Origin: Pseudomonas allokribbensis
GTDB lineage: Bacteria; Pseudomonadota; Gammaproteobacteria; Pseudomonadales; Pseudomonadaceae
DNA length: 64,000 nt
Direction of reading: 5' to 3'
Assembly: GCF_014863605.1 (NCBI RefSeq)
Contig: NZ_CP062252.1
Location: 372,001 to 436,000 of the forward strand
Shown here: piece by piece, positions 1 to 64,000 of the stretch
How the letters are laid out: every line of letters starts with the position of its first letter
How positions within the stretch are numbered: position 1 is the first letter of the stretch
Notes under the pieces: model-generated
Databases searched by the model: none
What the model was told of the DNA's origin: nothing
Seen by the model: only the letters and a program-made list of their open reading frames with translations
Program-made: the position numbers and the translations under genes

Positions 1-134
1 TACGGGGAAGTCTTGGCCAAGGCACCGAGCAGACCGAGCACCAGCCCGAGGCACAGGGCCGAGAGTGCCAGTTTGACGGTCATCAGCGCGCCGGCGGCGA
101 GCGCCGGGCCGAATCCGTAGAGGTCGATAATCAT
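1..134 (-). CDS. Amino-acid ABC transporter permease, N-terminal fragment
   Basis: The reading frame starts at an ATG (MIIDLYGFGPALAAG) and runs off the left edge of the window after about 44 residues. The fragment shows a short amphipathic start followed by a hydrophobic segment (LALSALCLGLVLGLLGAL), as in the HisQ/ArtQ class of inner-membrane permeases for polar amino acids. It lies downstream of, and on the same strand as, the binding protein and ATPase genes at 213-1749, so it should be the channel subunit of that transporter. A second permease is expected beyond the edge. The family is clear from context; the exact substrate is not. Confidence 0.8.
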   Translation of the reverse strand, partial: MIIDLYGFGPALAAGALMTVKLALSALCLGLVLGLLGALAKTSP

Positions 135-212
135 GGATTTCTTTTCAAATCGCGGCAGGCAAGGCCGGGGATCGGCGCCGCTGTGTAGCGGCGTCGATCC
201 GGCAGGTCAGGA

Positions 213-962
213 TCAGTAGATGCTGAACGGGAAGTACTTGTCGTTGATCTTCTTGTAGGTGCCGTCGGCAACGATTTCCTTCAGCGCGACGTTCAGCTTC
301 TCGCGGATGGCGTCGCCTTTACGTACAGCGATACCGATCTTGTCGCTTTCTTCCACCGGGTCGCCCTTGAATTCGTAGGCTTTGCCGGCGTCGCTTTTCA
401 GCCACTCGTAGTTGACGTATTTGTCGGCGAGGATGCCGTCCAGGCGACCGGAAGTCAGGTCGAGGTAGGCGTTTTCCTGGGTGTCGTAGAGCTTGACGGT
501 GATGTCGTCACCGAAGTGATCTTCCAGGAAGGTGCCGGCCAGGGTCGCGCGCTGGGCCCCGATCACTTTGCCCTTCAGCGCAGCCTTGTCGGTTTTGAAG
601 TCGACGTTTTTCGGCGCGATGAATTGCAGCTTGTTGGAGTAGTACGGGTCGGTGAAGTCCACCGCTTGCTTGCGCTCGTCGGTGATCGACATCGAAGAGA
701 TCAGGAAGTCGAACTTCTTGGCATTCAGGGCCGGGATGATGCCGTCCCAGTCGGAGGTGACCACGGAGCACTCGACTTTCATCTTGGCGCACAGGGCGTC
801 GCCGATGTCTTTGTCGAAGCCGACGACGTTACCGCTGGCATCTTTGTTGTTGAACGGCGGGTAAGCCGCTTCGATGCCCATCTTCAGGGTCTCGGCCATG
901 GCGCCGGCGCTGAACGCCAGGGAGACGGCGGCGGCCAGGAAGACCTTTTTGTAGTTCTGCAT
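213..962 (-). CDS. Periplasmic lysine/arginine/ornithine/histidine-type binding protein
   Basis: The 249-residue product has a signal peptide (about residues 1-22, ending SAGAMA) and a type II periplasmic binding fold (SBP_bac_3) typical of ArgT/HisJ/AotJ. The opening strand ETLKMGIEAAYPPFNNKD is characteristic, as is the motif FDFLISSMSITDERKQAVDF, which helps form the amino-acid carboxylate and amine pocket. It delivers a basic amino acid to the permease encoded downstream (1-134) and the ATPase encoded upstream (976-1749). The start chosen is the ATG at 962, because a signal peptide follows it and a GGAG-like site precedes it; longer in-frame extensions upstream look non-coding. Substrate class is inferred from family resemblance. 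Confidence 0.88.
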   Translation of the reverse strand: MQNYKKVFLAAAVSLAFSAGAMAETLKMGIEAAYPPFNNKDASGNVVGFDKDIGDALCAKMKVECSVVTSDWDGIIPALNAKKFDFLISSMSITDERKQAVDFTDPYYSNKLQFIAPKNVDFKTDKAALKGKVIGAQRATLAGTFLEDHFGDDITVKLYDTQENAYLDLTSGRLDGILADKYVNYEWLKSDAGKAYEFKGDPVEESDKIGIAVRKGDAIREKLNVALKEIVADGTYKKINDKYFPFSIY

Positions 963-975
963 GCGGGTAGCTCCG

Positions 976-1749
976 TTAGCGGTTGCTGGACATGAATTGT
1001 TTGCAGCGCGCCGAAAGCGGGTTTTCAAACACCTGCTGTGGCGATCCTTGCTCTTCGACCAGGCCCTGGTGGAGGAACACCACTTCACTGGAAACCTGAC
1101 GGGCGAACCCCATTTCGTGGGTCACGAGCAGCATGGTGCGGCCTTCTTCGGCCAATGCGCGGATGACATTAAGTACTTCCTGGACCATTTCCGGGTCAAG
1201 GGCGGAGGTGGGCTCGTCGAACAGGATCACCTTGGGCTGCATCGCCAGCGTGCGGGCAATCGCCGCGCGTTGTTGCTGACCACCGGACAGTTGCGCCGGG
1301 TAGGCGTGGCGCTTGTCGGCGATGCCGACCTTGGCCAGCAGGGCTTCGGCGACTTCGATGGCTTCGGCCTTGCTCTGGCCGAGCACGCGGCGCGGGGCTT
1401 CGATGATGTTGTCGAGCACGCTCATGTGCGGCCACAGATTAAAGTTTTGAAACACAAAACCAATCTCGGAGCGCAGGCGATTGATCTGCTTGCCGTCGGC
1501 GGCAACCAGCTCGCCATTCTTGGCGGCCTTGAGCTTGAGTTCTTCCCCGGCCACCAGGATCTGGCCCTGATGCGGGTTTTCCAACAGGTTGATGCAACGC
1601 AGGAACGTGGACTTGCCGGAACCGGAGGAACCCAGGATCGAGATCACATCGCCGTCGCGGGCGGTCAGCGAGATGCCTTTGAGCACCTCAAGCTGTCCGT
1701 AGCGTTTGTGCAAGTTGCGGATTTCAAGCGCGGGCGTGGCCTCAGCCAT
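976..1749 (-). CDS. Polar amino-acid ABC transporter ATP-binding protein (HisP/AotP type)
   Basis: The 257-residue protein carries every ABC ATPase motif: Walker A GSSGSGKST, Q-loop FVFQNFNLWPHM, signature LSGGQQQR, Walker B VILFDEPTSALD and the switch histidine in LLVTHEMGFA. It shows the HisP/GlnQ-type insertion before the Q-loop (about residues 70-95). It energises uptake of basic amino acids with the binding protein and permease encoded just downstream on the same strand, 13 bases separating it from the binding-protein gene. It is the first gene of the operon, so the promoter must lie in 1750-2301. Placing the ATPase gene first is common for this operon type in pseudomonads. Confidence 0.92.
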   Translation of the reverse strand: MAEATPALEIRNLHKRYGQLEVLKGISLTARDGDVISILGSSGSGKSTFLRCINLLENPHQGQILVAGEELKLKAAKNGELVAADGKQINRLRSEIGFVFQNFNLWPHMSVLDNIIEAPRRVLGQSKAEAIEVAEALLAKVGIADKRHAYPAQLSGGQQQRAAIARTLAMQPKVILFDEPTSALDPEMVQEVLNVIRALAEEGRTMLLVTHEMGFARQVSSEVVFLHQGLVEEQGSPQQVFENPLSARCKQFMSSNR

Positions 1750-2301
1750 GTGCGTTCCTCATATATGTTGCGCTCCTGCTGTTGGTTGGCCTTCCTGGCG
1801 AGGCGGCCAAGCTAGCATAGCGTTTCAATGGCAGCCAACAGCGCTACGGGCGGTAAACGGATGGCGTGTGGCAGGTTGTCGCATCGGCGCAGCAGACTGT
1901 CGCCCCATCAACAACCGAACGGGTGTTTGAACGTTGATTCCCGTGGGTGCCGCGTAAAAAAAGGCGCGATGTTGCCACCTTTGGCGGGGTGTTGGAAGCG
2001 CTAACCGGCCGAACGTTCCTCATTCGCCCTTTTATTGTGCATCCCACACTTTTTCAGTGTGTTTCTGGTGCGTCGATTCGTTTGAAAAGTGAGTCGCAGG
2101 GTAACGCTTTGGCGAAAGGCCAGCATTCTCAAGGACTTGCGATGACTGTCCGGTCGCGCTGAAAACCGCAGGCCAGAAGAGTTTGAAACATTTTGGCGCA
2201 ATTATTGCGTGCAGAATCTGGAACGCCCCGTTGGATTCTTTTTACGAGAAGGAACGCCAGACGGGACGGACTGAATCGCTTTCCTCGCAAAGGTAGTTTC
2301 A
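1750..2301. other. Divergent intergenic region, ABC operon and permease
   Basis: This 552-base stretch separates the ABC operon (leftward) from the GabP-like permease (rightward). I see no convincing ORF. Its one clear signal is the sigma-54-type element at 2194-2209 for the permease. I could not place a good sigma-70 promoter for the leftward operon by eye. The length leaves ample room for activator sites upstream of the sigma-54 element. Confidence 0.6.
2194..2209 (+). promoter_or_regulatory. Candidate sigma-54 promoter for the GabP-like permease
   Basis: The sequence TGGCGCAATTATTGCG matches the RpoN consensus TGGCACRNNNNTTGCW at GG (-24) and TTGC (-12) with correct spacing, differing only at the fifth and last bases. 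Transcription would begin near 2220, leaving a leader of about 80 bases before the ATG at 2302. Transcription would need an enhancer-binding protein such as NtrC or CbrB; which one is not visible here. Confidence 0.6.
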
Positions 2302-3693
2302 ATGAGCAGTACCCAAAGCTCCAATGGCCTCGAACAGGGGCTCAAACCGCGTCATGTGACCATGCTGTCGATCGCCGGGGTGATCGGTGCAGGTCTGTTC
2401 GTAGGCTCCGGCCACGCCATCGCCGCCGCTGGTCCCGCTGTTCTGCTGGCGTACGCCGCTGCTGGCGCGCTGGTTGTACTGGTGATGCGCATGCTCGGCG
2501 AAATGGCTGTTGCTTCGCCTGACACCGGCTCCTTCTCGACTTATGCCGACCGCGCCATCGGCCATTGGGCCGGTTTCACCATCGGCTGGCTGTACTGGTG
2601 GTTCTGGGTACTGGTGATCCCGCTGGAGGCCAACGCCGCCGCGACCATCCTGCACGCCTGGTTCCCGAGCGTGGAAATCTGGGCCTTCGCGCTGATCATC
2701 ACCATGCTGCTGACCGTGACCAACCTGTTCAGCGTGAAAAACTACGGTGAGTTCGAATTCTGGTTCGCCCTGCTCAAAGTCGTGGCGATCATCGGTTTCA
2801 TCATCCTCGGTATCGCGGCCATTTTCGGCTTCCTGCCGAACAGCCAGGTCAGCGGCGTTTCGCACATCTTCGACACCCAGGGCTTCCTGCCAAACGGCAT
2901 GGGCGCGGTGTTGGGCGCGATCCTGACCACCATGTTCTCCTTCATGGGTACCGAGATCGTGACCATCGCGGCCGCGGAATCGAAGAACCCTGGCAAGCAG
3001 ATCTCCAAGGCCACCAACTCGGTGATCTGGCGGATCGGCCTGTTCTACCTCGTATCGATCTTCATCGTTGTGGCCCTGGTGCCATGGAACGACCCGGTTC
3101 TGGCGAGCCTCGGCTCCTACCAGACTGTGCTTGAGCGCATGGGCATCCCGAACGCCAAGATGATCGTCGACATCGTGGTTCTGGTCGCGGTGACCAGCTG
3201 CCTGAACTCGGCGCTGTACACCTCTTCGCGCATGCTGTTCTCCCTTGGCAAGCGTGGCGATGCTCCTGCCATGGCAACCCGCACCAACAAAAGCGGCACC
3301 CCTTACTGGGCAGTGATGTTGTCCACTGGCGCGGCGTTCCTGTGCACCTTCGCCAACTACGTGGCCCCGGCTGCGGTGTTCGAGTTCCTGCTGGCCAGCT
3401 CCGGCGCCATCGCGCTGCTGGTGTACCTGGTGATCGCGATTTCGCAACTGCGCATGCGTAAACAACGCATGGCTCGCGGCGAAAAAATCGTCTTCAGCAT
3501 GTGGCTGTTCCCGGGCCTGACCTACGCGGTGATCGCCTTCATCGTGGCAGCCCTGACCATCATGCTGTTCCAGGACGCCCATCGTGTGGAGATCCTCGCG
3601 ACTGGTCTGCTGAGTCTGGTGGTTGTCGCCACCGGTCTGTTGGTGGCTCGCCGTCGCAAGACGGAAAAGCGTGGTGCGGCGGTTCTGAACTGA
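2302..3693 (+). CDS. gabP: GabP-like amino-acid permease (APC superfamily)
   Basis: The 463-residue protein is an inner-membrane symporter of the amino acid-polyamine-organocation superfamily. The diagnostic first helix MLSIAGVIGAGLFVGSG contains the glycine-rich broken segment, and about twelve hydrophobic segments follow. The region around FSFMGTEIVTIAAAESKNP (residues 210-230) is the conserved AAP-family helix 6 and loop. The closest family I recognise is the 4-aminobutyrate permease GabP, but related carriers for proline, phenylalanine or beta-alanine look alike, so the substrate is a best guess. The gene stands alone: it has its own sigma-54-like promoter and a strong hairpin terminator 18 bases after the stop. 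Confidence 0.78.
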   Translation: MSSTQSSNGLEQGLKPRHVTMLSIAGVIGAGLFVGSGHAIAAAGPAVLLAYAAAGALVVLVMRMLGEMAVASPDTGSFSTYADRAIGHWAGFTIGWLYWWFWVLVIPLEANAAATILHAWFPSVEIWAFALIITMLLTVTNLFSVKNYGEFEFWFALLKVVAIIGFIILGIAAIFGFLPNSQVSGVSHIFDTQGFLPNGMGAVLGAILTTMFSFMGTEIVTIAAAESKNPGKQISKATNSVIWRIGLFYLVSIFIVVALVPWNDPVLASLGSYQTVLERMGIPNAKMIVDIVVLVAVTSCLNSALYTSSRMLFSLGKRGDAPAMATRTNKSGTPYWAVMLSTGAAFLCTFANYVAPAAVFEFLLASSGAIALLVYLVIAISQLRMRKQRMARGEKIVFSMWLFPGLTYAVIAFIVAALTIMLFQDAHRVEILATGLLSLVVVATGLLVARRRKTEKRGAAVLN

Positions 3694-3710
3694 TCCGTAT
3701 CGCGTAATGC

Positions 3711-3747
3711 AAAACGGCCGCTGTCAGTGATGACAAGCGGCCGTTTT
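3711..3747. terminator. Bidirectional terminator after gabP
   Basis: A 12-bp perfect inverted repeat (AAAACGGCCGCT / AGCGGCCGTTTT) with a 13-base loop has T-rich tails on both strands. It serves the permease gene (rightward) and the converging small-protein genes (leftward, ending at 3765). Confidence 0.88.
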
Positions 3748-3764
3748 TTGTTACTGAGCGGGGT

Positions 3765-4217
3765 TTATTCGCTCTTCTCTTCCGGTGCATCAACCGACTG
3801 ACCGTAGCTATCCAGCGCAATCCCGAAGTCGGTGATGAACTGCGGTTCGCTCAGCCAGGCCTGGGCGGTCTCGCGGTCCATGCCGTCGGCCCACATGCGG
3901 TAGTCGATCAGCATGTCGGCGGCCAGGTGGGTGGCGGCCATGCCTTCGTTGTCGGCGTTTTCCATGTCCAGCAGTTCAGGATGATCAACGATGATGAACG
4001 CCAGCTCCCGCAGCAGCGTCAGCAGCATGTCGTTGCGGCTGACGGCTTCGGCGTCGCGCATCTTGCTGAACATCGCCAGGGTGTATTCCGGGATCGGCTC
4101 GGCCAGGTGACCGAGGTCATCGTCCTGGGCCAGAGGTTTGCGGCCGACCATGCGGATCTGCTTGGCTTTGGCCTTGGCGCGTTTGGCGCGTTTCTGCTGC
4201 TTGTTCAGGGATGCCAT
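3765..4217 (-). CDS. Hypothetical protein with lysine-rich N-terminus, paralogue of 4224-4637
   Basis: The 150-residue cytosolic protein has no signal peptide or membrane segment. Its first 25 residues form a highly basic stretch (MASLNKQQKRAKRAKAKAKQ) such as is found in nucleic-acid-binding tails. The rest is acidic and helical, ending GQSVDAPEEKSE. It is clearly homologous to the neighbour encoded immediately upstream: same start, same basic helix, and an aligned block (LIDYRMWADGMDRETAQAWLSEPQF here; LIEYRQWSTETDEAGALAWIESPAF there, each split by me only for comparison). The two genes are 6 bases apart and probably co-transcribed. I do not recognise a characterised family, so function is unknown. 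Confidence 0.82.
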   Translation of the reverse strand: MASLNKQQKRAKRAKAKAKQIRMVGRKPLAQDDDLGHLAEPIPEYTLAMFSKMRDAEAVSRNDMLLTLLRELAFIIVDHPELLDMENADNEGMAATHLAADMLIDYRMWADGMDRETAQAWLSEPQFITDFGIALDSYGQSVDAPEEKSE

Positions 4218-4223
4218 GGGAAC

Positions 4224-4637
4224 TCAGTTTTTCTGTTGGGTTTGTGCGGCGATTGCGTCGGACGCGGCCACATAGTCTTTCTGGAAGGCAGGCGATTCGA
4301 TCCACGCCAGGGCACCGGCCTCGTCGGTCTCGGTGGACCACTGGCGGTACTCGATCAGTGCGGCGAGGATGAAGTCCATCGCGCCTTCTTCGCCTTCCTG
4401 TTCGTACACCAGTTCCAGCAACGGGTCTTCGAGGAACGCAGCGCACATGGCCTGCTGGCTGATCTTCTCGGCGTCGATCATTTTCTTGAACAGCTCGGTC
4501 AGATCCACCGATTCGAAATCGATGCGGTCGTCGTTCGGGTCCAGCTCGATTGGCGCTTCCGCACGTTTGGTGCGGTTCTGCTTGGCCTTGGTCTTGGCCC
4601 GGGCGGCGCGTTTTTGCTGCTTGTTGGCGGAAGCCAT
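4224..4637 (-). CDS. Hypothetical protein with lysine-rich N-terminus, tandem paralogue
   Basis: The 137-residue product begins with MASANKQQKRAARAKTKAKQ, nearly identical to the start of its downstream neighbour, and then becomes acidic (ELDPNDDRIDFESVDLTELF). A conserved block with an EYRQW motif followed by AWIESPAFQKDY (residues about 100-125) recurs in both copies. Conservation at both ends with divergence in the middle indicates an old tandem duplication. No catalytic motif is apparent. The strongly basic head and acidic body would fit a small RNA- or ribosome-associated protein, but that is only an inference from composition. Confidence 0.82.
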   Translation of the reverse strand: MASANKQQKRAARAKTKAKQNRTKRAEAPIELDPNDDRIDFESVDLTELFKKMIDAEKISQQAMCAAFLEDPLLELVYEQEGEEGAMDFILAALIEYRQWSTETDEAGALAWIESPAFQKDYVAASDAIAAQTQQKN

Positions 4638-4667
4638 GGTGTGTGTTCCGTGGTGCGTTGGAGGGGT

Positions 4668-5642
4668 TCAGCTGCGTGGTACTTGCCGCCCAGGTGTGTC
4701 GGGGGCCAGTGCGCCGGTTTGCAGCCAGGTCAGAGCGATGGGCCATAGTGTGGCTTGGTATGCGCTGCGAAAAAAGGCGAAATGTCCGACTTCTTGTTCG
4801 CCGATGTCCTGGGGTTCGATTCGCAGGTGGGTCTTTTGCGCACTGTCGAAGTAATCGAGCAGGCGTTCGGTTGCCGGAATGGTCCCGTAAGGATCGTCGC
4901 CGATACTGATTGCCAGGGTGTTTGCGTGGACATTGGAGAAGGGCAGGCGGCCGTTTTTCGCCAGCATCGCCCGACCGCTCGGACGCTGCTCATAACGTGC
5001 ACCAGGCGTGCTCCAGTCGCGCACCACGCCCGCGGGCGTGTCTTCCAGCCAGCCGAGGCGTTTGCCCGGGAAGTAGCCACAGAGCAGCGTGACCAGCGGC
5101 ATCAGCAGATGCCACTTGCCGAACATCCGCCAGCGATGCTCGGGCGCGTAATCGCGCCAGTAAGCGAATTGCGCGCCGACCGTAACCAATCGTCGGATTA
5201 CCTGCCCGGAGGCCCCCAGCCCCGCCGCACAACCACCGAAGCTGTGCCCGACCACATCGATCGGCTGACCGGGAAACTCCCTCTGAGCGCGTTTGAGCAT
5301 CGTCTCGAAATCCAGCGCGCCCCAATCCGTCCACGAAGCCTGCAAATGCCTCATCGACTTCGGGCGCGATTCACCAATGCCCCGGTAGTCATAAATGATC
5401 ACGTCGAAACCGTTGGCGAACAGGTACGCGGCGAAGCGCGAATAGTGACGGCAGCGCACGGAAGTGGCGGCGTTGATGATCACCACCGGGCGCTGTGGGT
5501 CGGGCGAAGCGTGGCGCCAGGTGAAACCACCAAGGCGATAGCCATCGGCGGCGGGCTCCTGAAAGGGTGCGTCCTGAACATCGCTTGCGAGCGCGGTTCT
5601 GTTCTGGGCATCTTCCAGTGCGTGCGTCTCTTGAAAACCCAT
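4668..5642 (-). CDS. Alpha/beta hydrolase
   Basis: The 324-residue protein has an alpha/beta-hydrolase core. The strand VVIINAATSVRCRHYSRFA is followed by the loop YDYRGIGESRP, the nucleophile elbow GHSFGG (Ser134) and a probable catalytic histidine in EVGHFAFF near residue 295. It resembles the bacterial lipase/esterase-like hydrolases of unknown substrate. A TTG lies ten codons upstream, but the ATG at 5642 is preferred because a GAAGG motif sits about ten bases before it. The gene is on the same strand as the small paralogous pair and could be their upstream operon partner, at 30 bases distance. The substrate cannot be deduced. Confidence 0.82.
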   Translation of the reverse strand: MGFQETHALEDAQNRTALASDVQDAPFQEPAADGYRLGGFTWRHASPDPQRPVVIINAATSVRCRHYSRFAAYLFANGFDVIIYDYRGIGESRPKSMRHLQASWTDWGALDFETMLKRAQREFPGQPIDVVGHSFGGCAAGLGASGQVIRRLVTVGAQFAYWRDYAPEHRWRMFGKWHLLMPLVTLLCGYFPGKRLGWLEDTPAGVVRDWSTPGARYEQRPSGRAMLAKNGRLPFSNVHANTLAISIGDDPYGTIPATERLLDYFDSAQKTHLRIEPQDIGEQEVGHFAFFRSAYQATLWPIALTWLQTGALAPDTPGRQVPRS

Positions 5643-5711
5643 GGCTCTCGACCTTCGCGGAGTAGCTGCCAACGATAGTCTCAGGCGGCTCGGTGAACAA
5701 TCCGTCGTCGG

Positions 5712-6770
5712 TTAATCATCCGGCTGATCAATCAAGCGTTCTTCCAGCAGCGTGTGTTCCCGGTTCAGCTCCGCTCGTAATTCCTCCTCGCTCGGCAGCA
5801 CCAGTTTGTAGCTGCTGGCGAACAGTTGTTCATTGCCCTTGAGGATTGTGTAGCGCGCAACCGATTCATTTTGTTGTGCACAGAGAATGATCCCCACCGT
5901 AGGCCCGTCGCCCTCACTGCGTTTCAGGTCGTCGTACATGCGTATGTACATGTCCATCTGTCCCACGTCCCGAGCGCTGAGTTTGCCGCGCTTCAGATCC
6001 AGGATGACGAAGCATTTGAGCAGATAGTTGTAGAACACCAGGTCGATGTAAAAATCATCGTCTCCAGCACTGATGCGTTGCTGACGGCCGACAAAAGCGA
6101 AGCCCTTGCCCAGTTCGAGGAGAAAACCCTGGAGCTGATCGATCAAGGCCTGTTCCAGTTCTGACTCCTGAAGCTTGCCCGGTGATGGCAGGCCGAGAAA
6201 TTCCAGAAGGACGGGGTCGCGGATGAATTCCCGGGGATTGCTTTTCATCGCGGCAATGTTGGTCGCTGCCTCTGCATAGACGTCGGTTCTGTCTCGGCTC
6301 ATCAACAGACGTTCGTAGTAGAGCGTGTTGATCTGGCGATCCAGGGCGCGGCTTGACCAGTTTTGCGTGGCGGCTTCGTTCATGTACCACTGGCGGGCTG
6401 ATTCGCTTTCTATCCCCAATAGCTTGCGATAGTGGGTCCAGCTCAATTCGTGACGCAGTGCGTCACGAATTGGAAATGCCTGATAAAACAAACGCATGTA
6501 GCGAAGGTTTGAAGAATCGAAGCCTTTCCCAAAGTCCGCAGTCAGTTCTTTTGCCAACGTAGCCAGAAGTTGTTTTCCATACCCCGCCCGTCGGGCTCCC
6601 TGTTGTTCGAACTCGACAATATGTCGCCCGATCTGCCAGCAGGTCTGGACCTGAATCGTGTCGACCGTTCGCAGCACTTTCTGCCGCGCCTGGCGTATCA
6701 GGTCACCCAGATCGCCCAACAGCGAATCGAATTTTGGATCTTGCGTATCAGCAGGTTCAAGTTGGCTCAT
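5712..6770 (-). CDS. YhcG-family PDDEXK nuclease domain protein (DUF1016)
   Basis: The 352-residue protein matches the YhcG/DUF1016 family. The N-terminal half (QARQKVLRTVDTIQVQTCWQ through ELSWTHYRKLL) is the helical DUF1016 domain. The C-terminal half has a PD-(D/E)xK nuclease core visible as DDDFYIDLVFYN, then FVILDLKRGKLSARDVGQMD, giving the D...D-x-K arrangement. Such proteins are patchily distributed and often occur near restriction-modification or other defence genes, but no partner is visible here. The start chosen is the ATG at 6770, preceded by GGAAG six bases upstream; a GTG at 6821 would add 17 residues. By eye the gene is less GC-rich than its neighbours, consistent with horizontal acquisition. 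Confidence 0.85.
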   Translation of the reverse strand: MSQLEPADTQDPKFDSLLGDLGDLIRQARQKVLRTVDTIQVQTCWQIGRHIVEFEQQGARRAGYGKQLLATLAKELTADFGKGFDSSNLRYMRLFYQAFPIRDALRHELSWTHYRKLLGIESESARQWYMNEAATQNWSSRALDRQINTLYYERLLMSRDRTDVYAEAATNIAAMKSNPREFIRDPVLLEFLGLPSPGKLQESELEQALIDQLQGFLLELGKGFAFVGRQQRISAGDDDFYIDLVFYNYLLKCFVILDLKRGKLSARDVGQMDMYIRMYDDLKRSEGDGPTVGIILCAQQNESVARYTILKGNEQLFASSYKLVLPSEEELRAELNREHTLLEERLIDQPDD

Positions 6771-7001
6771 CAGGTCTTCCGGCTCAGGAGAAACAGAAGC
6801 AAGAGCATGCCAATAACTCACGGACTGGCGATGCCGGCCGTGTCTGGCTCAAACGAAGGAAGGGGGGACGGGGTTTGCAAGATACGACCGACGAAGATAG
6901 CGATTGAGGAATACAACGCGTAGTCCTTTTCGTACCCGCTCCAAGTTCCAATCAATCTAAAACCCGTCCCGCTCAGCAAAATCTAAACAGGAGTAACGAT
7001 T

Positions 7002-7018
7002 GGGTTCTGCGAGAACCC
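7002..7018 (+). other. Leader hairpin just upstream of a start codon
   Basis: GGGTTCT-GCG-AGAACCC is a perfect 7-bp stem with a three-base loop ending one base before the GGAG Shine-Dalgarno-like sequence of the gene at 7032. There is no T-tract, so it is not an obvious terminator. It could influence translation initiation. Confidence 0.4.
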
Positions 7019-7031
7019 GGGAGTACTCATC

Positions 7032-7481
7032 ATGAAACGCGTCATTTCATTCATGCTGCCGGTCGCTGCAGTGGCTGTTCTGATGTTCCCGCTCATGGCG
7101 CAGGCGAGCAGCGCCGAGCCGATCGACAGTGCCGGTGTGCAAGTCCAGCAACAACAGCAAAACGGTATCAATTACCTGTCCGGAGGGATTGGCCTGGACG
7201 AGTCGCGAGCCATTCAGCAAGCCGCCGGCTACAACCTGCACATGACCTTCTCCGTAGGCGCACAAAATCTGTACACCTCGGACGTCGACCTGGTTGTCCA
7301 GAAAGCGACAGGACAACCGGTGCTGAACCTGAGTCAGATCGGGCCGCTGGTCTATGCGCAACTGCCGCCAGGCAAATACACCGTGGTTGCCACGCGCAAT
7401 GGTGAGGTGCGGCGGGACGTTGCCAATGTTGGCAGCGGCGGGGCAAGTAACCTGGTGTTCCATTGGGACTGGCATCAATAA
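7032..7481 (+). CDS. Small exported protein, hypothetical
   Basis: The 149-residue protein has a clear signal peptide (MKRVISFMLPVAAVAVLMF, cleavage after MAQA). A glutamine run (QVQQQQQNG) and a predicted beta-sandwich-like region follow: TSDVDLVVQKATGQPVLNLSQIG, then YAQLPPGKYTVVATRNGEV. The phrase LPPGKYTVVA resembles carboxypeptidase-regulatory-like or prealbumin-like folds of periplasmic proteins. It probably acts in the periplasm, but no enzyme motif is present. A GGAG motif precedes the ATG, and a 17-base hairpin sits directly before that. The gene appears monocistronic. Function unknown. Confidence 0.75.
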   Translation: MKRVISFMLPVAAVAVLMFPLMAQASSAEPIDSAGVQVQQQQQNGINYLSGGIGLDESRAIQQAAGYNLHMTFSVGAQNLYTSDVDLVVQKATGQPVLNLSQIGPLVYAQLPPGKYTVVATRNGEVRRDVANVGSGGASNLVFHWDWHQ

Positions 7482-7558
7482 GGCAGGCGAGGGCGGGGTT
7501 CGGCGGGCGATAGCCGGTACAATCCCGCCCTTCTTTTTTTGATTGCAAGGATTTGGCT

Positions 7559-7843
7559 TTGAAATGGATTTTGCGTGCGGGCTTGTTGGCGGCCCTCGTA
7601 CCGGAGCTGGTTGGGTGTGGAACCATGATCGGGCGCGTGAGCAACGGAATGTCCGATGTGGATTACTACAAGGGCGTCGACGGAAACCTGCAATTGTTTG
7701 GCGTGAGAGGGAAAGAAAGCAAGCCCGCCGCGATCATCTGTTACTTCATGATTGTGTGCCCGCTGATCACGGTTGTCTCACTGCCGGTCGACGCTGTGCT
7801 CGATACGGTTTTACTTCCGGTTGACTACGTCAATACGCTCTAG
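7559..7843 (+). CDS. YceK/YidQ-like small lipoprotein
   Basis: The 94-residue protein starts with a lipoprotein signal (MKWILRAGLLAALVPELVGC); the lipobox cysteine is residue 20 or so. GTMIGRVSNG follows, and a hydrophobic segment (IICYFMIVCPLITVVSLPVDAVLDTVLLPVD) carries the SLPxDxxxDTxLLPxD signature of the YceK/YidQ (DUF1375) outer-membrane lipoprotein family. The start is a TTG at 7559: the AAGGA motif at 7546-7550 is eight bases upstream of it, whereas the in-frame TTG at 7553 would be too close. The role of the family is unknown. Confidence 0.78.
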   Translation: MKWILRAGLLAALVPELVGCGTMIGRVSNGMSDVDYYKGVDGNLQLFGVRGKESKPAAIICYFMIVCPLITVVSLPVDAVLDTVLLPVDYVNTL

Positions 7844-7860
7844 GTCCGGTCTTGGTGTTA

Positions 7861-8205
7861 CTAATCAGCGCGCCTGTGTTTGTGTTTTTTCACAGGCCCG
7901 CGCACCTTGCGATAGATCCGGAACCCATACAGCGAAACGCCCAGCAACAACAGGGGGACAAGGCTTTGCCCGGCGACCTCGAACCAATACCGCCGTGGCT
8001 GCTGGGCCAGAGTGTAAGTCGTGCGCGGGCCGCGATTGGTTGTGGTGATCGAGCCACTGATCAGGCTGTCGATGATCATGTAAATCGACGCGCCAATGGC
8101 GAACGTTATCAACAGCCCGACAAGAAGCGTCAGCCAGAACGAAGCCCGGCTCTGGCGATAGGGTGGTGGATGGGGTAGGGGGACGCGGGTTCTTTTCTGG
8201 TTCAT
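7861..8205 (-). CDS. Small inner-membrane protein with two transmembrane segments
   Basis: The 114-residue protein has a basic, proline-rich N-terminus (RTRVPLPHPPPYRQSR) and two hydrophobic segments (FWLTLLVGLLITFAIGASIYM and LVPLLLLGVSLYGF), and ends in a very basic tail (RKVRGPVKKHKHRRAD). No known domain is recognised. It converges with the lipoprotein gene at 7843, 17 bases away. Its promoter would lie between 8206 and the tRNA terminator. Confidence 0.65.
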   Translation of the reverse strand: MNQKRTRVPLPHPPPYRQSRASFWLTLLVGLLITFAIGASIYMIIDSLISGSITTTNRGPRTTYTLAQQPRRYWFEVAGQSLVPLLLLGVSLYGFRIYRKVRGPVKKHKHRRAD

Positions 8206-8299
8206 CGACTGGATGACCCTCTTCCGTAAGGGCTGGGAAAAATATCGCGAATTCCGGCCTGCAAGAAGCGCGGGATCAAGCCTCCATCAAATCGCAGGC

Positions 8300-8334
8300 A
8301 AAAAAAAACCCTGAATCTTGCGATTCAGGGTTTT
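8300..8334 (-). terminator. Terminator of tRNA-Phe
   Basis: The inverted repeat AAAACCCTGAATC / GATTCAGGGTTTT (13 bp, four-base loop) is followed on the minus strand by a run of T (8301-8308 read as A on the plus strand). It starts eight bases beyond the tRNA 3' end. Confidence 0.88.
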
Positions 8335-8341
8335 CGGTATT

Positions 8342-8417
8342 TGGTGCCCAGAGACGGAATCGAACCGCCGACACGGGGATTTTCAATCCCCTGCTCTACC
8401 GACTGAGCTATCTGGGC
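8342..8417 (-). tRNA. tRNA-Phe (GAA)
   Basis: On the minus strand 76 bases fold into a cloverleaf. The acceptor stem GCCCAGA pairs with TCTGGGC, the D-arm is AGCTCAGTCGGTAGAGC, and the anticodon stem-loop GGGGATTGAAAATCCCC carries the anticodon GAA. The T-arm contains GGTTCGATTCC, and CCA is genome-encoded at the 3' end. The sequence is very close to the enterobacterial tRNA-Phe. The tRNA is flanked by a terminator on its 3' side; no integrase or duplicated 3' end is seen, so the site is not occupied by an element in this window. Confidence 0.97.
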
Positions 8418-8520
8418 AACGGGGCGCATTAAAAGGGTTTTTCGGATTTACGTCAAACACTTTTTTAAAATTTCTTAAATTAATTCCGTCGCTTACGATC
8501 CGACCCCCGATTTTCGGGGG

Positions 8521-8793
8521 TTATTCCGCTGGCGGCACGTAGCCTTCCGCCTGGGCGTATTCCTCGCCGGAGAAGTACTTGTCCATTTCTCCCTGCAGAA
8601 ATTTGCGATCTTCGGCGTTCATCATGTTCAGGCGTTTTTCGTTGATCAGCAGGGTCTGGTGTTTCTGCCAGTCGGCCCAGGCCTTGGCCGAGACGTGTTC
8701 GAAGATGTCCTGGCCCTTGGCGCCCGGGTACGGTGGGCGCTCCAGACCTTCGAGTTGTTCTTTGTACTTGCGGCACATTACGGTGCGGGTCAT
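8521..8793 (-). CDS. yggX: Fe(2+)-trafficking / oxidative-damage protection protein YggX
   Basis: The 90-residue protein matches YggX end to end: [21 protein letters not shown] with the conserved cysteine at position 7, then [21 protein letters not shown] and a C-terminal FFSGEE-like segment ([16 protein letters not shown]). YggX protects iron-sulfur clusters from oxidation and has been linked to iron handling and to MutY. Its start overlaps the mutY stop by four bases, as in many gamma-proteobacteria, so the two are translationally coupled. A short inverted repeat (CCCCCGA / TCGGGGG, 8503-8520) just after the stop may be a weak terminator. Confidence 0.96.
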
Positions 8794-9857
8794 GTCGACT
8801 CTCCTGCATTCAAGACGGCGGCCGCGCGTTCGAGCAAGGTTTTGACCGGGGCGGCGAGGCCCAGGCGCGGCGGGGTGGCGAGGTTATACCAGAGCCAGTC
8901 GGCCTCGGCCACGTGACCGCCGGCTTCCTGCACCTGAACCAGCCAGGGTTCGATGGACAGCTGGAAATGGCTGAAGGTGTGGACAAGGCTCGGCAGCGCC
9001 TGCTGCTCGCCGAGTTCCAGCGAGTGCTGCGCGGCGAGGTGTTGCAGGTCGTCGAGGTTGTCGAGTTCCGGCAGGCTCCACAAACCGCCCCACAATCCGC
9101 TGGAGGGGCGGCGATAAAGCAGAATCGCGCCCTCCTCGTTGGCCAGCAGCGGCATCAGCGTGCGTTTCTGCGGGATGGCTTTACGCGGCTTGGGAATCGG
9201 GTAGCGCGTCTCCAGACCGAGCATATGCGCTTCGCAGCCCTTCTCCAGTGGACACAGCAGGCAGCTCGGTTTGCTGCGGGTGCACAGCGTGGCGCCCAGA
9301 TCCATCATCGCCTGGGTGTAGGCGTTGACCCGATCCTGCGGCGTGAAGCGTTCTGCGTTGGCCCACAGCTGTTTGGCGACCTTTGGCTCGCCGGGGTAGC
9401 CCTCCTGCGCAGTAAAGCGCGCCAGCACCCGTTTGACGTTGCCGTCGAGGATCGGTGCGCGCAGGCCCATGCTGATACTGGCAATCGCGCCAGCGGTGGA
9501 CAGGCCGATGCCCGGCAAATCCGTGAGCTTCTCGACATCACGGGGAAACTCGCCGCCGTACTGGCTGACGACGATCTTCGCGGTCTTCTGCAAATTGCGC
9601 GCGCGGGTGTAGTAACCCAGGCCCGTCCACAGGTGCAGCACTTCGTCCTCCGGCGCTTCGGCCAGGGCTTCGACCGTCGGCAACGCGGCCATGAACCGGT
9701 CGAAGTAATTGAGCACGGTGCTGACCTGGGTTTGCTGCAACATGATCTCAGACACCCACACCCGGTATGGGTTGATGTCCTGTTGCCAAGGCAAATCATG
9801 GCGGCCGTGGCGGTCGAACCATTCCAGCACCGCCGTGGAAAACTGCTCCGCTCTCAT
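8790..9857 (-). CDS. mutY: A/G-specific adenine DNA glycosylase MutY
   Basis: The 355-residue enzyme removes adenine mispaired with 8-oxoguanine. Visible features in order are the catalytic Glu37 within [14 protein letters not shown], the helix-hairpin-helix [15 protein letters not shown], catalytic Asp138 in ILDGNVKRV, and the four-cysteine [4Fe-4S] loop C-x6-C-x2-C-x5-C ([17 protein letters not shown]). A C-terminal NUDIX-like 8-oxoG recognition domain covers about residues 230-345. Length is normal for the family. It lies between asmA and yggX with four-base overlaps at both ends, forming one operon. Confidence 0.97.
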
Positions 9858-12085
9858 CGCTTGAACAGCCCCTTCAATGCGTTTTTCAGTTCAGGGCTGA
9901 CTTTGTCGCCCAGTTTCTCTTCGATTTTTTCGCTGAGTTTGTCGCCGGCCATTTTGGTCGCGACCTGGCCGAGCCGCTCGTTATCCACACGGCAAGCCTT
10001 GGCACCGAGCTCCAGCGGGCCACGGCAGCGCAGCGGCCACTCGATGCCGACGAATTTGTCGCCGACCTGACAGGCCGGGTCCGGCATGGCGCTGGTGTCG
10101 CCTTCGACGATGATGCCGACGCGATAGTCCATGCCCAGCACTTTCAGGTCGATGTCGCCGTCACCGTTGACGGTCATGCCCGGGATCCGCACTTTCAGGT
10201 CCGGGTTGCTGGCGACGCCGTTGCGGAACGTCAGGTTGCCCTTGAGCTCCTGAAACGGCGTGTCCTTGCCGCGTGGCTCGCCGCTCAGGGATTTGCGGTT
10301 GAGCGTGGCGATGCCTTTGCACAGTTGCTGTTCAAGGTTGGCATTGAGCAGCACGCCGTTGTTGATCACGAAACTGGCATTGCCGTTGAGGGTGTCGATC
10401 AGCGCCTGTTGGCTGTTGCCGCTACCGGTGACGGTGCTGGTGAGGTTCACCAGACCTTTGACCGGTGGATTCTTGCCCTGGCTTTCGAGGATTTTTTCCA
10501 CCGGTACACGGTTGATCCGGGTTTGCAGATTCTGCACTGGCGCGGTCTGGCGTACATCCAGCGTGCCCTTGGCTTCGAAGTCGCCGTTGTACAGCTCGCC
10601 GCGCAGGTTCTCCAGGGTCAACAGGCCGCCTTGGCCGGTGGCTTTCAGTGCGGCGTTCTGGATCGGCAACTTGTCGAGGGTCAACTGGCCGAAGGTCAGG
10701 TCGGCGTTCACGTCCAGTTTGCTCAGGCGCTCCACCGGAAACAGTCGCTCGGTGCTCCAGGCACTTTTGCTCGGTTTGTCCGGCAGCGGGGTGCTGCCGG
10801 CGCCGGCCATGGCATCGGCTTCGGTGCTGGCGACTTCGGTCTGACGTGCCTGGGTGGCGCTGGTGGCTTTTTCCGATTTTGGCGGCAGGTAGCGGTCGAC
10901 GTTGAAAGTGTCGGCCTTGAGGATCGCCCGCAGCGATTGTTTGGCGAAGTCTTCGACGGCGATGCGACCGCTGAAGCTGCTGTCGTCGAGTTTCAGATTG
11001 ATGTTGTCCAGCGCCACGCTGGTGGGCGTGGCAGACACGCGGCTGACCAGCTCGACCTTGCTCAGGCTGCCTTCGGCCATGGCCGGCAGGGTCTGGCCGA
11101 TGCTGTCGACAAATTTCGCCAGATCGAACTGGGCGATGGAAATCCCGCCGGTGATCTGCGGGGTCTTGTCGAGATCGTTGGCCTTCAGCTCACCCAAGGC
11201 GCGCAACTGGTTGGCGGAGATCTTGATCCCGGTCCATTCGGCGACGTTCGCAGCCTTGTCCAGCAGCATCTGCCCCTGGGCGGAGAACGTCATGGCCTTG
11301 CCTTGCAGTGGATCGCCGGTCAGTTCGCCGGACAGCTTCAAGTCTTCGAACTTGTAGCGTTGCAGGGCGCGCTCGATGCGCAACTCGCCATTGAGCTCGG
11401 TGCGTACTCGCAACACGGGCTGATTGGTGCTGAGGAACGCCGTGGCTTTCAGCGGAATGTTGGTTGAATCGTGTACAGCGCCGGTGCTCAGCTGGATGCT
11501 TTCGGCACTGAACTGCTTGCCGGTCTGCTCGTCGTTGTATTCAACACGGGCGTTGTTGACGGTCAGGCTGTCGATGTCGAGGCGGATCGGCTGCGGCGGT
11601 TTCTCCGGCTGGGCAGGCGTTTCGGCAACCGGCTCGCCAGCGGCAACTGGCGGGGTGCTGCCCGGCGCAGGCGCTGCGGCAGGCAGCTTGCCGATGTCTT
11701 CCCAGTTGCCGTGACCGTTCTTGTCACGGTTCAGGCGCAGGTTCAGGCCTTCGACACGCACATCGCTCATCTGCACTTCGCGGCGCAACAGCGGCAGCAC
11801 GCGCACGGACAAGCCGAGCATCTGCAGATCGGCAAACGGTTCGGCAGGCTTGATCAGGGTGGCGACGCTGGCCTCGTGCAATTCCAGGCCGAGCCACGGG
11901 AACAGGCTCCAGCCGATATCGCCATTGAGCGTCAGTTCGATGTGGGCCTTGTCGCGGGCTATCTGGCGGATCTCGTCTTTGTAGTCGTTGGGATCGAAGA
12001 GGTGGGTCAGGGCGAAGCCCGCCGCCACAATGATCAGCAACAGCCCGAGAAGTACCAGACCCAGGATTTTGCCGAACGCTTTCAT
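9854..12085 (-). CDS. asmA: AsmA family envelope protein
   Basis: The 743-residue protein has an N-terminal membrane anchor (ILGLVLLGLLLIIVAAGFALTHLFDPNDYK) and a long periplasmic AsmA-like domain with beta-strand repeats. The conserved start FDPNDYKDEIRQIARDKAHI and the C-terminal block TSTVTGSGNSQQALIDTLNG with CKGIATLNRK are family hallmarks. A low-complexity proline/alanine linker (PAAAPAPGSTPPVAAGEP) lies near residue 140. AsmA proteins are thought to take part in outer-membrane lipid homeostasis, perhaps as bridge-like lipid carriers. It is the first gene of the asmA-mutY-yggX unit; a possible TATACT -10 box (12129-12134, minus strand) lies about 45 bases before its ATG. Confidence 0.92.
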   Translation of the reverse strand: MKAFGKILGLVLLGLLLIIVAAGFALTHLFDPNDYKDEIRQIARDKAHIELTLNGDIGWSLFPWLGLELHEASVATLIKPAEPFADLQMLGLSVRVLPLLRREVQMSDVRVEGLNLRLNRDKNGHGNWEDIGKLPAAAPAPGSTPPVAAGEPVAETPAQPEKPPQPIRLDIDSLTVNNARVEYNDEQTGKQFSAESIQLSTGAVHDSTNIPLKATAFLSTNQPVLRVRTELNGELRIERALQRYKFEDLKLSGELTGDPLQGKAMTFSAQGQMLLDKAANVAEWTGIKISANQLRALGELKANDLDKTPQITGGISIAQFDLAKFVDSIGQTLPAMAEGSLSKVELVSRVSATPTSVALDNINLKLDDSSFSGRIAVEDFAKQSLRAILKADTFNVDRYLPPKSEKATSATQARQTEVASTEADAMAGAGSTPLPDKPSKSAWSTERLFPVERLSKLDVNADLTFGQLTLDKLPIQNAALKATGQGGLLTLENLRGELYNGDFEAKGTLDVRQTAPVQNLQTRINRVPVEKILESQGKNPPVKGLVNLTSTVTGSGNSQQALIDTLNGNASFVINNGVLLNANLEQQLCKGIATLNRKSLSGEPRGKDTPFQELKGNLTFRNGVASNPDLKVRIPGMTVNGDGDIDLKVLGMDYRVGIIVEGDTSAMPDPACQVGDKFVGIEWPLRCRGPLELGAKACRVDNERLGQVATKMAGDKLSEKIEEKLGDKVSPELKNALKGLFKR

Positions 12086-12438
12086 GGGCGAGTCCTTGTA
12101 GTTAGTCGAATTCGTAATTTAGCCGGGGAGTATAGCGCTGCATAACCCCGCGCTGGTGCGGCGTCCTGAGGAACCTGTTGATCCGCGACGTGCAGCGCTT
12201 CGACAACGGTCGGCAGGAGGGTTCCCCGGTCACAGGAGATCAGATGACTCAAAAAAGGTGATATCAGTTTGGTTTTTCTGTCACGTGCAGATGGTAACCT
12301 TCGCCCGTTCGTCCGCCCTTCTGCGACTTTTGGTCGCGCCTCAAGGAGCTTCACCCACCAACACGGTCATGCCTGCGTGCATAAAGGCCGGGGGTGAGCA
12401 GTGGCTGGCGAACCATACTAATAATTGGGGGATACACA
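12086..12438. other. Divergent intergenic region asmA / MFS transporter
   Basis: The 353 bases hold start signals for both flanking genes. The minus strand has a TATACT -10-like box at 12129-12134 for asmA. The plus strand has a clear GGGGGA ribosome-binding site at 12427-12432 before the MFS start. I found no ORF with coding character and no repeat. Confidence 0.5.
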
Positions 12439-14103
12439 ATGAGCACGAGCATTACGGCGGACGGCCTCAGCGCCGCCCAGCCTGCGTTCCTGTCCAAGGA
12501 ACGCATCATCGCCAAGCCCGGTTTCAACCGCTGGCTGGTGCCACCGGCCGCTCTGGCCATCCACTTGTGCATCGGCATGGCCTACGGTTTTTCCGTGTTC
12601 TGGTTGCCGCTGTCCAAGGCGCTGGGCATCACCGCTCCGGTGGCTTGCGCGCCGGACATGAGCTTCATCGCACAAGTCTTCTCGTCGCAATGCGACTGGC
12701 CGATCTCCATGCTCGGCTGGATCTACACCCTGTTCTTCATCTTCCTCGGCTGCTCGGCAGCGATCTGGGGTGGCTGGCTCGAACACGCCGGCCCGCGCAA
12801 GGCCGGTGTCGTCTCGGCACTGTGCTGGTGTGGCGGTCTGCTGATCTCGGCGTTGGGTATTTATACCCACCAGATCTGGCTGATGTGGATCGGCTCCGGC
12901 GTGATCGGCGGTATCGGTCTGGGCCTGGGCTACATCTCGCCGGTCTCGACCCTGATCAAATGGTTCCCGGACAAGCGCGGCATGGCCACCGGCATGGCGA
13001 TCATGGGCTTCGGTGGTGGCGCGATGGTCGGTGCGCCACTGGCGACCGCTCTGATGAGCCATTTCGCTTCGCCGGCTGGCGTGGGCGTGTGGCAGAGCTT
13101 TGTGGCCATGGCCGCGATCTACTTCGTGTTCATGATCGGTGGTGCGCTGTCGTACCGCGTCCCGCCGACCGGCTGGAAGCCTGAAGGCTGGACAGCGCCA
13201 GCGAAGAAAGCGTCGAATGCGATGATCACCCACCGTCACGTACACGTGAATGTGGCGTGGAAAACCCCGCAATTCCGTCTGGTGTGGCTGGTGCTGTGCC
13301 TGAACGTGTCCGCCGGTATCGGCATCCTCGGCATGGCTTCGCCACTGTTGCAGGAAGTGTTCGGCGGCAAGCTGCTGGGCAATGATCTGCCGTTCGGTCA
13401 ACTGGATGCCGGGCAACTGGCGTCGATCGCAGCGATTGCGGCCGGTTTCACTGGTCTGCTGAGCCTGTTCAACATCGGCGGCCGGTTCTTCTGGGCGTCG
13501 TTCTCGGACTACCTGGGTCGCAAGAACACCTACTTCGTGTTCTTCGCGCTGGGCTTTGCGCTGTACGCGCTGATTCCGAACCTCGGCCATCTGGGCAACG
13601 TTGCGCTGTTCGTGGCGGCGTTCTGCATCATCCTGTCGATGTACGGCGGTGGCTTCGCAACCGTTCCGGCGTATCTGGCCGACCTGTTCGGCACGCAGAT
13701 GGTCGGCGCGATCCACGGTCGTCTGCTGACGGCATGGGCTGCTGCTGGCGTGCTGGGTCCGGTGCTGGTGAACTACCTGCGTGAGTATCAACTGAGCATC
13801 GGCGTTGAACGCGCGGCGGCTTACGACATCACCCTGTACATCCTCGCCGGCCTGCTGGTGCTGGGTTTCCTGTGCAACCTGCTGGTACGTCCGGTGGCAG
13901 ACAAGTACTTCATGACCGACGCCGAACTGGCTGCCGAGCAGGCGCTGGGCCACGACAAGGGTGCTGACAGCAGCACCGTGCTTGAGTGGAAAGCCGCGCC
14001 GGGCAGCAAGCCGTTGGCGGTTGCTGCGTGGCTGGCGGTCGGGATTCCGTTGGCGTGGGGTGTGTGGGTGACCCTGCAGAAGACTGCGGTGCTGTTCCAC
14101 TAA
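12439..14103 (+). CDS. OFA-type major facilitator superfamily transporter
   Basis: The 554-residue protein is a twelve-helix MFS carrier. The N-terminal half contains IHLCIGMAYGFSVFWLPLSK and LGWIYTLFFIFLGCSAAIWGGWLEHAGPRKAG; the loop between helices 2 and 3 (WLEHAGPRKAG) is the MFS A-motif in the form found in the oxalate/formate antiporter (OFA) family. A C-terminal extra helix (AAWLAVGIPLAWGVWVTLQ) follows a soluble linker. OFA members in proteobacteria include pyruvate-responsive YhjX. The substrate here is probably a small monocarboxylate, which is inference only. The ATG at 12439 is chosen because GGGGGA lies six bases upstream. The gene is followed by a REPIN. Confidence 0.82.
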   Translation: MSTSITADGLSAAQPAFLSKERIIAKPGFNRWLVPPAALAIHLCIGMAYGFSVFWLPLSKALGITAPVACAPDMSFIAQVFSSQCDWPISMLGWIYTLFFIFLGCSAAIWGGWLEHAGPRKAGVVSALCWCGGLLISALGIYTHQIWLMWIGSGVIGGIGLGLGYISPVSTLIKWFPDKRGMATGMAIMGFGGGAMVGAPLATALMSHFASPAGVGVWQSFVAMAAIYFVFMIGGALSYRVPPTGWKPEGWTAPAKKASNAMITHRHVHVNVAWKTPQFRLVWLVLCLNVSAGIGILGMASPLLQEVFGGKLLGNDLPFGQLDAGQLASIAAIAAGFTGLLSLFNIGGRFFWASFSDYLGRKNTYFVFFALGFALYALIPNLGHLGNVALFVAAFCIILSMYGGGFATVPAYLADLFGTQMVGAIHGRLLTAWAAAGVLGPVLVNYLREYQLSIGVERAAAYDITLYILAGLLVLGFLCNLLVRPVADKYFMTDAELAAEQALGHDKGADSSTVLEWKAAPGSKPLAVAAWLAVGIPLAWGVWVTLQKTAVLFH

Positions 14104-14120
14104 GTAAAACGTCGTAACCC

Positions 14121-14210
14121 TGTGGGAGCGAGCCTGCTCGCGATAGCGGTCTGACAGTCGACAGTGATGTTGAATGTGCGGCCCTCATCGCGAGCAAGCT
14201 CGCTCCCACA
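14121..14210. repeat. REPIN (paired inverted REP sequences)
   Basis: Two REP sequences face each other over 90 bases. The left arm begins TGTGGGAGCGAGCCTGCTCG and the right arm ends CGAGCAAGCTCGCTCCCACA. Each arm also has its own small internal hairpin (CGAGC..GCTCG). This is the standard REP doublet of the P. fluorescens group, mobilised in trans by RAYT transposases. It lies between two genes on the same strand. Confidence 0.9.
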
Positions 14211-14322
14211 GTTGTTTTGGGCTGTCCGAAATGGCTTGTATGGACATGTCTATCCCCGACAGTACGGGCTTCTATCCGTCTGCCATATCACGTCTCGTGT
14301 TTCTGTTTCGGCCCCGCGCCCC

Positions 14323-14328
14323 TATAAT
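14323..14328 (+). promoter_or_regulatory. Candidate -10 box of the his operon
   Basis: A perfect TATAAT lies 38 bases before the hisB ATG. The -35 region at correct spacing (14300-14305, TTTCTG) is a poor match, so the promoter may need an activator or may be weak. No histidine-rich leader peptide or attenuator is visible upstream. Confidence 0.45.
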
Positions 14329-14366
14329 GGCTGCCTTTTTCGCCCAATGATTTTGCGGAGCTGGTG

Positions 14367-14960
14367 ATGGCCGAACGTAAGGCGTCTGTCGAGCGCGACA
14401 CTCTGGAAACCCAGATCAAAGCCTCGATCAACCTTGATGGCACCGGAAAGGCCCGATTCGATATCGGTGTTCCTTTTCTTGAGCACATGCTGGATCAGAT
14501 CGCCCGTCATGGGTTGATCGACCTGGATATCCAATGCAAGGGCGATCTGCATATCGACGACCACCATACCGTGGAAGACGTCGGTATCACTCTCGGCCAG
14601 GCCTTCGCACAAGCCATCGGCGACAAGAAAGGCATCCGTCGCTACGGCCATGCCTACGTGCCGCTCGATGAAGCGCTGTCGCGCGTAGTGATCGACTTCT
14701 CCGGCCGTCCGGGCCTGCAGATGCACGTGCCGTACACCCGCGCCACCGTCGGCGGCTTCGACGTCGACCTGTTCCAGGAATTCTTCCAGGGCTTCGTCAA
14801 CCACGCGCTGGTCAGCCTGCACATCGACAACCTGCGTGGCACCAACACTCACCACCAGATCGAAACCGTGTTCAAGGCTTTCGGCCGCGCGCTGCGCATG
14901 GCCGTCGAACTGGACGACCGCATGGCCGGCCAGATGCCTTCGACCAAGGGCGTGCTGTAA
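14367..14960 (+). CDS. hisB: Imidazoleglycerol-phosphate dehydratase HisB
   Basis: The 197-residue, single-function enzyme converts imidazoleglycerol phosphate to imidazoleacetol phosphate in histidine synthesis. The manganese-binding motifs are intact: [31 protein letters not shown], and the C-terminal [17 protein letters not shown]. It lacks the phosphatase half fused to HisB in enterobacteria, as expected for pseudomonads. Start is the ATG at 14367, six bases after GGAG; the GTG at 14364 is too close. Its stop and the hisH start overlap as TAATG. Confidence 0.98.
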
Positions 14961-15598
14961 TGCAGACGGTTGCGGTAATCGACTACGGCATGGGCAACCT
15001 GCACTCGGTGGCCAAGGCCCTCGAGCACGTTGGCGCCGGCAAAGTGCTGATCACCAGCGATGCGGACGTGATCCGCGAAGCCGACCGCGTGGTGTTCCCC
15101 GGCGTCGGCGCGATTCGCGATTGCATGGCGGAGATCCGTCGCCTCGGTTTCGATTCGCTGGTACGTGAAGTCAGCCAGGATCGCCCGTTCCTCGGCATCT
15201 GCGTCGGCATGCAAGCCTTGCTCGACACCAGCGAAGAGAACGACGGCGTCGACTGCATCGGCCTGTTCCCGGGCGCGGTGAAGTTCTTCGGCAAAGACCT
15301 GCATGAAGACGGCGAGCACCTGAAAGTCCCGCACATGGGCTGGAACGAAGTGAAGCAGTCGGTGGATCACCCGCTGTGGCACAACATTCCGGACCTGGCG
15401 CGTTTCTACTTCGTGCACAGCTACTACATCGCCGCCGGTAACCCGCGGCAGGTGGTCGGCAGCGGTCATTACGGTGTCGATTTCGCCGCGGCGCTGGCCG
15501 AAGGTTCGCGTTTCGCCGTGCAGTTCCACCCGGAGAAGAGCCATACCCATGGCCTGCAATTGCTGCAGAACTTCGCTGCGTGGGATGGTCGCTGGTAA
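14960..15598 (+). CDS. hisH: Imidazole glycerol phosphate synthase glutaminase subunit HisH
   Basis: The 212-residue class I glutamine amidotransferase supplies ammonia to HisF. The oxyanion strand PGVGAIRDC, the nucleophilic cysteine in [12 protein letters not shown], and the His/Glu of [11 protein letters not shown] complete the catalytic triad. The first residues [15 protein letters not shown] are diagnostic of HisH. Its start codon shares a base with the hisB stop, and the next gene starts directly after its own stop, so translation through this stretch should be tightly coupled. Confidence 0.98.
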
Positions 15599-15859
15599 AT
15601 GGCCGTCAAGAAATCCAAGCCGCCGATCCTGACCCTCACGCCCGAGCAGGAAAGCGACGCCAATCGCAAGATCCAGCGGTTCATGGAGGATCGTTTCGAA
15701 CTGGACCTGGGTTCGTTCGAGGCGGCGGAAATTCTTGAGCTGTTTACCCGCGAAATTGCTCCGCACTATTACAACAGGGCGATTTTCGATGTGCAGACCC
15801 ACCTCAAGGAGCGGTTTGAAAGCATCGAAAGCGACCTGTGGGCGCTCGAGAAAAACTGA
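15599..15859 (+). CDS. DUF2164 family protein
   Basis: The 86-residue protein matches DUF2164: IQRFMEDRFELDLGSFEAAEILELF followed by PHYYNRAIFDVQTHLKERFE (shown in part). It is soluble, helical and without cofactor motifs. It is inserted inside the his operon, its ATG immediately abutting the hisH TAA (no spacer at all) and 42 bases before hisA. No function is known; the position implies expression with histidine enzymes but not necessarily a role in the pathway. Confidence 0.9.
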   Translation: MAVKKSKPPILTLTPEQESDANRKIQRFMEDRFELDLGSFEAAEILELFTREIAPHYYNRAIFDVQTHLKERFESIESDLWALEKN

Positions 15860-15901
15860 TTTCCGAGCCAAGCTGAACATTCAAATTTGAAGGTTTGCCA
15901 G

Positions 15902-16639
15902 ATGCTGATTATTCCCGCTATCGATCTCAAAGACGGTGCCTGCGTACGTCTGCGCCAGGGCCGCATGGAAGATTCCACAGTGTTCTCCGATGACCCGGTG
16001 AGCATGGCTGCCAAGTGGGTGGAGGGCGGTTGCCGTCGTCTGCATCTGGTCGACCTGAACGGCGCTTTCGAAGGCCAACCGGTCAACGGCGAAGTGGTGA
16101 CCGCGATCGCCAAGCGCTACCCGACTTTGCCGATCCAGATCGGCGGCGGCATTCGTTCGCTGGAAACCATCGAGCACTACGTCAAGGCTGGCGTGAGCTA
16201 CGTGATCATCGGCACCAAAGCGGTGAAGGATCCGGTGTTCGTCGCGGAAGCCTGCCGTGCGTTCCCGGGCAAGATCATCGTCGGTCTGGATGCCAAAGAC
16301 GGTTTTGTCGCCACCGATGGCTGGGCTGAAATCAGCACCGTGCAGGTCATCGACCTGGCCAAACAGTTTGAAGCCGACGGCGTGTCCTCGATCGTTTATA
16401 CCGACATCGCCAAAGACGGCATGATGCAGGGCTGCAACGTACCGTTCACCGCTGCGCTGGCTGCTGCCACCAAGATCCCGGTGATCGCGTCCGGCGGCAT
16501 TCACAACCTGGGTGACATCAAGTCGCTGCTCGACGCCAAGGCGCCAGGCATCATCGGCGCCATCACCGGCCGGGCGATCTACGAAGGCACTCTCGACGTC
16601 GCCGAAGCGCAAGCTTTCTGCGACTCGTACCAAGGCTGA
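15902..16639 (+). CDS. hisA: ProFAR isomerase HisA
   Basis: The 245-residue (beta-alpha)8 barrel opens the ring of ProFAR to PRFAR. The general base Asp8 lies in [16 protein letters not shown], and the second catalytic Asp lies in [13 protein letters not shown]; phosphate-binding motifs GGGIRS and ASGGI are present. The ATG at 15902 is preferred over a TTG five codons upstream because GAAGG lies eight bases before it and because HisA proteins begin MLIIPAIDL. The gene ends nine bases before hisF. Confidence 0.98.
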
Positions 16640-16648
16640 GGACTGACC

Positions 16649-17419
16649 ATGGCGCTGGCCAAACGCATCATCCCTTGCCTGGACGTGGACAACGGCCGGG
16701 TCGTCAAAGGTGTGAAGTTCGAGAACATCCGTGACGCCGGCGATCCGGTGGAAATCGCCCGTCGCTACGACGAGCAGGGTGCCGACGAGATTACCTTTCT
16801 CGACATCACCGCCAGTGTCGATGGTCGCGACACCACGCTGCATACCGTCGAGCGCATGGCCAGCCAGGTGTTCATTCCGCTGACCGTCGGCGGCGGCGTG
16901 CGGACCGTGCAGGACATTCGCAATCTGCTCAATGCCGGTGCGGACAAGGTGTCGATCAACACCGCTGCCGTGTTCAACCCGGAATTCGTCGGCGAAGCGG
17001 CGCAGCATTTCGGCTCGCAATGCATCGTCGTCGCCATCGACGCGAAGAAGGTTTCGGGCCCGGGCGAAACCCCGCGCTGGGAAATCTTCACCCACGGCGG
17101 TCGCAAGCCGACCGGCCTCGACGCGGTCGAGTGGGCGAAGAAAATGGAAGGCCTGGGTGCCGGTGAAATCCTCCTGACCAGCATGGATCAGGACGGCATG
17201 AAAAACGGTTTCGACCTGGGTGTGACCCGCGCCATCAGCGATGCGCTGGGGATCCCGGTGATCGCTTCCGGTGGCGTCGGCAACCTGCAGCATCTGGCCG
17301 ATGGCATCCTCGAAGGCCACGCCAGCGCCGTACTGGCGGCGAGTATTTTCCACTTCGGCGAATACACCGTTCAGGAAGCCAAGGCCTACATGGCTAAACG
17401 TGGAATCGTAATGCGTTAA
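16649..17419 (+). CDS. hisF: Imidazole glycerol phosphate synthase cyclase subunit HisF
   Basis: The 256-residue barrel cyclises PRFAR with ammonia from HisH to imidazoleglycerol phosphate and AICAR. The catalytic aspartates are in [14 protein letters not shown] (Asp11 region) and [16 protein letters not shown]; phosphate-binding loops GGGVRT and ASGGVG are present. It is paralogous to HisA, as expected. It is the last recognisable biosynthetic gene of the cluster; a binding-protein gene follows 73 bases later. Confidence 0.98.
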
Positions 17420-17440
17420 ACGATACAGGCCAGTGGACAG

Positions 17441-17475
17441 CATGGCGTACCCGAGGCACTCTTGGGCACGCCATG
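17441..17475 (+). other. Hairpin between hisF and the binding-protein gene
   Basis: CATGGCGTACCC and GGGCACGCCATG form a 12-bp stem with one mismatch and an 11-base loop. No T-run follows, so it is at most a partial terminator or an mRNA processing/stability element that could lower expression of the downstream gene. Confidence 0.45.
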
Positions 17476-17492
17476 GATTTCGGTAGCCCGAC

Positions 17493-18248
17493 ATGATCAA
17501 ACGCCTGCTTCTCGCTCTCGCCAGTGCCTCCGTGTTGTTGATCAACACTGGCCACGCCGAAGAAAGTCCCGACACCGATCTGGTGCTCCTCACCGAAAAC
17601 TTCCCGCCGTACAACATGGCGAAGAACGGCAAGAATTTCGCTCAAGACGAAAACATCAACGGCATCGCCACAGACATTGTGCGCGAGATGTTCAAGCGTG
17701 CCGGTATCACTTACAGCCTGACCCTGCGCTTCCCCTGGGAACGGGTCTACAAGCTGGCGCTGGAGAACCCCGGTTACGGTGCGTTCGTCATGGCACGCCT
17801 GCCGGATCGCGAGACGCTGTTCAAGTGGGTCGGCCCCATCGGCCCGGATGACTGGGTCATGCTGGCCAAAGCCGACAGCAAGATCACCCTCGAAACCCTG
17901 AACGATGCGCGCAAGTACAAGATCGGCGCTTACAAAGGCGATGCGATTGCCGAGACCCTGGCCAAGCAGGGCCTGAAACCGGTGGTGGTGTTGCGCGATC
18001 AGGACAACGCCAAAAAGCTCGTCAGCGGTCAGATCGACCTGTGGGCCACCGGCGATCCTGCCGGGCGGTATCTGGCGCGACAGGATGGCGTGACCGGGTT
18101 GAAAACCGTGCTTCGTTTCAACAGCGCCGAACTGTATCTGGCGCTGAACAAGGACGTGCCGGATGAGGCTGTTGCCAAACTTCAGGCAGCACTTGATCAG
18201 ATGCGCAAGGACGGCGTGGTCGACGAGATCATGGGGCGGTATCTGTAG
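17493..18248 (+). CDS. Periplasmic amino-acid-type solute-binding protein
   Basis: The 251-residue protein has a signal peptide (MIKRLLLALASASVLLINTGHA) and an SBP_bac_3 fold: DLVLLTENFPPYNM, the domain around NGIATDIVREMFKRAGI, and the C-terminal PDEAVAKLQAALDQM. Members of this subfamily often stand without permease or ATPase genes, as here. It follows hisF on the same strand. Whether it binds histidine or a related metabolite is unknown. Its last 20 bases overlap the end of the convergent Vps62 gene, so no terminator separates them. Confidence 0.82.
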   Translation: MIKRLLLALASASVLLINTGHAEESPDTDLVLLTENFPPYNMAKNGKNFAQDENINGIATDIVREMFKRAGITYSLTLRFPWERVYKLALENPGYGAFVMARLPDRETLFKWVGPIGPDDWVMLAKADSKITLETLNDARKYKIGAYKGDAIAETLAKQGLKPVVVLRDQDNAKKLVSGQIDLWATGDPAGRYLARQDGVTGLKTVLRFNSAELYLALNKDVPDEAVAKLQAALDQMRKDGVVDEIMGRYL

Positions 18249-19602
18249 CTGCTGACGATTCCGATGACGACTGCTGAACAACGCTGACGCCGCCTTTGAT
18301 GGTTTCCGTCGATGGGCTTCCCGCCATTACAGTTATCAGTGTTGCTGTCTCGACTGCTTCTGGCGGGTATTCACTCATGACAAAACTGATGTCATCGGTG
18401 TAACCAAGCGGGACGGTGACTTCAGTGCCATCCTCCCGTACCAGCTCGTAGTGACTTTCCATCTGATACACCGCGACCGATTTGTGTTTCGCCGCCATGG
18501 CGATGACGACCCGAGAGTCCGATTCGCTCCACTCGTTCGAGGATGTTTCGGTGTGAGTGAAACTCCTCGGCAGGCACGCCGAGAACTTTGTCGCACGGAT
18601 ATCACTGAGCATCGCCGCCGGCCAGGCCTTGGTGAATTCGATGGCGGTATGGCGATTGAATAACCGCATGACTGCTGCATTTTGCGCCCTTGGCGCTTTC
18701 CATTTGATCGACTGAGTCTGTTCCGTGGTATTTCGGCCATACCCGACCAGCACATATTGGTCGGTTCTTTTCAGATCGTAGTAACGCGAACTGTGAAATC
18801 CATCATTGGGTTGAGCGTAATCCCTGACTGTGAACCACGGAAGGCGGGCAATCTGTGTGACCTTCGCCGCCCCGCTTTCAGGATTCATGTGTGTAGAAAG
18901 TACCGGAGCTTCTGCAGGTTCGCTGACTTGAACCGGAATATGTATCCGCAACGCATACGCGGAAGGGTTGATTGCCGGTTTGTTGTGGGTCGGGACACCG
19001 ATGAAGGTGCCGGGCGCAAAGCAGATTTCGCCCGCTGCGGCGGTCGGAGGATCAATGCTCCAAGCGCTGAAGTTCAGCGTTGCACCACTGCCTTTGTCAT
19101 CCCAGACCAGATCGCCGAGGTCGGCAGAAACGACCAGATCGGCCCTGACGCAACGGATTGCGTTGATTGAGGGTTTGCCGTGATCGCTGGAGCAGGTCAT
19201 ACCCAGCGCGACGTAGCCCTGCGGCGCAATCGGGCGCCAGATCGAAGTACGGGTGGCGGCTCCCGCCCCGGATTCTTTCCAGACAAGTTCGAAGTCGGTG
19301 GGGCGGCTGAGTGCTTTTCCTCTGCTGTTACCGTCGTCTTGGAACGCTCCCTCGCAGACCACTGCGGCGACAATTTCGCCGTTGATGGAGGTGTTGTTGG
19401 GTATGACGATGTCTCCCAACGGAAAGTATCCCGGCAAGAGATCAGGAGCAGGCGCGGGGCGCCAGAAGGTAGCGGATTTTGCCCGCGAGCCTTGGGTATT
19501 CCAGATTCGGTGAAACTCGCTCGTGAAATTGATCAGTAGGTTATCGAGCTTGATGGGTTCCATTGCTCTGGTGGGCAATGAAGTATTGTCGTTGGTAGTC
19601 AT
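18229..19602 (-). CDS. Vps62-related protein
   Basis: The 457-residue protein belongs to the Vps62 (DUF946) group, otherwise best known from fungi and plants. Evidence is the repeated motif FWRPAPAPDLLPGYFPLGD (residues about 46-64) and IWRPIAPQGYVALGMTCS (about 121-138), with the intervening LVWKESGAG and LVWDDKGSGA lines and CFAPGTFIG. These look like successive blades of a beta-rich repeat domain. The C-terminal region has segments such as YALRIHIPVQV and ends in a serine-rich tail. There is no signal peptide. AGGA lies six bases before the ATG. It stands alone and overlaps the preceding gene by 20 bases tail to tail. Function unknown; lectin-like or membrane-associated roles are possible. 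By eye its base composition is less GC-rich than the his genes. Confidence 0.8.
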   Translation of the reverse strand: MTTNDNTSLPTRAMEPIKLDNLLINFTSEFHRIWNTQGSRAKSATFWRPAPAPDLLPGYFPLGDIVIPNNTSINGEIVAAVVCEGAFQDDGNSRGKALSRPTDFELVWKESGAGAATRTSIWRPIAPQGYVALGMTCSSDHGKPSINAIRCVRADLVVSADLGDLVWDDKGSGATLNFSAWSIDPPTAAAGEICFAPGTFIGVPTHNKPAINPSAYALRIHIPVQVSEPAEAPVLSTHMNPESGAAKVTQIARLPWFTVRDYAQPNDGFHSSRYYDLKRTDQYVLVGYGRNTTEQTQSIKWKAPRAQNAAVMRLFNRHTAIEFTKAWPAAMLSDIRATKFSACLPRSFTHTETSSNEWSESDSRVVIAMAAKHKSVAVYQMESHYELVREDGTEVTVPLGYTDDISFVMSEYPPEAVETATLITVMAGSPSTETIKGGVSVVQQSSSESSAATDTAP

Positions 19603-19718
19603 AGTCAGTCCTGAAAGTTGAAAGGCAACTCAAAAGAGTCGCGACCTGTTGCAGGTCTAACTATCCGGAAGCCGCTCAGGTGCCTGGCGGTAACTATGTA
19701 TAGGCGTGTTTCGGTTCG

Positions 19719-20495
19719 CTACCGGTAAGTCCCGTCTTTGCCATGAGCGGCCGTGGCGCGATTGCTGCGCACGCTGATCATCTGCTTGATGTCGATCCAC
19801 TCGATGCCTTGGGCTTTCAGCTTCGGCAGTTCCCGTTCCAGCACAGCCAGCGTCTGTGGATAAGGATGGCCGATCATCACCGCCGAACCCTGCTTGCGAG
19901 CCAGGCTGATCGCCGTCTGCAACTGGGTGAAAATCGCCGCTTCAGTGCGCTCGTCATCGAGAAACACATCCCGCGAGACGCTCGCCAGATCGATCTTCTG
20001 TGCCTGTTGAGCAGCGACCGTTTGCGCGCTGGTGCGGCTGTCGACGAAGAACTTGTGACGGCGTTGCAGCTCCCCCATCAACCACGCCATCGCCACCGGC
20101 TGCGCCGTCATGCGACTGCCCATGTGGTTGTTGATGCCGGCGGTGTGGGGGACCATTTTGAACGCGGCGTTCAGCCGTTTCTCAAGCTCTTCGATGGGCA
20201 GTTCAGGATGCCAGGCAAACGGGCCGGTGGCCGGGTCCATCGGCATGTGCAGGATCACGATCTTGCCGGCGCGATGGGCTTCGCGGGCAAATTCGGTGGC
20301 GTGCGGGGTGTCGGGCATGATTGCCGTGGTGACGGGCCCGGGGAGGGCCAGCACGCGGCGATCCCGGGGCAGGTTCTGCCCCAGGTCGTCGATGATCAGT
20401 GTCAGGTAGGCTTTTTGTGGTGTCGGTCTGGCAGGCTCTGCGTGAGCAGCACCTGCCAGACAGCACAGCAGGACAAAGACAAAACGCAAAGACAT
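19719..20495 (-). CDS. yibQ: Divergent polysaccharide deacetylase family protein (YibQ)
   Basis: The 258-residue exported protein has a signal peptide (MSLRFVFVLLCCLAGAAHA) and the YibQ/DUF610 fold: LTLIIDDLGQN, TTAIMPDTPHA, HMPMDP, and INNHMGSRMTA, matching the metal-site residues of polysaccharide deacetylases in diverged form. It probably acts on cell-wall glycans in the periplasm, though activity is unproven for the family. ATG 20495 begins two bases after the ctpA stop, in the order envC-ctpA-yibQ that is common in proteobacteria, implicating the operon in cell-wall remodelling. Confidence 0.88.
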   Translation of the reverse strand: MSLRFVFVLLCCLAGAAHAEPARPTPQKAYLTLIIDDLGQNLPRDRRVLALPGPVTTAIMPDTPHATEFAREAHRAGKIVILHMPMDPATGPFAWHPELPIEELEKRLNAAFKMVPHTAGINNHMGSRMTAQPVAMAWLMGELQRRHKFFVDSRTSAQTVAAQQAQKIDLASVSRDVFLDDERTEAAIFTQLQTAISLARKQGSAVMIGHPYPQTLAVLERELPKLKAQGIEWIDIKQMISVRSNRATAAHGKDGTYR

Positions 20496-20497
20496 CC

Positions 20498-21817
20498 TCA
20501 ACGGCCGGACGTGATGCTCAGGCCTTTGAGCAGGCTCAGGGCCTGGGCCAACTGGTAATCGTCATCCTGCGGCATGGCTTTCGGTTTCGCGCCGGAGCCG
20601 GTCGGTTTGTCTGCGCCGCCGTTGCCGTTGCCCAGGTGACCCTGCAGGTCGGCTTCCTTGAAGTATTCGCCGTCCGCTTCGTTGGTGATCTTGGCCTTGC
20701 GTACTTCGATGTCCGGGACGATGCCCTGGGCCTGGATCGAGCGGCCGTTCGGCGTGAAGTACAACGCGGTGGTGATCTTCAGCGCGCGGTCGTTGTTCAG
20801 CGGCAGCACGGTTTGCACCGAGCCCTTGCCGAAACTGGTGGTGCCCATGACCACGGCGCGTTTCTGGTCTTGCAGGGCGCCGGCGACGATTTCCGAGGCC
20901 GAGGCACTGCCACCGTTGATCAGCACGACCATTGGCACGGCTTCGCTTTCGTCTTTGCCGGTGGCGGAGAAGCGCAGTTCGGAGTTGGCGATCCGGCCCT
21001 TGGTGTAGACGATCAGGCCTTTGGTGATGAAGTGGTCGACCACTTCCACCGCTGCCTGCAGCACGCCGCCCGGGTTGTTGCGCAGGTCGAGGATGATGCC
21101 GTTGAGCTTCTTGCCGTTGTCCTTGCGCAGCTTGGCCAGAGCCTTGGAGACTTCCTCGCCGGTCTTGACCTGGAACTGGGTGATGCGGATCAGGCCGTAA
21201 CCCGATTCCAGCAGTTGCGCCTTGACGCTCTTCACCTGAATTACCGCACGGGCCAGGGTCACGTCGAACGGTGTACCGCCGTCGCGCACCAGGGTCAGGG
21301 TGATTTTCTGGCCGATCTTGCCGCGCATCTTGTCCACGGCTTCGGTCATGGTCTGGCCACGGGTCGGCGCGCCGTTGATCTTGACGATGAAGTCACCGGC
21401 CTGGATGCCGGCCTTCGACGCTGGCGTATCGTCGATTGGCGACACGACCTTGATGAAACCGTCTTCCGAGCCGACTTCGATGCCCAGGCCGCCGAACTCA
21501 CCGCTGGTGCTTTCCTGCAGCTCGGTGAAATCTTCCGGGCCGAGGTAGGCCGAGTGCGGGTCGAGGTTGCTGAGCATGCCCTTGATGGCGTTTTCCAGCA
21601 GGGTCTTGTCGTCCACCGGTTCGACATAGGCGGCCTTGATCCGGTCCATGACCTCGGCAAAGGTGCGCAACTCTTCCAGCGGCAACGGGGCCTTGGAAGT
21701 CGCGGCAGTGCCTGCCGGAGCGACAGCCGGAGCCGGTTGAGCGGCGAACGCCAGAGGCGCGCCGATCACCAGGGCGATCGTCAGGGCCAGCGAGGTAAGA
21801 CGGGACAAATGCAGCAT
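20498..21817 (-). CDS. ctpA: S41 family C-terminal processing peptidase
   Basis: The 439-residue protein has a signal peptide (cleavage after PLAFA), an N-terminal helical part (DRIKAAYVEPVDDKTLLENAIKGML), a PDZ domain (GLGIEVGSEDGFIKVVSPIDDTPASKAGI region) and the S41 protease core. The catalytic Ser lies in NGGSASASEIVAGAL and the Lys follows in GTTSFGKGSVQ. It ends with a low-complexity tail rich in Gly and Lys. In pseudomonads the CtpA proteases degrade peptidoglycan cross-link hydrolases with lipoprotein adaptors, matching the envC neighbour. Length is normal for bacterial CtpA. Confidence 0.94.
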   Translation of the reverse strand: MLHLSRLTSLALTIALVIGAPLAFAAQPAPAVAPAGTAATSKAPLPLEELRTFAEVMDRIKAAYVEPVDDKTLLENAIKGMLSNLDPHSAYLGPEDFTELQESTSGEFGGLGIEVGSEDGFIKVVSPIDDTPASKAGIQAGDFIVKINGAPTRGQTMTEAVDKMRGKIGQKITLTLVRDGGTPFDVTLARAVIQVKSVKAQLLESGYGLIRITQFQVKTGEEVSKALAKLRKDNGKKLNGIILDLRNNPGGVLQAAVEVVDHFITKGLIVYTKGRIANSELRFSATGKDESEAVPMVVLINGGSASASEIVAGALQDQKRAVVMGTTSFGKGSVQTVLPLNNDRALKITTALYFTPNGRSIQAQGIVPDIEVRKAKITNEADGEYFKEADLQGHLGNGNGGADKPTGSGAKPKAMPQDDDYQLAQALSLLKGLSITSGR

Positions 21818-21851
21818 GTCGAACGAACTCCTAAAGTTGGTGACTCAACGC

Positions 21852-23157
21852 CTATCCTTGCGCGCGGCACCATTGCGCCGGATCACTCGGGTGACCCTGC
21901 TGACGAATTGCGAAATACAGCGCTGGTGTGTCCTGCCCGCCACTGCTACCGACAGTGGAGATGGACTCACCGGCTTTTACCACGTCACCAGCCGACTTCA
22001 GCAGCGTCTGGTTATGACCGTAAAGGCTCAGAAAACCGTTGCCGTGATCAAGGATCACCAGCAGCCCGGCACCGCGCAACCAGTCGGCAAACACCACGCG
22101 CCCGCCGTGTACGGCGTGCACCTGGCTGCCGGCGGAGGCGCTGATCATCACGCCATCCCACTTGGTGCGGGCATCGTCGCCACGGGTTTCACCGAAGCGT
22201 GCCAGCAGTCGACCATCAACCGGCCATGGAAGTTTTCCCCGGGTGGCGGCAAAAGGGCCGCCGAATGTCTCGCCGCTGCTGGAAACCAGCGCACCAGGTG
22301 TGGGTCTGGCTTGTTTTCGCGGGGCGTCGCTGGTGTCCGAGTCCGCATCGGCGCGGGCCTGGGCCTCACGCAAACGCTTTTTTTCGGCTTCCTGCTGGGC
22401 GATGAGCGCTTTCTGCCGCGCTTCTTCTGCCTCACGGGCCTGGCGGGCCAGGGTTTCTTCAATGGTTTTAAGGACTTTAGACAGGTCTGCCTGATCCTGC
22501 TCGCGGGAGGCCAGTTTCTGATCGCGCGCCTTCACGTCGTCGTTGAGCTTGGCCAGCACCTGCTGGCGCTCCTTGCGAACCTTGTCGAGTGCGTCGCGCT
22601 GGGTGTCGAGGTCGCTTTTCTGCACCAGCAACTGGGCTTGCTGCGTGGAAATGTCTTTTTCGACATTGGCCAGTTGGCGCAGGGTTTCGTTGAAGTTCTT
22701 CAGCTGCTCCAGGCGGGCCTGGCTCAGGTAGTCGTAATAGGTGAGGGTGCGGGCGAACTTCTCGGGATTCTGCTGATTGAGCAGCAGCTTGAGGTATTCC
22801 TGCCGGCCGTTCTGATAGGCCGCGCGGGCCTGGATGGCGATCAGTCGTTGCTGTTCAGTGCGCGCGCTCTGGAGTTTTTTTTTTCTCCGCATCGAGCCGC
22901 TGCAGCTCGGATTCGCTCTTTTTCAGCTCTTTTTGCAGGGCGTCGACCTGTTTTTCGAGATTGCCCATCTCGGTTTCAGTGCCCTTGAGCTCTTTCTGAA
23001 CGCCGGATTTTTCTTCCTGGAGCTTGCCCAGCAGCTTTTTCAGCTCGGCGATATCCTGACGCGTGGCGTCCAACTGTTGTTGGGTTTGCGCGCGCTCGTC
23101 AGCGAAGGCCGGTTGGAGCAGGCATGTCAGAGCGAGGGCGATCAGGACGCGAAGCAT
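21852..23157 (-). pseudogene. envC: Murein hydrolase activator EnvC, frameshifted at a poly-A run
   Basis: The 5' part (from the ATG at 23157) encodes a signal peptide (MLRVLIALALTCLLQPAFA) and the coiled coil DATRQDIAELKKLLGK to LQRLDAEKKK, then leaves frame and stops at 22855. The rest, from about 22890 to 21852, continues the coiled coil (KLQSARTEQQRLIAIQARAAY) into a LytM/M23 domain (GSQVHAVHGGRVVFADWL, LDHGNGFLSLYGHN) in another frame. The join is a run of ten A on the coding strand; nine would restore one 434-residue reading frame with the sequence EKKKLQS. The LytM domain lacks the usual zinc-ligand motif, as in EnvC activators of amidases. The gene is either disrupted, a slippage/phase-variable site, or a base-count error. 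Confidence 0.88.
22875..22884 (-). repeat. A10 homopolymer in envC
   Basis: Ten consecutive T on the plus strand (A10 in the envC mRNA) coincide exactly with the frame change between the two halves of envC. Confidence 0.95.
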
Positions 23158-23211
23158 AGAGGCGGGCGGCACCAGGGTAAGGGACGGCCTAGTATGCCCG
23201 CCCCACGCGGC

Positions 23212-23247
23212 AAAAAAAACGCCTCAAAGCCAACTGCTTTGAGGCGT
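23212..23247 (-). terminator. Terminator of gpmI
   Basis: A 12-bp inverted repeat (ACGCCTCAAAGC / GCTTTGAGGCGT) is followed on the minus strand by eight T. It lies about 50 bases after the gpmI stop and 55 bases before the envC start, so envC-ctpA-yibQ probably has its own promoter. Confidence 0.88.
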
Positions 23248-23293
23248 TCGTCATAAAAAGCCGTTTCAGGCTGATTACAGGGCGTTTTTGATA

Positions 23294-24820
23294 TCAGACC
23301 AGAATCGAAGTGCCAGTCATTTCCACCGGTTTTTCCAGCCCCAGCAGTTTGAGCATGGTCGGCGCCACGTCCGCCAGCACGCCACCTTCACGGACCTTGA
23401 GGTCGCGTTTGCCGACATAGATGAACGGCACCGGTTCGGTGGTGTGAGCGGTGTGCGCCTGGCCGGTGGCTTCGTCGGCCATTTGTTCGACGTTACCGTG
23501 GTCGGCGGTGATCAGCGCTTCGCCGCCGACCTTTTCCAGCGCCTCGACGATGCGGCCGACGCAGGTGTCCAGGCATTCCACGGCTTTTACCGCCGCCTCG
23601 AACACACCGCTGTGGCCGACCATGTCGCCGTTGGCGTAGTTGACCACGATCACGTCGTAGCGCTGATTCTCGATGGCATCGACGATGCGGTCGGTGACTT
23701 CCGGTGCGCTCATTTCCGGCTGAAGGTCATAAGTGGCGACTTTCGGCGACGGGATCAGGATGCGCTCTTCGCCCGGGAACGGTTCTTCGCGACCGCCGGA
23801 GAAGAAGAAGGTCACGTGGGCGTACTTTTCGGTTTCGGCGATGCGCAGTTGGGTCTTGCCGTTTTTCGCCAGATAGTCGCCGAGAACATTTTCCAGGCTG
23901 CCCGGCGCAAAGGCTGCGGGGGCCGGGATGCTGGCGGCGTATTGGGTGAGGCCCACGTACTGCACTTTTGGCTGGCGTGCGCGCTCGAATTCCTTGAAAC
24001 CGTCTTCGACAAACACGCGGCTCAGCTCGCGGGCACGGTCAGCGCGGAAGTTCATGAACACCACGGCGTCGCCGTCTTCGACTTTTACCGGCTCACCGAT
24101 GCTGGTGGCTTTGACGAATTCGTCGCTCTCGCCACGGGCGTAGGCGGCTTCCAGGCCTTCCTGGGCGGTGGCGGCGTTGAATTCACCCTTGCCGTCGACG
24201 ATCAGGTTGTAGGCCTGGGAGACGCGGTCCCAGCGGTTGTCGCGATCCATGGCGAAGTAGCGGCCGATGATGCTGGCGATGCGGCCCTTGCCGAGCGCCT
24301 GGAAGGTCGCGTCGAGCAGTTCGATCGACGACGCGGCGCTTTTCGGCGGCGTGTCACGGCCATCGAGGAAGGCGTGCAGGTAGATTTTTTCGGCGCCACG
24401 CTTGAAAGCCAGTTCGGCCATGGCGATCAGATGATCCTGGTGGCTGTGAACGCCGCCGTCCGACAGCAGCCCCATGAAATGCACGGCCTTGCCGGCGGCC
24501 ACGGCTTTGTCCACGGCGGCGCAGATGGTCGGGTTCTCGAAGAACTCGCCGTCGCGGATCGCTTTGGTCACGCGCGTGAAGTCCTGATACACCACGCGGC
24601 CGGCGCCGAGGTTCATGTGACCGACTTCGGAGTTGCCCATCTGGCCGTCCGGCAGGCCGACGTCCATGCCGCTGCCCGAGATCAGGCCGTTCGGCACGGT
24701 GGCCCACAGGCGATCCAGCACAGGCTTTTTGGCCGCGAAGACGGCGTTGGATTCGGGGCTGTCGCTGTGACCGAAGCCGTCGAGAATCATCAGGACCAAA
24801 GGTTTAGGCGTGGTAGTCAT
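23294..24820 (-). CDS. gpmI: 2,3-bisphosphoglycerate-independent phosphoglycerate mutase
   Basis: The 508-residue glycolytic enzyme interconverts 3- and 2-phosphoglycerate with two Mn ions. The alkaline-phosphatase-like metal motif [11 protein letters not shown], the catalytic Ser64 in GNSEVGHMN, and the C-terminal metal site [11 protein letters not shown] with [10 protein letters not shown] are present. The ATG at 24820 is preferred over GTG at 24829 since family members begin MTxTPKPLVL. It has its own terminator and lies upstream of envC, the usual order. Confidence 0.97.
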
Positions 24821-24912
24821 GGAATCCACTCGTGGCTAATAAAGAAGAGGGCGATGGAAAAGGGAGTTGGAGTTTAAAGCGAAGTTCCGACCGCGTCACC
24901 GCCGGACGGGGT

Positions 24913-24940
24913 TTGGCCGACCATAGTGGCTGTGTATACT
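24913..24940 (+). promoter_or_regulatory. Candidate sigma-70 promoter for the rhodanese-grxC-secB genes
   Basis: TTGGCC (24913-24918) and TATACT (24935-24940) are separated by 16 bases; transcription would begin near 24947, about 27 bases before the ATG at 24974. Confidence 0.5.
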
Positions 24941-24973
24941 GGCCGACATTTTAACGCCCTGGAACCTCCTTCG

Positions 24974-25387
24974 ATGGTTGCTCACCTGATTGAATTTGCC
25001 ACTAACCACTACATTCTTGTCGGTATCTTCGTCGTACTGCTGGCATTGCTGCTGGCGCACACAGTGCAGGGCGGCGGTAAAAGCCTGAGCACGGGCGAGC
25101 TGACCGCACTGGTCAACAAGGAAGCCGGCGTGGTGGTGGACATCCGTCCGAGCAAGGATTACGCCGCCGGTCACATCGTTGGCGCGGTGAACATTCCCCA
25201 GGACAAACTGGCCGCCCGCATCGGCGAGCTGGAAAAACACAAGGCCAAGACCATCATTCTGGTCGACGCCCTGGGCCAGACCGCCGGCACCCACGCCCGC
25301 GAGCTGATGAAATCCGGCTTCACCGCCGCCAAGCTGTCCGGCGGGATTTCCAGCTGGAAAGGCGACAACCTGCCGCTGGTGAAGTGA
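24974..25387 (+). CDS. Membrane-anchored rhodanese-like protein, catalytic Cys absent
   Basis: The 137-residue protein has one N-terminal transmembrane helix (YILVGIFVVLLALLLAHTV) and a rhodanese domain (VVVDIRPSKDYAAGHIVGAVNIP; GGISSWKGDNLPLV). Where active rhodaneses carry Cys at the start of the active-site loop, this protein reads LVDALGQTAGTHA, with no cysteine, so sulfur transfer is unlikely. It resembles the YibN family encoded next to grxC and secB in many gamma-proteobacteria, which is the arrangement here: its stop is one base before grxC. Confidence 0.9.
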   Translation: MVAHLIEFATNHYILVGIFVVLLALLLAHTVQGGGKSLSTGELTALVNKEAGVVVDIRPSKDYAAGHIVGAVNIPQDKLAARIGELEKHKAKTIILVDALGQTAGTHARELMKSGFTAAKLSGGISSWKGDNLPLVK

Positions 25388-25388
25388 T

Positions 25389-25643
25389 ATGAGCGAAGTC
25401 ATCGTCTACTCCAGCGATTACTGCCCTTACTGCTCGCGCGCCAAGTACCTGCTCGCGAACAAAGGCGTGGCCTTCGAAGAGATCAAGGTCGATGGCAAGC
25501 CGCAAGTGCGCGCCGCCATGGCCCAGAAGGCCGGACGCACGTCCGTGCCGCAGATCTGGATCGGCGACACCCACGTCGGCGGATGTGACGATTTGTTTGC
25601 CCTGGAGCGCGCCGGCAAGCTCGACGCGCTGCTCAAGGCCTGA
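25389..25643 (+). CDS. grxC: Glutaredoxin 3
   Basis: The 84-residue thioredoxin-fold protein has the active site CPYC (Cys12, Cys15), the cis-proline segment RTSVPQIWIG, and the GSH-binding GGCDDLFALE motif. It reduces protein and small-molecule disulfides with glutathione. It sits between yibN-like and secB genes in the conserved order. Confidence 0.97.
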   Translation: MSEVIVYSSDYCPYCSRAKYLLANKGVAFEEIKVDGKPQVRAAMAQKAGRTSVPQIWIGDTHVGGCDDLFALERAGKLDALLKA

Positions 25644-25700
25644 ACTGCTGCACCTGCAAACCAAGAACCCTAAAAGACCCAAGATCAGAAAGGATCTGAG

Positions 25701-26186
25701 ATGACTGACCAACAGAACACTGCAGCCAGCGAAGAAGAAACCGCACCGCAATTCTCCTTGCAGCGCATCTACGTACGCGACCTGTCCTTCGAAGCCCCGA
25801 AAAGCCCGGCGATCTTCCGCCAGCAGTGGGACCCGGCGGTCGGTCTGGATCTGAACACCCGTCAGAAGGCGCTGGAAGGCGATTTCTACGAAGTCGTGCT
25901 GACCCTGTCCGTCACCGTGAAAAACGGTGAAGAAGTCGCCTTCATCGCTGAAGTGCAGCAGGCCGGTATCTTCCTGATCAAGAACCTGGACGCGGCTTCG
26001 ATGAGCCACACCCTGGGTGCGTTCTGCCCGAACATTCTGTTCCCGTACGCTCGCGAAACCCTGGACAGCCTGGTGACCCGTGGTTCGTTCCCGGCCCTGA
26101 TGCTGGCCCCGGTGAACTTCGACGCCCTGTACGCGCAAGAGCTGCAGCGCATGCAGGAAGCCGGCGAGACCCCGACCGTTCAGTAA
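25701..26186 (+). CDS. secB: Protein-export chaperone SecB
   Basis: The 161-residue cytoplasmic tetramer chaperone keeps preproteins unfolded and hands them to SecA. Recognisable blocks are [33 protein letters not shown], and [20 protein letters not shown] ending NFDALY. A RBS (AGGA) lies shortly before the ATG. It ends the operon, followed by a strong terminator. Confidence 0.98.
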
Positions 26187-26204
26187 GCGGTCGATGCAAC
26201 AACG

Positions 26205-26232
26205 AAAAAAGCGCCGTTACAGGCGCTTTTTT
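26205..26232. terminator. Bidirectional terminator secB / trmL
   Basis: AAAAAAGCGCC and GGCGCTTTTTT form an 11-bp stem with a six-base loop and T-runs on both strands, serving the converging secB and trmL genes. Confidence 0.92.
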
Positions 26233-26251
26233 CTTGGGCGATCGTATGGTG

Positions 26252-26707
26252 TTACTTGAAGTCGTTCTGCCGCCACGCTTCGTACACGGCCACCGCTACG
26301 GTGTTGGACAGGTTCAGGCTGCGGCAACCTTCGCGCATCGGCAGGCGCAGACGCTGTTCGGCGGGTAGGGCATCCAGCACTTCCGCCGGCAGGCCACGGC
26401 TTTCCGGGCCGAAGATGAACGCATCGCCGGGGACGAACGCCGCATCGTGAAACGGTCGCGAACCCTTGGTGGTGAAGGCGAACAACCGAGGGTTACCGAG
26501 GCTTTCCAGGCAACTGGCCAGGTCGGCATGGCGCTGCAGAGTGGCATACTCGTGGTAGTCGAGACCGGCGCGACGCAGGCGCTTGTCGTCCATCTCGAAG
26601 CCCAGCGGTTCGATCAAATGCAGGTGGCAGCCGCTGTTGGCGCACAGCCTGATAACGTTACCGGTGTTCGGTGGAATTTCCGGTTGAAAAAGGATGACGT
26701 GAAACAT
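26252..26707 (-). CDS. trmL: tRNA (cytidine(34)-2'-O)-methyltransferase TrmL
   Basis: The 151-residue SPOUT methyltransferase modifies the wobble base of tRNA-Leu isoacceptors. Diagnostic segments are MFHVILFQPEIPPNTGNVIRL at the N-terminus (shortened in reading), FIFGPESRGLP, RLPMREGCRSLNLSNTVAV, the trefoil-knot AdoMet site. Start at 26707 gives the family's usual length; longer upstream frames run into the divergent gene. Its ATG overlaps the ATG of the divergent gene at 26706 within the palindrome CATG. Confidence 0.95.
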   Translation of the reverse strand: MFHVILFQPEIPPNTGNVIRLCANSGCHLHLIEPLGFEMDDKRLRRAGLDYHEYATLQRHADLASCLESLGNPRLFAFTTKGSRPFHDAAFVPGDAFIFGPESRGLPAEVLDALPAEQRLRLPMREGCRSLNLSNTVAVAVYEAWRQNDFK

Positions 26708-27146
26708 GCACGGCTCCGAAGGTAAAGATGACGCGCATTCTACGCCGCAAGCCGACCCGCGTTCGAAACTATTCCCGCGGGTGATGGCGTCGCTGGCGAT
26801 CGTCGGTGTGATGGTCGGGATGATGATCGGCCGTTTGACCACGCCTGACCCGAGCGTCTTGCAGCAGGTCGAGGTGATCGATGGCGGTCTGGCGGTCTGG
26901 TTCAACAACGAGCCGAAGCTGCACGGCGAGATCGTCGATGGCAGCGTTGCGCTGTTGTTCGAGGCCGAAGGGAAGGCGCAGAAGGGCCAGCTCAAGCTCA
27001 ACGGCAAGGACGTGAACTGGCGGACGCGATTGAGTGATGGGGGCCTGTTGCTGACGCTGGTAGCAGCGCGCCCGCTGCAAGGGGAGTGGGCCGGCAGCAA
27101 GGTCGATGACCGCTGGCGGCTGGAGATCCATCTCCGGGAGCAATAA
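26706..27146 (+). CDS. Single-pass membrane protein, hypothetical
   Basis: The 146-residue protein has a hydrophilic start (MHGSEGKDDAHSTPQADPRS), one membrane helix (VMASLAIVGVMVGMMIGRL) and a periplasmic beta-rich part (VEVIDGGLAVWFNNEPKL, GSVALLFEAEGKAQKGQL, LLLTLVAARPLQGEW). No named family is recognised; the tail resembles small fold repeats of cell-envelope proteins. Its ATG overlaps that of trmL on the opposite strand. Its stop is at the 3' end of the converging NrsZ-like RNA. Confidence 0.78.
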   Translation: MHGSEGKDDAHSTPQADPRSKLFPRVMASLAIVGVMVGMMIGRLTTPDPSVLQQVEVIDGGLAVWFNNEPKLHGEIVDGSVALLFEAEGKAQKGQLKLNGKDVNWRTRLSDGGLLLTLVAARPLQGEWAGSKVDDRWRLEIHLREQ

Positions 27147-27355
27147 AAGAGGGAATCCCCGGCCTGCCTGTACCAAGGTTCCCGAAACGGGCGGGCTCAT
27201 CGCATCGCGTACTGAGCCGGTGTAAAGAAGGAACCCCTGACCTGCCTGTATCAAGGGCCCCAAAAGGGTGGACTCATCGAGTCCGGTGTAAAGAGGGGAA
27301 TCCCCGGCCTGCCTGTACCAAGGCCCCCGAAAGGGTTGGTGAAACGAATCACCTG
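27145..27355 (-). ncRNA. nrsZ: NrsZ-type nitrogen-regulated small RNA
   Basis: Downstream of ntrC on the same strand lies a non-coding segment of three similar modules. The core (plus strand CCTGCCTGTAYCAAGG) recurs at 27163-27178, 27241-27256 and 27308-27323, and the linker CCGGTGTAAAG recurs at 27218-27228 and 27283-27293. Each module contains C-rich/G-rich complementary stretches; a hairpin GGACTC-ATC-GAGTCC lies at 27270-27284. The 3' end shows GGGAA..TTCCC pairing followed by TCTTTTATT. A sigma-54 promoter stands at 27366-27381. In P. aeruginosa NrsZ occupies the same place, is NtrC/RpoN-activated and is processed into three similar modules; the match in location, promoter type and tripartite form is the basis of this call. 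Ends are estimates. Confidence 0.82.
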
Positions 27356-27365
27356 ATTGGGTTAT

Positions 27366-27381
27366 TGCAGGGGGCGTGCCA
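27366..27381 (-). promoter_or_regulatory. Sigma-54 promoter of the NrsZ-like RNA
   Basis: On the minus strand TGGCACGCCCCCTGCA fits TGGCACRNNNNTTGCW with one mismatch (C for the first T of TTGC). The start of transcription would be near 27355. Two GGTGCA half-sites upstream (27481-27486 and 27536-27541) could belong to NtrC sites but are incomplete. Confidence 0.78.
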
Positions 27382-27421
27382 GTTTTTATCGTTTTGAAAC
27401 AAAAAAGCCCGACACAATGAT

Positions 27422-27447
27422 GAAGGCCCCGTAATACGGGGCCTTCG
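27422..27447. terminator. Hairpin after ntrC, possible terminator
   Basis: GAAGGCCCCGTA / TACGGGGCCTTC forms a near-perfect, GC-rich stem with almost no loop. The plus-strand tail is CGTCTTTT; on the minus strand (the ntrC direction) a T-run appears only 14 bases further on. It lies between ntrC and the sRNA promoter, where a terminator for ntrBC would be expected. Confidence 0.55.
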
Positions 27448-27556
27448 TCTTTTCACCGGATGGTTTTTTCAGCGGGTTGCGGTGCAGGTCTGAGCCAGCG
27501 GCCGTGCCCGATTACGGGTCACGGTGCCTTGCGGCGGTGCAGGCGGGCGCTGAAGG

Positions 27557-28993
27557 TCAGCCTTCTTCGCCTTCGTCGTCATCCCCGCCATCGACCTTCA
27601 TTCCCAGTTCCTTGATCTTGCGGGTCAAGGTGTTCCGGCCCCAGCCCAGCAGCACGGCAGCGTCACGGCGACGCCCTGCGGTGTGCTTCAAAGCGGTCTC
27701 GATCATGATCCGTTCGAACGCCGGTACCGCGCTGTCGAGCAGGCTCGACTGGCCACGCGCCAACGCCTGATCGGCCCACTGACGCAGCGCCTGTTCCCAA
27801 TTGGTCACCGGTGCCGAGTCCTGCGGCAGGCTCAGCAATTCCGGCGGCAGGTCGCTGATGTGCACCTCGCGCCCGGACGCCATCACCGTGATCCAGCGGC
27901 AGGTGTTTTCCAGCTGACGCACGTTGCCCGGCCATGGCAGGTTTTTCAGGTATTCCTCGGTCTCGCTTTTCAGCAGCTTCGGCTCGACTGCGAGCTCTTG
28001 CGCAGCGCGGCTGAGGAAGTGCTTGGCCAGAGTCGGGATGTCTTCGCGACGGTCCGACAGGCGCGGAATGTGGATGCGGATCACGTTGAGGCGGTGGAAC
28101 AAGTCCTCACGGAATTTCCCGGCGTGAACCAGGGTTTCCAGATTCTGGTGAGTCGCGGCGATGATTCGTACATCGACCTTGACCGGCACGTGCCCGCCGA
28201 CGCGGTAGAACTCGCCGTCGGCCAGTACCCGCAGCAGTCGGGTCTGGGTGTCCGCCGGCATGTCGCCGATTTCATCGAGGAACAGCGTGCCGCCGTCAGC
28301 CTGCTCGAAACGCCCGCGACGCAGGTTGGCCGCGCCGGTGAAGGCGCCTTTCTCGTGGCCGAACAGCTCGGACTCCATCAGATCCTTCGGGATTGCCGCC
28401 ATGTTCAGCGCGATGAACGGCGAGGCCGCACGCGGGCTGTGGCGGTGCAGGGCGTGAGCCACCAGTTCTTTACCGGTGCCGGATTCGCCGTTGATCAGCA
28501 CGGTGATGTTGGAGTGGCTCAAGCGCCCGATGGCGCGAAACACTTCCTGCATCGCCGGTGCTTCGCCGATGATTTCCGGGGTGCGGGTCAGGGTCGGCGC
28601 GACTTCCAGGCCCTGTTGTTCCTGGGCGTGCTGATTGGCGCGTTTGACCAGCGACACCGCTTCGTCGACATCGAACGGTTTTGGCAGGTACTCGAAGGCA
28701 CCGCCCTGATAGGAGGCGACAGCGCTGTCCAGATCGGAGTGAGCGGTCATGATGATGACCGGCAGTCGTGGGTGTTGCTCGCGAATCCGCGCCAGAAGGT
28801 CCAGACCGCTGGCACCCGGCATGCGGATGTCGGAGATGATCACGTCCGGCTGCTGGCGCGCCAGGCGACTCATCACGCCATCGGCACTGTCGAAGCTCTG
28901 GGTGGTCATGCCTTCCTGTTGCAGGGCTTTTTCCAGGACCCAACGGATAGAACGGTCGTCATCGACGATCCACACGGTTTCACTACGGCTCAT
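27557..28993 (-). CDS. ntrC: Nitrogen regulator NtrC (NR(I))
   Basis: The 478-residue sigma-54 activator has a receiver domain (phosphoacceptor Asp55 in VIISDIRMPG), an AAA+ domain (Walker A GESGTGKELVAHALH, sigma-54-contacting GAFTGA, Walker B FLDEIGDMP) and a C-terminal Fis-type helix-turn-helix (RRRDAAVLLGWGRNTLTRKIKELGM, quoted in part). Phosphorylated by NtrB, it switches on glnA, nrsZ and other nitrogen genes from sigma-54 promoters, several of which are candidates in this window. It overlaps ntrB by four bases. Confidence 0.98.
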   Translation of the reverse strand: MSRSETVWIVDDDRSIRWVLEKALQQEGMTTQSFDSADGVMSRLARQQPDVIISDIRMPGASGLDLLARIREQHPRLPVIIMTAHSDLDSAVASYQGGAFEYLPKPFDVDEAVSLVKRANQHAQEQQGLEVAPTLTRTPEIIGEAPAMQEVFRAIGRLSHSNITVLINGESGTGKELVAHALHRHSPRAASPFIALNMAAIPKDLMESELFGHEKGAFTGAANLRRGRFEQADGGTLFLDEIGDMPADTQTRLLRVLADGEFYRVGGHVPVKVDVRIIAATHQNLETLVHAGKFREDLFHRLNVIRIHIPRLSDRREDIPTLAKHFLSRAAQELAVEPKLLKSETEEYLKNLPWPGNVRQLENTCRWITVMASGREVHISDLPPELLSLPQDSAPVTNWEQALRQWADQALARGQSSLLDSAVPAFERIMIETALKHTAGRRRDAAVLLGWGRNTLTRKIKELGMKVDGGDDDEGEEG

Positions 28994-30075
28994 GTCGATG
29001 TGGCTCCTTGTTCCAGTGGCAGAAAGATCGAGAACGTGGTGTGGCCTGGATGGCTGTCACACTCGATCAGGCCCTGGTGCTGGCTGATGATGTTCTGGGT
29101 GATGGCCAGGCCCAGCCCGGTACCGTCCGGACGGCCGCTGACCATGGGAAAGAAAATGGTTTCCTGGAGTTCCGCCGGGATCCCCGGACCGTTGTCGATG
29201 ATCTCGATCTTGGTCACCAGGCGATGGCGGATGTGGCCAATGGTGAACTGGCGCATGGCGCGGGTGCGCAGGCTGATGCGGCCCAGGCGCAACTCGTTCT
29301 GGCTGCTGATCGCCTGCATCGCGTTGCGCACGATGTTCAGCACGGCCTGAATCATTTGCTCGCGGTCGATCAATACGTCGGGAATGCTCGGGTCGTAATC
29401 GCGTACCAGCGTGATGCAGCCCTGGCTTTCGGCCTCGACCAACTGGCAAACGCGCTCCAGTACTTCGTGGACGTTGCACAGGGCCAGCGACGGCAGTTTG
29501 TTCGAACCGAGCATGCGGTCGACCAGATTGCGCAGGCGGTCGGCCTCTTCAATGATCACGTTGGTGTAGTCGCGCAGGCTGTCTTCCGGCAGTTCCCGGG
29601 CCAGCAGTTGCGCGGCGCCACGGATGCCGCCCAGCGGGTTCTTGATCTCGTGGGCGAGGCCGCGCACCAGCATCTTGCTGGTTTCCTGCTTCGACAGTTG
29701 CGCCTCTTCCTTGGTGATCCGCAGCAAGCGGTCGCGAGGGTGAACCTCCAGCAACAGCAGGGTCGCGCCGTTGCTGAGAATCGGTGTCACCGCGTAATCC
29801 ACGGTCAGGGTCTGGCCGGTGAGGGCGGTGAGCATTGCTTCGCGCTTGGTGAACGGATGCGCCTGTTCCACCGCCTGGCGCAACGAATTGAGCGCCTCGG
29901 TGGACTCGGTGAACAGCTCACTGATGAACTGGCCATGGCTGCGCTGACCGCTGATGGCCAGCAGCATCTCCGCCGCCGGGTTCATGTACTCGAGGCGCAA
30001 TTCGGCATCGAGCAGGATGGTGGCGGTGGTCAGGTTGTCGAGCAGCAAACGGTGGAGTGCGTCGCTTATGGTCAT
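28990..30075 (-). CDS. ntrB: Nitrogen sensor kinase/phosphatase NtrB (NR(II))
   Basis: The 361-residue cytoplasmic kinase has an N-terminal PAS domain (LLLDNLTTATILLDAELRLEYMNPAAEML), an H-box with the phosphorylated His142 in RGLAHEIKNPLGGIRG, and HATPase motifs (MIQAVLNIVRNAMQA; IEIIDNGPGIP; GTGLGLAITQNI). It passes phosphate to NtrC and is controlled by PII. The start is the ATG at 30075, with GAGG five to eight bases upstream; the frame open further upstream has no coding character. In pseudomonads ntrBC is separated from glnA by the envelope genes seen here. Confidence 0.97.
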   Translation of the reverse strand: MTISDALHRLLLDNLTTATILLDAELRLEYMNPAAEMLLAISGQRSHGQFISELFTESTEALNSLRQAVEQAHPFTKREAMLTALTGQTLTVDYAVTPILSNGATLLLLEVHPRDRLLRITKEEAQLSKQETSKMLVRGLAHEIKNPLGGIRGAAQLLARELPEDSLRDYTNVIIEEADRLRNLVDRMLGSNKLPSLALCNVHEVLERVCQLVEAESQGCITLVRDYDPSIPDVLIDREQMIQAVLNIVRNAMQAISSQNELRLGRISLRTRAMRQFTIGHIRHRLVTKIEIIDNGPGIPAELQETIFFPMVSGRPDGTGLGLAITQNIISQHQGLIECDSHPGHTTFSIFLPLEQGATST

Positions 30076-30305
30076 CAGGACCTCTTTTGGAGCAAGGCGT
30101 GCGCGAGAACTAGGCGCCGATGTGTGGAAAATGCAAAAACCAAACCAAGGCTCCGAAAAGAAGCGTTCGACCCCTGAAACGGGCGTTTGACGCTCGTTTG
30201 CGTGGCGATCGGCCGGCCCTGGCGGGTACTTTCGAACCAAAATGGGTTGCAATGTGGGTACGGTGCAGACTGTTGCACCAATATAGTGCGCAAAGCTGAA
30301 CGGCG

Positions 30306-30929
30306 TTAGAAGAAACGCAGGAAGGGATTTTTCGGTTCGACGGGTTTGTCTTTCAGCGGGCATTCCGGGCGAACGCCGTAGTCTTCGGTGGTGCAGGGTT
30401 TGACCTGGCGTTTCTGTGCCAGTGAAATGCGCTGCATGTGGAACGGCTGATTGGCGGTGCGCTCGACGATGCGATCCTGCGCGTCGAGAATCTCCACCGA
30501 CAGGTTATGGCTGCCGCGATCGATATTACTCAGCGGGAACACCGGGCTAAGGCCGGGCTCGCCGGTGGCCTGGCCGTCCAGCAGCAGGCGATAGCGATGA
30601 CCTTTTTGCAGCCCCGGCTCGCTGGTGATGCTGACGATCAATTCGCCGGCGCTGCTGCGAATGGTCGCGTCCGGTTCGGGAACCAGCACCCGCAGCATGT
30701 CGTAGCGGAACAGCGGTTGCTCCGGTGATTTTTTAGCTTTGGTAATGGGCGCCGCCCCGGTCGGGTTGGAGGCCATGCGATTGCTGGTGGCCAGCGGCAC
30801 ACGCTTGGCATTGCCGCGCGGTTGATCGGTGTAGACCCGATTGCCTTGCGAATCGACATACGTGAAGACCTCGGCGGATGCGCCAAGCGCGAACAGAGCC
30901 AGACACACGGCAATCAATCCGCGAGTCAT
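30306..30929 (-). CDS. DUF4124 domain exported protein
   Basis: The 207-residue protein has a signal peptide (MTRGLIAVCLALFALGASA) followed directly by a DUF4124 motif (EVFTYVDSQGNRVYTDQPRG). The middle contains an Ig-like strand pattern (DATIRSSAGELIVSITSEPGLQKGHRYRLLLDG in pieces; SNIDRGSHNLSVEILD). It shares the same layout with the gene directly upstream, with which it overlaps by four bases, so the two are paralogues in one operon. Function is unknown; cell-envelope location is likely. Confidence 0.85.
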   Translation of the reverse strand: MTRGLIAVCLALFALGASAEVFTYVDSQGNRVYTDQPRGNAKRVPLATSNRMASNPTGAAPITKAKKSPEQPLFRYDMLRVLVPEPDATIRSSAGELIVSITSEPGLQKGHRYRLLLDGQATGEPGLSPVFPLSNIDRGSHNLSVEILDAQDRIVERTANQPFHMQRISLAQKRQVKPCTTEDYGVRPECPLKDKPVEPKNPFLRFF

Positions 30930-31435
30930 GGCTTGTGCACCCGCTGCACAGTGAAGACCACTGCCGGGCTCTGCTGAATGATCGCCTCGCCATTGATCAC
31001 CTGAACCGCCAGGCGATGGTCTCCCCGGTCAATGTTCACCAGTTGCAGGATCGGCACGTTGCTCGGCTGGCCATAAGGCGCGTCGTCCAGCAGCAGGCGC
31101 AATTGATGTGGCGGTTGCAGTCGCGGCTTGATCTGCACGCTGACGGTGAACGTGCCGTTGTTGGCGCGCAGAGCCTCTTCGGTGGGCAGGCCGGTCAGTT
31201 CCAGCACGTCATAGGCATTGCGCGCAGGCGCCCGGCTGGCCGTGTCCGACGACGGCACGCTCGGTGCCTGAGGCTGGACGCTGTTGAGCGGCGGCAACTC
31301 CACCGGCTGCGCCTTCACGCCGTCCGGCGCATGATCGCTGTACACCGTGTTGCCGCTGGCGTCGGTGTATTTGTAGATCTGCGCGCTGGCGGGCAGGGCG
31401 ATCAGCAGCAGGATGTAGAGAAAGGTGCGACCCAT
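30926..31435 (-). CDS. DUF4124 domain exported protein, paralogue
   Basis: The 169-residue protein begins with a signal peptide (MGRTFLYILLLIALPASA) and a DUF4124 motif (QIYKYTDASGNTVYSDHAPDG). It then has the same pattern as its downstream neighbour: FTVSVQIKPRLQPPHQLRLLLDD, LVNIDRGDHRLAVQVINGE and a final FTVQRVHKP. Residues YxDxxGNxVYxD in the first domain are common to both. It lies upstream of its paralogue, separated from glnA by the MORN-type gene, in the conserved glnA-to-ntrB interval of pseudomonads. No function known. Confidence 0.85.
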   Translation of the reverse strand: MGRTFLYILLLIALPASAQIYKYTDASGNTVYSDHAPDGVKAQPVELPPLNSVQPQAPSVPSSDTASRAPARNAYDVLELTGLPTEEALRANNGTFTVSVQIKPRLQPPHQLRLLLDDAPYGQPSNVPILQLVNIDRGDHRLAVQVINGEAIIQQSPAVVFTVQRVHKP

Positions 31436-31532
31436 GAAATCGACCGGAAACGAAAACGATGGGTTGCAGCATAGGCCAGGGGCGGCGGTTAGCCCAACCG
31501 GGACAACATCCGCTCACACAAGCGCCCCGGAA

Positions 31533-32822
31533 TTATTGTGAGATGCTAGGCGTAACCGCACTTTCGCGGGCGCCGGACAGGACATCGGCCTTGTAGTGCT
31601 CGATGAAGAGCAGCACACCATTGGCGTCGACTTCACGCAACTCGCCTTCCTTTTTGTCGTCAGCGAAGTGGACACTCCGGGTGTGGCCATTGTCCGCCTT
31701 GGTCACCCAGAGGCCTTCGCGTTTGCCATCGCGATATTCGCCGCGCTCGGTCGTACCGCGAACAGTCAATTCACTGGGGCCGTTGAGTTGGCCGTGGGCA
31801 TAGGTCTGGAATCCTGTGGCGACCCATTCCAATTCGTCGTAGTTGTGATGCTGCCAGCGGCCCTCGCGCAAGTCATTGTGGTAGTCGCCCTCCAGAATTT
31901 GACCATCCTGGTACAGACTCCATGGCCCCTCTCGTTTGCCCTCTACGAAATTGCCGGACTCCGAGTATTTTTCGTCTTTGGAAGACGACCACGGACCGAT
32001 GCGTACGCCTTGCTTGTAGGCCCCTTGGGCCGAGATCGATACGGAATCATAAGACACCGATTGGCCGTCTTCGCCGCCAGTGAATCTCGTCGGTTCGGTT
32101 TCCCAGGCAATACGCCTGACCCGATAGTTGTAGAGCGTGCGGTTACCCTCGACGAGGGTCTTGTCGAGCCAGCGCCAGAAGGTCACGGTGAGAAACCGGC
32201 CGTCTTTTTCCTGGTAGGTCTTCTTGAAAAAGTAGGGCTCGTCATCTGGCGTCGGGTTGCTCAGTGGGTCGTAGTACTGGCTGTAATAGCTCACCAGTTT
32301 CCCTTGGCTGAGATCGAGCTGGTCGAATTCCGGTACACCGGACTCTTCAAGGAGGAGGCTGTAGTTGAGCGGGGTGATCTGGCTCAACGCCTTCTTGATG
32401 GTCAGGGCGTCGAGCTGCTTGCGGCCTTGAGTGATACGGTCCAGCGCTGGCTGCAGTCGCGTTACACGGCTATAGAGGTGATCGTTGTCGTTGTACTTGT
32501 AGGCGTAGATCCTGTAGCCGTCGCTTTGCCGAAAAAGCACGAAGCGAGTGGGGTCTTCACTGTCGAGCGACATGAGAAAAACCGACTCGATACTCGCCTG
32601 GCCGAAGTCATCAAGCAATTGCGGACGTTCGCCCGGTGTCTCGCAACGGCAGTAATAGCCTTTGACGCCGTTCGCTTCCTTGATGAACGCCAGGGTCGTC
32701 GAGCTTTCTTGCAAGCCCTGGATCAGCGGGTGAGCCAGCGGCTTGTCTTCATAGAACTCGGCAGCGCCGGCTGTCGAGCAGGCGAGGCCGGCCATCAGGG
32801 CGATAGCCCGTAACCACTTCAT
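31533..32822 (-). CDS. Exported protein with C-terminal MORN-like repeats
   Basis: The 429-residue protein starts with a signal peptide (MKWLRAIALMAGLACSTAGA); AAGGGA lies a few bases before the ATG at 32822. The N-terminal half has no match I know. From about residue 270 short MORN-type repeats appear: GNFVEGKREGPWSLYQDGQ, EGDYHNDLREGRWQHHNYD, GEYRDGKREGLWVTKADNG, FADDKKEGELREVDANG. Similar repeats occur in bacterial envelope proteins and in the YwqK class. Location is probably periplasmic. It is separated from glnA by a terminator on the glnA side. By eye its GC content is lower than the flanking genes. Confidence 0.78.
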   Translation of the reverse strand: MKWLRAIALMAGLACSTAGAAEFYEDKPLAHPLIQGLQESSTTLAFIKEANGVKGYYCRCETPGERPQLLDDFGQASIESVFLMSLDSEDPTRFVLFRQSDGYRIYAYKYNDNDHLYSRVTRLQPALDRITQGRKQLDALTIKKALSQITPLNYSLLLEESGVPEFDQLDLSQGKLVSYYSQYYDPLSNPTPDDEPYFFKKTYQEKDGRFLTVTFWRWLDKTLVEGNRTLYNYRVRRIAWETEPTRFTGGEDGQSVSYDSVSISAQGAYKQGVRIGPWSSSKDEKYSESGNFVEGKREGPWSLYQDGQILEGDYHNDLREGRWQHHNYDELEWVATGFQTYAHGQLNGPSELTVRGTTERGEYRDGKREGLWVTKADNGHTRSVHFADDKKEGELREVDANGVLLFIEHYKADVLSGARESAVTPSISQ

Positions 32823-32890
32823 GCGAATCCCTTCGTCAAGGCGCCGGTCATGGCGCGAAAGCGGCGGATTATCCATGGATGAGCGGGCAC

Positions 32891-32923
32891 AAAAAAGGCC
32901 TCCCGAAGGAGGCCTCTCTTTTG
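32891..32923 (-). terminator. Terminator of glnA
   Basis: GGCCTCC and GGAGGCC form a 7-bp GC-rich stem with a four-base loop, followed on the minus strand by six T. It starts about 29 bases after the glnA stop. Confidence 0.85.
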
Positions 32924-32951
32924 TCACGCCGCGTAGTGCAGCGCTACCGGA

Positions 32952-34358
32952 TCAGCAGCTGTAGTACAGCTCATATTCCAGTGGGTGTACGAAGGTGCGA
33001 ACCTTGATTTCTTCTTCGGATTTCAGCGCGATGTAGGCGTCGATGAAGTCGTCGGAGAACACGCCGCCCTTGGTCAGGAACGCGCGGCCCTTGTCCAGCT
33101 CTTCCAGGGCTTCTTTCAGGCTGCCGCAAACTTGCGGGATCTCTTTCGCCTCTTCAGGCGGCAGGTCGTACAGGTTTTTGTCAGCCGCATCGCCTGGGTG
33201 GATCTTGTTCTGGATACCGTCCAGACCAGCCATCAGCAGCGCTGCGAAGGCCAGGTACGGGTTGGCAGCCGGATCCGGGAAACGTGCTTCGATACGACGG
33301 CCACGTGGGCTGTTGACGTAAGGAATACGGATCGAGGCGGAACGGTTGCGAGCCGAGTAGGCCAGCATCACCGGAGCTTCGAAACCTGGCACCAGACGCT
33401 TGTAGGAGTTGGTGGCCGGGTTGGTGAAGCCGTTCAGGGCCTTACCGTGCTTGATGATACCGCCGATGAAGTACAGGGCGGTTTCGGACAGGCCGGCATA
33501 GCCTTCGCCAGCGAAGGTGTTCTTGCCATCTTTGGCGATGGACATGTGAACGTGCATACCCGAACCGTTATCGCCGTACAGAGGCTTCGGCATGAAGGTC
33601 GCGGTGCGGCCATAGGCATCGGCCACGTTGTGTACAACGTATTTCAGAGTCTGAACTTCGTCAGCTTTCTTCACCAGGGTGTTGAACTTGACACCAATTT
33701 CGTTTTGACCGGCAGTTGCCACTTCGTGGTGGTGAACTTCAACGGTCTGACCCATCTCTTCCAGTGCGTTGCACATGGCGGTACGGATTTCGTGGTCGTG
33801 GTCGAACGGCGGAACCGGGAAGTAACCGCCTTTCACGCCTGGACGGTGGCCCTTGTTGCCGCCTTCCACGTCCTGGTCGGACATCCACGAGCCTTGCTCG
33901 GAGTAGATCTTGAACATCGAGCCGGAGATGTCGGACTTGAACTTCACTTCGTCGAAGATGAAGAACTCAGGCTCCGGACCGGCGAATACGGTGTCACCGA
34001 TACCGGTGGTCTTCAGGTATTCCTCGGCACGGTGGGCGATGGCGCGCGGGTCGCGATCGTAGCCTTGCATGGTCGACGGTTCGATGATGTCGCAGACCAG
34101 GATCAGGGTCGGCTCTTCGGTGAACGGGTCGAGAACGGCGGTTTCGTCGTCCGGCAGCAGGATCATGTCGGAGGCTTCGATGCCTTTCCAGCCAGCGATG
34201 GAGGAACCGTCGAACATCTTGCCAACTTCGAAGAAGTCGTCTTCCAGCGCATCGCGAGCCGGCATGGTCACGTGGTGCTGAGTGCCTTTGGTGTCCGTGA
34301 AGCGCAGATCAATCCACTTGACGTCATGATCTTTGATGAGTTGAACCGACTTCGACAT
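32952..34358 (-). CDS. glnA: Glutamine synthetase, type I
   Basis: The 468-residue dodecameric enzyme makes glutamine from glutamate, ammonia and ATP. Visible motifs are [17 protein letters not shown], the metal-binding [10 protein letters not shown], the ATP-site [20 protein letters not shown] (pieces) and the adenylylation loop [10 protein letters not shown] with the target tyrosine (about residue 397). Length and motifs are those of GSI-beta regulated by adenylylation. Upstream lies a sigma-54 promoter and a candidate NtrC site. GGAGGA precedes the ATG. Confidence 0.98.
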
Positions 34359-34454
34359 AGTGTCCTCCGGGTGGCTTAGGGCTGGTAGTGGATGCCCTTA
34401 AATGTTGGTGATGCCGGCGCGAATACTCTGCCAAGGCAACCTGCCTCACAAGGG

Positions 34455-34470
34455 AGCAAATTGCATGCCA
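34455..34470 (-). promoter_or_regulatory. Sigma-54 promoter of glnA
   Basis: On the minus strand TGGCATGCAATTTGCT fits TGGCACRNNNNTTGCW with a single mismatch (T for the C at position 6). The start of transcription is expected near 34443, giving a leader of about 85 bases. Confidence 0.88.
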
Positions 34471-34573
34471 GTGCCCCAGCATGGGTTTTTTGCCCCAAAT
34501 TCACGCTTATAAAGGTGCGAAGCGCATAAAGGGTGAAAATCTCGCCCTTTAATGTAGCGCTTTAAGTCGAAAA

Positions 34574-34590
34574 TGACCCGTTTTGGTGCA
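34574..34590. promoter_or_regulatory. Candidate NtrC-binding site upstream of glnA
   Basis: TGACCCGTTTTGGTGCA resembles the NtrC palindrome TGCACC-N5-GGTGCA: the right half GGTGCA is perfect and the left half TGACCC agrees at four of six positions. Distance to the glnA start point (about 140 bases) suits an enhancer. Confidence 0.6.
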
Positions 34591-34638
34591 TGCAAAACCT
34601 TCTGCACATTAACTGGTTAAACCTTGAGCAATTTCCGC

Positions 34639-34644
34639 TATAAT
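34639..34644 (+). promoter_or_regulatory. Candidate -10 box of thiI
   Basis: A perfect TATAAT lies 43 bases before the thiI ATG. No good -35 hexamer is seen at 17 bases upstream (GGTTAA region), so the assignment rests on the -10 only. Confidence 0.4.
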
Positions 34645-34686
34645 CCGCGCCCCCCTTTTTCGGCTGGCCCTGCGCGCGCTGTTTTC

Positions 34687-36141
34687 ATGAAACTAATCGT
34701 AAAAGTCTTCCCCGAGATCACCATCAAAAGCCGACCTGTCCGGACGAAATTCATCCGCCAGCTGGCCAAGAACATCCGCACCGTGCTCCGCGACTTGGAC
34801 CCGGCCGTGGTGGTGAACGGTGTGTGGGACAATCTCGAGCTGGAAACCCGCGTTACCGACCCCAAGGCCCTGAAAGAGATGGGCGAGCGCCTGACCTGCA
34901 TGCCGGGCATCGCGCACTTTCTGCAGATCGACGAGTACCCGCTGGGTGACTTCGACGACATCACCGAGAAGTGCAAAGAGCACTACGGCGATGCACTGGC
35001 CGGGAAGATTTTCTCGGTGCGCTGCAAACGTGCGGGCAAGCATGCGTTCAGCTCGATGGACGTCGAAAAACACGTCGGCAGCAAGCTGCGCCGTGAGTGC
35101 GGTGCTGCCGGAATCGACTTGAAACAGCCGGAAATCGAAGTCCGCATCGAAGTTCGCGACAAACGGTTGTTTGTGATCCACAGCCAGCACAATGGCATCG
35201 GCGGCTACCCGCTCGGTGCGCTGGAGCAGACGCTGGTATTGATGTCCGGCGGCTTTGACTCGACGGTTGCCGCCTACCAGATCATGCGTCGCGGCCTGAT
35301 GGCGCACTTCTGCTTCTTCAATCTGGGCGGTCGTGCCCACGAATTGGGCGTGATGGAAGTCGCGCATTTCATCTGGAAGAAGTACGGCAGCTCGCAACGC
35401 GTGCTATTTGTCAGTGTTCCGTTCGAAGAAGTGTTGGGCGAAATTCTCGGCAAAGTCGATAACAGTCATATGGGCGTCGTATTGAAGCGTATGATGTTGC
35501 GCGCGTCCTCGGCCATCGCCGAGCGTCTGCACATTGATGCGCTGGTCACCGGTGAGGCGATCTCCCAGGTGTCGAGCCAGACGCTGCCGAACCTGTCGGT
35601 GATCGACTGCGTGACCGACAAACTGGTCCTGCGTCCGCTGATCGTCGCCCACAAGCAGGACATCATCGACACGGCCAACGAGATCGGTACCGCCGATTTC
35701 GCCCGGCACATGCCGGAGTACTGCGGGGTCATTTCGGTCAATCCGAAAACCGCCGCCAAGCGTGGTCGCGTTGAGCACGAAGAGCAGGAATTCGACATGG
35801 CGGTGCTTGAGCGTGCGCTCGCAAACGCCAGACTGGTGCCGATCGATCGGGTGATCGACGAATTGGGCCAGGATTTGCAAATCGAAGAAGTCAGCGAAGC
35901 ACTGGCCGGCCAGATCGTCATCGACATCCGTCACCCGGATGCCGCCGAGGATGAGCCGCTGGAGCTCGAGGGCATAGAAGTACAGACGATGCCGTTCTAC
36001 GCAGTGAACGCTCGTTTCAAGGAGCTGGATCCGACTCGCCAGTACCTGCTGTATTGCGACAAAGGCGTGATGAGTCGCCTGCATGCTCACCATTTGCTCA
36101 GTGAGGGGCATGCCAATGTGCGCGTTTATCGACCGAGCTAA
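34687..36141 (+). CDS. thiI: tRNA 4-thiouridine sulfurtransferase / thiamine thiazole sulfur carrier ThiI
   Basis: The 484-residue protein has an N-terminal ferredoxin-like plus THUMP domain ([21 protein letters not shown] start; [16 protein letters not shown]), a PP-loop pyrophosphatase site ([15 protein letters not shown]), and a C-terminal rhodanese domain with the sulfur-carrying cysteine in [11 protein letters not shown]. Cys344-type residue lies in [13 protein letters not shown]. It modifies U8 of tRNA and supplies sulfur for thiazole. The ATG at 34687 matches family starts; the rhodanese domain is present as in enterobacteria. Confidence 0.97.
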
Positions 36142-36280
36142 GTGCCCGGGGCTGTTTGCCTGTGGCCTGCGTCACCGGCCCCCCGACACCGCCGTCAAGC
36201 TGTAACGGCCATGCCGGACACTACTGCTAATCGCTGCCAAGACTTGTCAGCAAACCGAATCCTCTGATCGAGATACACAA

Positions 36281-38101
36281 GTGATCGAAAATCTACGCAA
36301 CATCGCCATCATTGCCCACGTTGACCATGGTAAAACCACCCTGGTAGACAAACTCCTGCGTCAATCCGGCACTCTGGAGCGCAACGAGCTCAACGACGAG
36401 CGCGTGATGGACTCCAACGACCAGGAAAAAGAGCGCGGCATTACCATTCTGGCGAAAAACACCGCCATCAACTGGAACGGCTACCACATCAACATCGTGG
36501 ACACCCCGGGCCACGCCGACTTCGGCGGCGAAGTTGAGCGCGTAATGTCCATGGTTGACTCCGTGCTGCTGCTGGTCGACGCTCAAGACGGCCCTATGCC
36601 GCAAACCCGTTTCGTGACCAAGAAGGCTTTCGAAGCCGGCCTGCGTCCAATCGTGGTCATCAACAAGGTTGACCGTCCGGGCGCGCGTCCTGACTGGGTT
36701 CTGGACCAGATCTTCGATCTGTTCGACAACCTGGGCGCTACCGAAGAACAACTGGACTTCCAGGTTGTTTACGCTTCGGCCCTGAACGGCATCGCCGGTC
36801 TGGACCACACCGCCATGGCGGAAGACATGACCCCGCTGTACCAAGCGGTTGTCGACCACGTTCCAGCGCCTGCTGTTGACCGTGACGGCCCGTTCCAGAT
36901 GCAAATCTCCGCTCTGGACTACAACAGCTTCCTGGGTGTTATCGGTGTTGGCCGTATCGCTCGTGGTCGCGTCAAGCCGAACACTCCGGTTGTCGCTATC
37001 GATGCCAACGGCAAGCGCCGCAACGGCCGTATCCTGAAGCTGATGGGTCACCACGGTCTGCACCGCATCGACGTTGAAGAAGCAGCTGCCGGCGACATCG
37101 TCTGCATCAGCGGTTTCGACGAGCTGTTCATCTCCGACACCCTGTGCGACATCAACACCGTCGAGGCGATGAAGCCTCTGACCGTTGACGAGCCAACCGT
37201 TTCCATGACCTTCCAGGTAAACGACTCGCCATTCTGCGGTAAAGAAGGCAAGTTCGTGACCTCCCGTAACATCAAGGATCGTCTGGACAAAGAGCTGCTG
37301 TACAACGTTGCACTGCGCGTTGAAGAAGGCGACTCGGCTGACAAGTTCAAGGTTTCCGGCCGTGGTGAGCTGCACCTCTCGGTACTGATCGAAACCATGC
37401 GTCGCGAAGGCTTCGAGCTGGCCCTGGGCCGTCCTGAAGTGATCATCCGTGAAGTTGACGGCGTGAAGCAGGAACCGTTCGAAAACGTAACCATCGACAT
37501 CCCTGAAGAATCCCAGGGCAAGGTCATGGAAGAGATGGGTCTGCGTAAAGGCGACCTGAGCAACATGGTGCCGGATGGCAAGGGCCGTGTTCGTCTGGAA
37601 TACAACATCCCTGCTCGCGGTCTGATCGGTTTCCGTAACCAGTTCCTGACCCTGACCAACGGTGCTGGCATCCTGACCTCGATCTTCGATCGTTATGCTC
37701 CAGTGAAGTCGGGCCACATGTCCGGCCGTCAGAACGGCGTTCTGGTTTCGGTTGAAACCGGCAAGGCGCTGACCTACTCCCTGGAAACCCTGCAGGCTCG
37801 TGGCAAGCTGTTCGTAGAACACGGTCAAGAGATCTACAACGGTCAGATCGTTGGTCAGAACTCCCGCGACAACGACCTGGGTGTAAACCCGACCAAAGGC
37901 AAGAAGCTCGACAACATGCGTGCTTCGGGTAAAGACGAAACCATCGCTCTGGTTCCACCTGTTCGCTTCACCCTGGAACAGGCTCTGGAATACATCCAGG
38001 AAGACGAGCTGTGCGAAGTCACTCCTAAGTCCATCCGTCTTCGCAAGAAGATCCTGGACGAAAGCGAGCGTACCCGCGCTGCCAAGAAAGCCAAGGCGTA
38101 A
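36281..38101 (+). CDS. typA: Ribosome-associated GTPase TypA/BipA
   Basis: The 606-residue translational GTPase starts with GTG. G1 is [10 protein letters not shown]3 [10 protein letters not shown], and G4 [11 protein letters not shown]. Beta-barrel and EF-G-like domains follow, and the C-terminal BipA-specific region contains [20 protein letters not shown] (in part). It acts in 50S assembly at low temperature and in stress adaptation. Codon use looks highly biased (cgt, gaa, ctg), as expected for a well-expressed translation factor. It stands alone, closed by a strong terminator. Confidence 0.97.
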
Positions 38102-38115
38102 TTTAGCCCAGGCTT

Positions 38116-38153
38116 AAAAAAACGCCCCCGGTCGAGAGACCGGGGGCGTTTTT
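38116..38153. terminator. Terminator of typA
   Basis: AACGCCCCCGGTC and GACCGGGGGCGTT form a 13-bp stem with a four-base loop; T-run on the plus strand and A-run on the other side make it usable from both directions. Confidence 0.93.
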
Positions 38154-38178
38154 GTTTGTCCGGGTTTTTTTGATGTCT

Positions 38179-38203
38179 CGTTCCCACGCAAGGCGTGGGA
38201 ACG
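38179..38203. repeat. Short inverted repeat, GTTCCCACGC type
   Basis: CGTTCCCACGC and GCGTGGGAACG form an 11-bp perfect stem with a three-base loop. The arms are the same as those of the elements at 60636-60673 and 63894-63939, so this is a shorter member of one repeat family scattered between genes. Confidence 0.75.
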
Positions 38204-38215
38204 ATCAAGGGCAGA

Positions 38216-38653
38216 TCAGAACTTCTCGATCGCCCGGAAATTCTGCACCCGCTCCACTTCCTTCGGCTTGTACGCGCAATACCCCGGACGCGGGCCGATT
38301 TTCGGGTGGTTGCGGCAGGTGTCCGGGCGCTTGTCATAAATGGTGCACAGCCGGCTCTTACGATCCAGGTAGTAGCAATCGTTGTTGCTCATGCGCTGTA
38401 GGGTGAAGATCCCCGACTTCTGGTTGAAGCGTTCCACCAGGCCTTCCTTTTGCAGGCGCTTGGCGATGTTCTTCGGCGGGTCGCCCAGTTCGAACTCGTC
38501 GACCACACCGATACGCACCAGATCCTTGATCTTGACCTCGACCGGCAGCGTGCAGCAGCTGGACATGCACGATCCGCACATCGGGGCCGAATATTTGGCC
38601 CAGGTATCGAGACGGTCGATCTCGGCTGCGGCGATCAGGTTGGGCTTCATCAT
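38216..38653 (-). CDS. YkgJ family cysteine-cluster protein
   Basis: The 145-residue protein is rich in cysteines placed as in the YkgJ family: CGSCMSSCCTLPVEV (four Cys), then CYYLDRKSRLCTIYDKRPDTCRNHP and a final Cys in GYCAY. These probably bind an iron-sulfur cluster or zinc. Two ATG codons occur in tandem at 38653 and 38650. It is convergent with typA. Function of the family is poorly defined. Confidence 0.87.
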   Translation of the reverse strand: MMKPNLIAAAEIDRLDTWAKYSAPMCGSCMSSCCTLPVEVKIKDLVRIGVVDEFELGDPPKNIAKRLQKEGLVERFNQKSGIFTLQRMSNNDCYYLDRKSRLCTIYDKRPDTCRNHPKIGPRPGYCAYKPKEVERVQNFRAIEKF

Positions 38654-38911
38654 CGGGGTTTACCAGGCATGTGCATCAGGGCGCGCGATCATACCGGGAC
38701 TGGTGGATTTTTGAACAACCTTTCGCCAGATTTTTTCTTCATGCCTCCACAAGGACTGACAATTCGGCACGGCCCCTGCATTCATTCAGGCATTCGCCAG
38801 GGTAGTGCCGGACGAACGCTCACTCTCAGGAAAAACTGCCGAACCAGAGCCAACACCGTCGGTCAGACCGTCTAGGCTCTGACAATTCCCCGCTCGCTCG
38901 AGGTCCTATCG

Positions 38912-41362
38912 ATGACTCAAGAACCACTAGTTCGCGAAGCAGAGGTGGCCGCATTCCGCGACGCCGTCCTGACCAAACTCACCTACGCGGTGGGCAAAGA
39001 CCCGGATCACGCCTTCGACCATGACTGGTTCGAAGCCATCGCCCTCGCGGCGCGCGATCACATGGTCGAGCACTGGATGGACCACACCCGGCAGATCTAC
39101 CGCAAAGGTCAGAAGCGGGTGTATTACCTTTCGCTGGAATTCCTCATCGGCCGTTTGCTGTACGACAGCCTGAGCAACCTCGGTCTGCTGGACGTCGCCC
39201 GTGAAGCATTGACCGAACTGGGCGTGGATCTGGAGCGCATCCGCCTGCTGGAACCTGACGCGGCACTGGGCAACGGTGGCCTCGGACGGCTGGCAGCGTG
39301 CTTCATGGAAAGCATGTCGACCCTCGGCATCGCCGGTCATGGTTACGGCATCCGATACGAACACGGGTTGTTCCGTCAGGCCATTGTCGATGGCTGGCAG
39401 CAGGAACAGACCGAGCACTGGCTGGATTTCGGCAACCCGTGGGAATTCGAACGGCCGGAGGTCGTGTATTCCATCGGGTTTGGCGGCAGCGTCGAGACCG
39501 TCACCGATGTCAGCGGCAAGAGCAAACAGGTCTGGCACCCGGCGGAAACCGTCCGGGCGATTGCCTACGACACCCCGGTGGTCGGCTGGCGCGGGGCGAG
39601 CGTCAACACCTTGCGCCTGTGGCGGGCTCGGGCGATGGAAGATCTGCACCTGGAGCGCTTCAACGCGGGTGACCACCTAGGCGCCGTCGCCGAAGTGGCC
39701 CGGGCCGAAAGCATCTCCCGTGTCCTTTATCCGGCGGACAGCACTGAGGCTGGCCAGGAATTGCGCCTGCGTCAGGAATACTTCTTCGTCGCCGCATCGC
39801 TTCAGGATCTGCTGCGCCGTCATCGCAACATGCACACCTCGGTGCTGACCCTGGGCGATCACGCGGCGATCCAGCTCAACGACACGCACCCCTCGATCGC
39901 CGTCGCCGAACTGATGCGCCAACTGGTCGACGTCTACGACGTGGCCTGGGATGCGGCGTGGCAAGTCACTGTCGACACGCTCTCGTACACAAACCACACG
40001 CTGCTGCCCGAAGCGCTGGAAACCTGGCCGGTGGGGCTGATGGAGCGCATGTTGCCCCGGCACATGCAGATCATTTACCTGATCAACGCCCAGCACATCG
40101 ATTCGCTGCGGGCCAAGGGCATCCACGATTTCGACGTGCTGCGCGCGGTGTCGCTGATCGAAGAGGACAACGGTCGCCGGGTGCGCATGGGCAACCTCGC
40201 GTTCCTCGGCTCCCACAGCGTCAACGGCGTGTCGGGGCTGCACACGCAACTGATGCGCAAAACCGTGTTCGCTGAACTGCACAAGCTCTACCCGGAACGA
40301 ATCAACAACAAGACCAACGGCATCACCTTCCGCCGCTGGCTGTACCAGGCCAACCCGGAGCTGACGTCGATGCTGGTCGATTCCCTCGGCCCGGACGTTC
40401 TGGATAACCCCGAACAGCGTCTGCTCGATCTCGAGCCTTTCGCCGAAAAACCCGCCTTCCGCAAAGCCTTCGCCGAGCAACGGCTGCACAGCAAAAAGGC
40501 CCTCGCTTATCTGATCCACGAGCGGCTGGGGATCGCGGTCAACCCGGCGGCGATGTTCGACGTGCAGGTCAAGCGGATCCACGAATACAAACGCCAGTTG
40601 CTCAACCTGATGCACACCGTCGCGCTGTATCAGGCGATTCGCGCCGAGCCGGAAATCGACTGGGTGCCACGGGTGAAAATCTTCGCCGGCAAAGCGGCGG
40701 CGAGTTATCACCAGGCCAAGCTGATCATCAAACTGACCAACGATATCGCCCGCGTGGTGAACAACGACCCGACCGTGCGCGGGCTGCTGAAAGTGGTGTT
40801 CCTGCCCAACTACAACGTCAGCCTGGCGGAAAGCATCATTCCTGCGGCGGACTTGTCGGAGCAGATCTCCACCGCCGGTTTCGAAGCCTCGGGCACCAGC
40901 AACATGAAGTTCGGCCTCAACGGCGCGCTGACCATCGGCACCCTCGACGGCGCCAACGTGGAAATGTGCGAGCGCATCGGTGCCGAACACATGTTCATCT
41001 TCGGCCTGAGCGCCCAGCAGGTCGAAGCGCGCAAGCAGAACCACGAGTTCAGCGCGGTGCCGGATATCGCCGCCTCCCATCGTTTGAACGATGTATTGCA
41101 GGCGATTCGCGGCGGTGTGTTCTCGCCGGATGACACGTCGCGCTACACCGGGCTGATCGATTCGCTGGTGGATTACGACCGCTTCCTGGTCTGCGCCGAT
41201 TTTGACTCCTACTGGGAGGCGCAAATGCGCGTCGATGCGCTCTGGCACGATTCCAACAAGTGGTGGCGCTCGGCGGTGTTGAACACGTCGCGGATGGGCT
41301 GGTTCTCCTCCGACCGGACGATTCGCGAGTACGCCACGGATATCTGGAAGGCACTGGAGTAA
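38912..41362 (+). CDS. glgP: Glycogen / alpha-glucan phosphorylase
   Basis: The 816-residue family GT35 enzyme releases glucose 1-phosphate from alpha-1,4-glucans. The conserved YYLSLEFLIGRLLYDSLSNLG region, NGGLGRLAACF, and the pyridoxal-phosphate lysine in GTSNMKFGLNGALTIGTLDG (shown in part) are present. Length is typical. There are no other glycogen genes adjacent; it is monocistronic with its own start in the preceding 258-base gap, where I see no recognisable promoter or repeat. Confidence 0.97.
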   Translation: MTQEPLVREAEVAAFRDAVLTKLTYAVGKDPDHAFDHDWFEAIALAARDHMVEHWMDHTRQIYRKGQKRVYYLSLEFLIGRLLYDSLSNLGLLDVAREALTELGVDLERIRLLEPDAALGNGGLGRLAACFMESMSTLGIAGHGYGIRYEHGLFRQAIVDGWQQEQTEHWLDFGNPWEFERPEVVYSIGFGGSVETVTDVSGKSKQVWHPAETVRAIAYDTPVVGWRGASVNTLRLWRARAMEDLHLERFNAGDHLGAVAEVARAESISRVLYPADSTEAGQELRLRQEYFFVAASLQDLLRRHRNMHTSVLTLGDHAAIQLNDTHPSIAVAELMRQLVDVYDVAWDAAWQVTVDTLSYTNHTLLPEALETWPVGLMERMLPRHMQIIYLINAQHIDSLRAKGIHDFDVLRAVSLIEEDNGRRVRMGNLAFLGSHSVNGVSGLHTQLMRKTVFAELHKLYPERINNKTNGITFRRWLYQANPELTSMLVDSLGPDVLDNPEQRLLDLEPFAEKPAFRKAFAEQRLHSKKALAYLIHERLGIAVNPAAMFDVQVKRIHEYKRQLLNLMHTVALYQAIRAEPEIDWVPRVKIFAGKAAASYHQAKLIIKLTNDIARVVNNDPTVRGLLKVVFLPNYNVSLAESIIPAADLSEQISTAGFEASGTSNMKFGLNGALTIGTLDGANVEMCERIGAEHMFIFGLSAQQVEARKQNHEFSAVPDIAASHRLNDVLQAIRGGVFSPDDTSRYTGLIDSLVDYDRFLVCADFDSYWEAQMRVDALWHDSNKWWRSAVLNTSRMGWFSSDRTIREYATDIWKALE

Positions 41363-41465
41363 CTTTTAGCGACAAATGTGCGCCCGGCCCCCACGCTTGT
41401 TGGGCCGGGCCGATATACTGAGCCCTGGTTCGGCCCCGCTTCGGGGCTGCTCAGGGATATCGACC

Positions 41466-44400
41466 ATGCAATGGATGTTCATGTTGATCGGGCTGCTGCT
41501 CGGTTGGCTGCTCGACGAATCGTTCAGTTCTGCGCTATTGGGCGCGTTGTTGGGCCTGGCGATCGGGCAGACGATCCGCATCATGCGGCTCGGCTCGCAG
41601 GTGGCGGAGCAACAGCAGCAACTTGAACAGGCGAAAGTAGCTTTGCAGGGCGTCGCGCAGCGTCTGTATCTGCTGGAGGGTTCGCCTTCTCACGCGGTGC
41701 CGGCGCCAGGCGTAGAGCCGGCCCCCGAGCCTTTGGTCGAGCCCGTCGATGTCGTCGAAGAAGCGCCGGCCCCCGACCTGGTCTGGGAGCTGCCGCCCGA
41801 ACTCGAACCTCTCTCTGCCGTCGCCAGCGAAACCAGTCAGCCGCTGCCGGCCGATGTCTGGCGTCTCGACGCCGTTACTGCCGACCTTCCCGAACCGCAG
41901 CAACCCGCTGAACCCCGTGGCCCGAACCTTATCGAGCGCGGCATCAGCGCTGCGCGCAACTGGCTGTTCGGTGGCAACACCGTGTTGCGGGTCGGCGTGG
42001 TGCTGTTGTTTTTCGGTCTGGCCTTCCTGCTGCGCTACGCCACCGAAGGCATGGTGGTGCCGATCGAAATGCGCTATGCCGGAGTCGCAGCAGCGGCGCT
42101 GGGGTTGCTGGCGCTGGGCTGGTGGCTGCGCCATCGCAACAGCAGCTACGCCTTGATGCTGCAAGGCACCGGGATTGCGGTGTTGTACCTGACGGTGTTT
42201 GCGGCGATGCGTCTGCACCCGCTGCTCGATCCGTCCGCTGCACTGGGATTGCTGGTAGCAGTGACGGTGTTCTCGGCCATTCTGGCCATCACCCAGGATT
42301 CCCTCGCCCTGGCCTGCGTTGCGGCCTTGGGCGGTTTTGCCGCGCCGATCCTGACCTCCACCGGCGCCGGTAATCATGTCGCGTTGTTCAGTTATTTCGC
42401 GCTGCTCAACGCCGGCATCCTGGCCATCGCCTGGTTCAAGGCCTGGCGCCTGCTCAACCTGATCGGTTTCGCCGGCACCTTCGGCATCGGTTTCGCCTGG
42501 GGTGTGCGTTCGTATGCGCCGGAACTGCTGTGGAGCACCGAGCCGTTCCTGATTCTGTTCTTCCTGATGTACCTGGCCATCGGCCTGCTGTTCGCCCGAC
42601 GCAAGTTGCTGGACATGCCGGACGCCCCGGCAGAGAACGATCGCGAGGCGCTGCTGAATTGGTCGGCGCGCAAGGGGGATTACGTCGACGGCACCATGCT
42701 GTTCGGCCCGCCGCTGGTGGGTTTCGGTCTGCAATTCGCGCTGGTGCAGCATCTGGAGTTCGCCGCCGCGTTCAGCGCGTTGGCACTGGGCATGATTTAC
42801 ATGACGCTCGCTCGGGTGCTGATGGGCGGCCGGGCGTTGTTGCTGGGCGAGACCTGCCTGGCGCTCGGCGTGATTTTCGCCAGCCTGGCGATTCCACTGG
42901 GGCTGGATGCGCGCTGGACATCTGCTGCCTGGGCAGTGGAGGGCGCGGGGATTTTCTGGCTCGGCCTGCGTCAGCACCGGCCGTTTGCCCGGGCCTTCGC
43001 ATTGCTGCTGCAACTCGGTTCGGCGATGGCGTTTCTCAGCCAGTTGCGCGTTGGCGAAAGCAGCCTGCTCGACGGTGCACCGCTGGGCGCGCTGATGCTC
43101 GGCATCGCGCTGCTGTTCAGTTTCTATCAGTTGCGCAAAGCCCCGGCGGAATACACCTCGGCTTGGGAACGGCAGGGCTTGCCGGTATTGGCGAGTCTCG
43201 GTCTGACGTTCCTCTATCTGCTGGCGCCGCTATTTTTCTTCACCCACGGTACGGCGATCAGTTGGGCGCTGGCCGGTCTGGTGACCTTGTTCGTCGGCTT
43301 GCGCCTGCAATCGCGCACGTTCCTGTTCACCGCGTTTGCCGTGCAGTTGCTGGGTGGTGCGTTGTTCCTGTTGCGCCTGCAAGGGGCGGGCGAGGATTCG
43401 GCGGCCGTGTTCAGCGCCGGCTGGAGCGGTTTGCTCAGCGCCTCGCTGATCGGTCTGGCCTTGATCGCCGGCATGCTGCTGGCGGCGCGCGACGAGATGG
43501 TGCGCAACGATGTTCGTCTGTTGCGCGGTTTGTCGGTGGTGCTGCTGGCGGGGTTGGTGCTGATCAATCTGGCGGTGTTGTTCGTCCTGCCGTGGCAAAC
43601 CGCGAGCGCCGTGTGGGCGGCCAGTGGGTTGCTGATCATCTGGCTCAGTCTGTACCTCAAGCAGCGCGTGAGTTTTGTCTTCGGTCTGCTGTTGCAACTG
43701 ATCGGCGGCGCGGCGTTTTTGCTGGCCGGTCCCGAGCTGCTCGGGCCGCTGTCCAGCGAAGGTCTGCGGCCGCTGGCCCATGGCGGGTTCTGGACGCCGC
43801 TGGTGCTGGGTCTGGCGGCGATGATCGGGGCGTGGCGCCTGCAACTGGGCAATCACGCTTCGGCGTTCGATGTGCTGAGTTTGCAGCGACTGTCCGAAGT
43901 GTTGCTGGTGTGGGGCGCCGGTTGGTGGGCGCTGGCGTGGGTCAGCGAAGTGCTGCGCTTTGCGCCGCTGAATCTGCAGGCAACGCTGTTGCTGCTGGTC
44001 GCCGCGCTGAGCGTCGCATTGTGGGCGCTGTTGGCATTGCGTTTGAAATGGCCTTCGCTTGGTTTGCTCTGCACCTTGCTGATACCGGCAGCCGGGCTGG
44101 TGTTGCTCGCTGCGTGGCATTCGCGTTATCACCCGGCGGCCAACTTCGGCTGGCTGGCGTGGGCAGCAGTGTTTGCGGTGCATTTCTTCAGCCTGCGGCG
44201 TCTGGCGCCGATGTTGCCGGCGCGGGCCTTGAGCACGGCGCATGTGCTCGGCTGCTGGCTGCTGATCGGCGTGCTGACGCTGGAGCTGCGCTACGGCCTG
44301 CTGCTGTTGTCCGAGCAGTACAACGCCTGGCGCTGGCTGGGCTGGGCGATTCTGCCGAGTGTCTATCTGTTGCTGATGGCCGCGCCGCGCAACTGGCCGT

Positions 44401-45059
44401 GGCCGGTGGCGGCGTTCCCTCGTGAGTACCGCTTGTACGCGGCGGCGCCGCTGGCGGTGTTGATGCTTGTCTGGTTTTGGCTGGCGAACGGAGTGAGCGA
44501 CGGCAACGCCGAACCGCTGCCTTACGTGCCGCTGATCAACCCATTGGAGCTGGGCCTGTTGATCGCGTTGTTCAGCGTCTATGTCTGGTCACGCAGCGCG
44601 GTCACCGAGCTGTCGATCCGCAAGGATTACGCCGCTCACGCCTCGCAACTGATCGCCGGTGTTTCGCTGTTCGCGTTCTGCACCGCGATGGTGACCCGCG
44701 CCGCGCACCATTGGGCGGGGATTCCGTTCGAGCTGGACCTGTTGCTTGAGTCGATGCTGGTGCAGGCCGGGTTGTCCATCGTCTGGACGCTGATGGCGCT
44801 CGGGCTGATGATCGGCGGGCATCTGCGTCATCGCCGCGAAGTGTGGCTGATCGGTGCGGCGCTGATTGCGCTGGTGGTGGCCAAATTGATTTTTGTCGAA
44901 CTGAGCAACCGTGGCGGGCTGGCCCGGATCGTCTCGTTTATCGGCGTCGGCGTGTTGCTGCTGGTGGTGGGCTACTTCGCGCCACTGCCGCCCAAACGCG
45001 TCGAAGCTGCACCGGAGGCGGACAAACCGGCCCCGGAAACCGAAGGAGTGTCGTCTTGA
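41466..45059 (+). CDS. DUF2339 polytopic membrane protein
   Basis: The 1197-residue protein has an N-terminal membrane helix (MFMLIGLLLGWLLDESF), a coiled-coil and proline/glutamate-rich soluble stretch to about residue 150 (VAEQQQQLEQAKVALQGVA), and the DUF2339 start (NWLFGGNTVLRVGVVLLFFGLAFLLRYA, in part). Some 25 or more hydrophobic segments follow. It is a very large inner-membrane protein of unknown function. A TTGA overlap couples it to the DUF3999 gene, and the two domains are commonly encoded together. The start at 41466 gives a transmembrane N-terminus. Confidence 0.87.
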   Translation: MQWMFMLIGLLLGWLLDESFSSALLGALLGLAIGQTIRIMRLGSQVAEQQQQLEQAKVALQGVAQRLYLLEGSPSHAVPAPGVEPAPEPLVEPVDVVEEAPAPDLVWELPPELEPLSAVASETSQPLPADVWRLDAVTADLPEPQQPAEPRGPNLIERGISAARNWLFGGNTVLRVGVVLLFFGLAFLLRYATEGMVVPIEMRYAGVAAAALGLLALGWWLRHRNSSYALMLQGTGIAVLYLTVFAAMRLHPLLDPSAALGLLVAVTVFSAILAITQDSLALACVAALGGFAAPILTSTGAGNHVALFSYFALLNAGILAIAWFKAWRLLNLIGFAGTFGIGFAWGVRSYAPELLWSTEPFLILFFLMYLAIGLLFARRKLLDMPDAPAENDREALLNWSARKGDYVDGTMLFGPPLVGFGLQFALVQHLEFAAAFSALALGMIYMTLARVLMGGRALLLGETCLALGVIFASLAIPLGLDARWTSAAWAVEGAGIFWLGLRQHRPFARAFALLLQLGSAMAFLSQLRVGESSLLDGAPLGALMLGIALLFSFYQLRKAPAEYTSAWERQGLPVLASLGLTFLYLLAPLFFFTHGTAISWALAGLVTLFVGLRLQSRTFLFTAFAVQLLGGALFLLRLQGAGEDSAAVFSAGWSGLLSASLIGLALIAGMLLAARDEMVRNDVRLLRGLSVVLLAGLVLINLAVLFVLPWQTASAVWAASGLLIIWLSLYLKQRVSFVFGLLLQLIGGAAFLLAGPELLGPLSSEGLRPLAHGGFWTPLVLGLAAMIGAWRLQLGNHASAFDVLSLQRLSEVLLVWGAGWWALAWVSEVLRFAPLNLQATLLLLVAALSVALWALLALRLKWPSLGLLCTLLIPAAGLVLLAAWHSRYHPAANFGWLAWAAVFAVHFFSLRRLAPMLPARALSTAHVLGCWLLIGVLTLELRYGLLLLSEQYNAWRWLGWAILPSVYLLLMAAPRNWPWPVAAFPREYRLYAAAPLAVLMLVWFWLANGVSDGNAEPLPYVPLINPLELGLLIALFSVYVWSRSAVTELSIRKDYAAHASQLIAGVSLFAFCTAMVTRAAHHWAGIPFELDLLLESMLVQAGLSIVWTLMALGLMIGGHLRHRREVWLIGAALIALVVAKLIFVELSNRGGLARIVSFIGVGVLLLVVGYFAPLPPKRVEAAPEADKPAPETEGVSS

Positions 45060-46420
45060 GTCGCAAGCTTAATCTGGGGTGGCTGTTGCTGGGCGTGGCC
45101 ATGACGGCCGGCGCCCAGGAAAAACCGGCGGACTTCGCCGCACAGGTGCCGTTGTCGGTCAGTGGCGCAGGCCCGTGGTATCGCCTCGAACTGCCGCTGA
45201 GCGTGCAATTGCAGGCGCGTCAGACCGATCTCAGCGACCTGCGCGTGTTCAACGCCGCCGGTGAACCACAGGCTTATGCGCTGGCCCGGGAATCAGCGCA
45301 GACCCGCGACGATGGCCAGTTGAACACGGTGAAGTGGTTCCCGTTGTACAACTCGGCGGATGCCACTGAGCGCGCGCCGAGTGTGCGGGTGCAGTCCACG
45401 ACTACCGGCACGCTGGTGGAAGTGCAGCCATCCAGCCAACTGGAAGCGGGGGAAGAGGTGCTGAGCGGCTGGCTGCTGGATGCCAGTGCGATCAAGGCAC
45501 CGTTGCAGCAACTGATCCTCGACTGGACCAGCGAGCGTGACGGCTTCCAGCGTTTCAGCATCGAGGCCAGCGACGACTTGCAGCACTGGCAAGCCTGGGG
45601 CGAAGGCCAGGTCGCGCGCCTGACCTTTTCCGATGAGCGCATCGAGCAGCATGAAGTCGCGTTGCCGGGACAATCGGCGCGTTATCTGCGCCTGCTGTGG
45701 GATTCGCCGAATGCGGCCCCGACCCTGACGTCGGCGCAGTTGAAAAGCAGCGACCCGCAAAACCTGCCGCTGCCGCTCGTCTGGTCGCCAGCGCTGGCCG
45801 GCAGCAGCACCAAGGCCGGGGAGTACACCTGGCAGTTGCCGATGGGGCTGAATATCGAGCGGGTCCAGGTTGAGCTGAAGCAACCCAACAGCCTGGCGCC
45901 GGTGACGCTGTCGGGACGCCGCGAAACCAGTCTGCCGTGGCAGCCGTTGAGCAGCGGCTTGCTCTATCGCCTGACCCAGAATGGCCAGGACGTGGTGCAG
46001 AACGAATTGCAGCTCTACGGGCAGACCGTCCAGCAGTTGAAACTGACGGTCGACGAACGCGGCGGCGGTCTCGGCGAGCAGGCGCCGAGCGTCAAGTACG
46101 CGGTGCGCGCCACCCAGGTGATCTTTCTCGCACGCGGCGACGGGCCCTACAGCCTGGCGCTGGGCAATCCGACGGTGAGAACGGCGAACCTGCCGCTGAC
46201 CACGCTGATCCCCGACTTCAAACCGGAGAAACTGGCCGCATTGGGAAAGGCTACGGTGCAGGGTGAAGCGGTAGCGACCCAGACGTCGACAGCCACCTCG
46301 ACGGCCACAACCGACACCAACTGGAAGAAATTCGGCCTGTGGGCGGTGTTGCTGCTCAGTGTGTTGTTTCTGGCCGCGATGGCCTTCAGTCTGCTGCGCA
46401 AGCCGCCGGCCAAGTCCTGA
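45056..46420 (+). CDS. DUF3999 envelope protein
   Basis: The 454-residue protein begins at a TTG that overlaps the previous stop as TTGA, with AAGGAG seven bases upstream. It has a signal peptide (LNLGWLLLGVAMTAGAQ), a large periplasmic beta-rich part (PLSVSGAGPWYRLELPLSVQLQARQTDL at its start; FSIEASDDLQHWQAW; LPGQSARYLRLLWD with an F5/8-type discoidin look), and a C-terminal helix (KKFGLWAVLLLSVLFLAAMAFSLL) that anchors it to the inner membrane. It probably forms a complex with the DUF2339 partner. Function unknown. Confidence 0.87.
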   Translation: MSRKLNLGWLLLGVAMTAGAQEKPADFAAQVPLSVSGAGPWYRLELPLSVQLQARQTDLSDLRVFNAAGEPQAYALARESAQTRDDGQLNTVKWFPLYNSADATERAPSVRVQSTTTGTLVEVQPSSQLEAGEEVLSGWLLDASAIKAPLQQLILDWTSERDGFQRFSIEASDDLQHWQAWGEGQVARLTFSDERIEQHEVALPGQSARYLRLLWDSPNAAPTLTSAQLKSSDPQNLPLPLVWSPALAGSSTKAGEYTWQLPMGLNIERVQVELKQPNSLAPVTLSGRRETSLPWQPLSSGLLYRLTQNGQDVVQNELQLYGQTVQQLKLTVDERGGGLGEQAPSVKYAVRATQVIFLARGDGPYSLALGNPTVRTANLPLTTLIPDFKPEKLAALGKATVQGEAVATQTSTATSTATTDTNWKKFGLWAVLLLSVLFLAAMAFSLLRKPPAKS

Positions 46421-46615
46421 ATATGACGGGTGTGGCCTCTACACCCGTCGGGTTTCCAACTACGCTGAATCCGGTGCATGAACTCTCTCGGTTCGATCAC
46501 GTCTGATAGCAGGAATTGCACCCGACGCACGTTACCGGGCGTCATTGCTCGCTACGGTTTCAGACTCCCTGTAAACTGCGCGGGTTTTTAGCCCCCCATT
46601 CCACCGGAGCCGTCC

Positions 46616-47626
46616 ATGTCCCGCGTTACCCTGAGTCGCTATTTGATTGAGCAGACCCGCAGCAACAACACTCCTGCCGATCTGCGCTTCCTGATCGAAG
46701 TGGTGGCGCGTGCCTGCAAGGAGATCAGCCACGCCGTGTCCAAAGGCGCCCTGGGCGGCGTTCTGGGCAGCATGGGCACTGAAAACGTGCAAGGTGAAGT
46801 GCAGAAGAAGCTCGACGTGCTGTCGAACGAAATTCTGCTCGAAGCCAACGAATGGGGCGGTCACCTGGCCGGCATGGCGTCCGAGGAAATGGACAACGCC
46901 TACCAGATCCCGGGCAAATACCCGAAAGGCGCCTACCTGTTGGTATTCGACCCGCTGGACGGTTCGTCGAACATCGACATCAACGCACCGGTCGGCACCA
47001 TCTTCTCGGTACTGCGTTGCCCGAACGAATACCTGAGCCAGAACGAGCCTCTGAATGAGAAGGCCTTCCTGCAGCCAGGCACCCAGCAAGTTGCCGCCGG
47101 TTATGCCATCTACGGTCCGCAAACCATGCTGGTGCTGACCTTGGGCCACGGTGTGAAAGGCTTCACCCTGGACCGCGAAATGGGCAGCTTCGTCCTGACC
47201 CACGAAGACATCACCATTCCTGAAAGCACCCAGGAATTCGCCATCAACATGTCCAACCAGCGTCACTGGGAAGCCCCGGTACAGCGCTACGTTTCGGAAC
47301 TGCTGGCTGGTGAAGAAGGCCCGCTGAAAAAGAACTACAACATGCGTTGGGTCGCGGCGATGGTTGCCGACGTGCACCGCATCCTGACCCGTGGCGGTCT
47401 GTTCATGTACCCGCGCGACAGCCGCGAGCCGTCCAAACCGGGCAAACTGCGCCTGATGTACGAAGCCAACCCGATGTCGTTCCTGGTGGAACAGGCGGGC
47501 GGCGCTTCCACCGACGGTCACCAACGCATCCTCGACATTCAGCCTGAAGGCCTGCACCAGCGCGTAGCGGTGTTCCTCGGCTCGAAAGAAGAAGTCGCTC
47601 GCGCCACGGCTTACCACAAGGAATAA
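46616..47626 (+). CDS. fbp: Fructose-1,6-bisphosphatase, class 1
   Basis: The 336-residue gluconeogenic enzyme hydrolyses fructose 1,6-bisphosphate. Metal-binding motif [20 protein letters not shown] (20 residues) and substrate-binding [25 protein letters not shown] and [20 protein letters not shown] (in part) are clear. Length is standard. A DUF924 gene follows after three bases and is probably co-transcribed. Pseudomonads need Fbp because they feed on organic acids and lack a functional EMP glycolysis. Confidence 0.98.
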
Positions 47627-47629
47627 ACC

Positions 47630-48232
47630 ATGACCGCGCCCTGGCAGCCGTTGCTCGATTGGTGGTTCGGTCACTCCGAGTCAGCCACTGAAGTGACGGC
47701 GCAACAGGGCGGGTTGTGGTTCGGCAAGAAAGACAGCCAGGACCTCGAAGCGCGTGAGCGTTTCGGGGTCTTTGTCGATCAGGCCCTCGCTGGCGAATTG
47801 ACCGAGTGGACGCAAGGTCCCGAAGGTTGGTTGGCGGTGGTGCTGCTGCTCGATCAACTCCCGCGAATGATCTTTCGCGATACTCCCAAAGCTTTCTCTG
47901 GTGATCTACGGGCACAGAAGCTGGTTGCCCAAGGCATTGAGGCGGATTTCGATCGGCAGTTGAAGCCGATCCAGCGACTCTTCATCTACCTCGTCTTTGA
48001 ACACTGCGAAAACCTCGCGGTGCAGAATGAAGCGGTCTCGCGATTCATCGAACTGGTGGCCGAACAGCCGGAGGCGGAGCGCGGGGTGTTTGCCGACAAC
48101 CTGGATTATGCCGAGCGGCATCAGCGGGTGATTGCGCGGTTTGGAAGGTTTCCGCATCGCAATGCGGTGTTGGGGCGGGTGTCTACGGCGGAGGAGTTGG
48201 CGTTTCTTTCGCAGCCGGGGTCGAGTTTCTGA
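47630..48232 (+). CDS. DUF924 family protein
   Basis: The 200-residue soluble, TPR-like helical protein matches DUF924: WWFGHSESATEVTAQQGGLWFGK, the block LAVVLLLDQLPRMIFRDTPKAFSGD (in pieces), and FIYLVFEHCENLAVQNEAVSRF, ending RNAVLGRVSTAEELAFL. It is three bases behind fbp. Biochemical role unknown. Confidence 0.9.
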   Translation: MTAPWQPLLDWWFGHSESATEVTAQQGGLWFGKKDSQDLEARERFGVFVDQALAGELTEWTQGPEGWLAVVLLLDQLPRMIFRDTPKAFSGDLRAQKLVAQGIEADFDRQLKPIQRLFIYLVFEHCENLAVQNEAVSRFIELVAEQPEAERGVFADNLDYAERHQRVIARFGRFPHRNAVLGRVSTAEELAFLSQPGSSF

Positions 48233-48253
48233 ATCAGCATCAAGACGACTGAC

Positions 48254-48279
48254 CTCTTCGCAGAAAGGCCCGCGAAGAG
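48254..48279. other. Hairpin between converging genes
   Basis: CTCTTCGC and GCGAAGAG form an 8-bp stem with a ten-base loop midway between the DUF924 stop and the chemoreceptor stop. No T-run follows on either strand, so termination would be inefficient or Rho-assisted. Confidence 0.35.
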
Positions 48280-48294
48280 ATCAGTGAGAGCGCC

Positions 48295-50187
48295 TTATAT
48301 CCTGAAGCTGCCTACCAACTGCTTCAACCGCGCCGCCTGCTGCTCAAGATCCGCACAAGCGCGCAACGTCGCCTGCAAGTTCTCCACACCTTCCTGGTTC
48401 AGCGTGTTGATCTCGTTGATGTCGACGTTGATCGACTCGACCACAGCCGTCTGCTCTTCCGTCGCGGTCGCCACCGACTGGTTCATGCCGTCGATCTCGC
48501 CGATGCGCTGGGTCACGCTGCCCAGGCGTTCGCCGGCCTGGTTGGCGATGCCGACGCTGCTTTCGCTCTCACGCTGGCTTTCGGTCATGATGCCGACCGC
48601 CTGACGCGCGCCGACCTGCAGCTCTTCGATCATTTTCTGCACTTGCTGTGCCGAATCCTGGGTGCGGTGCGCCAGGTTGCGGACTTCGTCGGCGACCACG
48701 GCGAAACCACGACCGGCCTCACCGGCACGGGCTGCTTCGATGGCGGCGTTGAGGGCCAGCAGGTTGGTCTGTTGGGAGATGCTGGTGATCACTTCCAGAA
48801 TCTGCCCGATGTTCACGGTGTTGCTGTTCAGCGTTTCGATGTTGCCGCAGGAATCGCTGATCTTCGCCGACAGTTGCTGCATCGCGTGGATGGTTTTATC
48901 CACAACCTGCTGGCCGTCTTCGGCCAGGCTGCGCGCGTCGCTGGAGTGTTGCGAGGCGAGGGCGGCGTTCTGGGCGATTTCCTGGGCGGCGGCGCCGAGT
49001 TGATTGATCGCGGCGGCCACGCTGTTGGTACGCGAGGCTTGCTGGTCAGAGTTGTACATCGACGAGTTGGACGCCGCGACCACGCGCAGGGCAACTTCGT
49101 TGACCTGGCCAGTGGCAGAAGATACTTCGCGGATCGAGGTATGGATACGTTCGACGAAGCGGTTGAACGACAAGCCCAGCGCGCCGAATTCGTCGTGGCC
49201 GTGGATGGTCAGGCGTTTGGTCAGGTCGCCTTCGCCTTCGGCGATGTCATGCATGGCGCGGCCCATGGTCAGCAGCGGTTGCATCAGCACGCGGATCAGC
49301 ATGCCGAGCAGGGCGATGATGATGACGACGGCGATGACCATGGCGATCAGTGCCGAGGTGCGGAACTCGCTGAGCATCGAGAACGCAGTGTCCTTGTCCA
49401 GCACCAGGCCCACGTACCAGTCGGCCGACGGTACGCCGTTGACGCGGGTGAAGGAGATCAGTTGGGTCTTGCCGTCGAACTCGACTTCCTTCAGGCCCGG
49501 GCTGACTTTCGGTGCGCCGTTGGGATAGGCCTCGGCCAGGGTCTTGAGTACCAGTTTGCTGTCCGGGTGGATCAGGATCTTGCCGTCGGCACTGACGATG
49601 AACGCGTGGCCATGGCCGCCGAAGTTCAGCGAGTTGATGATTGCGCTGACACTCGACAGATCGATGTCGGCACCGGCCACACCGATCATCTGGCCCTGGC
49701 GCTGCACCGGGGTGGCAACGGTTATCACCAGTTTGCCCGACGAGGCGGCGATGTACGGTTCGGTGACGATGGTTTGCTGGGCGCTGTTCGCGGCCTTGTA
49801 CCAGCCACGGGCGCGTGGGTCGTAATCCGGTGCGCGGTTGCCGGCCGGGACCGAGAACATCACGCCGTCGGCACCGCCGAAATAGCTGAGTTGGAAATTG
49901 CCGGTGTAGGCGGGCAGGTCGATGATGCGTTTCAGGCTCGCCGGGGCGTTGCCGTCGGCGACAACCTGCTGCGACATCGATTCCAGCAATTGAATGCGGC
50001 TTTCCAGCCAGGTCTGGATGTTGCTGGTGGTCAGGCTGCCCAGTTCCTGCATTGACGCTTCGGTGCTGGTTTGCAGGGCTTCGCGTTGTCGATAGTCGTT
50101 GAACAAAATGAAACAGGCGAACGCAACGGCCACCACGAGGGCGGCAGCCAACAAGATCTTGTGGCTGAATTTCATGTTTCTGGTCAT
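48295..50187 (-). CDS. Amino-acid-type methyl-accepting chemoreceptor (dCACHE)
   Basis: The 630-residue receptor has a first membrane helix ([19 protein letters not shown]), a periplasmic dCACHE domain, a second helix ([23 protein letters not shown]), a HAMP domain ([19 protein letters not shown]) and the methyl-accepting hairpin ([32 protein letters not shown], in part). The ligand region keeps the amino-acid pattern of Pct[18 protein letters not shown], and GADIDL. It closely follows the sequence of PctA-type receptors, so L-amino acids are the likely signals. Start ATG 50187 ([10 protein letters not shown]) fits homologues beginning MIKSLKFSHK. The nearest chemotaxis genes are not in this window. 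Confidence 0.92.
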
Positions 50188-50469
50188 TAAGTGAGCTACC
50201 GCGAAGGGGCTGGTCAAGAAAGGGCGGCAATTTGCCACACTATCGGGCTTTGCGCTGCTCTTATTTCGACCGCTGCGCGCCAAAGATTAGGCAGCTTTTG
50301 CTAAAGGCGACGAAATGCTCAATAGCCCTACAAAGTGTCTGATTTACCGATGAATGCCGGACGAGCGGGCTAACAAATAGCCAGTGCCCCAGGGAACCAG
50401 ACAGGGGTTTTCTCTTCTAAGCTTCTGGTTGGCGCCATGCCATCCCCCTTCCGTTCCAGGAGTTACACC

Positions 50470-50724
50470 ATGTCGCTGCGATCTATCGCCCTTCTGTCGT
50501 TTTGCGTGCTGTTGGCCGCATGCAGCAAGGTCAATCAGGAAAACTACTCGAAGCTCTCGGCCGGCATGGCCAAGGCCGAAGTGGAGACGCTGCTCGGCAA
50601 GCCTACCGATTGCTCGGGCGCGCTCGGCATGTCCAGTTGCACCTGGGGCGACAAGAACAGCTTTATCAGCGTGCAGTACGCCGGTGACAAAGTGTTGATG
50701 TTTTCCGGCCAAGGCCTGAAGTAA
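50470..50724 (+). CDS. Small lipoprotein
   Basis: The 84-residue protein has a lipoprotein signal MSLRSIALLSFCVLLAAC with the lipobox LLAAC, and an AGGAG seven bases before the ATG at 50470. The mature part (VNQENYSKLSAGMAKAEVETLLGKP) resembles the SmpA/BamE-like fold with the phrase GMAKAEVETLLGKP; then CTWGDKNSFISVQYAGDKV. It is 31 bases before the lipocalin gene and likely shares its transcript. Confidence 0.82.
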   Translation: MSLRSIALLSFCVLLAACSKVNQENYSKLSAGMAKAEVETLLGKPTDCSGALGMSSCTWGDKNSFISVQYAGDKVLMFSGQGLK

Positions 50725-50755
50725 ACCGGGGCTACGCGCCCACGGGAGAAAAACA

Positions 50756-51325
50756 ATGAAGCGGTTATTGCTTGTCCTTTTTGCCGGCCTGGTATTGGCC
50801 GGCTGCGCCACGACCGGTGAAGATCCGCTGGCGCCCAAGACAGTCCACAGCGTCAATCTCAAGCGTTACCAGGGCACCTGGTACGAGTTGGCGCGGCTGC
50901 CGATGTATTTCCAGCGCAATTGCGCTCAATCCGAAGCCCGCTACAGCCTCCAGCCTGACGGCAACCTCGGCGTGTTCAACCGTTGCCTGACCAAGGACTG
51001 GCAGTGGGAAGAGGTCAAGGGCAAGGCTTATCCACAGGTGCCGGGCAAGACCGACAAATTGTGGGTCGAGTTCGATACTTGGTTCTCGCGGCTGATTCCG
51101 GGTTCGGCGAAGGGTCAATACTGGGTGCTGTACGTCAGTGACGACTACAAGACCGCCATTGTTGGCGACCCGAGCCGACGTTACCTGTGGCTGTTGTCCC
51201 GCACGCCGACCGTCAACGGTGTGGTGCGCGAAGAACTGCTGAGCAAGGCGCGTCAGCAGGGTTACGACACCACGCGATTGATCTGGCGCGCATCGGATCA
51301 GCAGATGGCCAAGACGTCCAACTGA
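50756..51325 (+). CDS. blc: Bacterial lipocalin (Blc)
   Basis: The 189-residue outer-membrane lipoprotein has a lipobox cysteine in LVLAGC and the lipocalin signature VNLKRYQGTWYELARLPMYF, NxCxxxEARYSL-type NCAQSEARYSL, and a C-terminal YLWLLSRTPTVNG with final Arg. Lipocalins of this family bind fatty acids or lysophospholipids and are often induced by envelope stress. It ends at a terminator shared with the convergent hutF. Confidence 0.95.
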   Translation: MKRLLLVLFAGLVLAGCATTGEDPLAPKTVHSVNLKRYQGTWYELARLPMYFQRNCAQSEARYSLQPDGNLGVFNRCLTKDWQWEEVKGKAYPQVPGKTDKLWVEFDTWFSRLIPGSAKGQYWVLYVSDDYKTAIVGDPSRRYLWLLSRTPTVNGVVREELLSKARQQGYDTTRLIWRASDQQMAKTSN

Positions 51326-51333
51326 CGCGCAAC

Positions 51334-51369
51334 AAAAAACCTGTGGAGGTTGCCCTCCACAGGTTTTTT
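51334..51369. terminator. Bidirectional terminator blc / hutF
   Basis: AAAAAACCTGTGGAG and CTCCACAGGTTTTTT form a 15-bp stem with a six-base loop and T-runs on both strands. It separates converging genes. Confidence 0.93.
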
Positions 51370-51373
51370 TGTG

Positions 51374-52738
51374 TCAGCCCAAAAGGTCTCGCAGGACTTG
51401 GGTGAAGGCGCGATTGCTGTCCTCCTCCCCGGCATGTCGCCCGTCACGAACGACCCACTGACCGTTGACCAGTACGTCACGCACCTGACGGTCGCCACCG
51501 GCAAACAGCCAGCGGTTGAGGATCCCGTCACCGCTGGCCGTCGCCAGATACGGATCGCTGCCATCGAGCACAATCCAGTCGGCGCGTTTGCCAACTTCCA
51601 GTGCACCGATCGGCTGGCCCAGAGCCTGAGCACCACCGTCCAGCGCCGCGTCATACAAGGTGCGGCCGACCATCGGTTGATCCGCGCCGTACAAACGGTT
51701 GCGTCGTTGATCGCGAAGACGCTGGCCGTATTCCAGCCAACGCAATTCTTCCACCACGCTCAACGACACATGGCTGTCGGAGCCGATACCCATGCGTCCG
51801 CCCTGAGCCAGGAAATCCACCGCCGGGAAGATCCCGTCGCCGAGGTTGGCTTCGGTGGTCAGGCACAGGCCGGCGATGGCGCGGCTCTTGGCCATCAGCG
51901 TGACTTCTTCCGGATTGGCGTGAGTGGCGTGCACCAGGCACCAGCGCTGATCGACTTCGGTGTTTTCGTACAGCCATTGCAGCGGACGGCGACCGCTCCA
52001 GCTCAGGCAGTCGTCGACTTCCTTCTGCTGTTCGGCGATGTGGATGTGCACCGGGCATTGCTTGTCGCTGGCCGCCAGCACTTCGCTGATCTGCTGTGGG
52101 GTGACCGCGCGCAACGAGTGGAAACACAATCCCAGCGACTGAGCCTTTTCCTGAGCCAGCAGCGGTTGCAGGCGCGATTGCAGCTTCAGGTAGTTTTCGG
52201 TGCTGTTGATGAAGCGGCGCTGGCCTTCGTTCGGTGTCTGGCCACCGAAACCGCTGTGGCTGTAGAGCACCGGCAACAGCGTCAGGCCGATGCCGGCAGA
52301 GCTCGCGGCCTGGCTGATACGCAACGCCAGCTCGGTCGGATCGGCATACGGCTGACCGTTGTGATCGTGGTGGACGTAATGGAATTCGGCGACCGAGGTG
52401 TAACCGGCCTTGAGCATTTCGATATACAGCTGGCGGGCGATCACGCCGAGTTGGTCCGGGCTGATTTTTCCGACGAGCCGATACATCAGATCGCGCCAGG
52501 TCCAGAAACTGTCATTGGGATTGCCGGCCACTTCTGCCAGCCCGGCCATCGCTCGCTGGAACGCGTGGGAGTGCAGATTCGGCATCCCCGGCAGCAGCGG
52601 ACCGCTCAACCGTTCGGCGCCATCTGCAGTGGAATCGGCCTGGATTCGGGTCAAGACGCCTTCGGCGCTGACCTCGAGACGTACATTGTTGGCCCATCCG
52701 TTAGGCAGCAGCGCGCGTTCGGCAAAGAAGGCGGACAT
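51374..52738 (-). CDS. hutF: Formimidoylglutamate deiminase HutF
   Basis: The 454-residue amidohydrolase converts N-formimino-L-glutamate to N-formylglutamate and ammonia in the five-step histidine route. The zinc ligands are visible in MPNLHSHAFQRAM, HIHIAEQQKEV, CLVHATHANPEE and the aspartate in GIGSDSHVSLS. Length and motifs are typical of Pseudomonas HutF. It is transcribed away from hutC, with an operator between them. Confidence 0.96.
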   Translation of the reverse strand: MSAFFAERALLPNGWANNVRLEVSAEGVLTRIQADSTADGAERLSGPLLPGMPNLHSHAFQRAMAGLAEVAGNPNDSFWTWRDLMYRLVGKISPDQLGVIARQLYIEMLKAGYTSVAEFHYVHHDHNGQPYADPTELALRISQAASSAGIGLTLLPVLYSHSGFGGQTPNEGQRRFINSTENYLKLQSRLQPLLAQEKAQSLGLCFHSLRAVTPQQISEVLAASDKQCPVHIHIAEQQKEVDDCLSWSGRRPLQWLYENTEVDQRWCLVHATHANPEEVTLMAKSRAIAGLCLTTEANLGDGIFPAVDFLAQGGRMGIGSDSHVSLSVVEELRWLEYGQRLRDQRRNRLYGADQPMVGRTLYDAALDGGAQALGQPIGALEVGKRADWIVLDGSDPYLATASGDGILNRWLFAGGDRQVRDVLVNGQWVVRDGRHAGEEDSNRAFTQVLRDLLG

Positions 52739-52764
52739 GGTTCAGCACCCCATCGTGTGTTATT

Positions 52765-52780
52765 TGTATATACATATACA
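52765..52780. promoter_or_regulatory. Candidate HutC operator between hutF and hutC
   Basis: TGTATATACATATACA is a near-perfect 16-bp palindrome (one central mismatch pair) 26 bases upstream of the hutF ATG and 64 bases upstream of the hutC start. Its half-site TGTATA is shared with the palindrome at 54463-54476 in front of hutU, as expected if HutC controls all three units. Confidence 0.72.
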
Positions 52781-52844
52781 GACGTTTGCCTGCCCGGTAA
52801 ACTCCGGCAAGCTAGCAACCTTATCCAATGAACAGGGATCCACC

Positions 52845-53594
52845 GTGCCGACTCCGCCTCCAGTCTCTCCGTTGGCCGCGAACATGGGCGACAGTCCGGC
52901 GCCCTTGTACGCCCGCGTCAAACAGATGATCACCCAGCAGATCGACAGTGGTAACTGGCCGCCGCATTACCGCGTGCCGTCGGAAAGCGAGCTGGTCAGC
53001 CAGTTGGGCTTCAGCCGCATGACCATCAACCGAGCGCTGCGGGAAATGACCGCCGACGGCCTCTTGGTGCGCATGCAGGGCGTCGGCACGTTCGTCGCCG
53101 AGCCGAAGAGCCAGTCCGCGCTGTTCGAGGTGCACAACATCGCTGATGAAATCGCCTCCCGTGGCCATCGCCACACCTGCCAGGTGATCACCCTGGAAGA
53201 AGAGGCCGCCGGTTCCGAGCGCGCCCTGGCGCTGGACATGCGCGAAGGGCAGAAGGTGTTCCACTCGCTGATCGTGCATTACGAAAACGATATTCCGGTG
53301 CAGATCGAAGACCGTTTCGTCAACGCGCTGGTCGCCCCGGAATACCTCAAGCAGGACTTCACCCTGCAAACGCCTTACGCCTACCTCAACCAAGTTGCGC
53401 CGCTGACCGAAGGCGAGCATGTGGTCGAAGCGATCCTTGCCGAGCCGACCGAATGCAAATTGCTGCAGATCGAAAAAGGCGAGCCGTGCCTGCTGATCCG
53501 CCGTCGCACCTGGTCGGGCCGTCAGCCAGTGACGGCGGCGCGCCTGATCCACCCCGGTTCCCGTCATCGTCTGGAAGGTCGGTTTCATAAATAA
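52845..53594 (+). CDS. hutC: Histidine utilisation repressor HutC (GntR family)
   Basis: The 249-residue repressor has a winged helix-turn-helix (YRVPSESELVSQLGFSRMTINRALREM in pieces; residues about 38-75) and a UTRA effector-binding domain (FHSLIVHYENDIPVQIEDRFV to PCLLIRRRTWSGRQPVTAARL). Urocanate is the usual inducer in this family. Start is the GTG at 52845, with AGGGA six bases upstream; frames continuing further upstream cross the operator and are not plausible. hutD follows 22 bases later. Confidence 0.95.
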   Translation: MPTPPPVSPLAANMGDSPAPLYARVKQMITQQIDSGNWPPHYRVPSESELVSQLGFSRMTINRALREMTADGLLVRMQGVGTFVAEPKSQSALFEVHNIADEIASRGHRHTCQVITLEEEAAGSERALALDMREGQKVFHSLIVHYENDIPVQIEDRFVNALVAPEYLKQDFTLQTPYAYLNQVAPLTEGEHVVEAILAEPTECKLLQIEKGEPCLLIRRRTWSGRQPVTAARLIHPGSRHRLEGRFHK

Positions 53595-53616
53595 AAAGCA
53601 TAAATAGAGAGCATAA

Positions 53617-54186
53617 ATGAGCGAGTTGAAGGTTCTACGCGCCGAAGGCTACCCGCGCATGCCGTGGAAAAACGGCGGCGGCAGCACCGAGGAAATCACC
53701 CGTGACGCCGGTGCCGGTCTCGAGGGTTTCGGCTGGCGTCTGTCGATTGCCGACATCGCCGAATCCGGCGGCTTCTCGACGTTCACCGGTTATCAGCGGG
53801 TGATCACGGTGTTGCAGGGCGACGGCATGACCTTGTGTGTCGACGGTGACGACACTCGGCCGCTGTTACCCCTCGACCCGTTTGCCTTCAGCGGCGAAAG
53901 CCAGGTGTCCTGCACCTTGCTCGGCGGCGCGATCCGCGATTTCAACCTGATCTACGCACCGCAGCGCTACAGCGCGCGTTTGCAGTGGCTGGATGGCGAG
54001 CAACGGTTCTTCAGCTCCGCCGGCACCGTTCTCGTCTTCAGCGTCAGCGAGTTGCTGGAAGTGACGGTCGGTGACAGCGCTTCGCAACTCGGCCGGCATG
54101 ATTGCCTGCAACTGGACGGTAACACCGGTCTGGTGGAAATCGCCGTCAACGCGGGCTGCTGTGTGATCGAACTGACTGCACACTGA
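53617..54186 (+). CDS. hutD: HutD family protein
   Basis: The 189-residue cupin-like protein matches HutD: YPRMPWKNGGGSTEEITRD, FGWRLSIADIAESGGFSTF, GYQRVITVLQGDGM and a final CCVIELTAH. In P. fluorescens SBW25 HutD is reported to limit hut expression, perhaps by binding a pathway metabolite. It is co-transcribed with hutC and ends at a terminator. Confidence 0.95.
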   Translation: MSELKVLRAEGYPRMPWKNGGGSTEEITRDAGAGLEGFGWRLSIADIAESGGFSTFTGYQRVITVLQGDGMTLCVDGDDTRPLLPLDPFAFSGESQVSCTLLGGAIRDFNLIYAPQRYSARLQWLDGEQRFFSSAGTVLVFSVSELLEVTVGDSASQLGRHDCLQLDGNTGLVEIAVNAGCCVIELTAH

Positions 54187-54197
54187 TCCGATCCTTG

Positions 54198-54253
54198 AAA
54201 AACCGCCGCTTTGAACAGTGCCCGTAAGGGCTGTTGAAAACGGCGGTTTTTTT
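54198..54253. terminator. Terminator of hutCD
   Basis: AAAAACCGCCG and CGGCGGTTTTT pair to form the base of a longer hairpin with an inner stem (AACAG / CTGTT, with CCC and GGG), followed by a T-run on the plus strand. Confidence 0.85.
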
Positions 54254-54299
54254 CATCCCGACGTTCCCGAACGCGCACCAACTTGTTACCGAACGCCCC

Positions 54300-54320
54300 A
54301 GCGTGGCGCAAAACCACGCT
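54300..54320. promoter_or_regulatory. Inverted repeat upstream of hutU, possible activator site
   Basis: AGCGTGG and CCACGCT are perfect 7-bp arms separated by seven bases, centred about 160 bases upstream of the probable hutU start point. A sigma-54 promoter requires an enhancer at such a distance; CbrB and NtrC are the established activators of hut genes in SBW25. Which protein would bind here is unknown. Confidence 0.4.
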
Positions 54321-54442
54321 TATGAACCAGCCTCCCGCTTGCTCAAACCATCCCCGCGAAAAAAATCATACACGCCACAACCCTTGATTCAGGCGTCCTC
54401 CAGCCATGCCCGGCATTTTTGTTGAGCAGCCCTCCAACAAGT

Positions 54443-54458
54443 TGGCCGCTCGATTGCA
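54443..54458 (+). promoter_or_regulatory. Sigma-54 promoter of the hutU operon
   Basis: TGGCCGCTCGATTGCA fits TGGCACRNNNNTTGCW, with both GG and TTGCA correct and properly spaced. Transcription would begin near 54469. Confidence 0.82.
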
Positions 54459-54462
54459 TATG

Positions 54463-54476
54463 CTTGTATGTACAAG
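54463..54476. promoter_or_regulatory. HutC operator overlapping the hutU start point
   Basis: CTTGTATGTACAAG is a 14-bp palindrome (six-base arms, two central bases) placed from about -6 to +8 of the predicted transcript. A repressor bound here would block open-complex formation by sigma-54 polymerase. Confidence 0.75.
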
Positions 54477-54607
54477 TAAAGACGTATGCGTATGAGTCGT
54501 TAGAGGTTCTCCGCAGCGTCCCTGATTCGCTTGTCGCGCATTGAAGCGCACAAGCCGCTTGCCCATCGCCAGGGTTGGTTTGAATTGATCGCTGAGGAGT
54601 CTTTTTC

Positions 54608-56290
54608 GTGACTGACAACAACCGCACCAAATTCCGTGACGTTGAAATCCGCGCCGCCCGCGGCAACAAGCTGACCGCCAAGAGCTGGCTGACCGAAGCG
54701 CCGCTGCGCATGTTGATGAACAACCTCGACCCGGAAGTGGCCGAGAACCCGAAAGAGCTGGTGGTCTACGGTGGCATCGGCCGCGCTGCGCGCAACTGGG
54801 AGTGCTACGACAAGATCGTCGAAAGCCTGACCAACCTGAACGACGACGAAACCCTGCTGGTGCAGTCCGGCAAACCGGTCGGCGTGTTCAAGACCCACAG
54901 CAATGCGCCGCGCGTGCTGATCGCCAACTCCAACCTGGTGCCGCACTGGGCGACCTGGGAACACTTCAACGAACTCGACGCCAAGGGCCTGGCCATGTAC
55001 GGCCAGATGACCGCCGGCAGCTGGATCTACATCGGCAGCCAGGGCATCGTCCAGGGCACCTACGAAACCTTCGTCGAAGCCGGTCGCCAGCATTACAACT
55101 CCAACCTCAAGGGCCGCTGGGTCCTGACCGCCGGCCTCGGCGGCATGGGTGGCGCTCAGCCGCTGGCCGCGACCCTGGCCGGTGCCTGCTCGCTGAACAT
55201 TGAATGCCAGCAGGTGAGCATCGATTTCCGCCTGAAAAGCCGCTACGTCGACGAGCAAGCCAAAGACCTCGACGACGCCCTGGCGCGCATCACCAAATAC
55301 ACCAAAGAAGGCAAGGCGATCTCCATCGCGCTGCTGGGCAACGCTGCGGAAATCCTCCCGGAACTGGTTCGTCGCGGCGTGCGCCCGGACATGGTCACCG
55401 ACCAGACCAGCGCCCACGATCCGCTCAACGGCTACCTGCCGGCCGGCTGGACCTGGGACGAATACCGCGCCCGCGCCAAGACCGAACCGGCTGCGGTGAT
55501 CAAGGCTGCCAAGCAATCGATGGCCGTGCACGTCAAGGCGATGCTCGACTTCCAGAAGCAAGGCATCCCGACCTTCGACTACGGCAACAACATCCGTCAG
55601 ATGGCTCAGGAAGAGGGCGTGGAAAACGCCTTCGACTTCCCGGGTTTCGTTCCGGCCTACATCCGCCCGCTGTTCTGCCGTGGCATCGGCCCGTTCCGCT
55701 GGGCGGCGCTGTCGGGTGATCCGCAGGACATCTACAAGACCGACGCCAAGGTCAAAGAACTGATCCCGGACGACGCCCACCTGCACAACTGGCTGGACAT
55801 GGCCCGCGAGCGCATCAGCTTCCAGGGTCTGCCGGCACGCATCTGCTGGGTCGGCCTGGGCCAACGCGCCAAGCTCGGCCTGGCGTTCAACGAAATGGTC
55901 CGTCGTGGCGAGCTGTCGGCACCAATCGTGATCGGTCGCGACCACCTCGACTCCGGCTCGGTGTCCAGCCCGAACCGTGAAACCGAATCGATGCAGGATG
56001 GCTCCGATGCCGTCTCCGACTGGCCACTGCTCAACGCCCTGCTGAACACCGCGAGCGGCGCGACCTGGGTTTCGCTGCACCACGGTGGTGGCGTCGGCAT
56101 GGGCTTCTCGCAGCACTCGGGCATGGTGATCGTCTGCGACGGCACGGATGAAGCGGCCGAGCGTATCGCTCGTGTGCTGCACAACGACCCGGGCACCGGT
56201 GTGATGCGTCACGCCGACGCCGGTTACCAGATCGCCATCGACTGCGCCAAGGAGCAAGGGCTGAACCTGCCGATGATCACCGGTAAATAA
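54608..56290 (+). CDS. hutU: Urocanate hydratase HutU
   Basis: The 560-residue enzyme uses tightly bound NAD to turn urocanate into imidazolonepropionate. The GTG start precedes [20 protein letters not shown]; the NAD-binding [19 protein letters not shown] and active-site [35 protein letters not shown] and [17 protein letters not shown] (pieces) are all typical. First gene of the long operon running to hutI. Confidence 0.98.
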
Positions 56291-56295
56291 AAACG

Positions 56296-56321
56296 GCGGG
56301 AGCGAGCATGCTCGCTCCCGC
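56296..56321. repeat. Perfect 26-bp palindrome, REP-like
   Basis: Two inverted arms (GCGGGAGCGAGCA / TGCTCGCTCCCGC) meet without a gap between hutU and the transporter gene. The arms resemble those of the REPIN at 14121-14210 (GGGAGCGAGC). In RNA it would form a 26-base hairpin. Confidence 0.88.
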
Positions 56322-56370
56322 TCAAGCCAATACAACAACAAAACCCAGAACAATCCACAGAGGTTGAATC

Positions 56371-57843
56371 ATGGCTGGCAACACCGATCGTGCAAGCAAC
56401 AAACCGTTGATCGAAAAGCGTTCGATCGACTACATCCCGGAAGCGGAAAGACACGGTCGTCTATTCAGTCAGTTCACCCTGTGGATGGGTGCCAACCTGC
56501 AAATCACCGCAATCGTCACCGGGGCCTTGGCCGTGGTGCTGGGCGGCGATGTGTTCTGGTCGCTGATCGGTCTGTTGATCGGTCAACTGCTGGGCGGCGG
56601 TGTCATGGCGCTGCACGCGGCACAAGGTCCGAAGCTGGGCCTGCCGCAGATGATCTCCAGTCGTGTGCAGTTCGGGGTCTATGGCGCGGCGATTCCGATC
56701 GTGCTGGTGTGCCTGATGTACCTGGGTTTCACCGCGACCGGGACCGTGCTGTCGGGTCAGGCGCTGGGCCAGTTGTTTGGTGTCAGTGACACTGTCGGCA
56801 TCCTTCTTTTCGCCAGCGTCATCGTCGTGGTCACGGTGCTCGGCTATCGGGTGATCCACTGGATCGGCCGTATTGCCAGTGCCATTGGCGTGATTGCTTT
56901 TGTTTATCTGTTCAGCCGTCTGCTGAGTCAGGTGGACGTCGGCGCACTTCTGGAAATCCGCCACTTCAGCTGGAGCAGTTTCCTGCTGGCGGTGTCGCTG
57001 GCAGCGTCCTGGCAGATCGCCTTCGGCCCTTACGTGGCGGACTACTCGCGCTACCTGCCGAGCAAGGTTTCCTCGGTGAAAACCTTTTTCGCTGCCGGTG
57101 CCGGTTCGGTAATTGGCGCGCAGGTGGCGATGATCCTCGGCGTGTTCGCGGCGGCTTCGGCCAACGGCCAGTTCGCCGGTCATGAAGTGGCTTACATCGT
57201 CGGCCTGGGCGGGACCGGTGCCACCGCTGCGCTGCTGTATTTCAGCATCGCGTTCGGCAAGGTGACCATCTCCACCCTGAACTCCTACGGCAGCTTCATG
57301 TGCATCGCGACCATCATCAGCGGTTTCCGTGGTGACCTGAAAGTAACGCGCCTGCAGCGTCTGGTGTTCGTGCTGGTCATCGTGGGTGCGGCGACGCTGA
57401 TGGCGCTGCTCGGCCAGCACTCGTTCCTCGGGGCGTTCAAGTCTTTCATCCTGTTCCTGCTGGCGTTCTTCACGCCGTGGAGCGCGATCAACCTGGTGGA
57501 CTACTACTGCATCACCCGCGAGCGCTATGACGTACCGGCGCTGGCCGATCCGAACGGTCGCTACGGCCGCTGGAACCTCCTCGGTATCAGCGTCTACGTG
57601 TTCGGTGTGCTGGTGCAGCTGCCGTTCATTTCCACCAAGTTCTACACCGGTCCGCTGGTGGCCGCGCTGGGTGATGTGGATATCTCGTGGATCATCGGCC
57701 TGGTGTTGCCTGCCGCGCTGTACTACGTGTGCGCAAAGAAATGGCACGGCAGCGTGCCCGATCAACTGATTCTGCCGGTCGAGCAGAACAGCGTTGTACA
57801 ACCTAAAGCAAGCGGGGCCGGTCGCGCTGCGGCGCAGGCCTGA
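56371..57843 (+). CDS. hutT: NCS1-type permease, probable urocanate transporter
   Basis: The 490-residue protein is a twelve-helix member of the NCS1 cytosine/purine/allantoin permease family: FSQFTLWMGANLQITAIVTG, QMISSRVQFGVYGAAIPI, AASWQIAFGPYVADYSRYLP and FTPWSAINLVDYYCITR are characteristic. Its position inside the hut operon right after hutU points to urocanate or histidine. In SBW25 a transporter in the same position (hutTu) is assigned to urocanate uptake, which I use as the basis for the name. Confidence 0.85.
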   Translation: MAGNTDRASNKPLIEKRSIDYIPEAERHGRLFSQFTLWMGANLQITAIVTGALAVVLGGDVFWSLIGLLIGQLLGGGVMALHAAQGPKLGLPQMISSRVQFGVYGAAIPIVLVCLMYLGFTATGTVLSGQALGQLFGVSDTVGILLFASVIVVVTVLGYRVIHWIGRIASAIGVIAFVYLFSRLLSQVDVGALLEIRHFSWSSFLLAVSLAASWQIAFGPYVADYSRYLPSKVSSVKTFFAAGAGSVIGAQVAMILGVFAAASANGQFAGHEVAYIVGLGGTGATAALLYFSIAFGKVTISTLNSYGSFMCIATIISGFRGDLKVTRLQRLVFVLVIVGAATLMALLGQHSFLGAFKSFILFLLAFFTPWSAINLVDYYCITRERYDVPALADPNGRYGRWNLLGISVYVFGVLVQLPFISTKFYTGPLVAALGDVDISWIIGLVLPAALYYVCAKKWHGSVPDQLILPVEQNSVVQPKASGAGRAAAQA

Positions 57844-57913
57844 TTTGGACGTGGACAGGGCTGGATGCCTCTTGACTGCCGTAAGCCAACTCATGATTAG
57901 GAGCGTCACAACA

Positions 57914-58882
57914 ATGAAATCGAACAAGACCCTGCTGACCACACTGCTGTCCATGGGCCTGCTGGCCAGTGCCGGCGCCACTCAGGCTGCCGGCTGGTGC
58001 GAATCCGGCAAACCGGTGAAATTCGCCGGCCTGAACTGGGAAAGCGCGATGTTGCTGACCGACGTGCTGCAAGTCGTGTTGGAGAAAGGTTACGACTGCA
58101 AGACCGACAGCCTGCCGGGCAACTCCATCACCATGGAAAACGCCCTGAGCAGCAACGATATTCAAGTGTTCGCCGAAGAGTGGGTCGGCCGCAGCGAGGT
58201 CTGGAACAAGGCCGAGAAGGCCGGCAAGGTCGTCGGTGTCGGCGCGCCGGTCGTCGGTGCGATTGAAGGCTGGTACGTGCCGCGCTACGTGATCGAAGGC
58301 GATGCCAAGCGCAAGATCGAAGCCAAGGCGCCGGACCTGAAAAACATCGCTGACCTGGGCAAATACTCGGCAATCTTCAAGGATGCCGAAGAGCCGTCCA
58401 AGGGCCGTTTCTACAACTGCCCTGCCGGCTGGACCTGCGAGCTGGACAACAGCGAAATGCTGAAAAGCTACGGCCTGGAAAGCACCTACACCAACTTCCG
58501 CCCGGGCACCGGCCCGGCGCTGGATGCGGCGGTGCTGTCGAGCTACAAGCGTGGCGAGCCGATCCTGTTCTACTACTGGTCGCCAACCCCGCTGATGGGC
58601 CAGATCGACGCCGTCAAACTGGAAGAGAAACCGGGCGTCGACAAGACCGTGACCATCAAGGTCGGCCTGTCCAAGACCTTCCACGAGCAAGCGCCGGAGC
58701 TGGTGGCCGTGCTGGAAAAGGTCAACCTGCCGATCGACCTGCTGAACCAGAACCTGGGTCGCATGACCAAGGAGCGGATCGAGTCGCCAAAACTGGCCAA
58801 GATCTTCCTGAAGGAACATCCTGAAGTCTGGCACGCATGGGTGAGCGACGACGCAGCCAAGAAAATCGACGCGGCCTTGTAG
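57914..58882 (+). CDS. hutX: ABC transporter substrate-binding protein, glycine-betaine/histidine type (HutX)
   Basis: The 322-residue protein has a signal peptide (MKSNKTLLTTLLSMGLLASA..TQA) and an OpuAC-type binding domain: VKFAGLNWESAMLLTDVLQV, SSNDIQVFAEEWVGRS, EPILFYYWSPTPLMGQID. AGGAG lies about 12 bases before the ATG. OpuAC-type proteins in hut operons of proteobacteria bind histidine. It is followed by the permease and ATPase genes. Confidence 0.88.
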   Translation: MKSNKTLLTTLLSMGLLASAGATQAAGWCESGKPVKFAGLNWESAMLLTDVLQVVLEKGYDCKTDSLPGNSITMENALSSNDIQVFAEEWVGRSEVWNKAEKAGKVVGVGAPVVGAIEGWYVPRYVIEGDAKRKIEAKAPDLKNIADLGKYSAIFKDAEEPSKGRFYNCPAGWTCELDNSEMLKSYGLESTYTNFRPGTGPALDAAVLSSYKRGEPILFYYWSPTPLMGQIDAVKLEEKPGVDKTVTIKVGLSKTFHEQAPELVAVLEKVNLPIDLLNQNLGRMTKERIESPKLAKIFLKEHPEVWHAWVSDDAAKKIDAAL

Positions 58883-58952
58883 GTCGAGCTTCACCGGCTG
58901 CCGGCAACGGCAGTCGGTCGCTTGATCGCAACCCCTTGATTGAGAGTCTCTT

Positions 58953-59804
58953 ATGTTTCCCGAACGATTTACGTTTTCCATCGCCGACTGGGTCAACGGT
59001 TGGGTCGATGCGCTGGTCACCAACTACGGCGACGTGTTCCGCCATATCTCCGACACCCTGCTGTGGGCCATCGTCAACCTTGAAGGCCTGCTGCGCGCAG
59101 CACCGTGGTGGTTGATGCTGGCCATCGTCGCGGGCGTTGCCTGGCACGCCACGCGCAAAGTCGTGACCACCGCCGTGATCGTCGGTTTGCTGTTCCTGGT
59201 CGGCGCCGTCGGCCTGTGGGACAAACTGATGCAAACGCTGGCGCTGATGATGGTCGCCACGGTCATCTCGGTGCTGATCGGTGTGCCGCTGGGGATTCTC
59301 TCGGCGCGCAGCAATCGCCTGCGTTCGATCCTGATGCCGCTGCTCGACATCATGCAGACCATGCCCAGCTTCGTGTACCTGATTCCGGTGCTGATGCTGT
59401 TCGGCCTGGGCAAGGTGCCGGCGATTTTCGCCACCGTGATCTACGCAGCACCGCCGCTGATCCGTCTGACCGATCTGGGCATCCGCCAGGTCGACGGTGA
59501 AGTGATGGAAGCCATCAACGCCTTCGGCGCCAACCGCTGGCAGCAACTGTTCGGCGTGCAACTGCCGCTGGCCCTGCCGAGCATCATGGCCGGGATCAAC
59601 CAGACCACCATGATGGCCCTGTCGATGGTGGTGATTGCCTCGATGATCGGCGCCCGTGGCCTGGGTGAAGATGTGCTGGTGGGCATTCAGACCCTCAACG
59701 TCGGACGTGGTCTTGAAGCCGGTCTGGCGATCGTGATTCTCGCAGTGGTCATCGACCGCATTACCCAGGCGTATGGTCGGCCACGGCATGAGGTGAGCAA
59801 ATGA
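58953..59804 (+). CDS. hutW: ABC transporter permease, proline/glycine-betaine type (HutW)
   Basis: The 283-residue protein has about six transmembrane segments and the EAA loop EVMEAINAFGANRWQQLFGVQ (in part) followed by LPLALPSIMAGINQTTMMALS, which contacts the ATPase. It resembles ProW. The next gene starts within its last codon (ATGA overlap). Confidence 0.9.
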   Translation: MFPERFTFSIADWVNGWVDALVTNYGDVFRHISDTLLWAIVNLEGLLRAAPWWLMLAIVAGVAWHATRKVVTTAVIVGLLFLVGAVGLWDKLMQTLALMMVATVISVLIGVPLGILSARSNRLRSILMPLLDIMQTMPSFVYLIPVLMLFGLGKVPAIFATVIYAAPPLIRLTDLGIRQVDGEVMEAINAFGANRWQQLFGVQLPLALPSIMAGINQTTMMALSMVVIASMIGARGLGEDVLVGIQTLNVGRGLEAGLAIVILAVVIDRITQAYGRPRHEVSK

Positions 59805-60631
59805 ACAACGCAACCGTGAGCAAGATCGAAGTCAAAAACGTCTTCAAGATTTTCGGCAACCGCGCCAAGGACGCCCTGGCGATGGTCGGCCAGGGCAAGA
59901 CCAAGGATCAGGTGCTGAACGAAACCGGTTGCGTGGTCGGGGTCAACGACTTGTCCCTGAGCATCGGCACCGGCGAGATCTTCGTGATCATGGGCCTGTC
60001 CGGCTCCGGCAAATCCACGCTGGTGCGCCACTTCAATCGCCTGATCGACCCGACCAGCGGCGCGATCCTGGTGGACGGCGTGGACATCCTGCAATACGAC
60101 ATGGAAGCCCTGCGCGAATTTCGCCGGCACAAGATCAGCATGGTGTTCCAGAGCTTCGGCCTGCTGCCGCACAAGACCGTCCTCGACAACGTCGCCTACG
60201 GCCTGAAAGTGCGCGGCGAGACCAAGCAGCTGTGCGCCGAACGCGCACTGCACTGGATCAACACCGTGGGCCTCAAAGGCTACGAAAACAAATACCCGCA
60301 CCAGCTCTCCGGTGGCATGCGCCAGCGTGTCGGCCTGGCCCGCGCTCTGGCGGCGGACACCGACATCATCCTGATGGACGAAGCGTTCAGCGCTCTCGAT
60401 CCGCTGATCCGCGCCGAGATGCAGGATCAGTTGCTGGAGCTGCAAAAGACCCTGCACAAGACCATCGTCTTCATCACCCACGACCTCGACGAGGCCGTGC
60501 GCATCGGCAACCGCATCGCGATCCTCAAGGACGGCCGCCTGATCCAGGTCGGTACGCCGAAAGAGATCCTGCACTCGCCGGCGGATGAGTATGTCGACCG
60601 CTTCGTGCAGCGGCGGGCGGCGGTGGTTTGA
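59801..60631 (+). CDS. hutV: ABC transporter ATP-binding protein, ProV type (HutV)
   Basis: The 276-residue protein carries Walker A GLSGSGKSTL, Q-loop SMVFQSFGLLPH, signature LSGGMRQRVGLARAL, Walker B IILMDEAFSALDP and the switch His in FITHDLDEA. It lacks the C-terminal CBS pair of longer ProV proteins, so it is not expected to sense osmolarity. It completes the hutXWV transporter for histidine (or a related betaine-like solute). Confidence 0.92.
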   Translation: MNNATVSKIEVKNVFKIFGNRAKDALAMVGQGKTKDQVLNETGCVVGVNDLSLSIGTGEIFVIMGLSGSGKSTLVRHFNRLIDPTSGAILVDGVDILQYDMEALREFRRHKISMVFQSFGLLPHKTVLDNVAYGLKVRGETKQLCAERALHWINTVGLKGYENKYPHQLSGGMRQRVGLARALAADTDIILMDEAFSALDPLIRAEMQDQLLELQKTLHKTIVFITHDLDEAVRIGNRIAILKDGRLIQVGTPKEILHSPADEYVDRFVQRRAAVV

Positions 60632-60635
60632 GGTT

Positions 60636-60673
60636 CGTTCCCGCGTCGAGGCGTCGAGCCGTCTGCGTGGGAA
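60636..60673. repeat. Inverted repeat, GTTCCCACGC family, between hutV and hutH1
   Basis: It begins CGTTCCCGCG and ends GCGTGGGAA, with inner GTCGAGGCGTCGAGCC. It is the reverse complement of the element at 63894-63939 with a few substitutions, and is less symmetric than that copy. Confidence 0.75.
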
Positions 60674-60708
60674 TGCATTCCGTGACGATCAGGTTAAAGA
60701 GGTTTTAG

Positions 60709-62232
60709 ATGTCCCAGGCTGAAAAAATCGTTATCGCCGACGCCTCGATGCGTTGGCAGGATGTGGTCGCGGTAGCCCGTCACGGCGCGCAGTTCGAGCT
60801 GTCGGCCCAGACCTGGGCGCGCATCGAAAATGCTCAGGGCATCGTCCAGCGCATCGTTGCCAGCGGCGAACGTGCTTATGGCGTCAATACCGGGCTGGGC
60901 GGTTTGTCCAATGTCTCGCTGCAGGGCGAACAACTCAGCCAGCTGTCGCGCAACACCTTGCTCAGCCATGCCTGCGGCGTCGGCCCGGTGCTGGCCGACG
61001 AGCAGACCCGCGCCATCATGTGCGCTGCGATTCGCAATTACAGCCACGGCAAATCCGGGATTCATCGGCAAGTGGTCGAAGCGCTGCTGGCGCTACTCAA
61101 TCGCGGCATCACCCCGCAAGTGCCGTCCCAGGGTTCGGTGGGTTACCTGACCCACATGGCGCACATCGGTATCGCGCTGCTGGGTGTCGGTAACGTCAGC
61201 TATCGCGGGCAGGTTGTCTCTGCGCAGCAAGCGCTGGCCGAAGAAGGCCTGCAACCGGTGCAACTCGGCGCGAAGGACGGTTTGTGCCTGGTCAATGGCA
61301 CGCCGTGCATGACCGGTCTCGGCTGCCTGGCCATCGCCGATGCCACGCGTCTGGTGCAATGGGCGGACGTGGTCGGTGCCATGAGTTTCGAAGCGCAGCG
61401 CGGCCAGATCGCCGCGTTCGACGCCGAGATCATCGCGCTCAAGCCGCATCCGGGCATGCAGCAGGTCGGCGTCAATCTGCGTGCGTTGCTCGATGGCAGC
61501 GAAGTGATTGCGACGAGCAAAGGCATTCGCACCCAGGATGCGCTGAGCATCCGTTCGATCCCGCAGGTGCATGGCGCCGCGCGCGATCAACTGGAACACG
61601 CGATCAAACAGATCGAAACCGAGCTCAACGGCTGCACCGACAACCCGTTGCTGCTGGGTACGCCGGACAACTTCCGGGTGATGTCCCAGGCCAACCCGCA
61701 CGGTCAATCGGTCGCGCTGGCGGCGGACTTGCTGGCCATCGCGATGGCCGAAATCGGCTCGATTGCCGAGCGGCGTCTGGACCGACTGATCAACCCGCAT
61801 GTCAGCGGTCTGCCGGCGTTCCTGGTGGCCAATCCGGGAGTGAACTCCGGGATGATGATCGTGCAATACGTCGCTGCGTCGCTGTGCGCGGAAAACCGCC
61901 AGTTGGCGCAACCGGCGGTGCTCGACAACTACGTCACTTCGGGCCTGCAGGAAGACCATCTGAGCATGGGTACCAACGCCGCGCTGAAGCTGCACCGCGC
62001 ACTGGAAAACTGCACGCAGATCCTCGCCATCGAGTACCTGCTGGCGGCTCAGGCCTTTGAATTCCTCAAGGAACAACGCTTCGGCGCCGGCACCGATGTG
62101 GCGTGGCGACTGCTGCGCGAGAAAGTCCCGGCCTACGATCAGGACCGCTGGCTGGCGCCGGATATCGCCGCTGCCGCGAGCGTGTTGAAGGACTCGGATT
62201 TGCTGCACAACGTACTACCGAATTTGCACTGA
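60709..62232 (+). CDS. hutH1: HAL/PAL-family protein HutH1, lacking the MIO triad
   Basis: The 507-residue protein is a clear paralogue of histidine ammonia-lyase: RAYGVNTGLGGLS (Tyr57), LLSHACGVG, LVNGTPCMTGL, TDNPLLLGTP, NPHGQSVALAADL and LQEDHLSMG are all family blocks. However the active-site loop reads GSVGYLTHMAHI (residues 142-153), where HutH2 has [14 protein letters not shown]; three residues are missing and the Ala-Ser-Gly that cyclises to MIO is absent. Also QDPYSLR of HutH2 is here QDALSIR. So it should lack lyase activity. The reading frame is intact and full length, implying selection for another role such as binding or regulation, or assembly with HutH2. Confidence 0.9.
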   Translation: MSQAEKIVIADASMRWQDVVAVARHGAQFELSAQTWARIENAQGIVQRIVASGERAYGVNTGLGGLSNVSLQGEQLSQLSRNTLLSHACGVGPVLADEQTRAIMCAAIRNYSHGKSGIHRQVVEALLALLNRGITPQVPSQGSVGYLTHMAHIGIALLGVGNVSYRGQVVSAQQALAEEGLQPVQLGAKDGLCLVNGTPCMTGLGCLAIADATRLVQWADVVGAMSFEAQRGQIAAFDAEIIALKPHPGMQQVGVNLRALLDGSEVIATSKGIRTQDALSIRSIPQVHGAARDQLEHAIKQIETELNGCTDNPLLLGTPDNFRVMSQANPHGQSVALAADLLAIAMAEIGSIAERRLDRLINPHVSGLPAFLVANPGVNSGMMIVQYVAASLCAENRQLAQPAVLDNYVTSGLQEDHLSMGTNAALKLHRALENCTQILAIEYLLAAQAFEFLKEQRFGAGTDVAWRLLREKVPAYDQDRWLAPDIAAAASVLKDSDLLHNVLPNLH

Positions 62233-62349
62233 CAACTGCCCATACCAGCGTGCCAAGGCGCGGATCGTCCAAAAGACGAGAGGCGACGGATAACGGAATG
62301 CTCCGGAGCGACTGGTAGTTCATAACAAACTCTCAAAAGGAGCATTTAA

Positions 62350-63882
62350 ATGACTGCGCTGAACCTGATCCCCGGCCAACTGAGCCTGGCCCAACTGCGT
62401 GACGTCTACCAGAACCCGGTCAAACTGACTCTCGACAACAGCGCTGCTGCGCAGATCGAAGCCAGCGTCGCCTGCGTCGAGCAGATCCTCGCCGAGAACC
62501 GCACCGCCTACGGCATCAACACCGGTTTCGGCCTGCTGGCCTCGACCCGCATCGCCAGCGAAGACCTGGAAAATCTCCAGCGCTCGCTGGTGCTGTCCCA
62601 CGCCGCTGGCGTTGGTCAGCCGATCAGCGATGAGCTGGTGCGTTTGATCATGGTGCTCAAGGTCAACAGCCTGAGCCGTGGTTTCTCCGGCATCCGCCGC
62701 GTGGTGATCGATGCGCTGATCGCCCTGATCAATGCCGAGGTTTACCCGCACATTCCGTTGAAAGGTTCGGTCGGCGCATCCGGTGACCTGGCACCGCTGG
62801 CGCACATGTCGCTGGTACTGCTGGGCGAAGGCAAGGCGCGCTACAAGGGCGAGTGGATGGAAGCGACCGAGGCGCTGAAAGTCGCCGGTCTGACCCCGCT
62901 GACACTGGCCGCGAAAGAAGGTCTGGCGCTGCTCAATGGCACTCAGGTTTCTACTGCATTCGCGCTGCGCGGCCTGTTCGAAGGTGAAGACCTGTTTGCC
63001 GGTGCACTGGCGCTGGGCGGTCTGACGGTGGAAGCGGTGCTCGGTTCGCGTTCGCCGTTCGACGCACGCATCCACGCCGCCCGTGGCCAGAAAGGCCAGA
63101 TTGACACCGCTGCTGCTTACCGCGATCTGCTCGGCGAGCGCAGTGAAGTCTCCGATTCGCACCAGAACTGCGAAAAGGTTCAGGACCCGTACTCGCTGCG
63201 TTGCCAGCCGCAAGTCATGGGCGCCTGCCTGACTCAGTTCCGTCAGGCTGCCGAGGTGCTGGTGATCGAAGCCAACGCCGTGTCCGACAACCCATTGGTA
63301 TTCGCGGCTGAAGGCGACGTGATTTCCGGCGGTAACTTCCACGCCGAGCCAGTGGCCATGGCCGCTGACAACATGGCTTTGGCCATCGCCGAAATCGGTT
63401 CGCTGAGCGAACGTCGCATCTCGCTGATGATGGACAAACACATGTCGCAACTGCCGCCGTTCCTGGTGGCCAATGGCGGGGTGAACTCCGGTTTCATGAT
63501 TGCCCAAGTGACTGCGGCCGCACTGGCCAGCGAGAACAAGGCACTGGCCCATCCGCATTCGGTGGACAGCCTGCCAACCTCCGCCAACCAGGAAGACCAC
63601 GTGTCGATGGCTCCGGCTGCCGGCAAGCGGCTGTGGGAAATGGCCGAGAACACGCGCGGGATTCTCGCGGTGGAATGGCTGGCGGCGGCGCAAGGTCTGG
63701 ACCTGCGCAACGGCCTGAAGACCTCGACCAAACTGGAACAGGCCCGGGCGATTCTGCGTCGCGAAGTGCCGTTCTACGAGAAGGACCGCTTCTTTGCGCC
63801 GGACATCAATGCGGCGACCGAGCTGTTGGCTTCGCGCATTCTGACTGAACTGGTTCCGGCGAAACTGTTGCCGAGCCTTTAA
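62350..63882 (+). CDS. hutH2: Histidine ammonia-lyase HutH
   Basis: The 510-residue lyase removes ammonia from histidine to give urocanate. The MIO triad Ala143-Ser144-Gly145 is intact in [11 protein letters not shown], and [46 protein letters not shown] and NQEDHVSM complete the active site. AAAGGAG is eight bases before the ATG. It is the only hutH in the window with a complete active site, so it should carry the flux. Confidence 0.98.
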
Positions 63883-63893
63883 CCCTATCCACT

Positions 63894-63939
63894 GATCGTT
63901 CCCACGCAGACGGTTCGACGCCTCGACGTGGGAACGATC
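63894..63939. repeat. Inverted repeat, GTTCCCACGC family, between hutH2 and hutI
   Basis: Perfect 13-bp arms GATCGTTCCCACG / CGTGGGAACGATC enclose CAGACGGTTCGACGCCT and so on. The element lies 12 bases after the hutH2 stop and 18 bases before the hutI ATG, inside the operon. Confidence 0.85.
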
Positions 63940-63957
63940 GCAAGACGAGGACCTGGG

Positions 63958-64000
63958 ATGAAAACCCTCTGGCAACACTGCCACGTCGCAACCATGGCGC
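63958..64000 (+). CDS. hutI: Imidazolonepropionase HutI, N-terminal fragment
   Basis: The first 14 codons (MKTLWQHCHVATMA) begin at the ATG at 63958, cut by the window edge. Pseudomonas HutI proteins start MKTLWQHCHVATM, and the position after hutH2 is the conserved one. Identification rests on this short start plus context. Confidence 0.8.
   Translation, partial: MKTLWQHCHVATMA

Follow-up and report, generated by a model that had tools for sequence, protein, structure and literature searches.

Without the MIO serine or Tyr280, the activity of histidine ammonia-lyase (HAL, HutH) falls by orders of magnitude. Large activity losses are also described for changes of other pocket residues in the available text of PMC11432326, and the residue roles in HAL referred to below were taken partly from this source and partly from general background. 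Ergothionase is a trimethylamine lyase, which is structurally HAL-like and works without MIO, as stated in the accessible part of PMC13405746. Among the closest described systems is hutH1 of Pseudomonas fluorescens SBW25. According to the available part of a review (PMC8871633), this gene is dispensable for growth on histidine and forms, together with hutXWV, part of an inserted module that is present in other Pseudomonas, too. The hutXWV system is described as a histidine transporter in the same review and, under the name HutXYZ, in the accessible text of a regulon study, which also records that HutC regulons can include several paralogues of HutH (PMC5343134). SBW25 HutH1 is described as a histidase, and the missing MIO triad is not mentioned in the available portions of PMC8871633 and PMC5343134. 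On the basis of its place in the hutXWV module, the SBW25 protein is taken here as a member of the same family; the same applies to the histidase-like gene following hutXWV in Sinorhizobium meliloti (L159), which occupies the same place in the module. PA5093, annotated as histidine/phenylalanine ammonia-lyase, is presumably also a HutH1. This gene is labelled hutG in the part of PMC12772324 that was available. No report of a hercynine lyase, or of a HutH1 lacking MIO, was found in the open-licence literature surveyed.

The hut locus and the lost MIO site

The window, a stretch of 64,000 nucleotides from Pseudomonas allokribbensis, contains a hut locus with the gene order hutU, NCS1-type transporter, hutX, hutW, hutV, hutH1 and hutH2, all on the forward strand. 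The urocanase gene hutU (54608–56290, +) scored 1022.9 bits with TIGR01228 and 690.6 with the thiourocanate hydratase model, which is below the cut-off of 930. The NCS1-type transporter (56371–57843, +), recognized by Pfam and NCBIfam models, stands in the place of SBW25 hutTu (urocanate) as given in the available text of PMC8871633. The hutX gene (57914–58882, +), whose start was set at the ATG ahead of a signal-peptide-like stretch, encodes an OpuAC-type periplasmic binding protein of the glycine betaine family (Pfam PF04069); among solved structures, its relatives bind glycine betaine or choline, and its score with the ProX model (80.1) lies below the cut-off of 215. The hutW permease (58953–59804, +) matched the ABC permease models for choline and glycine betaine best, without reaching their cut-offs, while the hutV ATPase (59801–60631, +) was assigned to the betaine/proline/choline ATPase subfamily by TIGR01186 (369 bits, cut-off 326.6).

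The hutH1 gene (60709–62232, +) is an ORF of 507 aa without internal stop. The adjoining hutH2 (62350–63882, +) encodes an ordinary MIO-type HAL (TIGR01225, 729.1 bits) having the GSVGASGDL and QDPYSLR motifs, and the two proteins are approximately 40% identical. Taking HutH2 for comparison, the loss of the MIO triad with the deletion of three residues, noticed in the sequence-only reading, was confirmed at GSVGYLTHMAHI (61132–61167, +, residues 142–153 of HutH1), where Tyr146 (codon 61144–61146, +) stands for Ala-Ser-Gly-Asp of HAL. Tyrosine occurs at this position in all 384 aligned rows of the HutH1 family. The HutH2 counterpart of this segment starts at residue 139 (base 62764), 1.63 kb beyond the HutH1 site. 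HutH1 has QDALSIR (base 61534) where HutH2 has QDPYSLR, and the tyrosine reported to be replaced by leucine is indeed Leu279 (codon 61543–61545, +) at the position of HAL Tyr280. At Tyr387 of HutH1 (codon 61867–61869, +), the 18 HAL rows have Val. Ala-Ser-Gly was absent around the HutH1 site in all six reading frames, in agreement with the earlier statement that no single frame change restores the triad. With 543.8 bits, HutH1 passes the cut-off of the NCBI hutH equivalog TIGR01225 (539.15) only narrowly, which may partly explain why its family is named histidine ammonia-lyase.

Besides a single HutH1, the genome of the window encodes HutH2 together with a copy of it at 98% identity, and one more homologue, which is distant and retains Ala-Ser-Gly. 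The HutH2 copy belongs to a second hutU-hutH pair (G000:C1:6540608-6543834; L022 8609–11835, minus strand), which adjoins, as judged by eye, an amino acid permease gene and the glmS/atp region; judging from its sequence, the pair may have arisen by a recent duplication or transfer. The distant homologue (L023 5556–7100, minus strand, near 507.6 kb) lies inside a cluster with, by eye, acyltransferase- and glycosyltransferase-like genes, which is perhaps an aryl polyene cluster.

Conservation and distribution of the HutH1 family

To describe the character of the family, 353 different proteins were aligned, comprising the best 120 from each of three homologue searches, two of which were begun from distant family members sharing 57% and 48% identity with HutH1; as best matches only, they cannot exclude intermediates. 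Positions are given in the HAL numbering of P. putida. The named carriers among these listed homologues include Pseudomonas, Pantoea, Dickeya, Halomonas, Paracoccus, Salinivibrio, and Rhizobium. The GSVGYLTHM motif, whose conservation among orthologues had been raised by the sequence-only reading, was widely kept, as GSVGYLTHMAH and QDALS(I/L)R were found in all of the best 120 of 7084 homologues. Ala-Ser-Gly was present in none of the 353 listed homologues or of the 31 aligned members, while GS(V/A)GY was kept. Since the triad is missing in the best 120 of 7084 and in all 353 listed homologues, an isolate-specific loss was excluded.

Tyr53, Ser82, His83, Gln277, Arg283, Met382, and Glu414 were invariant among the 353 listed homologues, and Asn195 was found in 352 of them (one gap). 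The position of Tyr280, which is Tyr in 18/18 HAL rows, was occupied by Leu in 352 and by Met in one, the HAL Val site was Tyr in all 353, and the position of Phe329 was Pro in 227, Ala in 121, and Cys in five proteins. Thus, compared with HAL (HutH of P. putida, 1b8f, and HutH2), HutH1 lacks Ala-Ser-Gly and shows the changes Tyr280 to Leu, Phe329 to Pro/Ala/Cys, and Val to Tyr387, whereas apart from the MIO triad, Tyr280, and Phe329 all HAL active-site residues checked were kept in the 353 listed homologues. This is not the behaviour expected of a retired active site. The positions setting the family apart from HAL include Tyr146, His149, Leu279, Tyr387, Arg359, and Gln233. The predicted structure of HutH1 keeps the full HAL fold, and among solved structures HutH1 matched ergothionase 6s7j (222 bits) less well than HAL entries, among them 7tqr (359 bits) and 1b8f (328 bits).

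Genome samples at three levels, which overlap and were taken from the named homologues to represent Pseudomonadaceae, Pseudomonadales, and Pseudomonadota, contained HutH1 in 56/198 (family, E ≤ 1e-110), 7/194 (order), and 20/349 (phylum, stricter cut) genomes. The dN/dS values of HutH1 were 0.052–0.151 compared with 0.024–0.080 for HutH2, the latter calculated from 447 codons as the loci were cut (NG86, 15 pairs, 6 genomes). HutH1 is under purifying selection. The sequence-only reading had regarded hutH1 as an intact gene, which proved correct, and had named a triad-less form confined to this isolate under relaxed selection as the finding that would contradict its inference that the gene is kept for another function; the opposite was found. 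A frame error or pseudogene was excluded by the lack of Ala-Ser-Gly in any frame, the lack of stops in the 56 family-sample loci, and the dN/dS of 0.05–0.15. Even though two canonical motifs are lost, as might be seen in a decaying gene, decay of HutH1 is hardly credible in view of the same intact loci and low dN/dS, and of the motif kept in 353/353 listed homologues.

The narrow pass of TIGR01225 and the kept HAL substrate residues would fit a slow or conditional histidine ammonia-lyase working without MIO. In S. meliloti, the histidase-like gene that follows hutXWV, which we take to be the one named hutH2, may also bear on this: with histidine as nitrogen source, the growth of the hutX and hutH2 mutants attributed to Boncompagni (2000) is reportedly reduced by about 30%. 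If this hutH2 is the HutH1-family gene, the observation argues for some role with histidine itself. However, the cost of losing the MIO serine or Tyr280 in HAL, together with the true HAL (HutH2) encoded beside HutH1 in the window, makes such an enzyme highly improbable.

Comparison with ergothionase

Thiourocanate hydratase was found over the cut-off in 5/349 genomes, and a MIO-less HAL homologue was detected on four of the five surrounding 20-kb stretches, while the lyase search of the fifth (L028) gave no match. These four proteins are putative ergothionases, judging from their neighbourhood and residues, and 6s7j was the best solved relative of the one searched. Together with the Treponema denticola enzyme (6s7j), they made up five ergothionase-type rows, all of which lack Ala-Ser-Gly and have Leu at Tyr280, Lys at the HAL Val site, Ser at Asn195, and Gly at Met382.

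HutH1 has the HAL fold, the missing MIO triad, and Leu at Tyr280 in common with ergothionase (T. denticola 6s7j/6s7q; Burkholderia sp. HME13), along with Tyr53, His83, Arg283, and Glu414; a trimethylammonium substrate would be a further common feature by prediction. The earlier claim that no characterised enzyme of this family works without MIO overlooks ergothionase, which is MIO-free (available text of PMC13405746) and carries the same change of Tyr280 to Leu. On the other hand, the Tyr387 position is Lys in ergothionase, and the HAL-type Asn195 and Met382 that HutH1 keeps are replaced there by Ser and Gly, respectively; the net deletion at the MIO site is one residue in ergothionase and three in HutH1. 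The active-site Lys of ergothionase presumably binds sulfur. The pocket of HutH1 differs from that of ergothionase in the way expected for its predicted substrate, which has no sulfur. HutH1 thus unites the imidazole pocket of HAL with the two ergothionase changes on the amine side.

It is very unlikely that HutH1 is itself an ergothionase acting on ergothioneine or its oxidised forms, despite the common features. Instead of the Lys of the 5/5 ergothionase-type rows it has Tyr (353/353 listed homologues), with Asn195 and Met382 of the HAL type, and thiourocanate hydratase was not found over the cut-off in any of the 194 order-sample genomes, that of the window included; plain ergothionase identity was considered unlikely on these two grounds. 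Moreover, in three genomes (G234, G289, and G425) HutH1 occurs along with an ergothionase-type gene that lies near thiourocanate hydratase, so the substrates of the two proteins should differ.

In an unrooted, midpoint-drawn tree with several long branches, HutH1 formed its own clade (support 100/99) apart from HAL, and the ergothionase-type rows stood elsewhere; the four putative ergothionases, which lie near thiourocanate hydratase, occupied a branch separate from HutH1. The grouping of HutH1 with T. denticola ergothionase alone was rejected (p-AU 0.016, with long branches present). HAL grouped with a PAL-like row (99/92), and since the tree is unrooted, a single loss of MIO, in a common ancestor of HutH1 and ergothionase, is possible. 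The branch uniting HutH1 and ergothionases (97/98) is simply the one that cuts off HAL and indicates nothing more.

Transporters beside HutH1

In 48/56 family-sample loci, hutH1 is preceded at a distance of 1.7–2.1 kb by an orthologous hutX in the same orientation. In three further genomes (G602, G679, and G663), a BCCT-family transporter was found in the place of hutX (L074 by Pfam, L075 and L076 by tblastn). Thus, a betaine-type transporter adjoins HutH1 in 51/56 family-sample loci, which is common, not universal. Four of the other loci (L070–L073) have an amino-acid-type (SBP_bac_3) ABC system upstream, recognized by Pfam in L070 and L072 and by its ATPase only in L071 and L073, and no transporter was recognized in the remaining one (L077). 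Among the 11 loci from outside the family, one had hutXWV and two had BCCT (L091, L092), that is, the betaine type was represented in 3/11; an amino-acid-type system or its ATPase was upstream in six (L089, L093, and L094 by Pfam), and no upstream transporter was recognized in two (L090, L099). The close BCCT form (at least 67% identity) occurred in only two of the 194 order-sample genomes (G073 and G130), in both directly beside HutH1.

For the alphaproteobacterial set, 80 titled loci were kept of 102. None of these 80 has Ala-Ser-Gly; in every one, Tyr occupies the site and Leu the Tyr280 position, as established by script for 79 and by reading for L183. Upstream of HutH1, hutX and hutV were found in 50/80 loci, including those of S. 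meliloti (L159), S. medicae, and S. fredii, SBP_bac_3 in 1/80, and 29/80 were classified as 'other'. In 15 of these 29 loci, hutF lies directly upstream, with no transporter within the 5.2 kb examined. An OpuAC-type ABC system of another make adjoins HutH1 in Agrobacterium vitis (L175), L176 and L180 have an ATPase similar to that of L175 at about the same distance (putative OpuAC-type systems), and L169 has hutW-hutV. Many HutH1 loci are within hut operons that contain urocanase. As to the transporter itself, all five 16-kb stretches fetched with hutXWV outside hut were without HutH1, and 11 genomes with hutX had no HutH1. The EgtD-type methyltransferase family PF10017, taken as a sign of own hercynine synthesis, gave no match in 14/18 chosen HutH1 genomes, that of the window included, and matched in the other four (G679, G130, G421, and G491).

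The sequence-only reading had proposed that HutH1 is a pseudoenzyme, serving as a urocanate/histidine sensor or as a partner of HutH2 in mixed tetramers. The lost MIO triad and Tyr280 would suit this idea, as would the dispensability for growth on histidine given in the available part of PMC8871633, and 12 of 31 HutH1 stretches, like the window, also carry a MIO-type HAL motif. However, within the other 19 stretches no such motif was found (at the edge of one, L063, there is a partial HAL-like match), the partner transporter switches family yet stays betaine-type, and the 353 listed homologues retain the active-site residues apart from those of the MIO triad, Tyr280, and Phe329. Hence the proposal found no support here, and we regard a pseudoenzyme as rather improbable.

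Proposed function of HutH1

Considering the sequence, its conservation under purifying selection, the predicted fold, the changes common with ergothionase, and the gene neighbourhood, we infer that HutH1 is catalytic, and we assign its leaving group and its substrate, hercynine, by the same reasoning: HutH1 would be an active MIO-free betaine lyase, most likely converting hercynine to trimethylamine and urocanate (probability roughly 0.58). As the sequence-only reading suggested, HutH1 probably does something other than deaminate histidine in the ordinary way. Hercynine (N-alpha-trimethylhistidine) would be imported by the adjoining betaine-type transporter, and, as PF10017 is missing in most of the chosen HutH1 genomes, it would come mostly from outside. 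The histidine-like imidazole would be held in the old HAL pocket (His83, Met382, and Asn195) and the carboxylate bound by Arg283, while the loss of MIO and Tyr280 would leave room for the three methyl groups. The kept residues would then eliminate a proton and the tertiary amine from the quaternary alpha-ammonium substrate by general acid-base catalysis. Since trimethylammonium carries a fixed positive charge and is a good leaving group, the electrophilic MIO, which activates a plain amino group, would be unneeded. The product urocanate would pass to HutU. Contrary to this proposal, the transporter types vary, hutXWV has been published as a histidine transporter, copies of hutXWV exist without HutH1, and the tree does not place ergothionase together with HutH1.

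The kept active site could also belong to a MIO-free lyase that acts on a partly N-methylated histidine or on a different betaine of the imidazole or aromatic type, hercynine being no more than a side substrate. The differing transporter types at the loci would be compatible with this, the OpuAC and BCCT families carrying many betaines. However, Ser82-His83, Met382, and Glu414 are invariant in 353/353 listed homologues, and this invariant imidazole pocket, together with the urocanase of the many hut operons, points to urocanate as the product; for this reason another substrate seems unlikely, though less so than the alternatives discussed above.

Extending the hercynine lyase proposal to the whole family, we give an even chance to the view that some 'histidine ammonia-lyases' of Pseudomonas, Pantoea, Dickeya, Halomonas, Sinorhizobium, Rhizobium, and Agrobacterium form a distinct family of MIO-free hercynine trimethylamine-lyases, with which bacteria would use histidine betaine from fungi and actinobacteria as food through the hut pathway and release trimethylamine. 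Histidine catabolism would then have a new entry reaction, in many cases served by a dedicated betaine transporter. On this view, many genomes carry a common misannotation, as HutH1 occurs in more than a quarter of the family sample, and a route of hercynine degradation has been found, which would also solve the puzzle of the second, dispensable 'histidase' beside hutXWV. Trimethylamine would have an unrecognised source in soil and plant bacteria, and it would become clear how the HAL fold can dispense with its cofactor if the substrate brings a good leaving group with it.

Two further proteins were noted. In G130, the hut region that contains HutH1 encodes another MIO-less PF00221 protein (GSLGAADLAQLAQM; L092 3013–4551, minus strand), which has Leu at Tyr280, an ergothionase-like Lys, and Arg for His83. 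Next to its gene lie one for a binding protein of the OpuAC type and another that, by eye, is ornithine-cyclodeaminase-like, and the protein is perhaps a lyase for another betaine. The other is a divergent HutH1 relative in Roseibium limicola (L183, 6001–7545), which is 50% identical to the search query and has the motifs GSLGYLSH and QPPLSLR. Unlike the 353 listed homologues, it has Ser at Asn195, and thus it possibly represents a third substrate type.
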